Of a stretch of DNA of 44,521 nucleotides, positions 1-44,521 are shown piece by piece; position 1 is the first letter of the stretch; each line of letters starts with the position of its first letter. Made by a program: the position numbers and the translations under genes. Under the pieces are notes generated by a model that was given only the letters and a program-made list of their open reading frames with translations, was not told the DNA's origin and did no database searches. The DNA is from an uncultured Hungatella sp. Lineage in GTDB: Bacteria; Bacillota; Clostridia; Lachnospirales; Lachnospiraceae. Location: contig CAMTAF010000015.1 in assembly GCA_947066955.1 (NCBI GenBank), positions 1 to 44,521 on the forward strand, in the 5' to 3' direction.

Positions 1-52
1 CGGACAAACGGTTTTCAAGACCGCCTCGTTATGACCGCTTCGATACCTCTCC
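1..52 (-). tRNA. tRNA-Ser (anticodon TGA), 3' part cut off by window edge
   Basis: The reverse strand begins GGAGAGGTATCGAAGCGG at position 52, which is the usual start of a bacterial serine tRNA (acceptor strand, TA at 8-9, class II D arm). The anticodon loop reads CTTGAAA with TGA at plus-strand 15-17, so it decodes UCA/UCN serine codons. The variable arm, T arm and 3' acceptor lie outside the window. It lies downstream of ispD on the same strand and has its own strong promoter just upstream. Confidence 0.9.
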
Positions 53-66
53 AAACGTGCTTTTCA

Positions 67-95
67 ATATTACAGCACTTTCCAAGCTTTGTCAA
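67..95 (-). promoter_or_regulatory. Sigma-A promoter of tRNA-Ser
   Basis: On the minus strand a perfect -35 TTGACA (95-90), a 17-nt spacer and a -10 TAATAT (72-67) lie about 15 nt before the first base of tRNA-Ser. Such a close, near-consensus promoter is typical of stable RNA genes. Confidence 0.75.
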
Positions 96-216
96 GTACT
101 TTTTTCGCTTTTTGAGAGATTTTTCAGGGTTCATGGCATCCGTTGCTATAACCTCTGAACTGCTGCGGTTCATCATCAGGCTTGCTGTTTGTCTGTTCTT
201 TTGCAACAGCTTGATT

Positions 217-245
217 ATAATATCACTGAATTTTCTATATGTCAA
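217..245 (-). promoter_or_regulatory. Second possible promoter upstream of tRNA-Ser
   Basis: Minus-strand TTGACA (245-240), 17-nt spacer, TATTAT (222-217). It overlaps the last codons of ispD and points to the tRNA, so the tRNA may have tandem promoters. The region between (96-216) shows no convincing gene. Confidence 0.5.
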
Positions 246-969
246 CAGTTTTTCCCATTTTTCTCAAAAAAATTCCTGCGATCTCCAAATCTTCAGGAGT
301 GGTCACTTTGATGTTCTGGTAGCTTCCTTTTATAAGGCGGACTTTGTGTCTGGTCATGGTCTCCACCACCATGGCGTCATCCGTGATCCCTCTCTGGTGG
401 GAGGCCTCCTCAAACAGGCGGTCATAGGCCTTTCTGATTAGCTCATAGGAAAATGCCTGCGGCGTCTGAACCATCCACATATGACTGCGGTCCGGCGTAT
501 GGTCCGCATCGCCCTGGTCATCCACGATCTTGATGGTGTCTTTTACAGGCATCCCCACCACGCAGGCCCCGCAGGCGGCTGCGCCGTCTATGGCATCCCT
601 GATGATCTCCCCTGTGACGCAGGGGCGGGCCCCGTCGTGAATCAGTACGACGTCACTGCCTTCTGCTGCCTTAAGGCCCTCATACACAGAGTGATATCGT
701 TCCCTGCCTCCGGGAACCACTGCCGCTACTTTTTTAAATCCATAGCGCTCTACAATCTCCCTGCGGCAGAATTCCTCCTCGCCGGTGCCTGTGACCAGAA
801 TCATCTGGTCTACAGAGCTTTGTTCAAAAGCAGACAGAGCATACCATATTAAAGGACGCCCATCCAGATCCAGGTACTGCTTGTGCACCTGGGTCTCCAT
901 CCGGCTGCCTTTTCCCGCTGCCAGAACAATGGCTGTCACTGCGCGCCGGGCATTCTTTTCCTGCATCAT
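235..969 (-). CDS. ispD: 2-C-methyl-D-erythritol 4-phosphate cytidylyltransferase
   Basis: Transfers CMP from CTP to 2-C-methyl-D-erythritol 4-phosphate, the third step of the MEP isoprenoid pathway in the cytosol. The 244-residue product has the nucleotide-binding LAAGKGSRM at about residues 16-24 with the following KQYL, and the HDGARP motif in the middle. Start: two adjacent ATGs at 969 and 966; AGGAGG lies 9 nt before the first, so 969 is used. The open frame continues upstream to 1140, but that part is translation of repeat A and is not homologous to IspD. It lies 110 bp after tsaD on the same strand, the gap being filled by repeat A copies, and is followed by tRNA-Ser. Normal length for the family. 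Confidence 0.93.
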   Translation of the reverse strand: MMQEKNARRAVTAIVLAAGKGSRMETQVHKQYLDLDGRPLIWYALSAFEQSSVDQMILVTGTGEEEFCRREIVERYGFKKVAAVVPGGRERYHSVYEGLKAAEGSDVVLIHDGARPCVTGEIIRDAIDGAAACGACVVGMPVKDTIKIVDDQGDADHTPDRSHMWMVQTPQAFSYELIRKAYDRLFEEASHQRGITDDAMVVETMTRHKVRLIKGSYQNIKVTTPEDLEIAGIFLRKMGKTVDI

Positions 970-980
970 CACTCTCCCCC

Positions 981-1011
981 TCCTAGAAACGCTGCGCGTT
1001 TGCCTTCCCCC
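981..1011 (+). repeat. Partial copy of dispersed repeat A
   Basis: Contains only the right-hand end of repeat A: the arms AAACGC and GCGTTT followed by TGCCTTCCCCC. It sits immediately upstream of the ispD ribosome site, so the hairpin would fold directly next to the ispD translation start. Confidence 0.6.
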
Positions 1012-1017
1012 TTTTTT

Positions 1018-1100
1018 CGGTAGCGGCACGCGCCGCTTTGCGGCACCTGCCAGGTCGGAGGGAGGCATCCTAAAAACGCTTACGCGTTTGCCTCCCTCCT
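1018..1100 (+). repeat. Dispersed repeat A, copy 1
   Basis: About 83 bp that recur at 3121-3203, 39565-39650 and, inverted, 17840-17922. Landmarks in order: CGGCACGC, a small CCGC..GCGG hairpin, CCTGCCAGG, GGAGGGAGGCATCC, and a hairpin AAACGC-TTAC-GCGTTT flanked by complementary GGAGGC and GCCTCC arms. The last codons and stop of tsaD fall inside it. Confidence 0.85.
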
Positions 1101-2132
1101 CTCCCCTAGTTTGAGGTTGGGGATGGCGTTTAGGTCCCATCCGCTTCTCGCTCCGTTGATATACTCGTAATAGGCGGCGGTTCCGATCATGGCGGCGTTG
1201 TCAGTGCACAGGATGGGGGAGGGGTAGTACAGCTTCAGGCCCTGCCTCTTGCACCTCTTTCTCATCTCATCCCGCAGTCCTGAGTTGGCAGCCACGCCTC
1301 CTGCCATGGCTACCTTATCATAGCCCAGTTCTCTGGCTGCTTCTACGGTGTGGCTTACCAGCACGTCCACCACCGCGTATTGAAAGGAGGCAGCCAAGTC
1401 CGGCACATTGATCTCCTTGCCCGACATGTTGGCATGGTTGATATAGTTGAGCACTGCTGATTTTAAACCGCTGAAGCTGAAATCGTAGGGCGCTCCCTCT
1501 ACCTTGGCCCGGGGAAAATGGATGGCCAGGGGATTCCCGTTCTTTGCGGCCTTGTCCACCTTGGGGCCGCCGGGGTAGCCCAGCCCTACGGCCCTGGCTA
1601 CCTTATCGAACGCCTCTCCCGCCGCGTCGTCCCTGGTTCGTCCCAGGATCTGGAACTCTCCGTAGTCTTTCACTACTGTCAGGTGAGTGTGGCCGCCTGA
1701 CACAATCAAACACACAAACGGAGGCTCCAAGTCCGGGTGCTCGATAAAATTGGCGGACACATGGCCTTCGATGTGGTGGACTCCCACCAGGGGCTTGCCA
1801 GCCCCATAGGCGATGGCCTTGGCTTCCGCCACTCCCACCAGAAGAGCGCCCACCAGCCCTGGGCCGTAGGTGACTGCCACGGCGGTGATCTGCTCTAAGG
1901 TCATCCCCGCCTGGTCCAGAGCAGCCTGGATGACCTGGTTGATCTTCTCCATGTGTTTTCGGGAAGCCAGCTCCGGGACCACGCCGCCGTATAAAGTGTG
2001 CAGCGCGATCTGGGAGGAGATCACATTGGACAGCACCTCCCTGCCGTTCTTCACTACAGCAGCGGCGGTCTCATCACAGGAACTTTCCACTGAGAGAATG
2101 TAGACATCTTCTTCTGTTCTGTTCTTCTTCAT
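1080..2132 (-). CDS. tsaD: tRNA N6-adenosine threonylcarbamoyltransferase TsaD
   Basis: Catalytic subunit that moves the threonylcarbamoyl group from TC-AMP to A37 of ANN-decoding tRNAs, acting with TsaB and TsaE (both encoded at 4.0-5.2 kb). The 350-residue protein has the ASKHA fold: [13 protein letters not shown] at residues 14-26, the metal-binding pair H120/H124 in HHIEGH, and VSGGHTHL further on. ATG at 2132 is 3 nt after the rnz stop, with GAGG about 8 nt upstream inside rnz, so the two are one operon. Odd: the last residues (RREANA) and the TAA stop are encoded by a copy of dispersed repeat A, so the natural end was probably replaced when the repeat arrived. Confidence 0.96.
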
Positions 2133-2134
2133 CT

Positions 2135-3046
2135 TTAATCCTCTTCAAAATCCAGCTCCGCCGTTCTTCCATCCCTGGCGGCTACTGCGGCGGGAAAGAT
2201 CTCCCGAACCTTGTCTATATACTCCTCCGGCCTGGTCAGGGACGGGCTGTAGTGGGTGAGCCACATAACCTTGGGCCGTGCTTCCTTTGCCAGTCTGGCT
2301 GCTTCATAGAAAGTCATATGCTTATATTCTCTGGCCTTGGCCTCTTTCCCGTCCTCCCCGTACATCCCCTCACAGATGAACAGATCCGCCTCCCTGGCAT
2401 ACTCTGCTATGACGGGGACTGGCCTTGTGTCCGTACAGTATACCACCTTAAGTCCTCTGCGGGCAGGCCCCAGAACCATGTCAGGGGTGTACACTTTCCC
2501 GTCCGCCTCCAGGGTCTCGCCTTTCTGCAGGCGGCTCCACAGCTTCAGGGGAATTCCCTGGGCTTTGGCCCGCTCTGCGTCAAATCTTCCTGCCCTGGGG
2601 ATGGATATGGCGTAACCGTAGCAGATTACATTGTGATTCACCCGGTAGGCGTCGATGTGATAGGGCCCCAGCTCTAAGTGTTCCCTGGGCTCCGTCAGTT
2701 CCACAAACCGCAGGGGAAACGGCAGCTCCGGGGCAATGGTCCGCAACGCGGCCACCACCCGCTCAAGGCCTCTTGGGCCGGCCAGGGTCAGGGGCTCGGT
2801 CCTCTCCGCGTTTCCCATGGTCAGCAAAAGCCCGGGCAGGCCGCTTATGTGATCCGCGTGATAGTGGGTAAAACAGATAATGTCAATGGGCTTTGGGCTC
2901 CAGCCCTTTTCTTTCAAAGCGATCTGGGTTCCTTCCCCGCAGTCGATCAGCAGGCTGCTGCCGTCGCAGCGGGCCATCATGGATGTCAGCCACCGGTACG
3001 GAAGCGGCATCATCCCTCCTGTTCCCAGAAGGCAAATATCCAACAT
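2135..3046 (-). CDS. rnz: Ribonuclease Z
   Basis: Metallo-beta-lactamase-fold endonuclease that cleaves the 3' trailer of tRNA precursors. The 303-residue product carries the zinc motif THYHADH at residues 60-66, a GEGTQ segment typical of RNase Z just before it, and a late HYSPS histidine motif. ATG at 3046 has GGAG 8 nt upstream; the open frame reaches a TTG two codons earlier, which is too close to the ribosome site. First gene of an rnz-tsaD-(ispD) run of tRNA-related genes. Confidence 0.93.
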
Positions 3047-3120
3047 AACCAAATCTCCATTCTTTTACATTTTCTTTTCCCCTATCCTATCAGATATTGC
3101 CTGAAATATCAAACCCTTTT

Positions 3121-3203
3121 TCGTATCGGCACGCACCGCTGCGCGGTACCTGCCAGGACGTCGGAAGGCATCCTGGAAACGCTTACGCGTTTGCCTTCCT
3201 CCT
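3121..3203 (+). repeat. Dispersed repeat A, copy 2
   Basis: Same landmarks as the other copies (TATCGGCACGC, CCTGCCAGG, GGAAGGCATCC, AAACGC-TTAC-GCGTTT, GCCTTCC). It begins right after the stop codon of the small CxxC gene and fills most of the gap before rnz. GGAAGGCA and TGCCTTCC form the outer stem. Confidence 0.85.
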
Positions 3204-3444
3204 ATATAAATTCCCGTGTTTCTTGTACCTCGGCGCTGATATGGAACGTGTCCACAAACTGATCATAGCACTCTTCGCACAAATCAAAGCCGTGGATCTC
3301 CCCATCTTTCTCCGAAAAATAATCCCATGTGTGCTCTACCCGCAGAACTCCTTCCCGCACGATTCCGTCTTTCACTGCCAGTTTCTTTCCGCAGCAATTG
3401 CAGATCACGGTTTCCAGTTCTCCATTACTTTTGTATTTTCTCAT
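3202..3444 (-). CDS. Small protein with two CxxC pairs, unknown function
   Basis: An 80-residue acidic protein with C15-x-x-C18 (C17 also present) and C56-x-x-C59, the spacing of a small treble-clef or zinc-ribbon domain. I do not recognise a named family. ATG at 3444 has AAAGGTGAG upstream; a promoter lies at 3556-3584. It is followed by repeat A and then rnz. Without a clear function, a role as a small metal-binding regulatory or accessory protein is only a guess from the cysteines. The reading frame uses normal codons and a good ribosome site, which supports it as real. Confidence 0.75.
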   Translation of the reverse strand: MRKYKSNGELETVICNCCGKKLAVKDGIVREGVLRVEHTWDYFSEKDGEIHGFDLCEECYDQFVDTFHISAEVQETREFI

Positions 3445-3555
3445 CTCATTCTCACCTTTCTTGATCCCACATTTTCCTGAGGGCGTCTTCCCCTGCCATC
3501 CCGTCCCCTATAGAGCTTTGATCAGACCGGGCCGCACCCTGGTGGATACCCCTAC

Positions 3556-3584
3556 ATTATAAATGTTTCTTCGGTGATTTTTAA
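3556..3584 (-). promoter_or_regulatory. Sigma-A promoter for the CxxC gene and probably rnz-tsaD-ispD
   Basis: Minus-strand TTAAAA (3584-3579), 17-nt spacer, perfect TATAAT (3561-3556), about 110 nt before the ATG at 3444. No terminator was seen between this gene and rnz other than the repeat A hairpin. Confidence 0.6.
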
Positions 3585-3596
3585 GTGGAAAATGTT

Positions 3597-4031
3597 TCAT
3601 GCAAAGCGGCGCCACATGATGACGGCATCTTCTTTGGGGTCTGTGTAATAGTCCTTTCGGACGGCTTCTTTCACAAAACCACAGGATTCATACAAGTTTA
3701 TGGCTGTTTGGTTGCCTGCACGCACCTCCAATGTCAGATCCGTGATTCCCTGGCTGCTGGTATATTCTGCCATGGCTTCCATCAATTTTCTGCCCAGTCC
3801 CCTGCCTCTCAAAAGCGGATGAACCGCTACCCGCTCAATCTCGCCCTCCCCTGTGAGGATCCGAAAATTGATATATCCGGCAGCGATCCCGTTTTCTTCC
3901 CACACCAGATACAGGTCCAGTCCGTTGGACAGCCCCTGTTCCAGACTTTCATAGGACCACGGCACTGAAAAGGACAGCTGTTCCAGCTCCGTCACCGCAT
4001 CCAGGTCATCTTTGCGCATCCATCTGATCAT
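3597..4031 (-). CDS. rimI: Ribosomal protein S18-alanine N-acetyltransferase
   Basis: GNAT-family acetyltransferase that in known members acetylates the N-terminal alanine of ribosomal protein S18. The 144-residue product has the acetyl-CoA pyrophosphate loop (HPLLRGRGLGRKLM) and the RimI-like ending with LEVRAGNQTAINLYESCGF. ATG at 4031 has AGAGG 6 nt upstream and overlaps the end of tsaB by 26 nt, so translation is probably coupled; the open frame further upstream is just antiphase tsaB sequence. The tsaE-tsaB-rimI order is common in Firmicutes. Confidence 0.92.
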   Translation of the reverse strand: MIRWMRKDDLDAVTELEQLSFSVPWSYESLEQGLSNGLDLYLVWEENGIAAGYINFRILTGEGEIERVAVHPLLRGRGLGRKLMEAMAEYTSSQGITDLTLEVRAGNQTAINLYESCGFVKEAVRKDYYTDPKEDAVIMWRRFA

Positions 4032-4722
4032 TTTTCGCCTCTCTTTCTCGTTCTGCCTGGGATTTCCGCAGATAATCCGGCACAAACGCGGCGGCTTCCA
4101 CGGACATCCCCTTCTTGTAGTATTCCATGCCCAGGGCAGCCACAGAGGCGGCTCTCTGACGGTTGTGGGAGGCCGGCGCAAAGCAGAATTCTGTCTTCAG
4201 CTCTGTTTCGATCTGGGCGCGGCACACATTTACCCCATCCCCCAAAAAGATCACCTTCTCCTCCATACTGTTCAAGATCCTGATCAGATCTCCCATATCC
4301 ATGGCGCACTGCTCTTTTACCGCCTCCAGGCCCTTCTCCACATGGTACAGCCCCGTGTACACCTGATTCCGCCTGGCGTCCATGATGGGGCACACCAGGG
4401 CAGAGCTTCCCCACAGATTGTAGGCCATGGCCTCCACCGTGGGAACATGGATCAGCGGCTTTTTCAATGCAAGACCCAGCCCTTTGGCCGTGGCGCCGCC
4501 GATGCGCAGCCCTGTGAAGGACCCTGGACCGCCTGCCACGGCGATAGCATCCAAAGACGTTAAGTCCAGCTCCAGCATGTTCACGATCTCGTCAATCATT
4601 GGCAGCAAAGTCTGGGAATGGGTCTTTTTAAAATTCACCGTATATTCTGCTGTCAAAATGTCGTCGGCCACCACTGCCACCGACGCCACCAGAGACGAGC
4701 TCTCAATCCCCAGCACCTTCAT
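4006..4722 (-). CDS. tsaB: TsaB, threonylcarbamoyladenosine biosynthesis subunit
   Basis: Inactive ASKHA paralogue of TsaD that forms the TsaB-TsaD dimer needed for t6A37 tRNA modification. The 238-residue protein starts with MKVLGIESSS and carries the family signature AGGPGSFTGLRIG at about residues 63-75. ATG at 4722 overlaps the end of tsaE by 20 nt; its own end overlaps rimI by 26 nt. Length is normal. Confidence 0.95.
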   Translation of the reverse strand: MKVLGIESSSLVASVAVVADDILTAEYTVNFKKTHSQTLLPMIDEIVNMLELDLTSLDAIAVAGGPGSFTGLRIGGATAKGLGLALKKPLIHVPTVEAMAYNLWGSSALVCPIMDARRNQVYTGLYHVEKGLEAVKEQCAMDMGDLIRILNSMEEKVIFLGDGVNVCRAQIETELKTEFCFAPASHNRQRAASVAALGMEYYKKGMSVEAAAFVPDYLRKSQAEREREAKNDQMDAQR

Positions 4723-5161
4723 GAGTTTCTCCCTTCTTTATCGTGATTCTCCTGTAGTCAAAACCTTTCTCCAGATCCTTCTCAATAAGGATCCACACAG
4801 CCTCCTCCGGCAGGATCTCTCTGATCCGGGACGGCCACTCGATTAGGCAGACTCCCTCTCCGTAAAAGCAGTCCTCATAGCCGATCTCCTCCATCTCCTC
4901 CACATCCCCGATGCGGTACACGTCAAAATGGTACATGGGCAGCCGCCCGTCTTCGTACTGCTGCTGGATAGTAAAGGTGGGGCTGTTCACCGGACCCTTG
5001 ACCCCTAAGCCTCCGGCAAATCCCTGGGTAAACACGGTCTTTCCCGCTCCCAGATCTCCCTCCAGGCAGTAGACCGTGCCAGCCTTGGCCTTCTCGCCCA
5101 GCTTTCTGCCCAGCTCATAAGTCTCCTCCGGTGTGTTGGTCTCATAAATCATGTCCCTCAT
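4703..5161 (-). CDS. tsaE: TsaE, ATPase of the t6A tRNA modification complex
   Basis: Small P-loop ATPase (152 residues) that drives turnover of the TsaB-TsaD complex. Walker A GDLGAGKT lies near residue 35, followed by SPTFT and the YHFDVYR segment that identify the family. The ATG at 5161 overlaps the TGA stop of the preceding YcxB-like gene as ATGA, which indicates translational coupling. Confidence 0.95.
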   Translation of the reverse strand: MRDMIYETNTPEETYELGRKLGEKAKAGTVYCLEGDLGAGKTVFTQGFAGGLGVKGPVNSPTFTIQQQYEDGRLPMYHFDVYRIGDVEEMEEIGYEDCFYGEGVCLIEWPSRIREILPEEAVWILIEKDLEKGFDYRRITIKKGETHEGAGD

Positions 5162-5670
5162 CTCGATACCCTCTTAAGCCTTTCCCCTGGCAGCACTTCC
5201 CGCAAAAATCCCGCAAATTTTTCCTTGTCTTCTCCCAGAATCCTGTCCGGGATCAGGTAGGCCCGCATCTGGCCCATGTACAGGATGTACTCGCCCCGGA
5301 TCCCCACGACCCTGCCGATCTGATCCCAGGTCACATCCAGGGACTGGTCTCCTTGGGCCACGGTGAAGCCTTCTTTTGTAAATGTCATGTCCATGGGCGC
5401 CTTCATCCGGTCATTTCTCACCTGCTTCATGGCCTTCAAAAACAGAAGCCCCGGCTGCCACACCGTAAACATCAGCACGCACACCAGCAGGAGAAGTCTC
5501 CTCCCCACGCCGGTCTGGCTCCACTGGGTCACCAGCAGATACAGGGAGGCCAGGGTGAACAGCACATTGAACACTCCCAGATACCCTTTGTTGGCATGGT
5601 ACATGGAGAACAGCCACAGGTCCTTTGCCTCCACCTGAATGTGAAACTGAAATCTCTGCTCCTGCGCCAT
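5158..5670 (-). CDS. YcxB-like membrane protein
   Basis: A 170-residue protein with two adjacent hydrophobic segments (about residues 31-50 and 58-80) followed by a soluble C-terminal domain of about 90 residues, the arrangement of YcxB-family proteins of unknown function. The ATG at 5670 with AGGTGA 5 nt upstream is preferred; an in-frame GTG at 5679 is the alternative. It overlaps tsaE by 4 nt (ATGA), and follows tex by about 45 nt, so tex, this gene, tsaE, tsaB and rimI look like one transcript. Confidence 0.75.
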   Translation of the reverse strand: MAQEQRFQFHIQVEAKDLWLFSMYHANKGYLGVFNVLFTLASLYLLVTQWSQTGVGRRLLLLVCVLMFTVWQPGLLFLKAMKQVRNDRMKAPMDMTFTKEGFTVAQGDQSLDVTWDQIGRVVGIRGEYILYMGQMRAYLIPDRILGEDKEKFAGFLREVLPGERLKRVSR

Positions 5671-5715
5671 ATTCCTCACCTATCCTTTCAAACTTATCCC
5701 TTCATACTTATCCTT

Positions 5716-7857
5716 TCACACTTTCATGGTCAGGGCGATCCTCTTTTTCGCCGCGTCAACGCTGAGCACTTTCACCTCCACGATGTCCCCCACGCTGACC
5801 ACCTCCATGGGATGTTTGATGCGGCGGTCCGACATCTGGGAAATGTGCACCAGGCCATCCTGGTGGACTCCGATATCTACAAACGCGCCGAAATCAATGA
5901 CATTGCGGACCGTGCCCTTGAGGACCATGCCCGGGGTTAAGTCTTTCATATCCATCACGTCTGTGCGCAGAATCGGTTTTGGCATCTCATCCCTGGGATC
6001 CCTGGCCGGCTTCTCAAGTTCATTTACAATATCCTTGAGGGTGAGCTCTCCAATGCCCAGCTCCTGGGCCAGGCTTTTGTAGTCGTGAATCTTCTTTCCA
6101 ATGCCCTTAAGCCCTCCGGCTCCGATCTCTTCCGGCTTGCATCCAAGTTTTTTGAGGAGCTTTTCTGCCGCCTCATAGCTCTCCGGGTGGACGCTGGTGC
6201 CGTCGAGAGGATTGGACCCGCCCTGGATCCGCATAAAACCCGCGCACTGTTCATAGGCCTTTGGCCCCAGCTTGGCCACCTTGAGAAGCTGATTTCTGCT
6301 TCGGAACGCGCCGTTCTCCTCCCGGTAGGCCACGATATTCTTTGCCAGGGCCTTGCTGATGCCGGACACATACTCAAGGAGCGGGGCGGAGGCTGTGTTT
6401 AAGTCCACGCCCACCTTGTTCACGCAGTCCTCCACCACTCCCTGGAGGGCCTCCCCTAAGTGTTTCTGGTTCATGTCGTGCTGATACTGCCCCACTCCGA
6501 TGGATTTGGGATCGATCTTTACCAGCTCCGCCAGAGGGTCCTGGAGGCGCCTGGCGATGGAGGCGGCGCTCCTCTGCCCTACGTCAAAATTGGGGAACTC
6601 CTCTGTTGCCAGCTTGCTGGCAGAGTACACGGAGGCCCCTGCTTCGTTTACAATGACATACTGAACCTTTTCCGGGATCTCCTTGAGCAGCTCCACGATC
6701 ACCTGCTCCGATTCCCTGGAAGCGGTGCCGTTTCCCACGGAGATCAGGGAAATGTTGTAGCGGCGGATCAATTTTTTCAAAATCTCTTTTGCCTCAGATA
6801 CTTTATTCTGAGGCGCTGTGGGGTAGATCACCACAGTGTCCAAAACCTTTCCTGTGGCATCCACCACTGCCAGCTTGCAGCCTGTGCGGAAGGCCGGATC
6901 CCATCCCAGCACCACTTTTCCTGTAATGGGCGGCTGCATCAGAAGCTGCTGGAGATTCTTTCCGAACACCTTGACAGCGCCGTCCTCCGCCGCTTCTGTC
7001 AGCTGGCTGCGGATCTCCCTCTCTATGGCGGGAGCGATGAGGCGCTTGTAGCTGTCCTCCGCAACTGCTTTGAGCACAGGGGTGGTATAGGGGTTGTCCC
7101 TGACAATGACCTGCTTCTCCAGGTAGCGGATAATATCCTCCTCGGGGGCGCTGATCTTTACGGTGAGAATCTTCTCCTTCTCCCCCCGGTTCAGGGCCAG
7201 GATCCGGTGTCCTGCCGTTCTCTTCAGGGATTCCTCGTAATTGTAATACATCTCGTAGACCGACTCTGTCTTCTCGTCCTTGGCCGCGGACTGGATCGTC
7301 CCCTGATTCATGGTGACATTCCGGATATAGGTCCGGTACTTGGCCTCGTCGGAGATCCGCTCCGCCAGGATATCCCCGGCTCCGGCGATGGCCTCTGCCG
7401 CGTCAGACACCCCTTTCTCATCAGATACATAGGCCTGGGCCGTCTTCTCAAGAGGCTCTTTTGTCATCTGCAGGGCAATGAGATCGGCCAGAGGGCCCAG
7501 GCCCTTCTCCTGAGCAATGGTGGCCCTTGTTCTTCTCTTTGGCCGGTAGGGCCGGTATAAGTCCTCCACCGCCACCAGTGTGGCTGCCTCCAGAATCTGT
7601 TTTTCCAGCTCAGGCGTCAATTTCCCCTGATCCCGGATGGTTGACAGCACCTGCTCCTTCTTTTCCTCCAGGTTTCTTAAGTACCGGAGCCTCTCATCCA
7701 GATTTCTCAGCACCTCGTCGTTTAAGGCGCCTGTCTGCTCTTTCCGGTATCTGGCGATAAACGGGATAGTGTTGCCCTCGTCGATCAGCTTCACCGCTGC
7801 CTCCACCTGGCTCCGTCCGATATTCAGTTCCTGCTGCAATGCTTTAATAATATCCAT
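5716..7857 (-). CDS. tex: Tex family S1 RNA-binding protein
   Basis: Tex/YhgF is a conserved transcription-accessory RNA-binding protein. The 713-residue product has the expected parts: N-terminal helical domain with PFIARYRKEQTG near residue 45, the YqgF/RuvC-like domain (GWDPAFRTGCKLAVVD near 330), helix-hairpin-helix motifs (TASAPLLEYVSGI near 500), and a C-terminal S1 domain (GTVRNVIDFGAFVDIGVHQDGL near 645). Start at ATG 7857 (MDIIKALQQEL) preceded by AAGGA/AGGA; the ATG 12 codons upstream has no ribosome site. First gene of the run leading to tsaE-tsaB-rimI. Confidence 0.94.
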   Translation of the reverse strand: MDIIKALQQELNIGRSQVEAAVKLIDEGNTIPFIARYRKEQTGALNDEVLRNLDERLRYLRNLEEKKEQVLSTIRDQGKLTPELEKQILEAATLVAVEDLYRPYRPKRRTRATIAQEKGLGPLADLIALQMTKEPLEKTAQAYVSDEKGVSDAAEAIAGAGDILAERISDEAKYRTYIRNVTMNQGTIQSAAKDEKTESVYEMYYNYEESLKRTAGHRILALNRGEKEKILTVKISAPEEDIIRYLEKQVIVRDNPYTTPVLKAVAEDSYKRLIAPAIEREIRSQLTEAAEDGAVKVFGKNLQQLLMQPPITGKVVLGWDPAFRTGCKLAVVDATGKVLDTVVIYPTAPQNKVSEAKEILKKLIRRYNISLISVGNGTASRESEQVIVELLKEIPEKVQYVIVNEAGASVYSASKLATEEFPNFDVGQRSAASIARRLQDPLAELVKIDPKSIGVGQYQHDMNQKHLGEALQGVVEDCVNKVGVDLNTASAPLLEYVSGISKALAKNIVAYREENGAFRSRNQLLKVAKLGPKAYEQCAGFMRIQGGSNPLDGTSVHPESYEAAEKLLKKLGCKPEEIGAGGLKGIGKKIHDYKSLAQELGIGELTLKDIVNELEKPARDPRDEMPKPILRTDVMDMKDLTPGMVLKGTVRNVIDFGAFVDIGVHQDGLVHISQMSDRRIKHPMEVVSVGDIVEVKVLSVDAAKKRIALTMKV

Positions 7858-7911
7858 ATGTTCCTGTTCCTTTTTTTCTTGAAAGTTCCCCATCTCAGTG
7901 GACTGCTACCC

Positions 7912-7940
7912 ATTATATAGCGAAACTCTGCCTGCGTCCA
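7912..7940 (-). promoter_or_regulatory. Promoter of tex
   Basis: Minus-strand TGGACG (7940-7935), 17-nt spacer, TATAAT (7917-7912), about 55 nt before the tex ATG. The -35 matches 4 of 6 positions, the -10 all six. Confidence 0.55.
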
Positions 7941-8061
7941 GACAATTTTTGTGTTGTATCGTTTTTGTGACAAGAGGGGATTTCGTTGTTATGGATATTG
8001 AAATGTATAATTGAAAGGGAAAAGATGTAAGTTATTATTTCCGACAAAGCAAGAAGAATGC

Positions 8062-8247
8062 TTACAGATCATCCACTGTCATAACCTTTATGTCTTTAAA
8101 CCGCCTCAGCTGCTTATCTAGTGATTCTTTGCCCAGATTATAGCTGTTTATAAAAAAAGCTTTTACCTTATTCCCATATTGAGGACTCTTTTCCAAATAA
8201 TAGATATACAGGGATGTGTCTATAAAAATACGTCTAAATTCTGTCAT
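8062..8247 (-). pseudogene. PIN-domain toxin remnant with internal deletion
   Basis: Encodes 61 residues. The first 32 (FIDTSLYIYYLEKSPQYGNK) look like the N-terminal strand and helix of a VapC-type PIN ribonuclease with the first catalytic Asp. The last 20 (DKQLRRFKDIKVMTVDDL) look like the usual C-terminus. The middle, about 70-80 residues that would carry the remaining acidic catalytic residues, is absent while the frame is kept. The start overlaps the end of the antitoxin-like gene by 14 nt, the typical arrangement of a vapBC-type pair. It is probably inactive as a nuclease. Confidence 0.65.
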
Positions 8248-8452
8248 TTTTTCTTATTTCCTCCATATATTCCTCAACACATTTTCCACGTTCTGTTTCC
8301 ATGCCATATCTGTCCCAGTCAATCTTTTTTCTTCTTTTCCTATATGGATGATCAAGTATTGTTAAAATTACTTCTTTACCATCGTAATTATTTATATTGT
8401 CATTTTCGATAATTATAGTATCTCCCTGTATGGTTCCAGCTAATGCTAACAT
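8234..8452 (-). CDS. Antitoxin-like protein paired with PIN remnant
   Basis: A 72-residue protein: a short N-terminal beta-rich part (LALAGTIQGDTIII) then a basic stretch (RKRRKKIDWDRYG) and an acidic helical end. I infer an antitoxin role from size, the 14-nt overlap with the downstream PIN-type gene, and this N-terminal pattern, which is seen in small antitoxin-like proteins next to PIN toxins; I cannot name the family. ATG at 8452 has AAGGAG 9 nt upstream. The open frame to 8581 is repeat B sequence and not part of the gene. With its toxin apparently crippled, it may be a relic. Confidence 0.6.
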   Translation of the reverse strand: MLALAGTIQGDTIIIENDNINNYDGKEVILTILDHPYRKRRKKIDWDRYGMETERGKCVEEYMEEIRKNDRI

Positions 8453-8497
8453 AATCCTTGTCTCCTTCTTTCTCTTTTTAAATTCCCTTTTCTTTAA

Positions 8498-8583
8498 TCG
8501 GGTAGGAGAGGCGTTTCCCCCTACCCGCTGCGCTGGGGCGGGGCCGCGCAAGCGGCCACATTTCCTTTCCCCCATGCGCATAA
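8498..8583 (+). repeat. Dispersed repeat B, copy 1
   Basis: Two-hairpin element. Left stem CGGGTAGG/CCTACCCG encloses AGAGGCGTTTCC; the right part is GC-rich and diverged and ends with GTGCG-like sequence plus CATAAA. Related copies lie near 20533, 27120, 31019 and 37388, all in the same orientation. Confidence 0.65.
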
Positions 8584-8619
8584 AGAGAGGCCTGAGCCCC
8601 CGGGGACCCCTGCCTCTCT
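8584..8619 (-). terminator. Possible terminator after the flavin lipoprotein gene
   Basis: Arms AGAGAGGC and GCCTCTCT enclose an inner GGGG/CCCC pairing. It follows the stop at 8677 by about 60 nt; the T-rich tail is short in both directions. A second hairpin, TGCCGG/CCGGCA at 8631-8652, lies between it and the stop. Confidence 0.5.
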
Positions 8620-8676
8620 CTTTTGCAGCATGCCGGCGCCTTTTTACCGGCAGCGCGCCATACTCTTATACTCTCA

Positions 8677-10431
8677 TTATTCTCCCAGAATATATTCGGC
8701 TGCTTTTGTTCCCGAGATGCGCCCAAATACGACGGCAGCGCTGTAAGCTCCGCTTGTGCTGGTGACTTCGCCTGCTGCGTAGAGCCCCTCCACGACCTCA
8801 TTGTCCGTGGTGAGCACCTGGGCATTCTCGTTGGCCAGCACGCCGCCCTTGGTCATATGGTTGGCGGCCTCCACCTTCACGCCGTAGAACGGGCCTTCCT
8901 GGTCAAATGCTCTCTTGCCTTCCGGCAGGTTGTTGTTGTACTCGTCAACAGTTGCCTGGAGCTGTTCTCCGTCAATGCCCAGGGCCTCAGCCAGCTCGCC
9001 CAAAGTCTCGCCCTGAGAATAGTAGCCCAGCCCCACATGCTTTCTGATGCGGTAGAAGGAATCATAGCCGGTCTGATCGGTGATGTAGAACACGGACCTT
9101 CCCGTCTGCTCCAGGATGGCCTTGCCTCTGTCCAGGCTACTCCCCTCGTGAACCATCAGCTGGCCCTCGGCATTGACCTCCAGGCTTAAGTCGGCTCCGC
9201 CTGTTAAGTCGCGGCGGGGAACGATGATGTTGGCGAACACGCTCATGGTGTCCATGTGGTCCAGAGCGTAGCCTCTCTCCTCAAATACTTTGACGAAATC
9301 GCCGGTTGCGCCCATCTGATTGGACGTGTTCAATACTTCATAGCCTGGAGCGTACTCGGCCAGCAGTTCCTTGTTGAAGCAGAAGCCGCCGGTGGCGATA
9401 ACCACTGCCTTGGCATTGATGTCGTATGTATTGTTCTTGTTCTGAACCTTTACTCCTGTCACTTTTCCGCTTTCATCCGCGATCAGGTCGTAGCCCTTGG
9501 TGCCTGTGCGCACATCGATGCCCAGCTCCTTCACCTTGGCCTCCATGCCGTCCAAAATCTCCTCGCCCGCATAGGCATCTGCCTCGGCCATGTGGTTGGT
9601 GCCGCCGTAGTTGTAGTTCAGCTCAACGCCGAAGCTTCTCAGCCATGCGTCCAGCTCCCACTCTCCGTCGGCCCAGGCCTGGATCCTCTCCGGTGAGTCC
9701 CAACTGGATTCCTTGCTGGCAATAAACTCCTCCTTGGTCATCTCGTTGCCGGCCTTGATCATGGCCTCTGAGTTGATCAGGTCGAAAAAGTTCATGTCAA
9801 ATTTGCCGTTGCCGCCCAAGATGTCCAGCTTCTCTACAACGATGATGTCTGTAAGGCCCGCCTCGCTGGCCGCGATCGCCGCGCTCAGGCCCGCCGGGCC
9901 TCCTCCTACGATCACCAGGTCGGTCTCCACTGCCTCCAGTTCCTTTGCCGCCTCTTCCGGGGCCGCGGTAGTCATAGTGATCTCGCCGAAATCAACTCCC
10001 GCCTCTTTCGCGGCGTCGGCCACAGCCTTCTTCACCGCATAGGAAGTAAAGGTGGCGCCTGACACGCTGTCCACGACCGGAGACTGGGCCTCCAGGATCC
10101 TCTCCTCCAACACCGGGAGCATCCTCTTTTGAACCAGGCTGGTCTCATTGCCTCCTGTGATCTCGATGCCGCTCATCTTGCCGTCTTTCACGGTGAGGGC
10201 GACTTCCACGTCCCCGCCATAGCCGGAGCCTGTGGCAGTGTATGTGCCGTCTTTTAAGCCCTCTTCCTCCTGAGGCGCCTCTGTAGCGGCCTCGGTGGTA
10301 GCTTCCGTTGCAGCCTCGGTCTGTGCCTGGGTGGTCTGCTCCGTCGGAGCCTCCGTCTCAGGAGCCTGCGCGGTTGAGCAGCCGGACAGCAGCAGTGTGC
10401 CTGCAAGCAGCAGGCTTAATGATTTCTTCAT
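8677..10431 (-). CDS. Lipoprotein flavin reductase, FMN-binding plus fumarate-reductase-like FAD domain
   Basis: A 584-residue secreted lipoprotein: signal peptide with lipobox LLSGC (C18), a Thr/Glu-rich linker (19-58), an FMN-binding domain (about 60-146) with the flavinylation motif SGAT (Thr127), and an FAD_binding_2 domain starting VIVGGGPAGLSAA (about 173-185). In this family FMN is attached to the Thr by ApbE, and the FAD domain reduces an unsaturated organic acid outside the membrane. An Arg (SLDRGKAIL) and a His (NHMTKGGV) sit where fumarate-reductase-like enzymes have catalytic residues. Start ATG 10431, AAGGAGG 7 nt upstream, perfect-35 promoter at 10466-10494. The substrate (fumarate, urocanate, a cinnamate or other) cannot be read from sequence. 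No apbE gene is present in the window. Confidence 0.88.
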   Translation of the reverse strand: MKKSLSLLLAGTLLLSGCSTAQAPETEAPTEQTTQAQTEAATEATTEAATEAPQEEEGLKDGTYTATGSGYGGDVEVALTVKDGKMSGIEITGGNETSLVQKRMLPVLEERILEAQSPVVDSVSGATFTSYAVKKAVADAAKEAGVDFGEITMTTAAPEEAAKELEAVETDLVIVGGGPAGLSAAIAASEAGLTDIIVVEKLDILGGNGKFDMNFFDLINSEAMIKAGNEMTKEEFIASKESSWDSPERIQAWADGEWELDAWLRSFGVELNYNYGGTNHMAEADAYAGEEILDGMEAKVKELGIDVRTGTKGYDLIADESGKVTGVKVQNKNNTYDINAKAVVIATGGFCFNKELLAEYAPGYEVLNTSNQMGATGDFVKVFEERGYALDHMDTMSVFANIIVPRRDLTGGADLSLEVNAEGQLMVHEGSSLDRGKAILEQTGRSVFYITDQTGYDSFYRIRKHVGLGYYSQGETLGELAEALGIDGEQLQATVDEYNNNLPEGKRAFDQEGPFYGVKVEAANHMTKGGVLANENAQVLTTDNEVVEGLYAAGEVTSTSGAYSAAVVFGRISGTKAAEYILGE

Positions 10432-10465
10432 AATAATTTCCTCCTTCAGTTGTTGTCCGCGGAAG

Positions 10466-10494
10466 AGTATACTATATCCGGCTATTTTTGTCAA
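10466..10494 (-). promoter_or_regulatory. Sigma-A promoter of the flavin lipoprotein gene
   Basis: Minus-strand TTGACA (10494-10489), 17-nt spacer, TATACT (10471-10466), 35 nt before the ATG at 10431. Confidence 0.8.
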
Positions 10495-10606
10495 TATTTT
10501 ATTATTTTGTCTTTATACAAAATGAATATTTATACATTTTTCTCAATAAATGTCCATATAATGCAAACACTCCTTTTATCAACCAGGGAACTGCCCAGGC
10601 TGGCGC

Positions 10607-10635
10607 TGGACATCGGCCCTTTTTCGTGTTACAAT
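10607..10635 (+). promoter_or_regulatory. Promoter of the two-TM repeat protein gene
   Basis: TGGACA (10607-10612), 17-nt spacer, TACAAT (10630-10635) with an extended TG at the usual position. The ATG is about 95 nt downstream. A second AT-rich TATAAT at 10557-10562 lacks a good -35. Confidence 0.6.
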
Positions 10636-10651
10636 ACCATCTAATTGGTAT
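10634..10651. promoter_or_regulatory. Possible operator: inverted repeat at the transcription start
   Basis: Perfect 6-bp arms ATACCA and TGGTAT separated by TCTAAT. It overlaps the end of the -10 box and the expected +1 of the preceding promoter, where a bound repressor would block polymerase. No candidate regulator gene is adjacent. Confidence 0.35.
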
Positions 10652-10730
10652 CATGCTGAATGGGAAGGTTTCCCCTCCTATCCGGCGGACAGACGGGAGC
10701 GCAGCGGATATACCAGAGAAAGGAGATCCC

Positions 10731-11363
10731 ATGGACGAATATAATAATCAGAACCAGTATCCAGATAACCATAACCGGGGTTCTTCACCCGATTCCCCAT
10801 ATGACAATAACCGCAGCGGGCAGAACCAGCCCCAGCAGCCCTGGCAGAACGGACAGAATCCAAACTCCCAAGGCAGCCAGTGGCAGAATGGACAGACAGA
10901 CAGCGGGAACCAGTGGCAGAACGGGCAGACAGGCGGCGGGAACCAATGGCAGAACGGGCAGACAGGCAGCGGGAACCAGTGGCAAAACGGGCAGATAGGC
11001 GGCGGGAACCAGTGGCAGAACAATCAAGGCAGCGGGCAATGGCAGAACAACCAGTTTTACGGGCAGCAGCCCCAGCAGCGCAACGGAAAGGCTCTTGCCT
11101 CCATGATCTTCGGCATCCTGGCCCTGTTGTCCTGCTGCATTCCTTTTATCCAGTTCCCTCTGGCCGTGGTGGCTATTGTGCTGGTGATCTTATCCAAGAA
11201 AAAACAGCCCCTCACCGGTTTCGCAATCGCCGGCCTGGTGCTGGGCATCATCTCCGTCATCATAAGCATCGCCATGACCTTCTACTGGGGGTATGCCATC
11301 TCGCTGATGAATGATCCGGAATTTATCGATATGTATAATGATATGATGAAGATGTATCAATAA
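10731..11363 (+). CDS. Two-TM protein with Gln/Asn/Trp repeat N-terminus (DUF4190-like)
   Basis: A 210-residue protein. Residues 1-49 are rich in Asn, Gln, Pro and Ser; about 50-108 consist of 11-residue repeats of the type QWQNGQTGGGN; then two hydrophobic segments (about 123-153 and 161-190) separated by the short basic loop SKKKQP, and a short acidic/Met-rich end. The membrane part resembles the DUF4190 family, with a glycine-containing hairpin of two helices. Start ATG 10731 with AAAGGAGA upstream; the open frame further upstream is non-coding. The low-complexity tail is probably cytoplasmic and could act in self-association, but that is a guess. Confidence 0.8.
   Translation: MDEYNNQNQYPDNHNRGSSPDSPYDNNRSGQNQPQQPWQNGQNPNSQGSQWQNGQTDSGNQWQNGQTGGGNQWQNGQTGSGNQWQNGQIGGGNQWQNNQGSGQWQNNQFYGQQPQQRNGKALASMIFGILALLSCCIPFIQFPLAVVAIVLVILSKKKQPLTGFAIAGLVLGIISVIISIAMTFYWGYAISLMNDPEFIDMYNDMMKMYQ
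10878..11054 (+). repeat. 33-bp tandem repeat within the coding region
   Basis: Four 33-bp units (10878-10910, 10911-10943, 10944-10976, 10977-11009) encode QWQNGQ(T/I)(D/G)(S/G)GN, followed by two shorter decayed units to 11054. In-frame tandem repeats of this kind are prone to unit-number change. Confidence 0.9.
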
Positions 11364-11372
11364 GCATGAGCG

Positions 11373-11413
11373 AAGGCTGCCGCAAAACTAAGCATTGCGG
11401 CAGCCATTCTTTA
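11373..11413. terminator. Bidirectional terminator
   Basis: A 10-bp perfect stem, GGCTGCCGCA (11375-11384) and TGCGGCAGCC (11396-11405), followed by ATTCTTT on the plus strand. It closes the DUF4190-like gene and may serve the convergent DUF2752 gene. Confidence 0.75.
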
Positions 11414-11482
11414 TACACACGGGGCAGCGAGCAGGGAGAAAAGCCTCCCACACTCGATTTATCCTGGTCCTGTCAAGTCCTA

Positions 11483-11857
11483 TCACGGTATGAGATGCCT
11501 CCCCCAGACCACCAGCACCCAGTTCTTCACCGCCCAGTTGACCAGCGCGATGACCATCCCAACATAGACTTCCTTCTCATAAGGCCTTCTTAGTTCCTCC
11601 CTCCGCCCTTTTTTCCTGGCTCTCAGCCACAGCATCCCCTCTGCCGCCAAAACAGCCGCCATGTAGGGCACCAGGGGATGGTAGTACAGGCTTTTCCCTA
11701 TCTGCCCGTGAAGCAGGTACCAAAAAGCCCTTGTCCCCCCGCATCCGGGGCAGTACAGGCCCGTAAGACTGCGAAACAGGCAGGGAAACCCCTGCCTGTT
11801 CATCCAATTCCACAAATTAATGACAACTTTCGCGATCATATTGTTCTCTCTGCTCAC
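11483..11857 (-). CDS. DUF2752 family membrane protein
   Basis: A 124-residue membrane protein with the DUF2752 signature YCPGCGGTRAFWYLLHG (about residues 34-50), a hydrophobic segment around 62-80 and another near the C-terminus. Function unknown; members in other bacteria are small two- or three-TM proteins with the same CPGCGGTR motif. GTG at 11857 overlaps the hom stop as GTGA, favouring coupled translation; the ATG at 11839 with GAG 6 nt upstream is an equally possible start (118 residues). Confidence 0.8.
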   Translation of the reverse strand: MSRENNMIAKVVINLWNWMNRQGFPCLFRSLTGLYCPGCGGTRAFWYLLHGQIGKSLYYHPLVPYMAAVLAAEGMLWLRARKKGRREELRRPYEKEVYVGMVIALVNWAVKNWVLVVWGRHLIP

Positions 11858-13089
11858 TCCGCACGGATGACCTGGAGCACTTTCTGGTACTCGGCGGTCA
11901 GCTCCACTTTCAGGATCTCCAGATTCTCCATGAACCCGGACCGCTTCATGGGGCCGGTGAGGAAGGCAAACTCATCGAGGCCTTCAAGCTCCACCACCTT
12001 ACATTTTCCAAAAGCGGCTTCCACCATGTCTCTCCGGTCCTCATAGGTTCCGGACACCCGGACGAAAAAGCGGTAAACCGCCTGGTCGGCAGGGGCGATG
12101 GCCTGTTTTTCAGAGGACCAGCCAATGGAAATATTGGAATCTATATGCCGGGCCGCCTCCACCATGTCCGCCGCCACCGCGCTGGCTGTGGGAAGCTTGC
12201 CTGCGCCGCTTCCGTAGTACATAGTGGTTCCCACCATATTGCCCTTTACCAGGATGGCGTTGTACACATCGCTTACGGCGTACAGGGGGTGATCTTTCCC
12301 GATCATCAAAGGCGCCACCCAGGCATGAACCTTTCCACCATCCATGCGGGCCGAACCCACCAGCTTGATGGAGGTGCCCATGGCGTCGGCATACTTAAAG
12401 TCCACGTCCGTGATCTTGGTGATCCCCTCTGTGGGAATCTCCTCATAGTTTACCTCTTTACCTGTTACCATGGCCGTGAGGATGGCGATCTTGCGGCAGG
12501 TATCATAGCCTTCCACATCTGCCTCCGGGTTGCGCTCCGCGTAACCTAATGCCTGAGCCTCTTTCAGGGCCCGGTCAAAGGAAGTCCCCTCCTTGTCCAT
12601 CTTGGTGAGAATATAGTTGGTGGTGCCGTTTAAGATGCCTGTGATCTCCTTGATCTTTTCTCCCATCAGGCAGCGGTACAGAGGGCGGATAATGGGAATC
12701 CCGCCGCCTACGCTGGCCTCAAAAAGGAAATTGACCTGCTTTTTCCTGGCAATAGCCAGAAGCTCTGTCCCGTGAGCTGCCACCAGGGCTTTGTTTGACG
12801 TAGCTATGTGTTTGCCCGCCTCCAGACAGGCTTTCACAAAAGAGTATGCCGGCTCCAAGCCGCCCATGGTCTCCACCACGATCTTCACCTCCGGATCCCG
12901 GCAGATCACATCAAAATCATGGACAATCTTTTTCTCCACCGGGCTTCCGGGAAAATCCCGGAGATCCAGGACATATTTTATATCCAGCTCCTGGCCTGCC
13001 GCCCTGGCAAGAACCTCCCTGTTTGACTCAAGCACCTCGCAGACGCCGGAACCGATGGTTCCGTATCCCATAATCGCAACTTTTATCAT
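11854..13089 (-). CDS. hom: Homoserine dehydrogenase
   Basis: Reduces L-aspartate 4-semialdehyde to L-homoserine with NAD(P)H, the branch step to threonine and methionine. The 411-residue product has the Rossmann motif GYGTIGSGV at 8-16, the homoserine dehydrogenase signature around GILNGTTNYILTKM, and a C-terminal ACT domain (about 335-411) that in this family gives threonine feedback. ATG 13089 preceded by GGGAGG. It follows an ACT-domain protein by 22 nt and is followed by DUF2752 with a 4-nt overlap, so these form one operon. Confidence 0.95.
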   Translation of the reverse strand: MIKVAIMGYGTIGSGVCEVLESNREVLARAAGQELDIKYVLDLRDFPGSPVEKKIVHDFDVICRDPEVKIVVETMGGLEPAYSFVKACLEAGKHIATSNKALVAAHGTELLAIARKKQVNFLFEASVGGGIPIIRPLYRCLMGEKIKEITGILNGTTNYILTKMDKEGTSFDRALKEAQALGYAERNPEADVEGYDTCRKIAILTAMVTGKEVNYEEIPTEGITKITDVDFKYADAMGTSIKLVGSARMDGGKVHAWVAPLMIGKDHPLYAVSDVYNAILVKGNMVGTTMYYGSGAGKLPTASAVAADMVEAARHIDSNISIGWSSEKQAIAPADQAVYRFFVRVSGTYEDRRDMVEAAFGKCKVVELEGLDEFAFLTGPMKRSGFMENLEILKVELTAEYQKVLQVIRAE

Positions 13090-13111
13090 CTTATCCTCCC
13101 GCGGGGAGTCC

Positions 13112-13555
13112 CTACTCCCTGGCTATTATCTTCACATAATGGATGCCTCTCATGGCCTCCATCTCCTCGGTCATGGCGGAAAGGCTGCCTGTGTCCGAGC
13201 GAATCTCCACACTGAGGGTCAGGGTGGCAACGGAATTCACCGGTATGCTCTGATAGATGGTCAGGATGTTGGCCTTGTAGACTGCCACGATCCTGAGAAG
13301 GTCTGACAAAAGCCCCTGCTCGTCATCCATCTGGAGGACAAAGGTCACGGTCTTGCCCTTGGTGTTGTCATAGAAAGGCAGGATATCGTCCTTATACTTG
13401 TAGAAAGAACTTCTGCTGATCCCTACCACATCCGCGGCCTCCTGTATGGTCATAACCTTCTCTGATTCCAAAAGCTTCTTGGCCTCCACCACCTTTAAGA
13501 GAACTTCCGGAACCGCCTTCTGCCTTACCAGAAAATATTTTTCCTTTTCTTCCAT
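13112..13555 (-). CDS. ACT domain-containing protein (UPF0735/PheB-like)
   Basis: A 147-residue protein with an N-terminal helix-turn-helix-like segment (MTIQEAADVVGISRSSFYKY, about residues 35-54) and a C-terminal ACT domain (about 72-146). The family (PheB/UPF0735) is often next to hom and is thought to sense an amino acid and regulate the threonine/phenylalanine branches; the DNA-binding role is inferred. Start ATG 13555 behind GAGGGGG; the in-frame GTG one codon upstream and a further ATG at about 13612 are alternatives. Confidence 0.88.
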   Translation of the reverse strand: MEEKEKYFLVRQKAVPEVLLKVVEAKKLLESEKVMTIQEAADVVGISRSSFYKYKDDILPFYDNTKGKTVTFVLQMDDEQGLLSDLLRIVAVYKANILTIYQSIPVNSVATLTLSVEIRSDTGSLSAMTEEMEAMRGIHYVKIIARE

Positions 13556-13648
13556 CACGGTTCCCCCTCTTCCCAGCATGGCTGTTCGTGTTATGTGTAC
13601 ATCTGTATTCATGTGAAAGATATTAGCACATTTGTCCCGGACGCGCAA

Positions 13649-14768
13649 CTATTTTTTTTCGCCTCCCAGGCGGATCCACCGCAGATACGCGCTGATGAAC
13701 GGGTCAAGGGCGCCGTCCAAGACTGCGTCCACGTTGCCGCTCTCCTCGCTGGTTCTGTGATCTTTTACCATGGTGTAAGGCTGCAGCACATAGGAGCGGA
13801 TCTGGTTTCCCCATCCGATCTCCGCCACGTCTCCCCGGATATCCGAGAGGTTGGCGGCATTTTCCTGCTTCTTTAAGATGAACAGCTTGGATTTAAGCAT
13901 CTGCATGGCCTTGTCCTTGTTCTGGAACTGAGATCTCTCGTTCTGACACTGAACCACGATCCCTGTGGGAAGGTGGGTGATCCGGATGGCGGAGGAGGTC
14001 TTGTTGATGTGCTGTCCGCCGGCGCCGCTGGAGCGGTAGGTGTCAATCCTTAAATCATCCGGGTTGATCTCCACATCCAGGTCTTCCTCAATATCGGGCA
14101 TAATGTCGCAGGACACAAAGGAGGTCTGCCTTTTTCCCGCAGCGTTGAAGGGGGAAATCCTCACCAGACGGTGGACGCCGTGCTCGGATTTTAAGTAGCC
14201 GTAAGCATTCTCTCCGTTGATCTGCACGGTGACGGATTTGATCCCGGCTTCGTCTCCGTCCAGATAGTCCAGCACCTCTGTAGTAAATCCTTTTTTGTCG
14301 GCCCAGCGGCAGTACATGCGGTAGAGCATGCTGCACCAGTCGCAGGACTCGGTTCCGCCGGCCCCGGCGTTGAGCCGCAGAATGGCATTGTTGTTGTCGT
14401 ACTCTCCGGACAGGAGCGTGGTGATGCGCAGAGACTCCAGCTTCCTCTCAAACTCCGCCATCATCTCCTGAATCTCCGGGATCACATCCGGGTCATTTTC
14501 CTCATAACCCATATCGATTAAAAGGCCGATCTCCTCATATTGGTTCTCCAGACTCTGAAAGCCTTCCACCGTGTCCTTCAGATTCTTGGCCTCTTTCATC
14601 AGTTTCGTGGAGCGCTCCGGATCATCCCAGAAACCCGGCTCCTCCATAGACCTGTCAAGCTCAGCGATCCGCTTTATCTTGTTATCCAGGTCAAAGTGAA
14701 TCCCTCACTTCCACTAATGGTTTGTCATACGTTGATAACGTATACTTGAACTGATCCAATTCTACCAC
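13649..14768 (-). CDS. prfB: Peptide chain release factor 2, expressed by programmed +1 frameshift
   Basis: RF2 recognises UAA and UGA and triggers peptide release. The gene is in two frames. Frame 1 starts at GTG 14768 (GAGGGTGA upstream) and encodes 25 residues (MVELDQFKYTLSTYDKPLVE then VRDSL) up to an in-frame TGA at 14693-14691. A +1 slip on CTT-TGA-C continues as DLDNKIKRIAELDRS into the main frame. The total is 372 residues, normal for RF2. SPF (about 205-207) is the stop-codon recognition tripeptide and GGQ (about 250-252) the hydrolysis motif. An ORF caller would start it falsely at ATG 14647 and lose 40 residues. It follows secA and precedes the ACT-hom operon. Confidence 0.95.
14690..14706 (-). 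promoter_or_regulatory. prfB: prfB recoding site
   Basis: An internal Shine-Dalgarno-like GAGGGA (14706-14701) lies 4 nt before the slippery CTT (14696-14694) and the in-frame TGA (14693-14691) followed by C. This is the canonical autoregulatory RF2 frameshift signal: low RF2 makes termination at UGA slow and favours the slip. Confidence 0.93.
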
Positions 14769-14802
14769 TGTGTCACCCTCTTTCTTAAATTTGGATTTTT
14801 TT

Positions 14803-14838
14803 AGTGAAAAACCGTGGCCGCAGATATTCTGCAGCCAC
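14803..14838 (-). terminator. Terminator after secA
   Basis: Minus-strand stem GTGGCTGCAGA/TCTGCGGCCAC with loop ATA and one G-T pair, followed by GG and a TTTTT run. It separates secA from prfB. Confidence 0.75.
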
Positions 14839-14869
14839 CGCTTCTACTGTCCTATTTTTTATTAAATCA

Positions 14870-17443
<2,574 letters not shown>

Positions 17444-17493
17444 TCGTCACTCTCCTATATAAACTCTAAATATTTTACCATACAATCTTCCCT

Positions 17494-17522
17494 ATTGTAA
17501 CACTAACAGCCCTTTTATTCAA
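17494..17522 (-). promoter_or_regulatory. Sigma-A promoter of secA
   Basis: Minus-strand TTGAAT (17522-17517), 17-nt spacer, TACAAT (17499-17494) with the extended TG before it. About 50 nt upstream of the secA ATG. Confidence 0.75.
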
Positions 17523-17627
17523 CTGATTCTCCGGTTATTAACAAAAAATTCATTTTCCAGGATTGCATATCCTTCCCTCCCCGGGCAAACTCAGCAGTTT
17601 TCACAAAAATTTTGTTCGCTCCCACCC

Positions 17628-17776
17628 TTGTCCACATTATCCACAGTGGAAAATCCACAGAATTTCTCCAAAGTTATCCACAGCAAAAAACCGTTGATTT
17701 TCAGCAAAAAGTAGTTATGCACAAAGTTATCCACATTATCCACATGCTTCCCCGCCCATTTTTCCCCCTGTCCACA
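17628..17776 (+). other. DnaA-box cluster in the secA-hpf intergenic region
   Basis: Five perfect TTATNCACA sites in the same orientation: TTATCCACA at 17637, 17674, 17727 and 17736, and TTATGCACA at 17715, the last three within 30 bp. Related sites are TTGTCCACA (17628), AAATCCACA (17651) and CTGTCCACA (17768). That is eight sites in 150 bp. TTATCCACA is the consensus DnaA box. No dnaA, dnaN or rpmH lies nearby, and gene strands do not switch here, so an extra-oriC DnaA-binding locus is more likely than the origin itself. Confidence 0.7.
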
Positions 17777-17839
17777 TGGCTTTTCTGCCCCCTGTTTTTT
17801 GTTCAGAACTCATAAACTTCTCTTTTTCGACAAGTTTTT

Positions 17840-17922
17840 AGAGGAGGAAGGCAAACGCGCAAGCGTTTCTCAGGATGCCTTCCGACAACCTGGCAGGTGA
17901 CGCGCAGCGGCGCGTTCCGTTA
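17840..17922 (-). repeat. Dispersed repeat A, copy 3 (inverted)
   Basis: Reads in reverse: GGAGGAAGGCAAACGCG, CTCAGGATGCCTTCC, CCTGGCAGG, then a GCGC-rich hairpin. It lies between the DnaA-box cluster and the hpf promoter. Confidence 0.8.
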
Positions 17923-17996
17923 CAAAATAGAAGGGGAAAGTCGATGAATTTCAGGTATAATTTTATGTAATTGTCAAAATATTATTCCGAATCTGA

Positions 17997-18025
17997 TTGA
18001 GTTTTTCGACTTTCTATGGTATACT
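17997..18025 (+). promoter_or_regulatory. Sigma-A promoter of hpf
   Basis: TTGAGT (17997-18002), 17-nt spacer, TATACT (18020-18025), 30 nt before the hpf ATG. Confidence 0.75.
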
Positions 18026-18055
18026 GAAAACATCTCAAAAGAAGGAGTTGATCAT

Positions 18056-18586
18056 ATGCGTTACACCATCACAGGAAGAAATATTGAGGTAACCACGGGA
18101 TTGAGGGAGGCGGTTCAGGACAAGCTGGGTAAGCTTGAGAAGTACTTCAGCCCGGATACAGAAGTGATCGTTACTCTGAGCATTCAGAGGGAACTGCAGA
18201 AGATCGAGGTGACGATTCCCGTAAAGGGCAGCATCATCCGCGCCGAGGAAGCCAGCACTGATATGTATGTTTCCATTGACCTGGTGGAAGAGATCATAGA
18301 GCGTCAGATCAAAAAGTACAGAAGAAAACTTATCGACAGAAAGCAGTCCGCCCAGGCCTTCTCCGCGCTGTTTATGGAGGAAGACGAGGAAATCCATGAT
18401 GAGGAGATCCACATCGAGAAGACGAAACATTTCGATATGAAGCCCATGTATCCTGAAGACGCCTGCCTGGAGATGGAACTTCTGGGACATAATTTCTACA
18501 TGTTCCTCAACGCTGAGACCGACCAGATGAGCGTGGTCTATAAGAGGAAGGGCAATACCTACGGATTGATCGAGCCGGAGATGTAG
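18056..18586 (+). CDS. hpf: Ribosome hibernation-promoting factor, long form
   Basis: Binds the 30S subunit and dimerises 70S ribosomes into inactive 100S particles in stationary phase. The 176-residue protein has the N-terminal S30AE domain (MRYTITGRNIEVT, about 1-100), a charged linker (about 110-122) and the C-terminal dimerisation domain (KHFDMKPMYPEDACLEMELLGHNFYMF) found only in long HPF. ATG 18056 has AAGGAG 8 nt upstream. It is the lone plus-strand gene between long minus-strand runs, with its own promoter and terminator, and lies next to secA as in many Firmicutes. Confidence 0.95.
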   Translation: MRYTITGRNIEVTTGLREAVQDKLGKLEKYFSPDTEVIVTLSIQRELQKIEVTIPVKGSIIRAEEASTDMYVSIDLVEEIIERQIKKYRRKLIDRKQSAQAFSALFMEEDEEIHDEEIHIEKTKHFDMKPMYPEDACLEMELLGHNFYMFLNAETDQMSVVYKRKGNTYGLIEPEM

Positions 18587-18639
18587 AGAGGATAATGCTT
18601 GGCAGAACAAGAGTCTGCTGTGCGGATTTTGTAAAACCG

Positions 18640-18674
18640 ACCCCCGCTGCCTGTGTGGCAGACGGGGGTTTTTC
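18640..18674 (+). terminator. Terminator of hpf
   Basis: ACCCCCG/CGGGGGT and CTGCC/GGCAG stems separated by one bulged A, loop TGTGT, then TTTT. It reaches the last base of the convergent macrodomain gene, so it may work in both directions. Confidence 0.85.
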
Positions 18675-19458
18675 AGCCAAGTATTTTTCTATAAATCCCA
18701 AGATCCTCATCCTTAAACACATTGAAGATCACCTTCATCCTGCTTCCCGTCTCCCTCTTGTACCCCCTCACTGTCTCCACGGCGATCTCGGCTGCCAGCT
18801 CGCCTGGAAAATGGAATTCTCCTGTGGAGATGCAGCAAAATGCCAGGCTCTCCAGATGATTCTCCTGGGCCAGCTCCAGGCAGGAGAGGTAACAGGAGGC
18901 CAGAAGCTTCTCGTCTTCTCTGGTCACTTTTCCTGAAATGATAGGGCCGACGGTGTGGATCACATACTGACACGGCAGGTTAAAAGCCGGCGTGATCTTC
19001 GCCCTCCCCGTCTCCTCCTCATACCCCTGCTGCTCCATCAGCCGGGCGCAGGCCAGGCGGAGCTGCATCCCGGAAAAGGTGTGGATACAGTTGTCGATAC
19101 AGCCGTGACATGGTGCATAGCACCCGGTCATCCCGCTGTTGGCGGCATTGACGATGGCGCCGCACCGCAGTGTGGTGATGTCCCCCTGCCACAGGAAGAT
19201 CCCCTCCTCCACAGGCTCCAGCTCCCTGACATCGGTGATCCCCTTTTTCTCTGTCTCTTTCTTAAGGTAGGCATCCTGCACCTTCAGAAATTCTTCTCCT
19301 ATAACCCCGGGCAGCCGGATATTCATGAGGGAGCGCAAAAGCTGTCTCTGTTCCTGCTGCCCCTTGGGTATCTCCAGCTTCCTCAGACGCGGCTGTTCCT
19401 TCAAAAGTTCATTTATGAGAAAACAGCGGCGCTGTTCCTGATCCATCTCCTTCTCCAT
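18673..19458 (-). CDS. Zinc-containing macrodomain protein-ADP-ribose hydrolase
   Basis: A 261-residue protein with an N-terminal helical extension (about 1-80) and a macro domain (about 85-260). The motif VNAANSGMTGCYAPCHGCIDNCIHTFSG combines the ADP-ribose-binding loop with the Cys/His zinc site of the zinc-dependent macrodomain group, whose members remove mono-ADP-ribose from proteins. HTVGPIISG and FCCISTGEFHFP are the other ligand loops. ATG 19458 has AAGGAG 6 nt upstream; an in-frame ATG at 19446 is less well placed. In other bacteria relatives sit next to a sirtuin ADP-ribosyltransferase, which is not present here. Confidence 0.9.
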   Translation of the reverse strand: MEKEMDQEQRRCFLINELLKEQPRLRKLEIPKGQQEQRQLLRSLMNIRLPGVIGEEFLKVQDAYLKKETEKKGITDVRELEPVEEGIFLWQGDITTLRCGAIVNAANSGMTGCYAPCHGCIDNCIHTFSGMQLRLACARLMEQQGYEEETGRAKITPAFNLPCQYVIHTVGPIISGKVTREDEKLLASCYLSCLELAQENHLESLAFCCISTGEFHFPGELAAEIAVETVRGYKRETGSRMKVIFNVFKDEDLGIYRKILG

Positions 19459-19517
19459 CCCTTTCTCCTTTCCTGTACTCTGTTTTGTTTTGAGATTATT
19501 ATAAACCGAGAATCCAC

Positions 19518-19565
19518 AAAAAGTAAGCAGGCACCTTTTTGTTGCCTGCTTACTTTTTGGTGACC
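19518..19565. repeat. 48-bp hairpin repeat, left copy
   Basis: AAAAAGTAAGCAGGCA pairs perfectly with TGCCTGCTTACTTTTT over 16 bp around a CCTTTTTGT loop, then GGTGACC. An identical copy lies at 20616-20663, on the other side of the Rpn-like gene. It also has the form of a bidirectional terminator. Confidence 0.9.
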
Positions 19566-19615
19566 TGCAATATAGGCCAGGAACCTGCTTTTAGATTCCC
19601 AGCCTATGTCTTCAT

Positions 19616-20440
19616 TTATGCAGTTCGTTCTGCGTTCAATTTCTTTACTTCGTCAAGAGGAAGTCCGGCGTATTCCGCAATTTTCTCAAGTGTCAACATT
19701 CCATCTGCCAACATTCTTTTGGCAGCCTCTTTTAAGGATTCATTTCTCATATCTTCCATCACTTTACACATTTCTTGAACTCCTTTCGGATTTTCTTTCA
19801 GATATCTTGTTCGTTCTGCCATCAGTTCAAAGTTCATATCATCTGCCTGGGTACAGTTAAAATCATGCATAAGTTTTCCCATATCCGATTCTCCACGGTA
19901 TTCACCATTTACATAAAGGATATGCTCCCCATCTTCAAAGGATTTACCCGTTGCAAGATTGATTCTCTCAATCGGATAACCTGCTTTTCCCTGACCATAA
20001 AAATCTTTTTCGATGATAAAGATTATATATGTATCCGGCAATTCTTTAAATTCCTGACCAGAATGGAGATTTTCTATATCCATCACACTGGAATGGTATC
20101 TTGCCCTGTGTGGATCTGCTCCCTTATCCTGCCTCTGAACTTCCAGATCATATTTCTTTCCAGTTGAATCCGTTCCATATGCATCCAAGCAGATAGAACG
20201 CGCGCCTGCCAGTCTTTTCATATCTTTCTGTGTTTCACAATCAGTGATAATTAAATCCTGTTTATCCGTAATAATGCGCAACACAAATTCAGCCAGTGGA
20301 ATATTATCTTTAAAAAGACAACGCATGAAATCATCATCGATTGGCCGTAATCCCCGTAAACGCTGCAAATCCTCCTGATGCTGCTGTTCTGTCACTGTCA
20401 ATCTCCCCACCTGCTTTCCCTTTCGTTTTCGTATCTCCAT
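19616..20440 (-). CDS. PD-(D/E)XK nuclease family transposase-like (Rpn-type) protein
   Basis: A 274-residue protein of the recombination-promoting-nuclease/PD-(D/E)XK transposase-like family common in Clostridia. The core has FMRCLFKDNIPLAEFVL, then LDAYGTDSTGKKYDLEVQRQD with the D-ExQ catalytic pattern (about 85-103), RYHSSVMDI and LPDTYIIFI. A C-terminal helical part ends with KIAEYAGLPLDEVKKL. ATG 20440 has a weak upstream site (AGGAAAG). It is bracketed by two identical 48-bp hairpins and repeat B, hinting at past movement, but it lacks target duplications that I can define. Confidence 0.8.
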   Translation of the reverse strand: MEIRKRKGKQVGRLTVTEQQHQEDLQRLRGLRPIDDDFMRCLFKDNIPLAEFVLRIITDKQDLIITDCETQKDMKRLAGARSICLDAYGTDSTGKKYDLEVQRQDKGADPHRARYHSSVMDIENLHSGQEFKELPDTYIIFIIEKDFYGQGKAGYPIERINLATGKSFEDGEHILYVNGEYRGESDMGKLMHDFNCTQADDMNFELMAERTRYLKENPKGVQEMCKVMEDMRNESLKEAAKRMLADGMLTLEKIAEYAGLPLDEVKKLNAERTA

Positions 20441-20532
20441 ACTACCATAAACTTTCCTGCTTTACAAGCTGGGAGCCAGCCCCTTCTTTGAAGAAACGCA
20501 AAAGCTGTACTCTATTCTGCAAATCCAATCAA

Positions 20533-20615
20533 GCAGAGGAGGCGTTTCCCCCTACTCGCCGCGCCGGGCCCCGGTCAGCTCTGCTGACAAACCTCTTCTC
20601 GGGGCCCGTGCGTAT
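20533..20615 (+). repeat. Dispersed repeat B, copy 2
   Basis: GAGGCGTTTCCCCCTACTCG followed by CGGGCCCCG...CGGGGCCCG with an inner GTCAGC/GCTGAC stem. It abuts the right copy of the 48-bp hairpin. Confidence 0.75.
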
Positions 20616-20663
20616 AAAAAGTAAGCAGGCACCTTTTTGTTGCCTGCTTACTTTTTGGTGACC
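20616..20663. repeat. 48-bp hairpin repeat, right copy
   Basis: Identical over 48 bp to 19518-19565, same orientation, 1098 bp apart. Sequence outside the 48 bp is unrelated. It ends 6 bp before the trxB stop, so it serves as the likely trxB terminator. Confidence 0.9.
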
Positions 20664-20669
20664 GCCCTC

Positions 20670-21749
20670 TCACGCCCGGGCCAGATACCTCTCCGCAGCC
20701 GTCACCCCGTTGGCCCCGTCCGCGGCAGCTGTGACGATCTGGCGGAGGGGCTTGGTCCGCACATCCCCTGCGGCAAAGATCCCGGGAACCGATGTCCTGG
20801 TATCCTCCCCTGCCTTGATATATCCCTGCTCCATGTCCACCAGGCCCTCAAATACCTGGCTGTTGGGGGTGATTCCCACGGCGATGAACACCCCCTGGAC
20901 AGGCAGCCGGGTATCCTCCCCTGTTTTCTTGTTCTTCAGCTTCAGGCTTTCCACCTTCATCTCACCCTGGATCTCCTCAACCACGGTGTCCCACAAGATC
21001 TGGATATTCTGCTGCCGGAACACGGTTTCCTGAAGGCTCCTGGCTCCCCTCAGCTCCCCTCTCCGGTGAATCAGATACACCTTTGCGCACATCCGCGACA
21101 GAAAGATGGCGTCTTCGAGAGCCACATCTCCGCCGCCCACCACGGCCACCTCCTTATTTCGGAAAAACGCTCCGTCGCAGGTGGCGCAGTAGGACACTCC
21201 CATGCCCGCCAGTTTCTCCTCCCCGGGCACTCCCAGCTTCCGGTGGCGGGCGCCTGTGGCGATGACCACGGCCCTGGCCCTGTAGGTGTTCTCCCCGCAT
21301 ATCACATTTTTTATAGAGGTATCTGCCGGCGTCTCTGGGGATTCCCCTGTCCGGCTGTCTGTGCTCAAGGCCTGTTTTTCCTTCCCGGCCTCCTCCCGCA
21401 GGTGCAGTTCCTCTGCCTCCAGGATTCCACCCTCCAGTTCCGCTGCCCTGAGAAGCTCTCCGTTTTCTTCATCCTGCCCTATGCCCAGCTCCACTCTCTC
21501 CACCTGGTCCGTGACAAACCGGACTCCCAGCTTATCCGCGTGCTCCCGGAATTTTGTCCCCAGGTCAAATCCGTTGATTCCCGGCAGGCCCGGATAGTTG
21601 TCTACCTCATAGGTCGTCAGCACCTGTCCTCCGCTCATCATATCTTTCTCGATCACCAGGGTATCCAGCCGGGCCCGCTGGGCATAGATCGCCGCCGACA
21701 GGCCTGCGGGGCCTGAGCCGATGATGATTAAGTCGTATAGATTCTCCAT
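20670..21749 (-). CDS. trxB: Thioredoxin-disulfide reductase with an unusual insertion
   Basis: FAD enzyme that passes NADPH electrons to thioredoxin. FAD motif GSGPAG (11-16), redox pair CATC (188-191) and NADPH motif GGGDVA (205-210) are all present, with the final AAGDVR and ITAAADG-like end. The 359-residue length exceeds the usual 300-320. The surplus is an acidic, low-conservation stretch at about 91-148, inside the FAD domain just before VVIATGARHRKLGVPG. The upstream TTG at 21770 is not used; ATG 21749 has GAGGTGG. Own promoter at 21807-21835. Confidence 0.92.
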   Translation of the reverse strand: MENLYDLIIIGSGPAGLSAAIYAQRARLDTLVIEKDMMSGGQVLTTYEVDNYPGLPGINGFDLGTKFREHADKLGVRFVTDQVERVELGIGQDEENGELLRAAELEGGILEAEELHLREEAGKEKQALSTDSRTGESPETPADTSIKNVICGENTYRARAVVIATGARHRKLGVPGEEKLAGMGVSYCATCDGAFFRNKEVAVVGGGDVALEDAIFLSRMCAKVYLIHRRGELRGARSLQETVFRQQNIQILWDTVVEEIQGEMKVESLKLKNKKTGEDTRLPVQGVFIAVGITPNSQVFEGLVDMEQGYIKAGEDTRTSVPGIFAAGDVRTKPLRQIVTAAADGANGVTAAERYLARA

Positions 21750-21806
21750 AATCTGCCACCTCATTTCCAAATATATTCCAAAAATAAATGATATCCTATA
21801 AAAAAC

Positions 21807-21835
21807 AGTATATACCGGTGAGAGCTGCTTTACAA
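21807..21835 (-). promoter_or_regulatory. Promoter of trxB
   Basis: Minus-strand TTGTAA (21835-21830), 17-nt spacer, TATACT (21812-21807), about 60 nt before the ATG. Confidence 0.6.
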
Positions 21836-21844
21836 CTCTTTATC

Positions 21845-21880
21845 CACAAAAAAATCCCCCGGATTGCCTGGATCCGGGGG
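21845..21880 (-). terminator. Terminator after the large flavin lipoprotein gene
   Basis: Perfect 9-bp stem CCCCCGGAT/ATCCGGGGG, loop of 7, then a run of seven T on the minus strand. Confidence 0.88.
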
Positions 21881-21919
21881 ACTTTTCTCTGTCTTTTGCC
21901 TGATTTTCCGGTTGAAAGA

Positions 21920-24376
21920 TTACTCTGCCGCAAAGGCCGCCGCGTTGGCTCCGGCCTCTCTTCCGGAGGTAAATGCCCAGCCCTGGGCGGCGCCGCCGTA
22001 TTTCACATACTCTTTCTTCTCTGTCAGCAGCACGCCGATGGTGTCGGTTCCCACCGCGTACAGACCCTCAATGGGGGTGGCGCCGTCTTCTTTAAGCACA
22101 CGCATCTGGGCATCCACGTCCAGGCCGCCGGCGGTGCTGTAGCACCAGGAAGCGCCTTTCACGGCATAGAACGGGCCTTCCCCGCCGATCCCCTTTTTGT
22201 AATGGGCTTCGCCCAGGTCTGCTCCCTCGGGGCTGTAGATCCTGTCCGCTTTCTCGATCTGCCCGTTGGCCTCCCCGGTCTCGCAGTAGGCGTTATAACC
22301 CTTTACGCTCTCTGCCAGCACGGCGCCATCCACACCGATCTGCTCCGCCAGCTCCTCGATGGTGTCGCCTTTGTACACCAGACCGTACTCCGCTGCCTTG
22401 TCCAGCACCTCGTAGATCTCCGGTATGGGGGTTGCCACGGGAACGCCACCCTGGTTGATAAACAGTCCTGTGCTTGCGTATTCAAATCCGTTTTCCTGCA
22501 CATCCTTGATCCTGGCGTCAGACCAGATGGAGTAAAATTCCGGTCCCGCTTTCCAGGGATCCATCATGGCAAGTCCGCTTTCGTCCGTAAATCGCTTTCC
22601 TTCCATGTTCACCGCCATGGTGTCCGGGGACAGCGCCATGACCATGGGGATGTCGTTGAGAGACCATGTGGCGGTGCGGTGTGTCCACATGTCGGTCTGG
22701 CCTTCGATCTTATTTACCGGATAGTCGTGCATCAGTACGGGAATCCCGCCGATGTGCACCATAGGGGGAACGCTGATGTTGTAAGTTCCTGCCCCTGCCT
22801 CCAGGGCCATCTCAATGGTCTTTCCGTCATTTTGAGCGCAGCCGTACAGGTTCCATGCCCCTTTCAGGGGATAATAGTCATTGGTAAGGTATTTCTCTTC
22901 CATCTCCGTGTTCCCGGCAAATCCGCCCCCTGCCAGGATCACCGCTTTGGCGCGGATGGTGTACTGGGTGCCGTCGGCTCCTTCCGCTTTCGCGCCCACC
23001 ACTTTTCCATCCTCCAAGATCAGCTCCGTTCCCTCTGTCTCTAAAAGATATTTTCCTCCGATCTCCTCATAGGCGTCCATCATCTTGTCAAAGAATCCGC
23101 CTACCACGGACTTGCTGGTGGTCTGGCCGTCAGAGCCTATAAATCCTTCGCCGTAGTAGCACACCACCTCATAGGGAGTCCCGAATCCCGGCACCGGCTG
23201 GGCGAACTCAAATCCAAGGTCCATGAGCCAGTCCAGGGTCTCGCCGGACTTGCCGATCATCACATCCACCAGTTCCTCCTTGGCGTCTCCCTCGGTGTAG
23301 CTCATCCAGTCTTCCTTAAATACCGCTGTGTCCACAAAGTCAGAACCTTTTTCCGCTACCATGCTGGGCGGGTTCACTGCCATGGGAGAGCTGGTGAGGG
23401 CGGAAGTGCCTCCGTACTTGCCAGCCTTGTCGATGCCCAGGACGCTCACCTTTGACGCGTCATTTCCCGCTGCCTCATACTGGGCCTGGGCCGCGCTCAT
23501 TGCCGCGGAAAATCCGGAACCGCCCATGCCGATCACCAGCACATCGGTCTCCAGCTCCTCCTTGGCCGTGCTTGCGGGTTCTTTTACATAAAATGCCTTC
23601 ACATCCGACTCTGCCCCTCCGGCCGCAGTGATTGCCTGGACAACAGCGGCCTCCGCGGCGGTCTTGATGGCATTGCTGGATACCGTGGCCCCGCAGATGG
23701 AATCCACGGTTACGGACTGGTTCTCGATCATCCTGGGGATCAGCAGATCAATGGCAGACTGAAGCACCGTAGCCGTCTCCCCGTTGTCCGGGTTCACCTC
23801 AATGGATTCGATCTTATCTTCGCTGACCGTCACACTGACCTCCAAGAGCTCTGCCTTGGCAAAGCCCTGGGCCTGGGCCGTGTAGGTTCCGGGAACCATC
23901 TTCACGCTGGCTATAGCGGTGCTTTCCTCTCCCCTTGCCTTGGAGAGGGCTTCCGCCGTCGCGGTCTGTATGGCTTTGCTGGTGACAGTGGCTCCGGCTA
24001 TCCCGTCAACCTCCGCGCTCTGGGCGGCTTTTATGGCCTCCGGCAGTTCCTCCACTGCCCTGCTGCCGATCCCGTCTGTCTCCTTGTTCCCCTCGATCAC
24101 CACGTCTGTGATGGACTCCGCGTCCACCTGGATGGTCACTGCCACATCGCCGCCAAAGCCCTGGGCCGTAACCGTGTAGGTTCCTGGAATATACGTCCCC
24201 TTTCCTGCTGTCTCGGCCTCTGTCTCAGCCGCCTGGGCTACCTCTGTTGTGGTTTCTGGAACTTTGGTCTCCGCCGGAGCCTGTGTGGAAACCGCCTCCT
24301 GCTGTGAGGAACAGCCGCCGGCAGCCGCGCAGACCGCCATGGTCAGTCCCAAAACTGTGGAAATCCGTTTTCTCAT
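21920..24376 (-). CDS. Lipoprotein flavin reductase with two FMN-binding domains and an FAD domain
   Basis: An 818-residue secreted protein: signal peptide ending at AAAGGC (C22, an atypical lipobox), Thr/Glu-rich linker, two FMN-binding domains with AGAT (Thr130) and CGAT (Thr231) in place of the usual SGAT, and an FAD_binding_2 domain beginning VLVIGMGGSGFSAAM (about 279-293). The FAD domain keeps GKRFTDES but has no Arg shortly after it, and has WCYSTAGGL where fumarate-reductase-like enzymes have a His, so the substrate is probably not fumarate. It sits downstream of a MerR-family regulator and a MerR-type promoter, so it is probably induced by a small molecule. ATG 24376 with GGGAGG 8 nt upstream. 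Confidence 0.85.
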   Translation of the reverse strand: MRKRISTVLGLTMAVCAAAGGCSSQQEAVSTQAPAETKVPETTTEVAQAAETEAETAGKGTYIPGTYTVTAQGFGGDVAVTIQVDAESITDVVIEGNKETDGIGSRAVEELPEAIKAAQSAEVDGIAGATVTSKAIQTATAEALSKARGEESTAIASVKMVPGTYTAQAQGFAKAELLEVSVTVSEDKIESIEVNPDNGETATVLQSAIDLLIPRMIENQSVTVDSICGATVSSNAIKTAAEAAVVQAITAAGGAESDVKAFYVKEPASTAKEELETDVLVIGMGGSGFSAAMSAAQAQYEAAGNDASKVSVLGIDKAGKYGGTSALTSSPMAVNPPSMVAEKGSDFVDTAVFKEDWMSYTEGDAKEELVDVMIGKSGETLDWLMDLGFEFAQPVPGFGTPYEVVCYYGEGFIGSDGQTTSKSVVGGFFDKMMDAYEEIGGKYLLETEGTELILEDGKVVGAKAEGADGTQYTIRAKAVILAGGGFAGNTEMEEKYLTNDYYPLKGAWNLYGCAQNDGKTIEMALEAGAGTYNISVPPMVHIGGIPVLMHDYPVNKIEGQTDMWTHRTATWSLNDIPMVMALSPDTMAVNMEGKRFTDESGLAMMDPWKAGPEFYSIWSDARIKDVQENGFEYASTGLFINQGGVPVATPIPEIYEVLDKAAEYGLVYKGDTIEELAEQIGVDGAVLAESVKGYNAYCETGEANGQIEKADRIYSPEGADLGEAHYKKGIGGEGPFYAVKGASWCYSTAGGLDVDAQMRVLKEDGATPIEGLYAVGTDTIGVLLTEKKEYVKYGGAAQGWAFTSGREAGANAAAFAAE

Positions 24377-24433
24377 GGTTTTTACCTCCCTTAGTATAAT
24401 CGTGGTATGTTATTTTTTTGTCAAACCATGATC

Positions 24434-24464
24434 ATTATAAACCGTGTGGCAGCCACACGGTCAA
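24434..24464 (-). promoter_or_regulatory. MerR-type promoter and operator
   Basis: Minus-strand -35 TTGACC (24464-24459), a long 19-nt spacer, -10 TATAAT (24439-24434). A perfect palindrome, ACCGTGTGG - CTG - CCACACGGT (24461-24441), fills the spacer. Overlong 19-20 bp spacers with a dyad inside are the hallmark of promoters activated by MerR-family regulators through DNA distortion. The upstream gene encodes a MerR-family protein and the downstream gene is the flavin reductase. The palindrome could also act as a weak hairpin after merR, but lacks a U-tract. Confidence 0.7.
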
Positions 24465-25336
24465 CTGGTTTTTGGGATTTTTTCCACAAAATTTTCTTTG
24501 GCCGCGCCCGGCAGCGGACCCTCCACCAGAATCCGGCATTTCAGAAGATAACGAACCTGATTTTTCGCCACCTCCCTGCAAAACAAGCTTCCTATGATAT
24601 CGCTTTTAATCTCATAGCCTCCCCTGTCCGCTTCCTCCAAAAGGGGATAAAAATCCTTCCAGCCAAGTTCGAAAGGCCTGTCTGTCACCAGAGACACGCA
24701 CAGGCTGTCCATGGCCGGCATCTCCTCAAGCCCTTCTTTGTCTCCTAAGTCCAAGAGTCCGGCCCGTTCTTTCAGCAGACAGATTCCCAGCCTGGACTTG
24801 AGACAGCTTTCCCTGCCATGGCCTTTGTACCTCTCTCTCCAGTCTTTTGGCAGGCAGTAATCAATAACAATGGATACCATGGGAAATAATTCCGCGAGCC
24901 TGGCAATCTGGCGCTGGGCCTCTTCCCCGGCATCGCAAAAAGCCCGGTATCCTGCCAGCCCCGGCTCTTTTGTCACGGTTTGATCACTGTTTAATTCCTG
25001 CTCTGTGTAGTGAAGGATCTCCCGGATCATGGCCAGCTGCTGTTCCAGCCCCGCCAAGGCGTTCTCCAACTCCTGCTCCCTCTCCCGGAGACGGAAGAAA
25101 AAATTCTCCATGGACATGGCGGTATTCCATTTCTTTACTTCTTTGAGGGGATTCCCCAGGGACGCTCCCAGGCGGTAAAACCACAGATCCAGAATATTGT
25201 CTCTGTCGTACTTGCGGTATCCTTTTTCCGTGACCTCCTTAGGGCTGATAAGCCCGATGTCCACATAGTGGCGGAGGGTCTCCGGCGTGATCCCGGCGTT
25301 TTTGCACAATTCACTTTTGGTGTACATGTTGTTCAT
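24461..25336 (-). CDS. MerR family transcriptional regulator
   Basis: A 291-residue regulator with an N-terminal winged helix-turn-helix (MYTKSELCKNAGITPETLRHY, GLISPKEVTEKGYRKY, about 4-70), a coiled-coil dimerisation helix (about 80-115, EREQELENALAGLEQQLAM), and a C-terminal effector domain of about 170 residues that I do not recognise. ATG 25336 with AGGG upstream is preferred; GTG at 25345 with GGGAG 6 nt upstream is possible. It is upstream of the 818-residue flavin reductase in the same direction with a MerR-type promoter between, so it probably controls that gene. Its own promoter (TTGCGT-17-TATACT) is at 25399-25427. Confidence 0.85.
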   Translation of the reverse strand: MNNMYTKSELCKNAGITPETLRHYVDIGLISPKEVTEKGYRKYDRDNILDLWFYRLGASLGNPLKEVKKWNTAMSMENFFFRLREREQELENALAGLEQQLAMIREILHYTEQELNSDQTVTKEPGLAGYRAFCDAGEEAQRQIARLAELFPMVSIVIDYCLPKDWRERYKGHGRESCLKSRLGICLLKERAGLLDLGDKEGLEEMPAMDSLCVSLVTDRPFELGWKDFYPLLEEADRGGYEIKSDIIGSLFCREVAKNQVRYLLKCRILVEGPLPGAAKENFVEKIPKTS

Positions 25337-25398
25337 GGCTATCACCCTGATCTCCCGGACACAACGTAATAACTTGTCTCTCGCTTTCCATTGCCCTC

Positions 25399-25427
25399 AG
25401 TATACTATGAAACCACCATCAACGCAA
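25399..25427 (-). promoter_or_regulatory. Possible promoter of merR
   Basis: Minus-strand TTGCGT (25427-25422), 17-nt spacer, TATACT (25404-25399). Weak -35, good -10. Confidence 0.4.
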
Positions 25428-25459
25428 CCCCTCAGCCTCTTCCGTCTCCGCCGAAAACG

Positions 25460-25468
25460 TGATATAAT
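25460..25468 (+). promoter_or_regulatory. Extended -10 promoter of the SDR gene
   Basis: TG-A-TATAAT at 25460-25468, about 75 nt before the ATG. No good -35 hexamer is visible, as is usual for extended -10 promoters. Confidence 0.45.
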
Positions 25469-25541
25469 AAGAGATGCGCTGATGCGCACGCAGGCCAGCA
25501 CCCTGGCGGGTATCTATCTATATCAAAAAAGGAGTGATCCT

Positions 25542-26273
25542 ATGGCCAGAAAAACCGTTCTGGTAACAGGCGCTTCCCGCGGCATCGGGAAAGCCATTGC
25601 AGTGAAATTTGCCAAAAAAAATTACAATGTGGTCATCAACTGCCTCCACAGCGAGGAGCGGCTGATGCAGACCAAAAAGGACATTGAATCTTATCAGGTT
25701 TCCTGTCTTGCTTTTATGGGGGATATGGGGGATCTGACGCAATGTGAAAAATTATTTGAACAGATCAGGAAGCGGTTCGGCACTCTGGAAGTGCTGGTAA
25801 ACAACGCGGGCATCTCTTACATCGGGCTTCTCCAGGACATGAAAAGCGAGGACTGGGACCGGATCATCCGCACCAATCTCACCTCGGTATTCAATCTGTG
25901 CAAGCTGGCTATCCCCGGCATGGTGGCTCAGAAGTACGGCAAGATCGTGAATATCTCCTCTGTATGGGGCAATGTGGGAGCCTCCTGCGAGGTGGCCTAC
26001 TCTGCCACCAAGGGCGGCATCAACGCCTTCACAAAGGCTCTGGCCAAAGAACTGGCACCCAGCGGCATCCAGGTGAACGCAGTGGCCTGCGGAGCCATTG
26101 ACACGGAGATGAACCAATTCCTGGAAGAGGACGAGCTCATCAGCCTGGTGGACGAAATTCCTGCCGGAAGGCTGGGGCGGGCGGAGGAAGTGGCGGATCT
26201 GGTGTACCACTTAGGCTACAAGGGTTCCTACCTGACAGGGCAGGTTATTGGGTTGGATGGAGGCTGGACGTAA
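25542..26273 (+). CDS. Short-chain dehydrogenase/reductase, FabG-like
   Basis: NAD(P)H-dependent oxidoreductase of 243 residues with the Rossmann motif TGASRGIG (9-16), NNAG (87-90), catalytic Ser140 and the YSATK pair Tyr153/Lys157, ending VIGLDGGWT like 3-oxoacyl-ACP reductases. Since it stands apart from fatty-acid genes the substrate is not certain. ATG 25542 behind AAGGAGTGATCC; the open frame to 25287 is upstream non-coding. The stop is 1 nt before the start of the phospholipase-like gene, so both are cotranscribed. Confidence 0.88.
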   Translation: MARKTVLVTGASRGIGKAIAVKFAKKNYNVVINCLHSEERLMQTKKDIESYQVSCLAFMGDMGDLTQCEKLFEQIRKRFGTLEVLVNNAGISYIGLLQDMKSEDWDRIIRTNLTSVFNLCKLAIPGMVAQKYGKIVNISSVWGNVGASCEVAYSATKGGINAFTKALAKELAPSGIQVNAVACGAIDTEMNQFLEEDELISLVDEIPAGRLGRAEEVADLVYHLGYKGSYLTGQVIGLDGGWT

Positions 26274-26274
26274 G

Positions 26275-27111
26275 ATGCCGACTACCTATGCCCACTATCG
26301 TTTCGGGCGGGATGTCTACAAACGCCTGCCTTCCTATATCCAGGAGATCGTCCGCTCCCACGGCGGACTCTACAATATCGGCCTCCACGGCCCGGATCTG
26401 TTGTTCTACTACAGAGTATTTGAGAAAAATGAGGTGAACCAGACGGGATTTGCCATGCATGACAGGCCCGGAATCGAATTTTTCAGGCAGGCCGCTTCTG
26501 CGGTCCGCGGAAAAGATGACAGAAAGCCCCGCCCCAAAAGACAGGGACTCTCCTTCCTTGCTTCGGCCAGATATGCCTATGTGTTTGGCTTCCTGTGCCA
26601 TTTTGCCCTGGACAGCCGCTGCCATCCTTATGTGGAGCGGATGGTCCGGGAGACCGGGATCTCCCACAGCCAGATGGAGGCGGAGCTGGACCGGGACCTA
26701 ATGACGCGGGACGGGCTGGACCCCATGACCTGCCGTCCCACTGCCCATCTAAGGGCCAGGGTCTTTTACGGAAAAATCATCTCAGAATTTTTCCCCCACA
26801 TCACGGCAGGCCAGATCGTAACCTCTATCCGCCACATGAGGCTGTGCTGCAGCCTTCTTGCGCCCTCGGGCCACAGGCTGCACTTTTTCATCTGGTATCT
26901 GATGAAACTGGGACACCTTCCTGCCTCGGTTCAGGACATGGTGATCCGCAAAAAGCCAAAACCCGCCTGCAAACCCCTGGTGAGGGAGCTGGAACGCCTG
27001 TACATCCAGGCTGTCCCCGAGGCGGCAGAGCTGATTGTAAATTTTATGGAACATGTGGAAAAGGGAACGCCGTTAGACCGGCGTCTAAAACATACTTTTG
27101 GAGAGGGATAA
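26275..27111 (+). CDS. Zinc-dependent phospholipase C-like protein
   Basis: A 278-residue protein beginning MPTTYAHYRFG with NIGLHGPDLLFYY (about 42-54) and GFLCHFALDSRCHPYVE (about 103-119), the His/Asp pattern of the alpha-toxin/zinc phospholipase C domain. Proteins of this type in Clostridia lack a signal peptide, as does this one, and act on an unknown intracellular substrate; it is not a secreted toxin by sequence. ATG 26275 has GGAGG 11 nt upstream; the short open extension to 26248 is not conserved in type. Translation is probably coupled to the SDR gene (1-nt gap). Confidence 0.82.
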   Translation: MPTTYAHYRFGRDVYKRLPSYIQEIVRSHGGLYNIGLHGPDLLFYYRVFEKNEVNQTGFAMHDRPGIEFFRQAASAVRGKDDRKPRPKRQGLSFLASARYAYVFGFLCHFALDSRCHPYVERMVRETGISHSQMEAELDRDLMTRDGLDPMTCRPTAHLRARVFYGKIISEFFPHITAGQIVTSIRHMRLCCSLLAPSGHRLHFFIWYLMKLGHLPASVQDMVIRKKPKPACKPLVRELERLYIQAVPEAAELIVNFMEHVEKGTPLDRRLKHTFGEG

Positions 27112-27119
27112 GAGAGAAA

Positions 27120-27203
27120 CGCAGATCGAGTAGGGGTGGCTTTTCCCCTACTCGATCTGCGGCCCGTGCGCCGCTTTAGCGGCAAACTTCTGCTGCACGG
27201 GCT
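27120..27203 (+). repeat. Dispersed repeat B, copy 3 (bidirectional terminator)
   Basis: Left hairpin with a perfect 17-bp stem, CGCAGATCGAGTAGGGG (27120-27136) and its complement (27145-27161). Right hairpin GCCCGTGC/GCACGGGC with an inner GCCGC/GCGGC stem, followed by TTTTGTTCTG. It ends the phospholipase-like gene and lies 18 bp beyond the convergent greA stop. Confidence 0.85.
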
Positions 27204-27220
27204 TTTGTTCTGTTATGTTT

Positions 27221-27724
27221 TCAAAAGCTCCGGATGGAATCTTCCCCGTCGTCTGTGGTATTGTCGATACTCCGGATCACCACATAATATCCGGCGTTGT
27301 CATTGACCTTCACATATACCCGGTCCCCCGCCTTGTGCTTGAAGATCGCCTTTCCAAGGGGGGACTCGGTGCTGATCATATTCTTTAAGGAGCTCCCTCT
27401 TATGGAGGTCACCAGGCGGTAGGTCTCCACCTCGTCGTCATCCTCCATGTAAAGCTCAACCGTGTTGTTGATCCCCACCTCATCGTCCCGTGACTCATCG
27501 GACACGATCTGGGCATTTTTCAGCATCCTCTCCAGATAGCGGATGCGGCTCTCGTTTTGATTCTTGTCCTTCTTTGCCGCATGGTACTCAAAGTTCTCGC
27601 TTAAATCCCCGTGAGCCCTGGCTTCCTTTACTGCCTCAATCGCCTGCTGGCGGACAACCAGTTTCCTGTGATCGATCTCCTTCTGGATCTTCTCAACGTC
27701 GCTTTTTGTCAGTTTCTCACCCAT
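27221..27724 (-). CDS. greA: GreA/GreB family transcription elongation factor
   Basis: Binds the RNA polymerase secondary channel and helps cleave backtracked transcripts. The 167-residue product has the N-terminal coiled coil with GDLSENFEYHAAKKDKN (about 39-55) carrying the acidic tip, and a C-terminal FKBP-like domain with TVELYMEDDDEVETYRLV and ESPLGKAIFKHKAGDRV. It is slightly longer than typical GreA (about 158). ATG 27724 overlaps the stop of the upstream kinase-like gene by 8 nt (ATGGGTGA). Confidence 0.9.
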   Translation of the reverse strand: MGEKLTKSDVEKIQKEIDHRKLVVRQQAIEAVKEARAHGDLSENFEYHAAKKDKNQNESRIRYLERMLKNAQIVSDESRDDEVGINNTVELYMEDDDEVETYRLVTSIRGSSLKNMISTESPLGKAIFKHKAGDRVYVKVNDNAGYYVVIRSIDNTTDDGEDSIRSF

Positions 27725-28388
27725 TGGCGGACAATCCCTCCATGTACTGGTTGTACCACTCATCCCCGAATTTGACCCGCATGCACTGGATGATCATCTG
27801 CACGCTCTTCTCATCCCCGAATCTTGAATTGTTGATGGTGATATCATAGTTGATGGGGTTGGTCCAGTAGTTGCCGTGGGTGTAATACTTGTAATAATCT
27901 GCCCGGTATTTGTCTGTCTTGGTGATCAGCTCGTTGGCCTCCTCCGGAGTGATATCGTACATCCGGTCCAGGACCCTCTGGAGGCAATAAGCCCTGGGCG
28001 CCTCCACGTACACGCTGAACACATTGTCATAATCCTTCAGGATAAAGTCCGCGCATTTCCCCACAATAACGCAGGATTCCGACTCTGCCAGCTTTTCGAT
28101 AATCTTCTTCTGGAACTCGAAGAGCCTGTCGTCAGATACAAACTTGGACAGTTGTCCTTTGGTGTGAAACATCTTTGGAAGCTCCAGCAGCTGTTTGGTG
28201 ATCAGGCTGCCGTTTAAGTTCTCGTCAGCCTCCCGGAAATAATGCTCGTCATAACCGCTGTACTGGGCAGCCAGTTTGAGGATCCGGTTATCATAACTGT
28301 GGATATGCAGCTCATCCGCCAGCTTCGCCGCAATCTGACGGCCGCCGGAGCCAAATCCTCTTGCCACTGTGATTACAAAGTTTTTCAT
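27717..28388 (-). CDS. Cytidylate kinase-like family protein
   Basis: A 223-residue P-loop protein; residues 3-20 (NFVITVARGFGSGGRQIA) match the start of the cytidylate-kinase-like family common in Clostridia, with KADFILKDY and a DRM/YYKYYTH region downstream. The true substrate of this family is not settled; do not read it as Cmk. ATG 28388 with AGAGGGG upstream. It follows the amidohydrolase by 12 nt and overlaps greA by 8 nt, so all three are in one transcript. Confidence 0.82.
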   Translation of the reverse strand: MKNFVITVARGFGSGGRQIAAKLADELHIHSYDNRILKLAAQYSGYDEHYFREADENLNGSLITKQLLELPKMFHTKGQLSKFVSDDRLFEFQKKIIEKLAESESCVIVGKCADFILKDYDNVFSVYVEAPRAYCLQRVLDRMYDITPEEANELITKTDKYRADYYKYYTHGNYWTNPINYDITINNSRFGDEKSVQMIIQCMRVKFGDEWYNQYMEGLSANG

Positions 28389-28400
28389 CGCTCTTCCCCT

Positions 28401-29546
28401 CTAGTCTACTTTTTTGCCGTCAATCAGCACCAGTTCCGGTGAGGAGGCCACTTCCAGGGGACATCCGTCGTAAACCACAATGTCCGCATCCTTGCCGGCC
28501 TCCAGAGTTCCCACTCTGTCCTCAATGCCCAGATGCTTGGCCGGATTGATGGTGATGGCCTTCATGGCCTCGAAGGGGTCCATGCCCGCCTTCACCGCCA
28601 TGGCGGCGCACAGGGTGAGATACTGCTGAGGAATCACGGGGGCATCTGTGATGATGGACACCTGACATCCTGCCGCGGCAAGAATTCCCGGTGTCTTCCA
28701 TGTCTTGTTCTGGAGTTCGAACTTGGTGGCATGTCCCAGGCTGGGCCCTACGGCGCAGGGAAGATTCTCCTTCACCAGCTCATCCACGATCAGATGCCCC
28801 TCGGTGCAGTGTTCCAGGGTCATCTTGACTTTGAACTCTTTTGCAATGCGGATGGCGGTGAGGATATCGTTTGCCTGATGAGCGTGGGCCTTCAGCGGAA
28901 TCTCGCCGTCAAGCACCGGGATCAGCGCCTCCAGCTTCATATCAAATGCCGGTTTCTTTAAGGGGTCATCCCCTGCTGCTTCCTTTCTTGCCTTGTAGTC
29001 CTGGGCCTTGAACAGCATCTCCCTGAGCTTGGCTGCCGTGGACATGCGGGCAAAATTATTCTTGTCTTTGTAGCAGCGCTTGGGGTTCTCTCCAAATGCG
29101 CACTTCATGGCCACCGGATTCTTTACGATCATGTCGTCCACGCGTTTTCCAGTGGTCTTCACCGCAAAGAAGGTTCCTCCCAGCACATTGGCGCTTCCAG
29201 GACCTGTGCCTACGCAGGTGACACCGCCCATGGCCGCCGAGTGAACCGTGGGGTCAAGGGGGTTGAAGCTGTCTATCCCTCTCAAGTGGGAAGCGCAGAT
29301 GTCATTCATCTCATTGTAATCCTGTCCCTCAAAGCCGATGCCGTAGCCGTCCAGGCCCAGATGGCTGTGGGCATCAATAAAGCCCGGGTAGACATCCTTG
29401 CCTGAGGCGTCTATGATCTCGGTTCCCTCGGGAATCTCCAGGTCCTGACCGATCCTCGCGATCTTTCCTCCGTCTACAAGAATATCCCCCTGGTATGCCT
29501 GAGGACTCACCATGTCATGGATTCTGCCGTTCTTAATGCATAACAT
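28401..29546 (-). CDS. Metal-dependent amidohydrolase (imidazolonepropionase-like)
   Basis: A 381-residue TIM-barrel hydrolase with the metal motif GFIDAHSHLG (about 55-64), KAHAHQANDI and TLEHCTEGH in the middle, and the conserved Asp in IITDAP (about 305). The fold belongs to the amidohydrolase superfamily; relatives act on N-acyl amino acids, imidazolonepropionate or hydantoins. The exact substrate is unknown. ATG 29546 with GGAGGAAATGAAAA; it follows the M20 gene by 80 nt, consistent with an acyl-amino-acid or dipeptide turnover role. Confidence 0.85.
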   Translation of the reverse strand: MLCIKNGRIHDMVSPQAYQGDILVDGGKIARIGQDLEIPEGTEIIDASGKDVYPGFIDAHSHLGLDGYGIGFEGQDYNEMNDICASHLRGIDSFNPLDPTVHSAAMGGVTCVGTGPGSANVLGGTFFAVKTTGKRVDDMIVKNPVAMKCAFGENPKRCYKDKNNFARMSTAAKLREMLFKAQDYKARKEAAGDDPLKKPAFDMKLEALIPVLDGEIPLKAHAHQANDILTAIRIAKEFKVKMTLEHCTEGHLIVDELVKENLPCAVGPSLGHATKFELQNKTWKTPGILAAAGCQVSIITDAPVIPQQYLTLCAAMAVKAGMDPFEAMKAITINPAKHLGIEDRVGTLEAGKDADIVVYDGCPLEVASSPELVLIDGKKVD

Positions 29547-29626
29547 TTTTTCATTTCCTCCAGTTTCTTTTTTATTTCTTCGGATCATTGAGGCGGCGGC
29601 GTGTCCGCTGCCGGGCGCATGAAGGC

Positions 29627-30988
29627 TTACATGCTGAAGTTCAGGGTTATGGTTCCATCCTGATTGTAGATCACCGCATCCTTGTCCATGGTCACCTTGT
29701 CAATGGCTGCTAAGTAATCTTCTTTTGACTTAAACTGAGGCTTGGACTCCGCGATCACCTTCTTCGCCAGAGCCCCGCCGTCTGTCAGCAGCATGTCAGC
29801 CGCCACCACCAGGCACTGGGCAGGCCTTAAGCAGGCCAGCTTTTTGTTCTCGATGTAGTAATCTTTTCCGTGTCCCGTTCCTACGGCTCCGCTGGCATGG
29901 GGATGGACTGCCGGCATAATGGCTGATACATCGCCCATATCCGTGCTTCCTGTGCCCCAGGCGCCGTCCATCTCCACGCTGTCCGGCCCGGCGATCTGCC
30001 TCATGGCATCGGCCACCACGTCGGCCAGTCCGGGATCATTGTTCAGCGGGAAATAGCCGGGATGGTCGTCAAGCTCCACATTGCAGCCGATGGAAGCCGC
30101 CGAGGCCGCCAAAGCCCGGTTCACTTTCTTGTTGTACTGATACATGGCATCAAAGGATGCGCCCCTCACATAGCTCTCCACCTTGGCCACCTCCGGGATG
30201 GCGTTCACCGCAAGTCCTGCCTGGGTGATGATGGGATGGAATCGGATATGCTGGTCGTCCACAAATGTCTCCCTCAGAGCGTTCACGGCGTTGATGCCGC
30301 AGGTAGCCGCGTAGAGGGCATTCCTGCCGTTCTCCGGAGAACCTCCTGCGTGGGCGGACACTCCCTTGAAGGTGATGTTCTTAGTAATGCATCCGTTGCA
30401 GCCTTTGCTGACGCACAGGGATTTCCCTTCCTCCAGATTGCCGGAGTGGATCATCATGGCCATATCCACGCCGTCAAAATATCCTCTGTAGATAAATTCC
30501 ACCTTGCCGCCGAAATACTTGATAATTCCTTTCTTCCTCAGCTCCTCCCTGAAGCCAAGCTCGATGAGCTCCTCGGCCGGAACCGCTATGAGGCGGACAG
30601 AACCGCACATGCCGTCCAAAGCTCCCGGCTCTTTCAAGGCTGCTGCCACGCCCATCAGCGTGGCGCACTGGGCATTGTGTCCGCAGGCGTGCACCGCACA
30701 GGTATCGGGAACCGCGTCCGGATGGTTCTTCACGATCAGAGAATCCAACTCTCCCAGGATCGCTACCTTTGGCCCCGGTCTCCCCGTGTCCAGATCCGCG
30801 TAAAACCCGGGAATATCTCCTGCCTTTACCAGGGTATATCCCAGTTTTTCGAACTGCTCCGCCATATATGCGGAAGTGTTCCACTCACGATAGCCGGTCT
30901 CGGGATGTTTCCAGATATAGTCCGCTGTCTCATAGATCAGCTTCTCGTGTCTGGCCGTCATCTCCATTAACTGCTCTGCTCTTTTCAA
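29627..30988 (-). CDS. M20 family amidohydrolase, AbgB-like
   Basis: A 453-residue zinc amidohydrolase with HACGHNAQCA (about 101-110), a mid-domain GVSAHAGGSPENGRNAL, and the late GTGSTDMGDVS typical of the AbgB (p-aminobenzoyl-glutamate hydrolase) branch. It removes an acyl or aromatic group from an amino acid. Start: TTG at 30988, 8 nt after AAGGAGG; the first ATG (30967) is too far from that site. Upstream lies repeat B copy 4. It precedes the amidohydrolase by 80 nt on the same strand. Confidence 0.88.
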   Translation of the reverse strand: MKRAEQLMEMTARHEKLIYETADYIWKHPETGYREWNTSAYMAEQFEKLGYTLVKAGDIPGFYADLDTGRPGPKVAILGELDSLIVKNHPDAVPDTCAVHACGHNAQCATLMGVAAALKEPGALDGMCGSVRLIAVPAEELIELGFREELRKKGIIKYFGGKVEFIYRGYFDGVDMAMMIHSGNLEEGKSLCVSKGCNGCITKNITFKGVSAHAGGSPENGRNALYAATCGINAVNALRETFVDDQHIRFHPIITQAGLAVNAIPEVAKVESYVRGASFDAMYQYNKKVNRALAASAASIGCNVELDDHPGYFPLNNDPGLADVVADAMRQIAGPDSVEMDGAWGTGSTDMGDVSAIMPAVHPHASGAVGTGHGKDYYIENKKLACLRPAQCLVVAADMLLTDGGALAKKVIAESKPQFKSKEDYLAAIDKVTMDKDAVIYNQDGTITLNFSM

Positions 30989-31018
30989 AATGTTTTCCTC
31001 CTTGCCTGTAAGGCATAA

Positions 31019-31108
31019 AATCGAGCAGGGGAGGCTTTCCCCCCTCTACCCGCCGCTCCGGACCCCGGTCAATTCTGCCGACAAACTGCTTCTCGGATCC
31101 GCGCGCAC
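31019..31108 (+). repeat. Dispersed repeat B, copy 4
   Basis: CGAGCAGGGGAGGC...CCCCCTCTACCCG and the GACCCCGGTCAATTCTGCCG-type right hairpin ending near GGATCCGCGCG. A second fragment matching only its right end (TCTCGGGGCCCGTGTGTATAAA) is at 31209-31229. The 31109-31208 stretch shows no gene or clear signal. Confidence 0.7.
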
Positions 31109-31249
31109 TAAAAACACACCGAGTTCCCCTATCACTCATCCGGCCCATATCCTATGGATGTCAATGTACTGTACTTGATCGTATCCTCTGATGAAAACCA
31201 AGCCTCCTCTCGGGGCCCGTGTGTATAAACAGGCGCCGGGCTTTCCCAA

Positions 31250-31340
31250 CATTGAAAAAGCGCCCTGCACACTGCCGGGTACCCGACAGGCTGTATCGGC
31301 GCGCTTTCTCGTATATGCAGCTTTTGGAAAATGCGTTGGC
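31250..31340 (-). ncRNA. Candidate small RNA or attenuator between importer and M20 operons
   Basis: Downstream of a TGA-TATAAT promoter (31355-31347) the minus strand forms nested pairings: CCAACGCATT with AATGTTGG at the ends, GAAAGCGC with GCGCTTTT, and a central CGGGTACCCG palindrome, then TTTTT (31259-31253). About 90 nt from the expected start to the T-run. It is either a self-contained sRNA, the terminator of the importer operon, or a leader for the M20 operon 260 nt on. It does not match 6S, SRP or tmRNA cores. Confidence 0.35.
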
Positions 31341-31346
31341 ATGTAT

Positions 31347-31355
31347 ATTATATCA
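31347..31355 (-). promoter_or_regulatory. Extended -10 promoter between importer and M20 operons
   Basis: Minus-strand TG-A-TATAAT (31355-31347), no good -35. It lies 53 nt downstream of the importer operon stop and points to the M20 operon. Confidence 0.45.
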
Positions 31356-31407
31356 CAAACCCTGGCCATATGCCACTTTGTTATTTAAAATATGAATTTT
31401 TTTTCCA

Positions 31408-32385
31408 TTAAGAAACAAAAAAGCACGCTACCAGATGTCCGTCCCCAGTATCTTTCAGCTCCGGAGTCTCTTTTTTACATTTCTCGGTGCACTTAGGGCA
31501 GCGGCCTGCCAGGGGGCACCCGACCTGGTCGCCGATGGGGCTTGGAATATCTCCCTCTAACAGAACTCTCTCCCTACGCTCAAAGGGGCTCTCCGGCGGG
31601 ATGGCCGAGAGAAGGGCCTGGGTATAGGGATGGAGAGGGTTGGAGTACAGGCCATGGGAGGTGTACATCTCCACGATCCTCCCTAAGTACATGATAATGA
31701 TGCGGTCGCTGATGTACTTTACAATCCCCAAGTCGTGGGAGATGAACACATAAGTCAGCTTTCTCTCCTGCTGAATCTTCTTAAAAAGATTGATCACCTG
31801 GGCCTGTATAGACACGTCCAGGGCAGACACCGGCTCATCGCAGACAATAAGTTTGGGAGAGATGGACAGAGCCCTGGCAATATTTACGCGCTGTCTCTGG
31901 CCTCCGGAAAACTCGTGGGGGTAACGCTCCATATGCTGAATGTCAAGACCTACCTCCTGGAGGGAATCCAAAGCCCTCTGATGGCGCTCTCTGTTATTCT
32001 CACCGATACCGTGAACCTTCATGGCCTCCTCAACGGAATAGGAGGCAGTCTTTTTGGGATCCAGGGAAGAATAGGGATCCTGGAAAATCATCTGGATATT
32101 CCGGCGGGCCTGTTTCTGCTCCTGGCCCTTTAAACTCCACAGATCCTTCCCCTGATAAAGGATGGTGCCGCTTGTGGGTTTGTGGAGCTGCACCAGGCAG
32201 CGCCCTAAGGTGGATTTTCCGCACCCGGATTCGCCGATCACGCCTAAGGTCTCCCCCTCGTAGATCTCAAAGGACACATTGCTCAGAGCATGAAGCATCT
32301 TGTTTGGCTCTGTCAGCTTCTTGCTGTGGATAACGAAATCCTTGTGGAGATTCTCCACCTTCATGATCACTCTCTTACTCTCCAT
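31408..32385 (-). CDS. Oligopeptide/dipeptide ABC transporter ATP-binding protein (OppF/DppF type)
   Basis: A 325-residue ATPase: Walker A GESGCGKST (about 53-61), signature FSGGQRQR, Walker B IVCDEP, and a C-terminal oligopeptide-binding extension with cysteines (CPLAGRCPKCTEKC) that in relatives binds a 4Fe-4S cluster. It energises import through the two permeases upstream. ATG 32385 overlaps the companion ATPase gene by 11 nt. Last gene of the five-gene importer operon. Confidence 0.92.
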   Translation of the reverse strand: MESKRVIMKVENLHKDFVIHSKKLTEPNKMLHALSNVSFEIYEGETLGVIGESGCGKSTLGRCLVQLHKPTSGTILYQGKDLWSLKGQEQKQARRNIQMIFQDPYSSLDPKKTASYSVEEAMKVHGIGENNRERHQRALDSLQEVGLDIQHMERYPHEFSGGQRQRVNIARALSISPKLIVCDEPVSALDVSIQAQVINLFKKIQQERKLTYVFISHDLGIVKYISDRIIIMYLGRIVEMYTSHGLYSNPLHPYTQALLSAIPPESPFERRERVLLEGDIPSPIGDQVGCPLAGRCPKCTEKCKKETPELKDTGDGHLVACFFVS

Positions 32386-33403
32386 AGCTGTTCACTTCCC
32401 CTCTTACTAAATGCTCCGCGCCGTTCTGCCTGTGACATGCCACAAAATGCCCCGGCTTCACTTCAACCAGGGGCGGCACACTCTCCCTGCATTTCTCCGT
32501 CACATAGGGACACCGGTTATAGAAATTGCAGCAGCGGCCTGTAAGCCTTAAATCCGGCGGCACGCCGGGAATGGTGGTCAGCTCTTCCTTTGACGTGCTG
32601 CTCAGCTTGGGCATGGAATCCAAAAGCCCCCAGGTGTAGGGGTGCATAGGCTCCCGGTACAGGGTTCCTGTGTCCGCGTACTCCACGGTATTTCCCGCGT
32701 ACATGACCATGACCGTATCGCACATATCCCACACAACCCCCAGATTGTGGGTAATCAGGAGGATGGCTGTATCCAGCTTCTTCTGGAGACTTTTAAGAAG
32801 CTCCAGAACCTGGGCCTGAACCGTCACGTCAAGAGCCGTGGTTGGCTCGTCGGCAATGATCAGCTTGGGGTTCCCGCACACTGCCATGGCGATGATAACC
32901 CTCTGGCACATTCCGCCGGACAGCTCATGGGGATAAGCCTCCATGCGCTTCTCCGCCTCCGGGATCCCCACCAGCTTTAAGGCTTCAACGGCCTTGTTCC
33001 AGGCCTCCTTTTTGCTGATGCCCTGATGTTCCCGGATCATCTCCACCATCTGATATCCGACCTTGAACACCGGGTCTAAGGAGGTCATGGGATTCTGGAA
33101 GATCATGCAGCACACGTCTCCCCGGAACTTTAAGAGATCCTTCTGGGACATCTTTAACAGATCAATGTCCTCAAAGGTAATGCTTCCGTCCACAATCTTC
33201 TGGGTTTTGGCCTGCATAAGCCGCATAACCGAGGAACTGGTGACGCTCTTGCCGGACCCGGACTCTCCCACGATACCCATGGTGGAGCCCTTTTCCAGGG
33301 TAAAGCTGACGCCATCCACCGCCTTATTCACACCACTGGCAGTGTAAAAGTATACCTTTAATCCATCTACTTTTAAGATCACATCTTTTTCCTTCTTATC
33401 CAT
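32375..33403 (-). CDS. Oligopeptide/dipeptide ABC transporter ATP-binding protein (OppD/DppD type)
   Basis: A 342-residue ATPase with Walker A GESGSGKS (about 46-53), Walker B LIIADEP, and the CPYVTEKC cysteine region at the C-terminus. The signature reads LSGGMCQRV where most family members have R in place of C; the change is conservative for nucleotide contacts but unusual. ATG 33403. Partner of the 31408 gene, heterodimeric importer ATPase. Confidence 0.92.
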   Translation of the reverse strand: MDKKEKDVILKVDGLKVYFYTASGVNKAVDGVSFTLEKGSTMGIVGESGSGKSVTSSSVMRLMQAKTQKIVDGSITFEDIDLLKMSQKDLLKFRGDVCCMIFQNPMTSLDPVFKVGYQMVEMIREHQGISKKEAWNKAVEALKLVGIPEAEKRMEAYPHELSGGMCQRVIIAMAVCGNPKLIIADEPTTALDVTVQAQVLELLKSLQKKLDTAILLITHNLGVVWDMCDTVMVMYAGNTVEYADTGTLYREPMHPYTWGLLDSMPKLSSTSKEELTTIPGVPPDLRLTGRCCNFYNRCPYVTEKCRESVPPLVEVKPGHFVACHRQNGAEHLVRGEVNSYGE

Positions 33404-33415
33404 ACGGCCTCCTTC

Positions 33416-34321
33416 CTACTGCTTCATCTTGGGATCCATGACATCGCGGATCCCGTCGCCAAGCAGGTTAAACCCGATAACAGTCACCAGAATAAACACA
33501 CCGGCAACACCGGCAACATGGGGAGCCGTGGTGAGGCAGTCGCGGCCCACCCGCAGGATGCTTCCCCAGGAAGCAGTGGGAAGGGCAATGCCAAGTCCTA
33601 AGAAGCTCAAAGAAGCCTCGGAGATGATGGCAGATGCCACTCGGAGGGTTGCGTACACGATGATCTGTGACACGCAGTTGGGCAAAATATGGAGAAACAA
33701 AAGCCGTGTGTCGGACACGCCCACTACGCGGCAGGCGTTGCAGTATTCCTCTTCTTTTACAATAATGACCTGGCCTCTGGTAACCCGGGCAAAACCGGGA
33801 ACGCTGGCAATGCCGATGGCAAAGATGACATTGGTCACGCCGTTGCCGAACACCGTGATCAGGATCATGGCCAGGAGGATGAACGGGAACGAAAACATGC
33901 CGTCCATAATACGCATAAGCACCGCATCCAGCCAGCCGCCGAAATATCCGGCCACCAGGCCGATGAGCACGCCGATGCCTGCCCCCACCAGGGTAGCGCC
34001 CACAGCTACGATCAGGGACACCCTGGCCCCGTAGATAATACGGGAGAGAATGTCCCGGCCCAGATCGTCGGTTCCCAGAAGGTGTCCCTTGAAACCGATG
34101 CCCTTAAAAGGGATTCCCGGGTTGATGGCATTGGGGCTGTAGGGTGAGATCACCGGGGCCAGAAGAGCCATGAGGATCATGAAAGCCACAATAAAGAAGC
34201 CGATCATGGCGGTGCGGTTTCTCTTTAACTTGTTCCAGGCATTGTTGGCCTTCCTCTCTTTCTGGAGCATGGCCATGTTGGCCTCCCTGCCCAGAATATC
34301 CTGTGTCTTATTTTCCGACAT
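33416..34321 (-). CDS. Oligopeptide/dipeptide ABC transporter permease (OppC/DppC type)
   Basis: A 301-residue membrane protein with an N-terminal cytoplasmic tail, a first TM (about 41-61), the LGTDDLGRDILSR motif (about 84-96), five further TMs, and the EAA loop EEYCNACRVVGVSDTRLLFLHILPN region. ATG 34321 behind AGGAGGTG, 8 nt spacing; the GTG at 34330 would leave no room. Five nt after the permease partner. Confidence 0.92.
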   Translation of the reverse strand: MSENKTQDILGREANMAMLQKERKANNAWNKLKRNRTAMIGFFIVAFMILMALLAPVISPYSPNAINPGIPFKGIGFKGHLLGTDDLGRDILSRIIYGARVSLIVAVGATLVGAGIGVLIGLVAGYFGGWLDAVLMRIMDGMFSFPFILLAMILITVFGNGVTNVIFAIGIASVPGFARVTRGQVIIVKEEEYCNACRVVGVSDTRLLFLHILPNCVSQIIVYATLRVASAIISEASLSFLGLGIALPTASWGSILRVGRDCLTTAPHVAGVAGVFILVTVIGFNLLGDGIRDVMDPKMKQ

Positions 34322-34326
34322 AATGA

Positions 34327-35271
34327 TCACACCTCCTTTACCTTGGGATTCAGAACCAGGTATGCCATGTCAACCAGCATATTGCAGAATACAAACATAA
34401 TGGCGGAGAACAGCACCGTCCCCTGGATGAGAGAATAGTCCCGGTTGTTGATGGCCGTATTGATCATAGTTCCCATGCCCGGCCAGGAGAAGATGCCTTC
34501 TGTGATGATGGCGCCGGTAAACGTGCTGGCGATCTGAAGCCCCAGAACCGTCACCAGCGGCGGGAGAGCATTTTTCAGCCCATGGATCATGATAACTTTC
34601 CACTCCCTTATGCCCCTGGCCCTCAGGCAGCGGATATAGTCGCTGCTCAGGGTCTCGATCATGCTGGAGCGGGTGGTTCTGGCAAAAGTAGCCATGGGGA
34701 TGGTGGCCAGACAGAAGCCCGGGAGGATCATGTGGCTCACCACATCCCCGAAGCCTTTGCTCCAGTCTCCCATGCCCATAACCGGCAGCAGGTTCATCTT
34801 AACAGAGAACTGCAGCACCAGCATCAGGGCCATCCAGAAGATGGGCATGGACACCCCCACCAGGGCCAGAACCATAAACACATAATCAAACCAGGTATTC
34901 TGCTTAATAGCTGCCGCGATTCCCACCGCAGTGCCGATAAAAAAGGCAAAGACAAGGGCTACCAGGGTCAGAGAAAGGGTGTTTGGAATCCTGGATATGA
35001 TCAGCCCGAACACATCCTGCCGATAACTGTAAGAATAGCCGAAATCACCTTTCACCAGCCCGGTAATATAGAGCCGGTACTGCTCCGGAAGGCTCTTATC
35101 CAGATTCATTTTGGCCCGCATGGCCTCGATATCTTCCTGCTTGGCCTCAATACCAAGGATCGCCACCGCCGGATCGCCGGGAAGCATTCTGGTGAGGCAG
35201 AATGTGATGGTAACCACAATAAACAGCGTTGGTATGGTCTGCAGGAATCGTTTTAACATCATCTTTAACAT
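34327..35271 (-). CDS. Oligopeptide/dipeptide ABC transporter permease (OppB/DppB type)
   Basis: A 314-residue protein with the N-terminal TM and TFCLTRMLPGDP, several TMs and the DYIRCLRARGIREWKVIMIHGLKNA EAA loop. ATG 35271 with AAGGA 8 nt upstream. Pairs with the 33416 permease to form the channel. About 80 nt downstream of the binding protein gene; a partial GAGAGG/CCTCTC hairpin there may lower expression of the downstream genes. Confidence 0.92.
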   Translation of the reverse strand: MLKMMLKRFLQTIPTLFIVVTITFCLTRMLPGDPAVAILGIEAKQEDIEAMRAKMNLDKSLPEQYRLYITGLVKGDFGYSYSYRQDVFGLIISRIPNTLSLTLVALVFAFFIGTAVGIAAAIKQNTWFDYVFMVLALVGVSMPIFWMALMLVLQFSVKMNLLPVMGMGDWSKGFGDVVSHMILPGFCLATIPMATFARTTRSSMIETLSSDYIRCLRARGIREWKVIMIHGLKNALPPLVTVLGLQIASTFTGAIITEGIFSWPGMGTMINTAINNRDYSLIQGTVLFSAIMFVFCNMLVDMAYLVLNPKVKEV

Positions 35272-35349
35272 AAACAAATTCCTTTCCGTGGGGGATGAAG
35301 GCAGAGAGGGCAGGCAAAATGCTCCTCCCCTCTCTCAAACTTTACTCAC

Positions 35350-37071
35350 TTATTGTGAAAGCCAGATATTGTTAAACGGAGACGTCACCACCATCTGGCT
35401 GTCGGCCCGCAGAACCGCGTCGTGCACCCTGCCGGAGATCGCCCAGTTGCGGCACTCATACGCATAGTAGATGCCGGTGTACTCGTTCATGATCTTCTCC
35501 ATGGCCTTCACGTAGATCTCTTTTCTGGCCGCCTCGTCGGTCATGGCAAATGCCTCGTTGAGCATCTTATCCATCTCCGGGTCCGTGTAGCCGCCGGAGT
35601 TGGAGGAGGCGTGGATGGTCGCTGTTGAGAAGAACTTATCCAGGAATCCGTAGGGATCCGGGTTGGAGTTCCAGCTCACGCCAAAGCTGTTCACCGTGTC
35701 TCCCTGCCAGGAATCCGGAACCGTGGCAGACCACTCGGCCATGGTGGAGGACTTGATATCCAGCTTCACGCCGATCTCTCCCCAGTAGTACTGAAGCATC
35801 TGGGCCATCTTCTCCCTGTAGGTAGTGGAACCGATGTAGATGGTCATGGAGAAGCCGTCAGGATAGCCTGCCTCGGCCAGGAGAGCCTTGGCCCCATCCG
35901 GGTCGTAAGCCGGAACAAGGGCGTTGAGGGCAGTGTCATACCCCCAGGAATAGGCGGTCAGGGGCTGATAAGCTCTCGTCCCCTCGCCGTACTGATAGAT
36001 GCCGGACACCAGGGCGTCGATATCCACTGCCATGGTCAGCGCCTGGCGGACCTTTGGATCAGCGGTGGGGCCGTTCTGTAAATTAAAGCGCACATAGGTG
36101 ATTGCGGAGCTGGGCGTCTGCAGAAGCAGTCCCTCATCCCCGGCTCTCTTGATGGACTCGCCCTGGAGATACATGGCAATGTCAACCTCACCGGTTGTAA
36201 CCGCGTTGATGGCCTGGTTGGAGTCCGATACAATGCGGAACTCGATTCCATCCACATAGGGCTCTGTGCCCCAGTAGTTGTCGCTCTTCTTAAGCACCAC
36301 CTTCTCGTCGGTCACGATCTCCTCCAGCGTAAAGGGGCCGGTTCCCACGATGTGGCTGCCGAACTCATCTCCCCAGCCTTCTACTTCCTCCTTGGGGACA
36401 ATGGCGGTTCCCACCTCGGTCAGCTGGGTGATGAACGGACCTGCCGGGGAAGACATATGTAACAGAACCGTGGTGTCGTCAACAACCTCCGCGTAGTCAA
36501 AGAAATCGCGGCAAACCCGGTCTGTAGGGGACTCTTCCTTGCTTCTCTCCAGAGAATACTTCACATCCTCCGCGGTCATCTTTCTGCCCTTGACGTACTG
36601 TCCGTTCTGGAAATATACGTCGTCCCGGAGATGGATGGTGTAGGTGAGCCCGTCATCGCTGACCTCGTAGCCTGTGGCCAGGCACGGGATAGACTCCTTG
36701 TACTCCTTGTCGTAGATAAACAAGGTCTCCAGCACATTGTACATGATGTGGTTCTCGTACATGGTGGTGTAGCCTGCCGGGTCCAAAGTCAGAGGCGCCG
36801 ACGGCATGGATACTACCAGAGTGCCTCCCGGCGTCGCCTCCTGGTCGGTCTGGCCGATGGAGATGGCCGCGTCAAGGGTCTGCCCCGCGGCGTTGGCGTC
36901 AGGATTCACCTTGGCAGCCGCCGTGGTCTCTCCCGCCGCCGCTGTGGTGTCCCCAGCAGCCGCCGTTGTCGCCGTGTCGCCGCCTGAACTGCCGGAGCCG
37001 CCGCAGCCTGCCAAAGCGGATGCAGCCATCACCGCCGCCATGGCCAGCGCCATGATTGATTTTCTTTTCAT
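35350..37071 (-). CDS. Peptide ABC transporter substrate-binding lipoprotein
   Basis: A 573-residue SBP_bac_5 (family 5) binding protein: signal peptide with lipobox LAGC (C23), Ala/Thr-rich linker to about residue 80, then the domain starting GGTLVVSMPSAPLTLDPAG, with GTGPFTLEEI and the usual YDPDGAKALLAEAGYP. It delivers peptides to the permeases. ATG 37071 with GGGAG 9 nt upstream. First gene of the importer operon, with its promoter and leader hairpin upstream. Confidence 0.93.
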   Translation of the reverse strand: MKRKSIMALAMAAVMAASALAGCGGSGSSGGDTATTAAAGDTTAAAGETTAAAKVNPDANAAGQTLDAAISIGQTDQEATPGGTLVVSMPSAPLTLDPAGYTTMYENHIMYNVLETLFIYDKEYKESIPCLATGYEVSDDGLTYTIHLRDDVYFQNGQYVKGRKMTAEDVKYSLERSKEESPTDRVCRDFFDYAEVVDDTTVLLHMSSPAGPFITQLTEVGTAIVPKEEVEGWGDEFGSHIVGTGPFTLEEIVTDEKVVLKKSDNYWGTEPYVDGIEFRIVSDSNQAINAVTTGEVDIAMYLQGESIKRAGDEGLLLQTPSSAITYVRFNLQNGPTADPKVRQALTMAVDIDALVSGIYQYGEGTRAYQPLTAYSWGYDTALNALVPAYDPDGAKALLAEAGYPDGFSMTIYIGSTTYREKMAQMLQYYWGEIGVKLDIKSSTMAEWSATVPDSWQGDTVNSFGVSWNSNPDPYGFLDKFFSTATIHASSNSGGYTDPEMDKMLNEAFAMTDEAARKEIYVKAMEKIMNEYTGIYYAYECRNWAISGRVHDAVLRADSQMVVTSPFNNIWLSQ

Positions 37072-37106
37072 AATAATTCTCTCCCTTCCTGAAGCTGATA
37101 AAGTAA

Positions 37107-37150
37107 AAATCGATGGCAGACCGGTATGTTCCCCAAATCGCCATCGATTT
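37107..37150 (-). promoter_or_regulatory. Attenuator-like hairpin in the importer leader
   Basis: In the leader RNA of the importer operon an 11-bp perfect stem, AAATCGATGGC with GCCATCGATTT, is followed by TTTA, like a terminator. The 5' arm can instead pair with a nearer CGATTT (37140-37135) to form AAATCG-ATGG-CGATTT. The two folds exclude each other. No known riboswitch core was recognised. Confidence 0.5.
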
Positions 37151-37205
37151 AAGACTTTCTTATTAAGTTCGCCGCCGGCCTCTCCGGCCCTTGGCTATGT
37201 CCCAT

Positions 37206-37235
37206 ATTATAATCAGCTATATCCGTTTCCGTCAA
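37206..37235 (-). promoter_or_regulatory. Sigma-A promoter of the peptide importer operon
   Basis: Minus-strand TTGACG (37235-37230), 18-nt spacer, perfect TATAAT (37211-37206), giving a leader of about 128 nt to the ATG at 37071. The gap from 37236 to 37387 is AT-rich and shows nothing else. Confidence 0.75.
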
Positions 37236-37387
37236 GTTTTTTCTCCAAATACTTGATTTTCCTAATTTTATTAATAGTTTGGTTTATTTTTAAAAGTTTT
37301 ATTTCATCACTTTTATATTTTATTCCTTTATTGTAATAAAATTCCCGGATTTAATTTTATTTTTTTAAGAAGCGAGACTGTGTGCAA

Positions 37388-37465
37388 TCGAGTAGGGGAG
37401 GCCTTCCCCCTACTCGCCGTGCGGCCCGTGCGCCGCTTTAGCGGCAAACTGCCACTGCACGGGCC
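37388..37465 (+). repeat. Dispersed repeat B, copy 5
   Basis: GAGTAGGGG/CCCCTACTC left hairpin and a right part with the same GGCCCGTGCGCCGCTTTAGC and CACGGGC as copy 3. It lies between the S9 peptidase terminator and the importer promoter. Confidence 0.8.
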
Positions 37466-37468
37466 TGG

Positions 37469-37507
37469 GCAAACAAAACGGGAGACCGCCGTTTCCGGCA
37501 ATCTCCC
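37469..37507 (-). terminator. Terminator of the S9 peptidase operon
   Basis: Minus-strand GGGAGATTGCCG - GAAA - CGGCGGTCTCCC, 12-bp stem with two T-G pairs and a GNRA-type tetraloop, then GTTTTGTTTG. About 8 nt after the stop at 37516. Confidence 0.88.
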
Positions 37508-37515
37508 GATCCTGT

Positions 37516-39543
37516 CTAGCCCAGATATTTTTCAAACCATGCTTCCAGCTCCTTAAGCCTGGTCATCCGGTTCTGGGGCTTTCCGCTCCTGGAGAGCTCG
37601 TGGTTCTCCCCGTGGAACAGCACCAGCCTGGCGTCGGTGCCCTGGCGTTTCACAGCGGAGAACATCTGGACGGCATCCCCCATCCAGCACCGGTAGTCCT
37701 CGTCAGACTGGAGAAGCAAAAGGGGCGTCTTGGCATCCTTGGCTCCGCTCAAGGGGGACATGGACCACACCTTGTGGAAATCCTCCCAGGGGTAGGCCCC
37801 CATCTGCAGGCGGTTGGCGTAGTAGCCGATGTCCGTGTACAGGCATTTGGTTAAGTAGTTGGATATGGAGCGCTGAGATACGGCGGCGGCATACCGGTCT
37901 GTGTGGCCCACGATCCAGTTGCACATAAAGCCGCCGTAGGAACCGCCGCACACGCCTACCTTCTCCGGGTCCATGTCCGGATAATGGGCCAGGGCCTGGT
38001 CCGTGAACTCCAAAAGATCCTCAAAGTCATCCTTTCCAAACACCTCCGTGATGTCCGCAAAGGCCTCTCCCCTTCCGTCGGACCCCCTCGGGTTGCAGTA
38101 GATCACAAAATATCCGTCGCTTGCCAGGCACTGATACTCGTGGAAGAATACGGTTCCCGAGGCAGTCTTCGGCCCGCCGTGGATCTCCAGCACTGCCGGA
38201 TATTTCTTTCCCGGCTCATAGTCCGCGGGCTTGATCACATACCCTTCCATCTCATAGCCGTTCCTGCTATTGTAGCGGAAGGACTCCGGGCTGGACACCT
38301 TGCGGCTTGCCAGGTACTCATCGTTAAGGCCTGTGAGCTTCTCCTCCCTGCCGTTTTCGGGACACAGAGCGTAGACCTCCCCTAAGTGCTGGCCCCTCAT
38401 GGCGGTCATGACGATCTTTCCGCCCCGCACGTCCAATCCCGTAACCGCCCCTGCTTCTTTTGTCACCTCCGTGACAGCGCCATCCTGGTCCACGGCCATG
38501 ATCCTGGAGTCCCCCCACAAAGTCTGGACAAGGTAGAGCACGCCTTTCTCCTGGCAGTAGACCGCGGACTTTCCGCCGCCGAACTTGGCGTCGCTTCCCA
38601 CGATATTTCCAACAGAAGCGTCGCAGTAGGGGAGCTGGCGGGAGGCGTTCTCCCCCAGATCATAAATGTAATATCTGGGGTGTTTTCCCACCCTCTCGTA
38701 GGTGGAGGCTGTGTAGAAGATCTTTGAGTTCCCCATAAAGCACACCTGGTTCACATCATAAAGGTCTTCCTTCACAAGCTGGCTCATTTTCCCTGTCACA
38801 CAATCATAGAGATACAGGCCACAGGTCCGGGGCATGATGCTGTCGTAGAGCGGGCCACACCAGACCACCTTTGTCCCGTCCGCGGACACGTCAAAGGAGA
38901 CAATGTCCAGATATTTCTGGGAAATGCGGGTCAGCTCCCCTGTCCCCTCATGAAACAGGTACAGGGCGCTGCGCTTCCTGCTGCGGATTCCCTTGCCGTT
39001 GAACCAGAAGGGAAGCTCCTCATAGATATAATAGTCCTTTCCCTCCTCAGCCTCATAGAGATCCTCCCCGTTTCCTGCCTCGCCGGCTTCCTGCCCTGGG
39101 GTTTCCTCTGAGACCTGGAGATCCTCCTGGTTCTCATCCGCCGTGGCCAGCACCAGCCATTGGTCCTTTAACTTCCTAAGCTTCTCCACCTTCACGGGGA
39201 CGGTCATGGCCTTCACCGCCTCGCCGCCTGTGAGGGAGAGCCTGTAGTACCTGGTCTCTTTTTTTGCCTCCTCTTTATCCTGATCCCTTCCCGAGGCAAA
39301 CAAAAGAGTCTCCCCGTCAAGCCACACCGGCGCCTTGGCCTCGCCTCTGGCGGCCAAAAGTTTATTCTCCTTTGTCCCCATGTTCACGGCCCAAATGCTG
39401 CTGTGATAACAGTTCTCCTCCTTGTCCGCCTGGTTCACCACATAGGATGCCCACTGTCCGTCAGGGGAGAAGGACACCTCTGACACAAAATGAAACTCAA
39501 ACAAATCTTCCCGTGTTACCGGCTTTTTTTCTGTCTGTCCCAT
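37516..39543 (-). CDS. S9 family serine peptidase (acylaminoacyl-/prolyl-oligopeptidase type), copy 1
   Basis: A 675-residue enzyme with an N-terminal seven-blade beta-propeller (about 1-420) and a C-terminal alpha/beta hydrolase domain. The nucleophile Ser lies in CGGSYGGFMCN, Asp in SDEDYRC and His in GENHELS. No signal peptide, so it is cytosolic and acts on short peptides. ATG 39543 has GGGGGAG 8 nt upstream; GTG two codons upstream is badly spaced. It follows a paralogue on the same strand and sits 300 bp from a peptide importer, so the likely job is hydrolysing imported peptides. Confidence 0.92.
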   Translation of the reverse strand: MGQTEKKPVTREDLFEFHFVSEVSFSPDGQWASYVVNQADKEENCYHSSIWAVNMGTKENKLLAARGEAKAPVWLDGETLLFASGRDQDKEEAKKETRYYRLSLTGGEAVKAMTVPVKVEKLRKLKDQWLVLATADENQEDLQVSEETPGQEAGEAGNGEDLYEAEEGKDYYIYEELPFWFNGKGIRSRKRSALYLFHEGTGELTRISQKYLDIVSFDVSADGTKVVWCGPLYDSIMPRTCGLYLYDCVTGKMSQLVKEDLYDVNQVCFMGNSKIFYTASTYERVGKHPRYYIYDLGENASRQLPYCDASVGNIVGSDAKFGGGKSAVYCQEKGVLYLVQTLWGDSRIMAVDQDGAVTEVTKEAGAVTGLDVRGGKIVMTAMRGQHLGEVYALCPENGREEKLTGLNDEYLASRKVSSPESFRYNSRNGYEMEGYVIKPADYEPGKKYPAVLEIHGGPKTASGTVFFHEYQCLASDGYFVIYCNPRGSDGRGEAFADITEVFGKDDFEDLLEFTDQALAHYPDMDPEKVGVCGGSYGGFMCNWIVGHTDRYAAAVSQRSISNYLTKCLYTDIGYYANRLQMGAYPWEDFHKVWSMSPLSGAKDAKTPLLLLQSDEDYRCWMGDAVQMFSAVKRQGTDARLVLFHGENHELSRSGKPQNRMTRLKELEAWFEKYLG

Positions 39544-39558
39544 AATCACCGCTCCCCC

Positions 39559-41619
39559 TTAATCAGTATCGGCACGCCCCGCTTCGCGGGCCCTGCCATG
39601 TCGGAGGAAGGCATCCTGAAAATGCTCCGCATTTGCCTTCCCCCTCCCTATAGTCTCTGGTTTCAGATGCCTATCCATCCAGTTTAAGATCTCCCTCATG
39701 CGGATGATCCGGTTTCTGGGCCTTCCGGAGCGGGACAGCTCGTGGGTCTCGCCCTTGACCATGAGCATGCGGGTCTCCACCCCCAGCACCTTGAGGGCCG
39801 CGAACATCTCCATGCCCTCTGCCACATTGCAGCGGTAATCCTGCTCCGAGTGGATGAAGAGGGTGGGAGTCTTGCAGTTGGCGATGTATTTGATGGGCGA
39901 ATGGAACCACAGCTTGTCCACATCCTCGCAGGCAAAGGCTGCCTGTTCATTCTTTGTAAATGTGTGGCCGATGTCGGACATGTACTCAAAGGAGATCCAG
40001 TTGGCGATGGACCGCTGGGAGGCCGCTGCCTTGAACCGGTCCGTGTGGCCGATGATCCAGTTGGTCATAAAGCCGCCGTAGGAGCCGCCTGTAACGCCTA
40101 CATTCTCCCTGTCGATATCCGGCTCATGGTCCAGGACATAGTCCGTAAATTCCATAAGATTGTCATAGTCCACTGTCCCGTATTTGCCGTTGATGTCGCC
40201 GAACTCGGTGCCAAAGCCGTCGGAACCCCTGGGGTTGGTGAAGAACACAAAATATCCCGCATTGGCCCACATCTGCATCTCGTGGTGGAACACCGTGCCG
40301 AACACGGTCCGGGGGCCGCCGTGGATGTGGAAAATAGCCGGGTATTTTTTCCCTGGCTCATAGCCCGCCGGAGTCATAACCCACCCGGTCAGGGTGACCC
40401 CGTCTTTTGCCGTAAAGCTGTACTCTTTCCTGGGGCGCACATCCCACTGGCTCATGTCATTAAAATGGGTGATCTGCCTTCCATCTAAGTACAGCTCCGC
40501 CAGGTTGTCCCCGTAGAGGCCGCAGACCGCTGTATGTCCATCCATAAGGTCAAAGCTGTCGCAGGAGCCTCTGTCTGTCACAACGGGCTCTAGGGACCCA
40601 TCCTGACGGATGGCGTACACATGGGCGCTATCCCCTCTTGTGGTGACAAAATAGCAGATCCCGTCGCCTGTTTTCACGGTTCTTCCGGCCCCTAAGCGCG
40701 CGTCGCTTCCCACGCTTCCGGAGCCGCTGCTGTAATCATACTCCGCCAGCAGCTTGAACTCCCCGGTAGTTAAGTTCATGGTGTAGAAATCCATGTATTT
40801 GCCGTTCCCGTGGGGATTGTCCACGCTGGAAGCCACAACCGCCTCCTGGTCTGCCCAGAAGCCGATCATCCCTGTCCTTCTCGTATCCTTCTCAAGAAGG
40901 CACCGGTTCTCTCCTGTCTCCATGTCATAGAGGTAGATGCCGTCGTACAGGTTGTGGATATCTGTCCAGGGATAAGCCTTGTACAGCACCTTGTTCCCTC
41001 TCACTGAGTAAGCGCTCACATCCGCCGTCTCTTCAGATATGGGGGTCAGCTCTCCCGTGGAGGCCCGGTATAAGTACAGACGGCTGCGGATGCCGTTGGT
41101 AAACCCTTTTCCGTTGAACCAGAAGGGGATCTCGTCCACCACCTCATAGGCGTCGTCCTTCCCCTGGACCCTCTTTTCCAGCTCCACAGCAGCCGTGATC
41201 AGATATTGGTCCTCATCCACCCGGTACATGCCCGTTGCCTTTAAAGGTACGGTAAACGCCTTCACCGCCTCCCCTCCCTCTGGGGAGATCTCATAGTAGC
41301 TGGTAGAGGGCCCGCTCTCTTTTTCGCCGGCCTTTTCGCCCTCTTTCCCGCTGTCCTTGCTGCCTTTCTTGCCTTCCCTGTCAGCCGGGAACAGAAGGGT
41401 CCCTTTGGCTGTCCACACATAGCTCTTCCCGTCGCCGCCGGCAGTCAGCCGCAGCACCTTGTCTTTTTCCCCATCATAAAGGTAGAGATCGCCTTTATAA
41501 TCATTATCCTTCAGATCCGCGTGCTGCACCACAAAAGCGATGCTTTTTCCGTCTGGGGCAAATGTGGGATTGCTGACAAACTGAAACTTGGTAAATGTTT
41601 CAATCTTTATAGGATTCAT
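39559..41619 (-). CDS. S9 family serine peptidase, copy 2
   Basis: A 686-residue paralogue of the downstream peptidase: propeller plus hydrolase domain with VTGGSYGGFMTNW (Ser), HSEQDYRCN (Asp) and KGETHELS (His). It starts MNPIKIETFTKFQF at ATG 41619 (AAAGG upstream). Odd: the expected end is near RMREILNWMDRHLKPE; the last 29 residues (from TIGRGKANAE) are encoded by repeat A. In tsaD the same frame hits the TAA of the repeat loop; here that TAA is altered to a sense codon and translation runs on through the element. First gene of the two-peptidase operon. Confidence 0.92.
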   Translation of the reverse strand: MNPIKIETFTKFQFVSNPTFAPDGKSIAFVVQHADLKDNDYKGDLYLYDGEKDKVLRLTAGGDGKSYVWTAKGTLLFPADREGKKGSKDSGKEGEKAGEKESGPSTSYYEISPEGGEAVKAFTVPLKATGMYRVDEDQYLITAAVELEKRVQGKDDAYEVVDEIPFWFNGKGFTNGIRSRLYLYRASTGELTPISEETADVSAYSVRGNKVLYKAYPWTDIHNLYDGIYLYDMETGENRCLLEKDTRRTGMIGFWADQEAVVASSVDNPHGNGKYMDFYTMNLTTGEFKLLAEYDYSSGSGSVGSDARLGAGRTVKTGDGICYFVTTRGDSAHVYAIRQDGSLEPVVTDRGSCDSFDLMDGHTAVCGLYGDNLAELYLDGRQITHFNDMSQWDVRPRKEYSFTAKDGVTLTGWVMTPAGYEPGKKYPAIFHIHGGPRTVFGTVFHHEMQMWANAGYFVFFTNPRGSDGFGTEFGDINGKYGTVDYDNLMEFTDYVLDHEPDIDRENVGVTGGSYGGFMTNWIIGHTDRFKAAASQRSIANWISFEYMSDIGHTFTKNEQAAFACEDVDKLWFHSPIKYIANCKTPTLFIHSEQDYRCNVAEGMEMFAALKVLGVETRMLMVKGETHELSRSGRPRNRIIRMREILNWMDRHLKPETIGRGKANAEHFQDAFLRHGRAREAGRADTD
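39565..39650 (+). repeat. Dispersed repeat A, copy 4
   Basis: CGGCACGCCCCGCTTCGCGG, CCTGCCATG, GGAAGGCATCC, and a decayed AAATGC-TCC-GCATTT hairpin, then GCCTTCCCCC. It overlaps the last 29 codons of the upstream peptidase gene. Confidence 0.85.
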
Positions 41620-41786
41620 CTCAAGCCTTTCTTGTACATGATATTTAGGTTATTCAGAGGGAACGCCTATAAACCCCGGTCACCACCTGTCAGGGTGCCG
41701 ACCTGCATGCGCATGCGCATCCGTATCCGCGCACTTCCTATTCTATCCAATCGGGAAGAGAAGTTCAATTCTTTTCGTGGGAAAAC

Positions 41787-41814
41787 TTGAAATTTTGCGA
41801 AGAACTTTTATAAT
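41787..41814 (+). promoter_or_regulatory. Sigma-A promoter of the M20 hydrolase gene
   Basis: TTGAAA (41787-41792), 16-nt spacer, TATAAT (41809-41814), about 30 nt before the ATG. The 41620-41786 stretch holds a short GC-rich CATGCGCATGCGCAT palindrome at about 41706-41720 and nothing else clear. Confidence 0.7.
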
Positions 41815-41845
41815 GGAATTTATCAAACTATCAAGGAGAATCATC

Positions 41846-43021
41846 ATGAACAAAGATCTGATTAAAAAGTACGCTGCCGAGGTTTACGACGAGATCGTAG
41901 GCTACCGCAGACACCTTCACGCCCACCCGGAACTGTCGGCCCAGGAGAAGGAGACCACAAAATATCTTGCCTCCATCATGGAGAAAAATTCTATCCCCTA
42001 CACCCTAAACCCTGCAGGGGAAGGACTGATCGCCAGGATCCAGGGCTCAAAGCCGGGAAAGGTCCTGGCCTTCCGCAGTGATATCGACGCCCTCCCCATC
42101 GCCGAGGAGACCGGGCTCCCCTTTGCCTCGGAAAATCCCGGAACAATGCACGCCTGCGGCCACGACTGCCACATGGCCATCCTTCTGGCCTTCGGCCTGG
42201 TCATGGCAAGGCACCCGGAGCTAATTGAGGGTACTGTGGTGCTGATCTTCCAGCCCGCTGAGGAGAAATTCCCAGGCGGCGCCTCCCCCATGATCAAGAC
42301 CGGGCTTCTGGACGACGTGGACGCCTTCTACGGCTACCATGTGGCCCCCGAGTTAAAGACCGGGGAGATCGGATGCAACGACGGCCCCGTCATGGCAAGC
42401 CCCACCACCTTCTGGATCGACGTGAAGGGAAAGAGCGGCCACGGGGCCAAGCCTCAGGACACCGTGGACCCTGTGGTCATCGCCTGCCAGATCGTGGTGG
42501 CCCTCCAGACCATCGTCAGCCGCAGCGTCCACCCCTGCGACCATGTGGTGGTCAGCTGCTGCCAGATCCACAGCGGCACCACGGAAAATGTGATCCAGGA
42601 GAGCGCCCAAATCGTGGGAACCATCCGCACCTACTATGATGATACCTTGAAGCTGGTGACAGACCGGATGACCTCCATCGCTGAGAATGTCAGCAAGGCC
42701 ATGGGAGGAAACGCCTCCGTGAGATACGAGTACACTTACCCCGCCGTGCTCAACCCCGCCGACCACGCGGAGCTGATCCGGCAGGCTGCCAGAGAACTGG
42801 GCTACACTCCTCTGGACAAGCTCTATCCCTCCATGGTGGGCGAGGATTTCGCTTACTACCTGCTGCACAGGACAGGCGGGCATTTCTTCCTGGGAGTGGG
42901 TGGCGACTGCTCAGGGACTTATTATCCCCTCCACAGCGCCTTTATGTGCCCGGACGAGAAGGCTTTGGCGGTGGGGTGCGAGATGCTTTTGGGGATTTAT
43001 GAGTTGGCCTTGAAGAAATAA
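41846..43021 (+). CDS. M20 family metallopeptidase/amidohydrolase
   Basis: A 391-residue zinc hydrolase of the M20D (hippurate/aminoacylase-like) type, with RSDIDALPI, HACGHDCHMA (about 101-110), GKSGHGAKPQDTVDPV and the late GEDFAYYL motif. It removes an acyl group from N-acylated amino acids. ATG 41846 behind AAGGAGAATCATC; the upstream open frame is not coding. Divergent from the S9 operon and ended by a strong terminator. Confidence 0.93.
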   Translation: MNKDLIKKYAAEVYDEIVGYRRHLHAHPELSAQEKETTKYLASIMEKNSIPYTLNPAGEGLIARIQGSKPGKVLAFRSDIDALPIAEETGLPFASENPGTMHACGHDCHMAILLAFGLVMARHPELIEGTVVLIFQPAEEKFPGGASPMIKTGLLDDVDAFYGYHVAPELKTGEIGCNDGPVMASPTTFWIDVKGKSGHGAKPQDTVDPVVIACQIVVALQTIVSRSVHPCDHVVVSCCQIHSGTTENVIQESAQIVGTIRTYYDDTLKLVTDRMTSIAENVSKAMGGNASVRYEYTYPAVLNPADHAELIRQAARELGYTPLDKLYPSMVGEDFAYYLLHRTGGHFFLGVGGDCSGTYYPLHSAFMCPDEKALAVGCEMLLGIYELALKK

Positions 43022-43035
43022 GAAGAAAATGAGGG

Positions 43036-43076
43036 CGGCTGCCAGGAGGGGGGGATCCTGGCAGCCGTTGTTGATC
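43036..43076 (+). terminator. Terminator of the M20 hydrolase gene
   Basis: Perfect 12-bp stem CGGCTGCCAGGA (43036-43047) / TCCTGGCAGCCG (43056-43067), G-rich loop, then TTGTTGATCTT. Confidence 0.8.
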
Positions 43077-43102
43077 TTAAGGGGAACTGTGAATGAAATA
43101 TG

Positions 43103-44455
43103 TTAATAAATCACTCCACCAACACAAAACTTGCAGAGGCCACTTCCATTACACTTAGCGCATTCTTTAGTGCCTAAACCATCACAGGTTTTACACAACC
43201 CCACACCATTACAATAAACACACACTCTTTCCCTTACATCTAAACCTGTATAAACCTTTACAAATCCGGAACCACCGCAATTCATACACCTGCCATCCGC
43301 ACATTTATCACAATCAATGTATCCTTCGCCCCAACACTTATCACAATTGCCTAAACCATCGCAATATGTACAATCCCTTCCTAAATCAGAATCATAATTT
43401 GAGGCTTTTGAATTGCTTGGTTTGCTATTGTTTCCCGTATTTTTTTTATCTCTATTTGGGAACAATTCTTTACCCTCCAAATATGGATGAACATTACCAC
43501 ACGTAAGGTTAAACTTACCATCTGTTAAGTCTCCATATCTTTTTTCTTTAGCCGCAAAGCTTCCTTCGTAAACGCCATCAACACCATTTTTTGAAAATTT
43601 TATAGAAGTTCCGCTATCTATATAAGGATTTGCGTTTCCGTTCTTCACATAAATCATGTCGAATTTACCCGAAAAGTAACAGTACATGCTCAATCTGTCC
43701 CCCGGTTGACCATTTTCTATTTCAAAAAAATGCGCGATCAGCCTTTCTTCATCTAACTTTGCTTCACCTAAATAAAAAGTATGTGTGGCGCCATAATGAT
43801 CTACTGTCAAAGTGTTCTTTGTCTTATCTATCTGTTCTTCTTTAGGTGTCTTTATTTCCTCAACTGCCTTTGTCTCTGCTTTTGTTTCTTTAACGGCACC
43901 TGATAGTTTCAGTACATCATATTCCCTTATTTTTGCGGATAATTCTACCCCGGCTTCTTCTCCATCAATATCCTGCTCCACAAGGTCTTCTTCACTATAC
44001 GGTACAACACTTGCGGTTGTTGTTCTTCCTGTGTTTTCAAACATATCATCTGTGATCTTAAAGTGAAATTTTCCATCGGCGATTTTATACTTACCAAAAG
44101 AAAAAATATTACCAAAATCACAGCTAAAGGTTCCTATATATTCATTTTCCGAAATTTTACTAAAATCAATCTTCAGATCATATGCCCACTTTGTGTCTTC
44201 CTTTCCGTCCTTAATCTGAGTAAAAGTCGCCTTAACTTTATTTCCAATATCTACATATAAGCGCAATTTATCTCCTGTGTCTGATCTGTATTCAAGAAAA
44301 TATTTAGAAGTATCAAATTCTTTTAAACACAAATTATTCAAGTGATGCAGATCTAATTCATATTTTTTCTTATTATATGTGAAGGTTGTTTTATTATACA
44401 GACTTTCATCATCTGAAGCATAATTCGTTATATTAAATTGTAATATCAATATCAT
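43103..44455 (-). CDS. Secreted or membrane-anchored protein with DnaJ-like zinc-finger repeats
   Basis: A 450-residue protein of unknown function. The first 25 residues include a hydrophobic stretch that resembles part of a signal sequence. Two similar beta-rich domains follow (about 15-140 and 215-325), joined by a charged linker rich in Glu/Lys, then a Ser/Asn linker. The C-terminal 100 residues hold a row of CxxCxG(x)G units (CTYCDGLG, CDKCWGEG, CMNCGGSG, CVYCNGVG, CKTCDGLG, CAKCNGSG), the zinc-finger pattern of DnaJ. The base composition is far more AT-rich than its neighbours. The start is unclear: ATG 44455 or TTG 44458, no good ribosome site, and an in-frame stop only at the window edge, so the N-terminus may be incomplete or damaged. 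Confidence 0.7.
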   Translation of the reverse strand: MILILQFNITNYASDDESLYNKTTFTYNKKKYELDLHHLNNLCLKEFDTSKYFLEYRSDTGDKLRLYVDIGNKVKATFTQIKDGKEDTKWAYDLKIDFSKISENEYIGTFSCDFGNIFSFGKYKIADGKFHFKITDDMFENTGRTTTASVVPYSEEDLVEQDIDGEEAGVELSAKIREYDVLKLSGAVKETKAETKAVEEIKTPKEEQIDKTKNTLTVDHYGATHTFYLGEAKLDEERLIAHFFEIENGQPGDRLSMYCYFSGKFDMIYVKNGNANPYIDSGTSIKFSKNGVDGVYEGSFAAKEKRYGDLTDGKFNLTCGNVHPYLEGKELFPNRDKKNTGNNSKPSNSKASNYDSDLGRDCTYCDGLGNCDKCWGEGYIDCDKCADGRCMNCGGSGFVKVYTGLDVRERVCVYCNGVGLCKTCDGLGTKECAKCNGSGLCKFCVGGVIY

Positions 44456-44521
44456 CAATATTAATAACTCAAACTTCCCACACCGTTTTGATGTGTTGAA
44501 CCTTGAAAAATCAATACTTTA

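What the first reader, a model, noticed from the sequence alone, without database searches (positions are those of the whole stretch)
17628..17776. Cluster of DnaA boxes between secA and hpf, apparently away from the origin
Five perfect TTATNCACA sites (17637, 17674, 17715, 17727, 17736) and three near matches lie in 150 bp, all in one orientation, two perfect ones directly abutting. That is far denser than chance in a region of ordinary composition, and matches the density of a replication origin. No dnaA, dnaN, rpmH or gyrB is nearby and genes on both sides are largely on the same strand. It could be a DnaA-titration or DnaA-reactivation locus (in the way datA and DARS work in E. coli), a DnaA-controlled promoter for hpf or secA, or a second origin. 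A link between DnaA and ribosome hibernation or secretion would be new to me.
Basis: partly seen in the sequence, partly recalled or inferred. Interest (0 to 1): 0.75.

Follow-up and report, generated by a model that had tools for sequence, protein, structure and literature searches.

The report
Conserved DnaA-binding site beside hpf
Between the genes secA and hpf of a bacterium related to Hungatella lies a tight row of binding sites for DnaA, the protein that starts chromosome copying; the same row, usually once per genome, turns up in about a fifth of the related bacteria sampled, so it is most likely a dedicated site that holds DnaA and restrains replication, not a second origin.

Summary
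Five perfect DnaA boxes and one near box lie head to tail in 117 bp between secA and hpf; chance would give this about 1e-7 times per genome. It is not an origin: GC skew does not turn, no DnaA-trio was found, and an oriC-like cluster lies at dnaA. The core is three boxes (starts 0, 12, 21) with a fourth 41 bp upstream. Among 138 copies of this triple, 112 have a fourth box about 31 or 41 bp upstream, one helical turn apart.

The triple occurs in 82 of 392 genomes of the order, nearly always once, and more sparsely across the phylum. It precedes hpf at 61 of 85 places but follows the locus rather than the hpf promoter: distances vary, transporter genes can intervene, and some lineages carry it elsewhere, several at the 3' end of tsaD/gcp, the address of a known Bacillus subtilis DnaA-box cluster.

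Best explanation: a titration cluster of the B. subtilis type that holds DnaA and delays initiation. DnaA control of hpf is a weaker rival. Binding and phenotype were not testable here, and reviews differ on how much such clusters matter.

The parts
17628..17645 (+). Near box TTGTCCACA abutting perfect box TTATCCACA (17637)
   Evidence: box columns conserved
17674..17682 (+). Perfect DnaA box TTATCCACA, 41 bp upstream of the triple (fourth box)
   Evidence: 112 of 138 copies of the triple have a fourth box at 30-33 or 40-42 bp
17715..17744 (+). Triple: boxes at 17715, 17727, 17736 (starts 0, 12, 21)
   Evidence: 85 places in 82 of 392 genomes of the order, 0 in the reversed control
17839..17928 (+). 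GA-cis (RF02987) repeat copy between boxes and hpf promoter; absent in the aligned relatives; not part of the module
   Evidence: 34.3 bits, just under gathering 34.7; 125 matches in the genome; gap in relatives
17997..18025 (+). Likely hpf promoter TTGAGT-17-TATACT with TG extension
   Evidence: a like site at -59/-60 in all 19 genus relatives with hpf
18056..18586 (+). hpf, ribosome hibernation-promoting factor (176 aa)
   Evidence: TIGR00741, 85.1 bits
14870..17443 (-). secA, preprotein translocase subunit (857 aa), divergent from hpf here
   Evidence: TIGR00963/NF009538

Best explanation
The cluster is a chromosomal DnaA-sequestering site, a DnaA-box cluster (DBC) of the kind known in Bacillus subtilis. 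DnaA binds the head-to-tail boxes cooperatively; the 0/12/21 triple plus a fourth box on the same helical face suggests one defined DnaA oligomer. Because no DnaA-trio or unwinding element was found beside it, the oligomer would not open the DNA; it would hold DnaA away from oriC and so delay initiation. Shown here: the boxes, their conservation, the favoured place of the fourth box, near-single copy, and different addresses in different lineages. Inferred: DnaA binding, oligomer shape, effect on initiation timing.
For: Box columns are 98.7% identical pairwise among near relatives, against 67.8% for the other intergenic columns compared. The triple is in 82 of 392 genomes of the order, once in 79 and twice in 3, with 0 in reversed controls. 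A fourth box, not asked for in the search, lies 30-33 bp (60), 40-42 bp (51) or both (1) upstream in 112 of 138 copies; shuffled upstream sequence gave 6 boxes at any distance, against 155. The triple follows the locus, not one gene: zinc-ribbon - [triple] - (amino-acid ABC transporter genes) - hpf - secA - prfB, with a comF-like gene upstream in G655; transporter genes lie between it and hpf in G417, G655 and G1011 but not in G1122, of the same genus as G1011. At 6 of 17 places of the phylum search it sits beyond the tsaD/gcp stop codon (tsaD shown by family in three, by tblastn in a fourth, by eye in two). That is the address of a strong B. subtilis DnaA-binding region (10 sites, Kd 0.15 uM with ATP; PMC4447404 section 8). 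Deleting six B. subtilis clusters causes early initiation, and one cluster put back at various places partly relieves it (PMC5295017 passage); another paper calls their role inhibitory, by sequestering DnaA (PMC11019786 passage).
Against: No DnaA-binding or phenotype data exist for this element. The 0/12/21 spacing was itself the search pattern, so its recurrence in the hits is by construction; the independent signs are the fourth box, the recurring addresses, and four hpf loci of other lineages where the spacing was seen before the search. 310 of 392 genomes of the order lack the triple by this pattern. At 61 of 85 places it precedes hpf in hpf's own orientation, as a regulatory site would. 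One review says the B. [quoted passage not shown] subtilis (PMC13220808 passage); both weaken the step from binding to timing. Whether the B. subtilis gcp cluster has the same geometry could not be checked.
Confidence: 0.55

Rival explanations
1. DnaA-controlled hpf promoter: DnaA bound upstream activates or represses hpf, linking replication status to ribosome hibernation, in the way DnaA controls sda in B. subtilis.
For: Triple upstream of hpf, same orientation, at 61 of 85 places in 8 families and 29 genera of the order, in 5 further families of the class and in 2 genomes beyond the class. An hpf promoter is conserved in the genus. The boxes stay with hpf when secA is not adjacent.
Against: The gap from triple to hpf start varies from 123 bp (G1122) to about 660 bp (G756), including a 90-bp repeat inserted in the window. 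Transporter or other genes intervene, with hpf 2.8 to 10.8 kb away, in G417, G655, G1011 and G025. In other lineages the triple lies beside tsaD, galK or ntpD.
Confidence: 0.2
2. A nucleotide-switch site for DnaA: like datA it promotes hydrolysis of DnaA-ATP, or like DARS it reloads DnaA, rather than only holding it.
For: One-directional boxes with a favoured spacing resemble datA, whose essential boxes share one direction (PMC5742627 passage). About one copy per genome. In six genomes with long contigs it lies 10-19% of the genome from dnaA although the local address differs (places and contig lengths; sums).
Against: The DARS core needs box I opposed to II and III: not met. datA and DARS2 work with IHF, and B. 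subtilis lacks IHF homologues (PMC13220808 passage); IHF was not searched for here. The position argument rests on six genomes of four genera, takes long contigs as circular, and was made after the fact.
Confidence: 0.12
3. A second or back-up replication origin.
For: Box density like that of oriC; in one genome (G602) the same triple forms part of oriC between dnaA and a dnaN-like frame.
Against: No turn of GC skew in the 44.5-kb window; no run of two or more TAY in 17600-17900; oriC-like cluster upstream of dnaA in this genome and box clusters on both sides of dnaA in relatives.
Confidence: 0.03
4. Regulation of secA, or chance clustering.
For: secA starts 185 bp from the first box in the window.
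Against: secA is not adjacent in several genus members that keep the boxes, and lies downstream of hpf in other families; chance is excluded.
Confidence: 0.03

Closest known systems
Bacillus subtilis DnaA-box clusters outside oriC (six DBCs; strong in vitro regions include gcp/ydiF, ywlC, yqeG-sda)
   Same: Multi-box cluster outside oriC; the same triple sits at the tsaD/gcp 3' end at 6 of 17 places of the phylum search.
   Different: Here usually one triple per genome, mostly at the hpf locus; B. subtilis has six clusters, and hpf (yvyD) is not among the top 20 in vitro regions nor named in that paper. Geometry of the B. subtilis clusters not compared.
E. coli datA
   Same: Boxes in one direction, set spacing, away from oriC.
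   Different: datA works with IHF; hydrolysis not tested here.
E. coli DARS1/DARS2
   Same: Core of three DnaA boxes with conserved spacing.
   Different: DARS box I faces boxes II and III; here all boxes point the same way.
Boxes of oriC between dnaA and dnaN
   Same: Head-to-tail boxes; the triple is part of oriC in G602.
   Different: No DnaA-trio found at the hpf site.

Membership tests
B. subtilis-type DnaA-box cluster (DBC) | Dense group of DnaA boxes outside oriC | tested here: met
B. subtilis-type DnaA-box cluster (DBC) | Boxes under selection (supporting rather than defining) | tested here: met
   boxes 98.7%, other intergenic columns 67.8%
B. subtilis-type DnaA-box cluster (DBC) | Binds DnaA with high affinity | not testable with these tools
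   needs ChIP-seq, IDAP-seq or gel shift
B. subtilis-type DnaA-box cluster (DBC) | Removal makes initiation early; works from various positions | not testable with these tools
   different addresses in different lineages only hint at position tolerance
DARS | Three-box core with box I opposed to II and III | tested here: not met
   all boxes + strand; definition from PMC5742627 passage
datA | Essential boxes in one direction with set spacing | tested here: met
   definition
datA | IHF site and IHF-aided DnaA-ATP hydrolysis | not tested
   IHF not searched for in this genome; B. subtilis lacks it
Replication origin (oriC) | GC-skew turn at the site | tested here: not met
Replication origin (oriC) | DnaA-trio beside the boxes | tested here: not met
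   no run of two or more TAY in 17600-17900, either strand
DnaA-regulated promoter (sda type) | Boxes at a fixed place relative to one promoter (my criterion) | tested here: not met
   gap to hpf 123 to about 660 bp; intervening genes in four genomes
DnaA-regulated promoter (sda type) | Expression of the gene depends on DnaA | not testable with these tools
   needs RNA measurements

The most novel reading that the evidence does not exclude
The module is the Bacillota counterpart of datA: a nearly single-copy control site, kept over very long evolutionary times at two main addresses (zinc-ribbon-hpf-secA and tsaD/gcp) and at a set distance from oriC. On it a DnaA oligomer of set geometry forms and changes DnaA's nucleotide state or availability. 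It may also be read out by hpf, tying replication control to ribosome hibernation in many of the lineages that carry it.
Probability: 0.2. Interest if true: 0.85.

Novelty: new member of a known kind. Interest (0 to 1): 0.6.

Why it matters
A 2026 review states that datA and DARS are absent from B. subtilis and that it is unknown whether it has regulators that balance DnaA-ADP and DnaA-ATP (PMC13220808 passage). A DnaA-box module with a favoured geometry, about one copy per genome and recurring addresses in many families of the phylum would turn that into a concrete experiment on a 71-bp DNA. It would also give an annotation rule for candidate replication-control sites in Lachnospiraceae and relatives.

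Tried and rejected
Second origin: rejected by GC skew, no trio found, and the cluster at dnaA. The dnaN gene could not be found in this draft genome, so the dnaA-dnaN interval was read in relatives only. secA control: rejected because the boxes track hpf. DARS: rejected by box orientation. Fixed-distance promoter control of hpf: not supported. GA-cis as a regulator of hpf: it has 125 matches in the genome and is missing in the aligned relatives.

Limits of the searches: the strict pattern misses variants that the looser pattern finds (G117 for one), and even the looser one misses a one-mismatch copy in G065, so the tallies are low. Twelve genomes without the triple were checked for any box pair: 6 have a pair between murC and dnaD, 2 have no pair, the other 4 have scattered pairs only (G065's being that one-mismatch copy). 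The (TAY)3 trio test is not fully sensitive: it found nothing in 3 of 14 oriC control stretches (L309, L315, L317), two of which show a trio to the eye. In one search the G037 row was given on the wrong strand; I do not use that alignment.

Literature: in the searches I saw no title or abstract start that links DnaA boxes to hpf or describes this module. Eight papers hold both DnaA and hibernation promoting factor; I did not open them. The library lacks most subscription papers; Okumura 2012 was not held and is known to me here only through reviews. GA-cis gave no paper. Papers seen: passages of PMC4447404 (and its section 8 in full), PMC5295017, PMC5742627, PMC7561715, PMC8203912, PMC11019786, PMC13220808 and PMC5010248; of all others only search listings.

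Full report
WHAT IS THERE. The intergenic region between secA (14870-17443, -) and hpf (18056-18586, +) holds five perfect DnaA boxes at 17637, 17674, 17715, 17727 and 17736 and a one-mismatch box at 17628, all on the + strand. The window has 10 perfect boxes against 0.85 expected; the largest of 100 shuffles had 4. The genome (4.22 Mb, 240 contigs) has 190 perfect boxes against 68 for the reversed pattern. Five in 108 bp is expected about 1e-7 times per genome. Head-to-tail pairs within 30 bp occur at two loci of this genome: here and on contig C1.

NOT AN ORIGIN. Cumulative GC skew falls through the window except for a small local rise over hpf. The dnaA gene lies on contig C171, with mnmE, jag, yidC, rnpA and rpmH on the other side (names by my reading of the translations) and a box cluster just upstream of dnaA: three perfect boxes and several near ones. 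In relatives I read 13 stretches with dnaA (of 14 fetched): each has box clusters around dnaA, and in 8 of 13 the dnaA-dnaN interval shows a CTACTAC- or TTACTAC-type trio; four have a variant and one interval was cut before it (by eye; trio concept from passages of PMC7561715). In the window no run of two or more TAY exists at 17600-17900 on either strand.

A MODULE WITH A FAVOURED GEOMETRY. In the window the three rightmost boxes start at 0, 12 and 21, and another lies 41 bp upstream. I saw the same numbers, perfect or nearly, in hpf loci of G037 and G027 and of Lachnospira sp. SIG291 and Anaerobium acetethylicum, and then searched for the triple. With some freedom in each box it occurs in 82 of 392 genomes drawn from the order, at 85 places, with none for the reversed pattern. 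79 genomes have one copy and 3 have two; in two of those three (G342, G353) the extra copy lies at a murC-dnaD junction (by eye, and close to the helicase-loader match). The spacing of the triple is the search criterion, so it proves nothing by itself; the fourth box was not asked for. Of 138 distinct copies from the three searches and the genus loci (the oriC copy and a few likely chance hits included), 60 have a fourth box at 30-33 bp, 51 at 40-42 bp, 1 at both, 10 elsewhere within 80 bp and 16 none. Shuffled upstream sequence gave 6 boxes in all, against 155. The two favoured distances differ by one helical turn, so the box keeps its face of the helix. Only 1 of 138 copies has a (TAY)3 run within 60 bp downstream, and it is the oriC of G602; but this test missed 3 of 14 oriC control stretches, so it is not fully sensitive.

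CONSERVATION. Of 24 genus relatives, 19 gave an hpf match, and all 19 carry the triple upstream of hpf. In an alignment of the window with seven rows of the nearest subclade (L042 and L123 read the same, so six distinct relatives; the more diverged genus members and one short contig were left out), box columns are 98.7% identical pairwise, the hpf promoter 90.5% and the other intergenic columns compared 67.8%. Of 15 genomes of other families of the order with an hpf match, 5 (G037, G027, G040, G026, G034) have two or more perfect boxes within 600 bp upstream; two more could not be judged because the contig ends there. In the named collection, 22 of 59 hpf loci have at least one perfect box within the 1 kb (or less) held upstream: Hungatella-like and other Lachnospiraceae genomes, Lachnospira sp. 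SIG291 and Anaerobium acetethylicum. The other 37 have none.

WHERE IT SITS. In the order (85 places), hpf lies downstream in the same orientation at 61, in 8 families and 29 genera (families and genera counted by hand). The other 24: five of family f2 upstream of an amino-acid ABC substrate-binding gene; eight of genera g29 and g41 beside ntpD or galK; two at murC-dnaD; one cut off by a contig end (G129); eight at assorted places, some probably chance. In the class search the strict pattern is in 25 of 391 genomes: the window, 5 with hpf in five more families, 7 with a substrate-binding gene next plus G489 with one at +736, one oriC, and 11 others. In the phylum search it is in 17 of 398: the window and G038 again, 2 with hpf, 1 with the substrate-binding gene, 6 at the tsaD 3' end and 6 others. 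Family tests of neighbours: substrate-binding genes of G655, G050 and G1011, ntpD and galK, tsaD in three and by tblastn in G898; the rest by eye. The g29 and g41 loci that I read more fully share a FabT-like MarR gene and a DUF885 gene (family-tested in G353; by eye in G307), so they look like one address.

SYNTENY. The order zinc-ribbon - [triple] - transporter gene(s) - hpf - secA - prfB is seen in G417, G655 (with a comF-like gene upstream) and G1011, and the same without the transporter in G1122, which is in the same genus as G1011. In G025 hpf is 10.8 kb downstream, in G050 75 kb away, and in G489 none was found in the 15.7 kb read. So the triple belongs to the locus and not to the hpf promoter.

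POSITION. In six genomes with long contigs, taken as circular where needed, the triple lies 9.7, 12.6, 15.0, 15.7, 19.0 and 19.4% of the genome from dnaA, although the local address differs. These are four genera and the comparison was made after seeing the data, so it is a lead only. It recalls the conserved oriC distances of datA and DARS in E. coli (PMC5010248 passages).

HOW IT MOST LIKELY WORKS. B. subtilis has six DnaA-box clusters outside oriC. Removing all six makes initiation early, and one put back at various places partly relieves this (PMC5295017 passage; PMC13220808 passage; the original paper was not held). [quoted passage not shown] The present triple is found at the tsaD/gcp 3' end in other lineages and at the hpf locus in Lachnospiraceae and relatives. 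The simplest account is that it is such a cluster: a place where DnaA forms a head-to-tail oligomer that cannot open the DNA, lowering free DnaA and delaying initiation. DnaA binding and the effect on timing are inferred. Against the last step, one review says the B. subtilis clusters play no significant role in initiation, and another that tenfold more DnaA did not cause over-initiation there.

RIVALS. DnaA control of hpf remains possible, because hpf is the most frequent neighbour and a promoter TTGAAT-17-TGnTATACT is conserved in the genus. Against it are a gap that varies from 123 to about 660 bp, the 90-bp GA-cis repeat inserted in the window, intervening genes, and other addresses. A datA-like action would fit the one-directional boxes. 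DARS does not fit, because its box I faces the others (PMC5742627 passage).

LIMITS. No binding or expression data. Most genomes of the order (310 of 392) lack the triple by this pattern, though the pattern misses some copies. The geometry of the B. subtilis clusters could not be read here.

Noticed in passing
G000 contig C1:113489-113669 (L034:8489-8669, between murC 8671-10056 - and a DnaD-domain gene 7095-8405 -, followed by a helicase-loader-like gene 6104-7084 -): A second DnaA-box cluster: two abutting perfect pairs at the murC-dnaD junction, upstream of a dnaD-helicase loader pair. Pairs lie near the loader in G003 and G037 too, in G342 and G353, and between murC and dnaD in 6 of 12 genomes without the triple. 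DnaA may control its own helicase-loading partners.
   Followed up: partly
window 17839-17928 and genome-wide: GA-cis (RF02987), listed in Rfam as an RNA gene family, has at least 125 matches in this genome (120 over the gathering score; 150 of 409 candidates were scored), often in tandem pairs or triples; it behaves as a dispersed repeat.
   Followed up: partly
L035:4825-5172 (G000 contig C44): Three perfect and several near DnaA boxes in 350 bp, in both orientations, within an RluA-like pseudouridine synthase reading frame.
   Followed up: no
downstream of the triple in genera g29, g41, g72 (L231, L232, L234-L238, L240, L243): A shared element with TTTACATA followed by a short AAAC or AAAGAAC motif, about 20-45 bp after the last box; role unknown (by eye).
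   Followed up: no
window 19616-20440 (-) and 18673-19458 (-): An Rpn-family nuclease/transposase-like gene (just under cut-off) next to a macrodomain ADP-ribose hydrolase. A macrodomain gene also lies upstream of the triple in many family f17 genomes.
   Followed up: no
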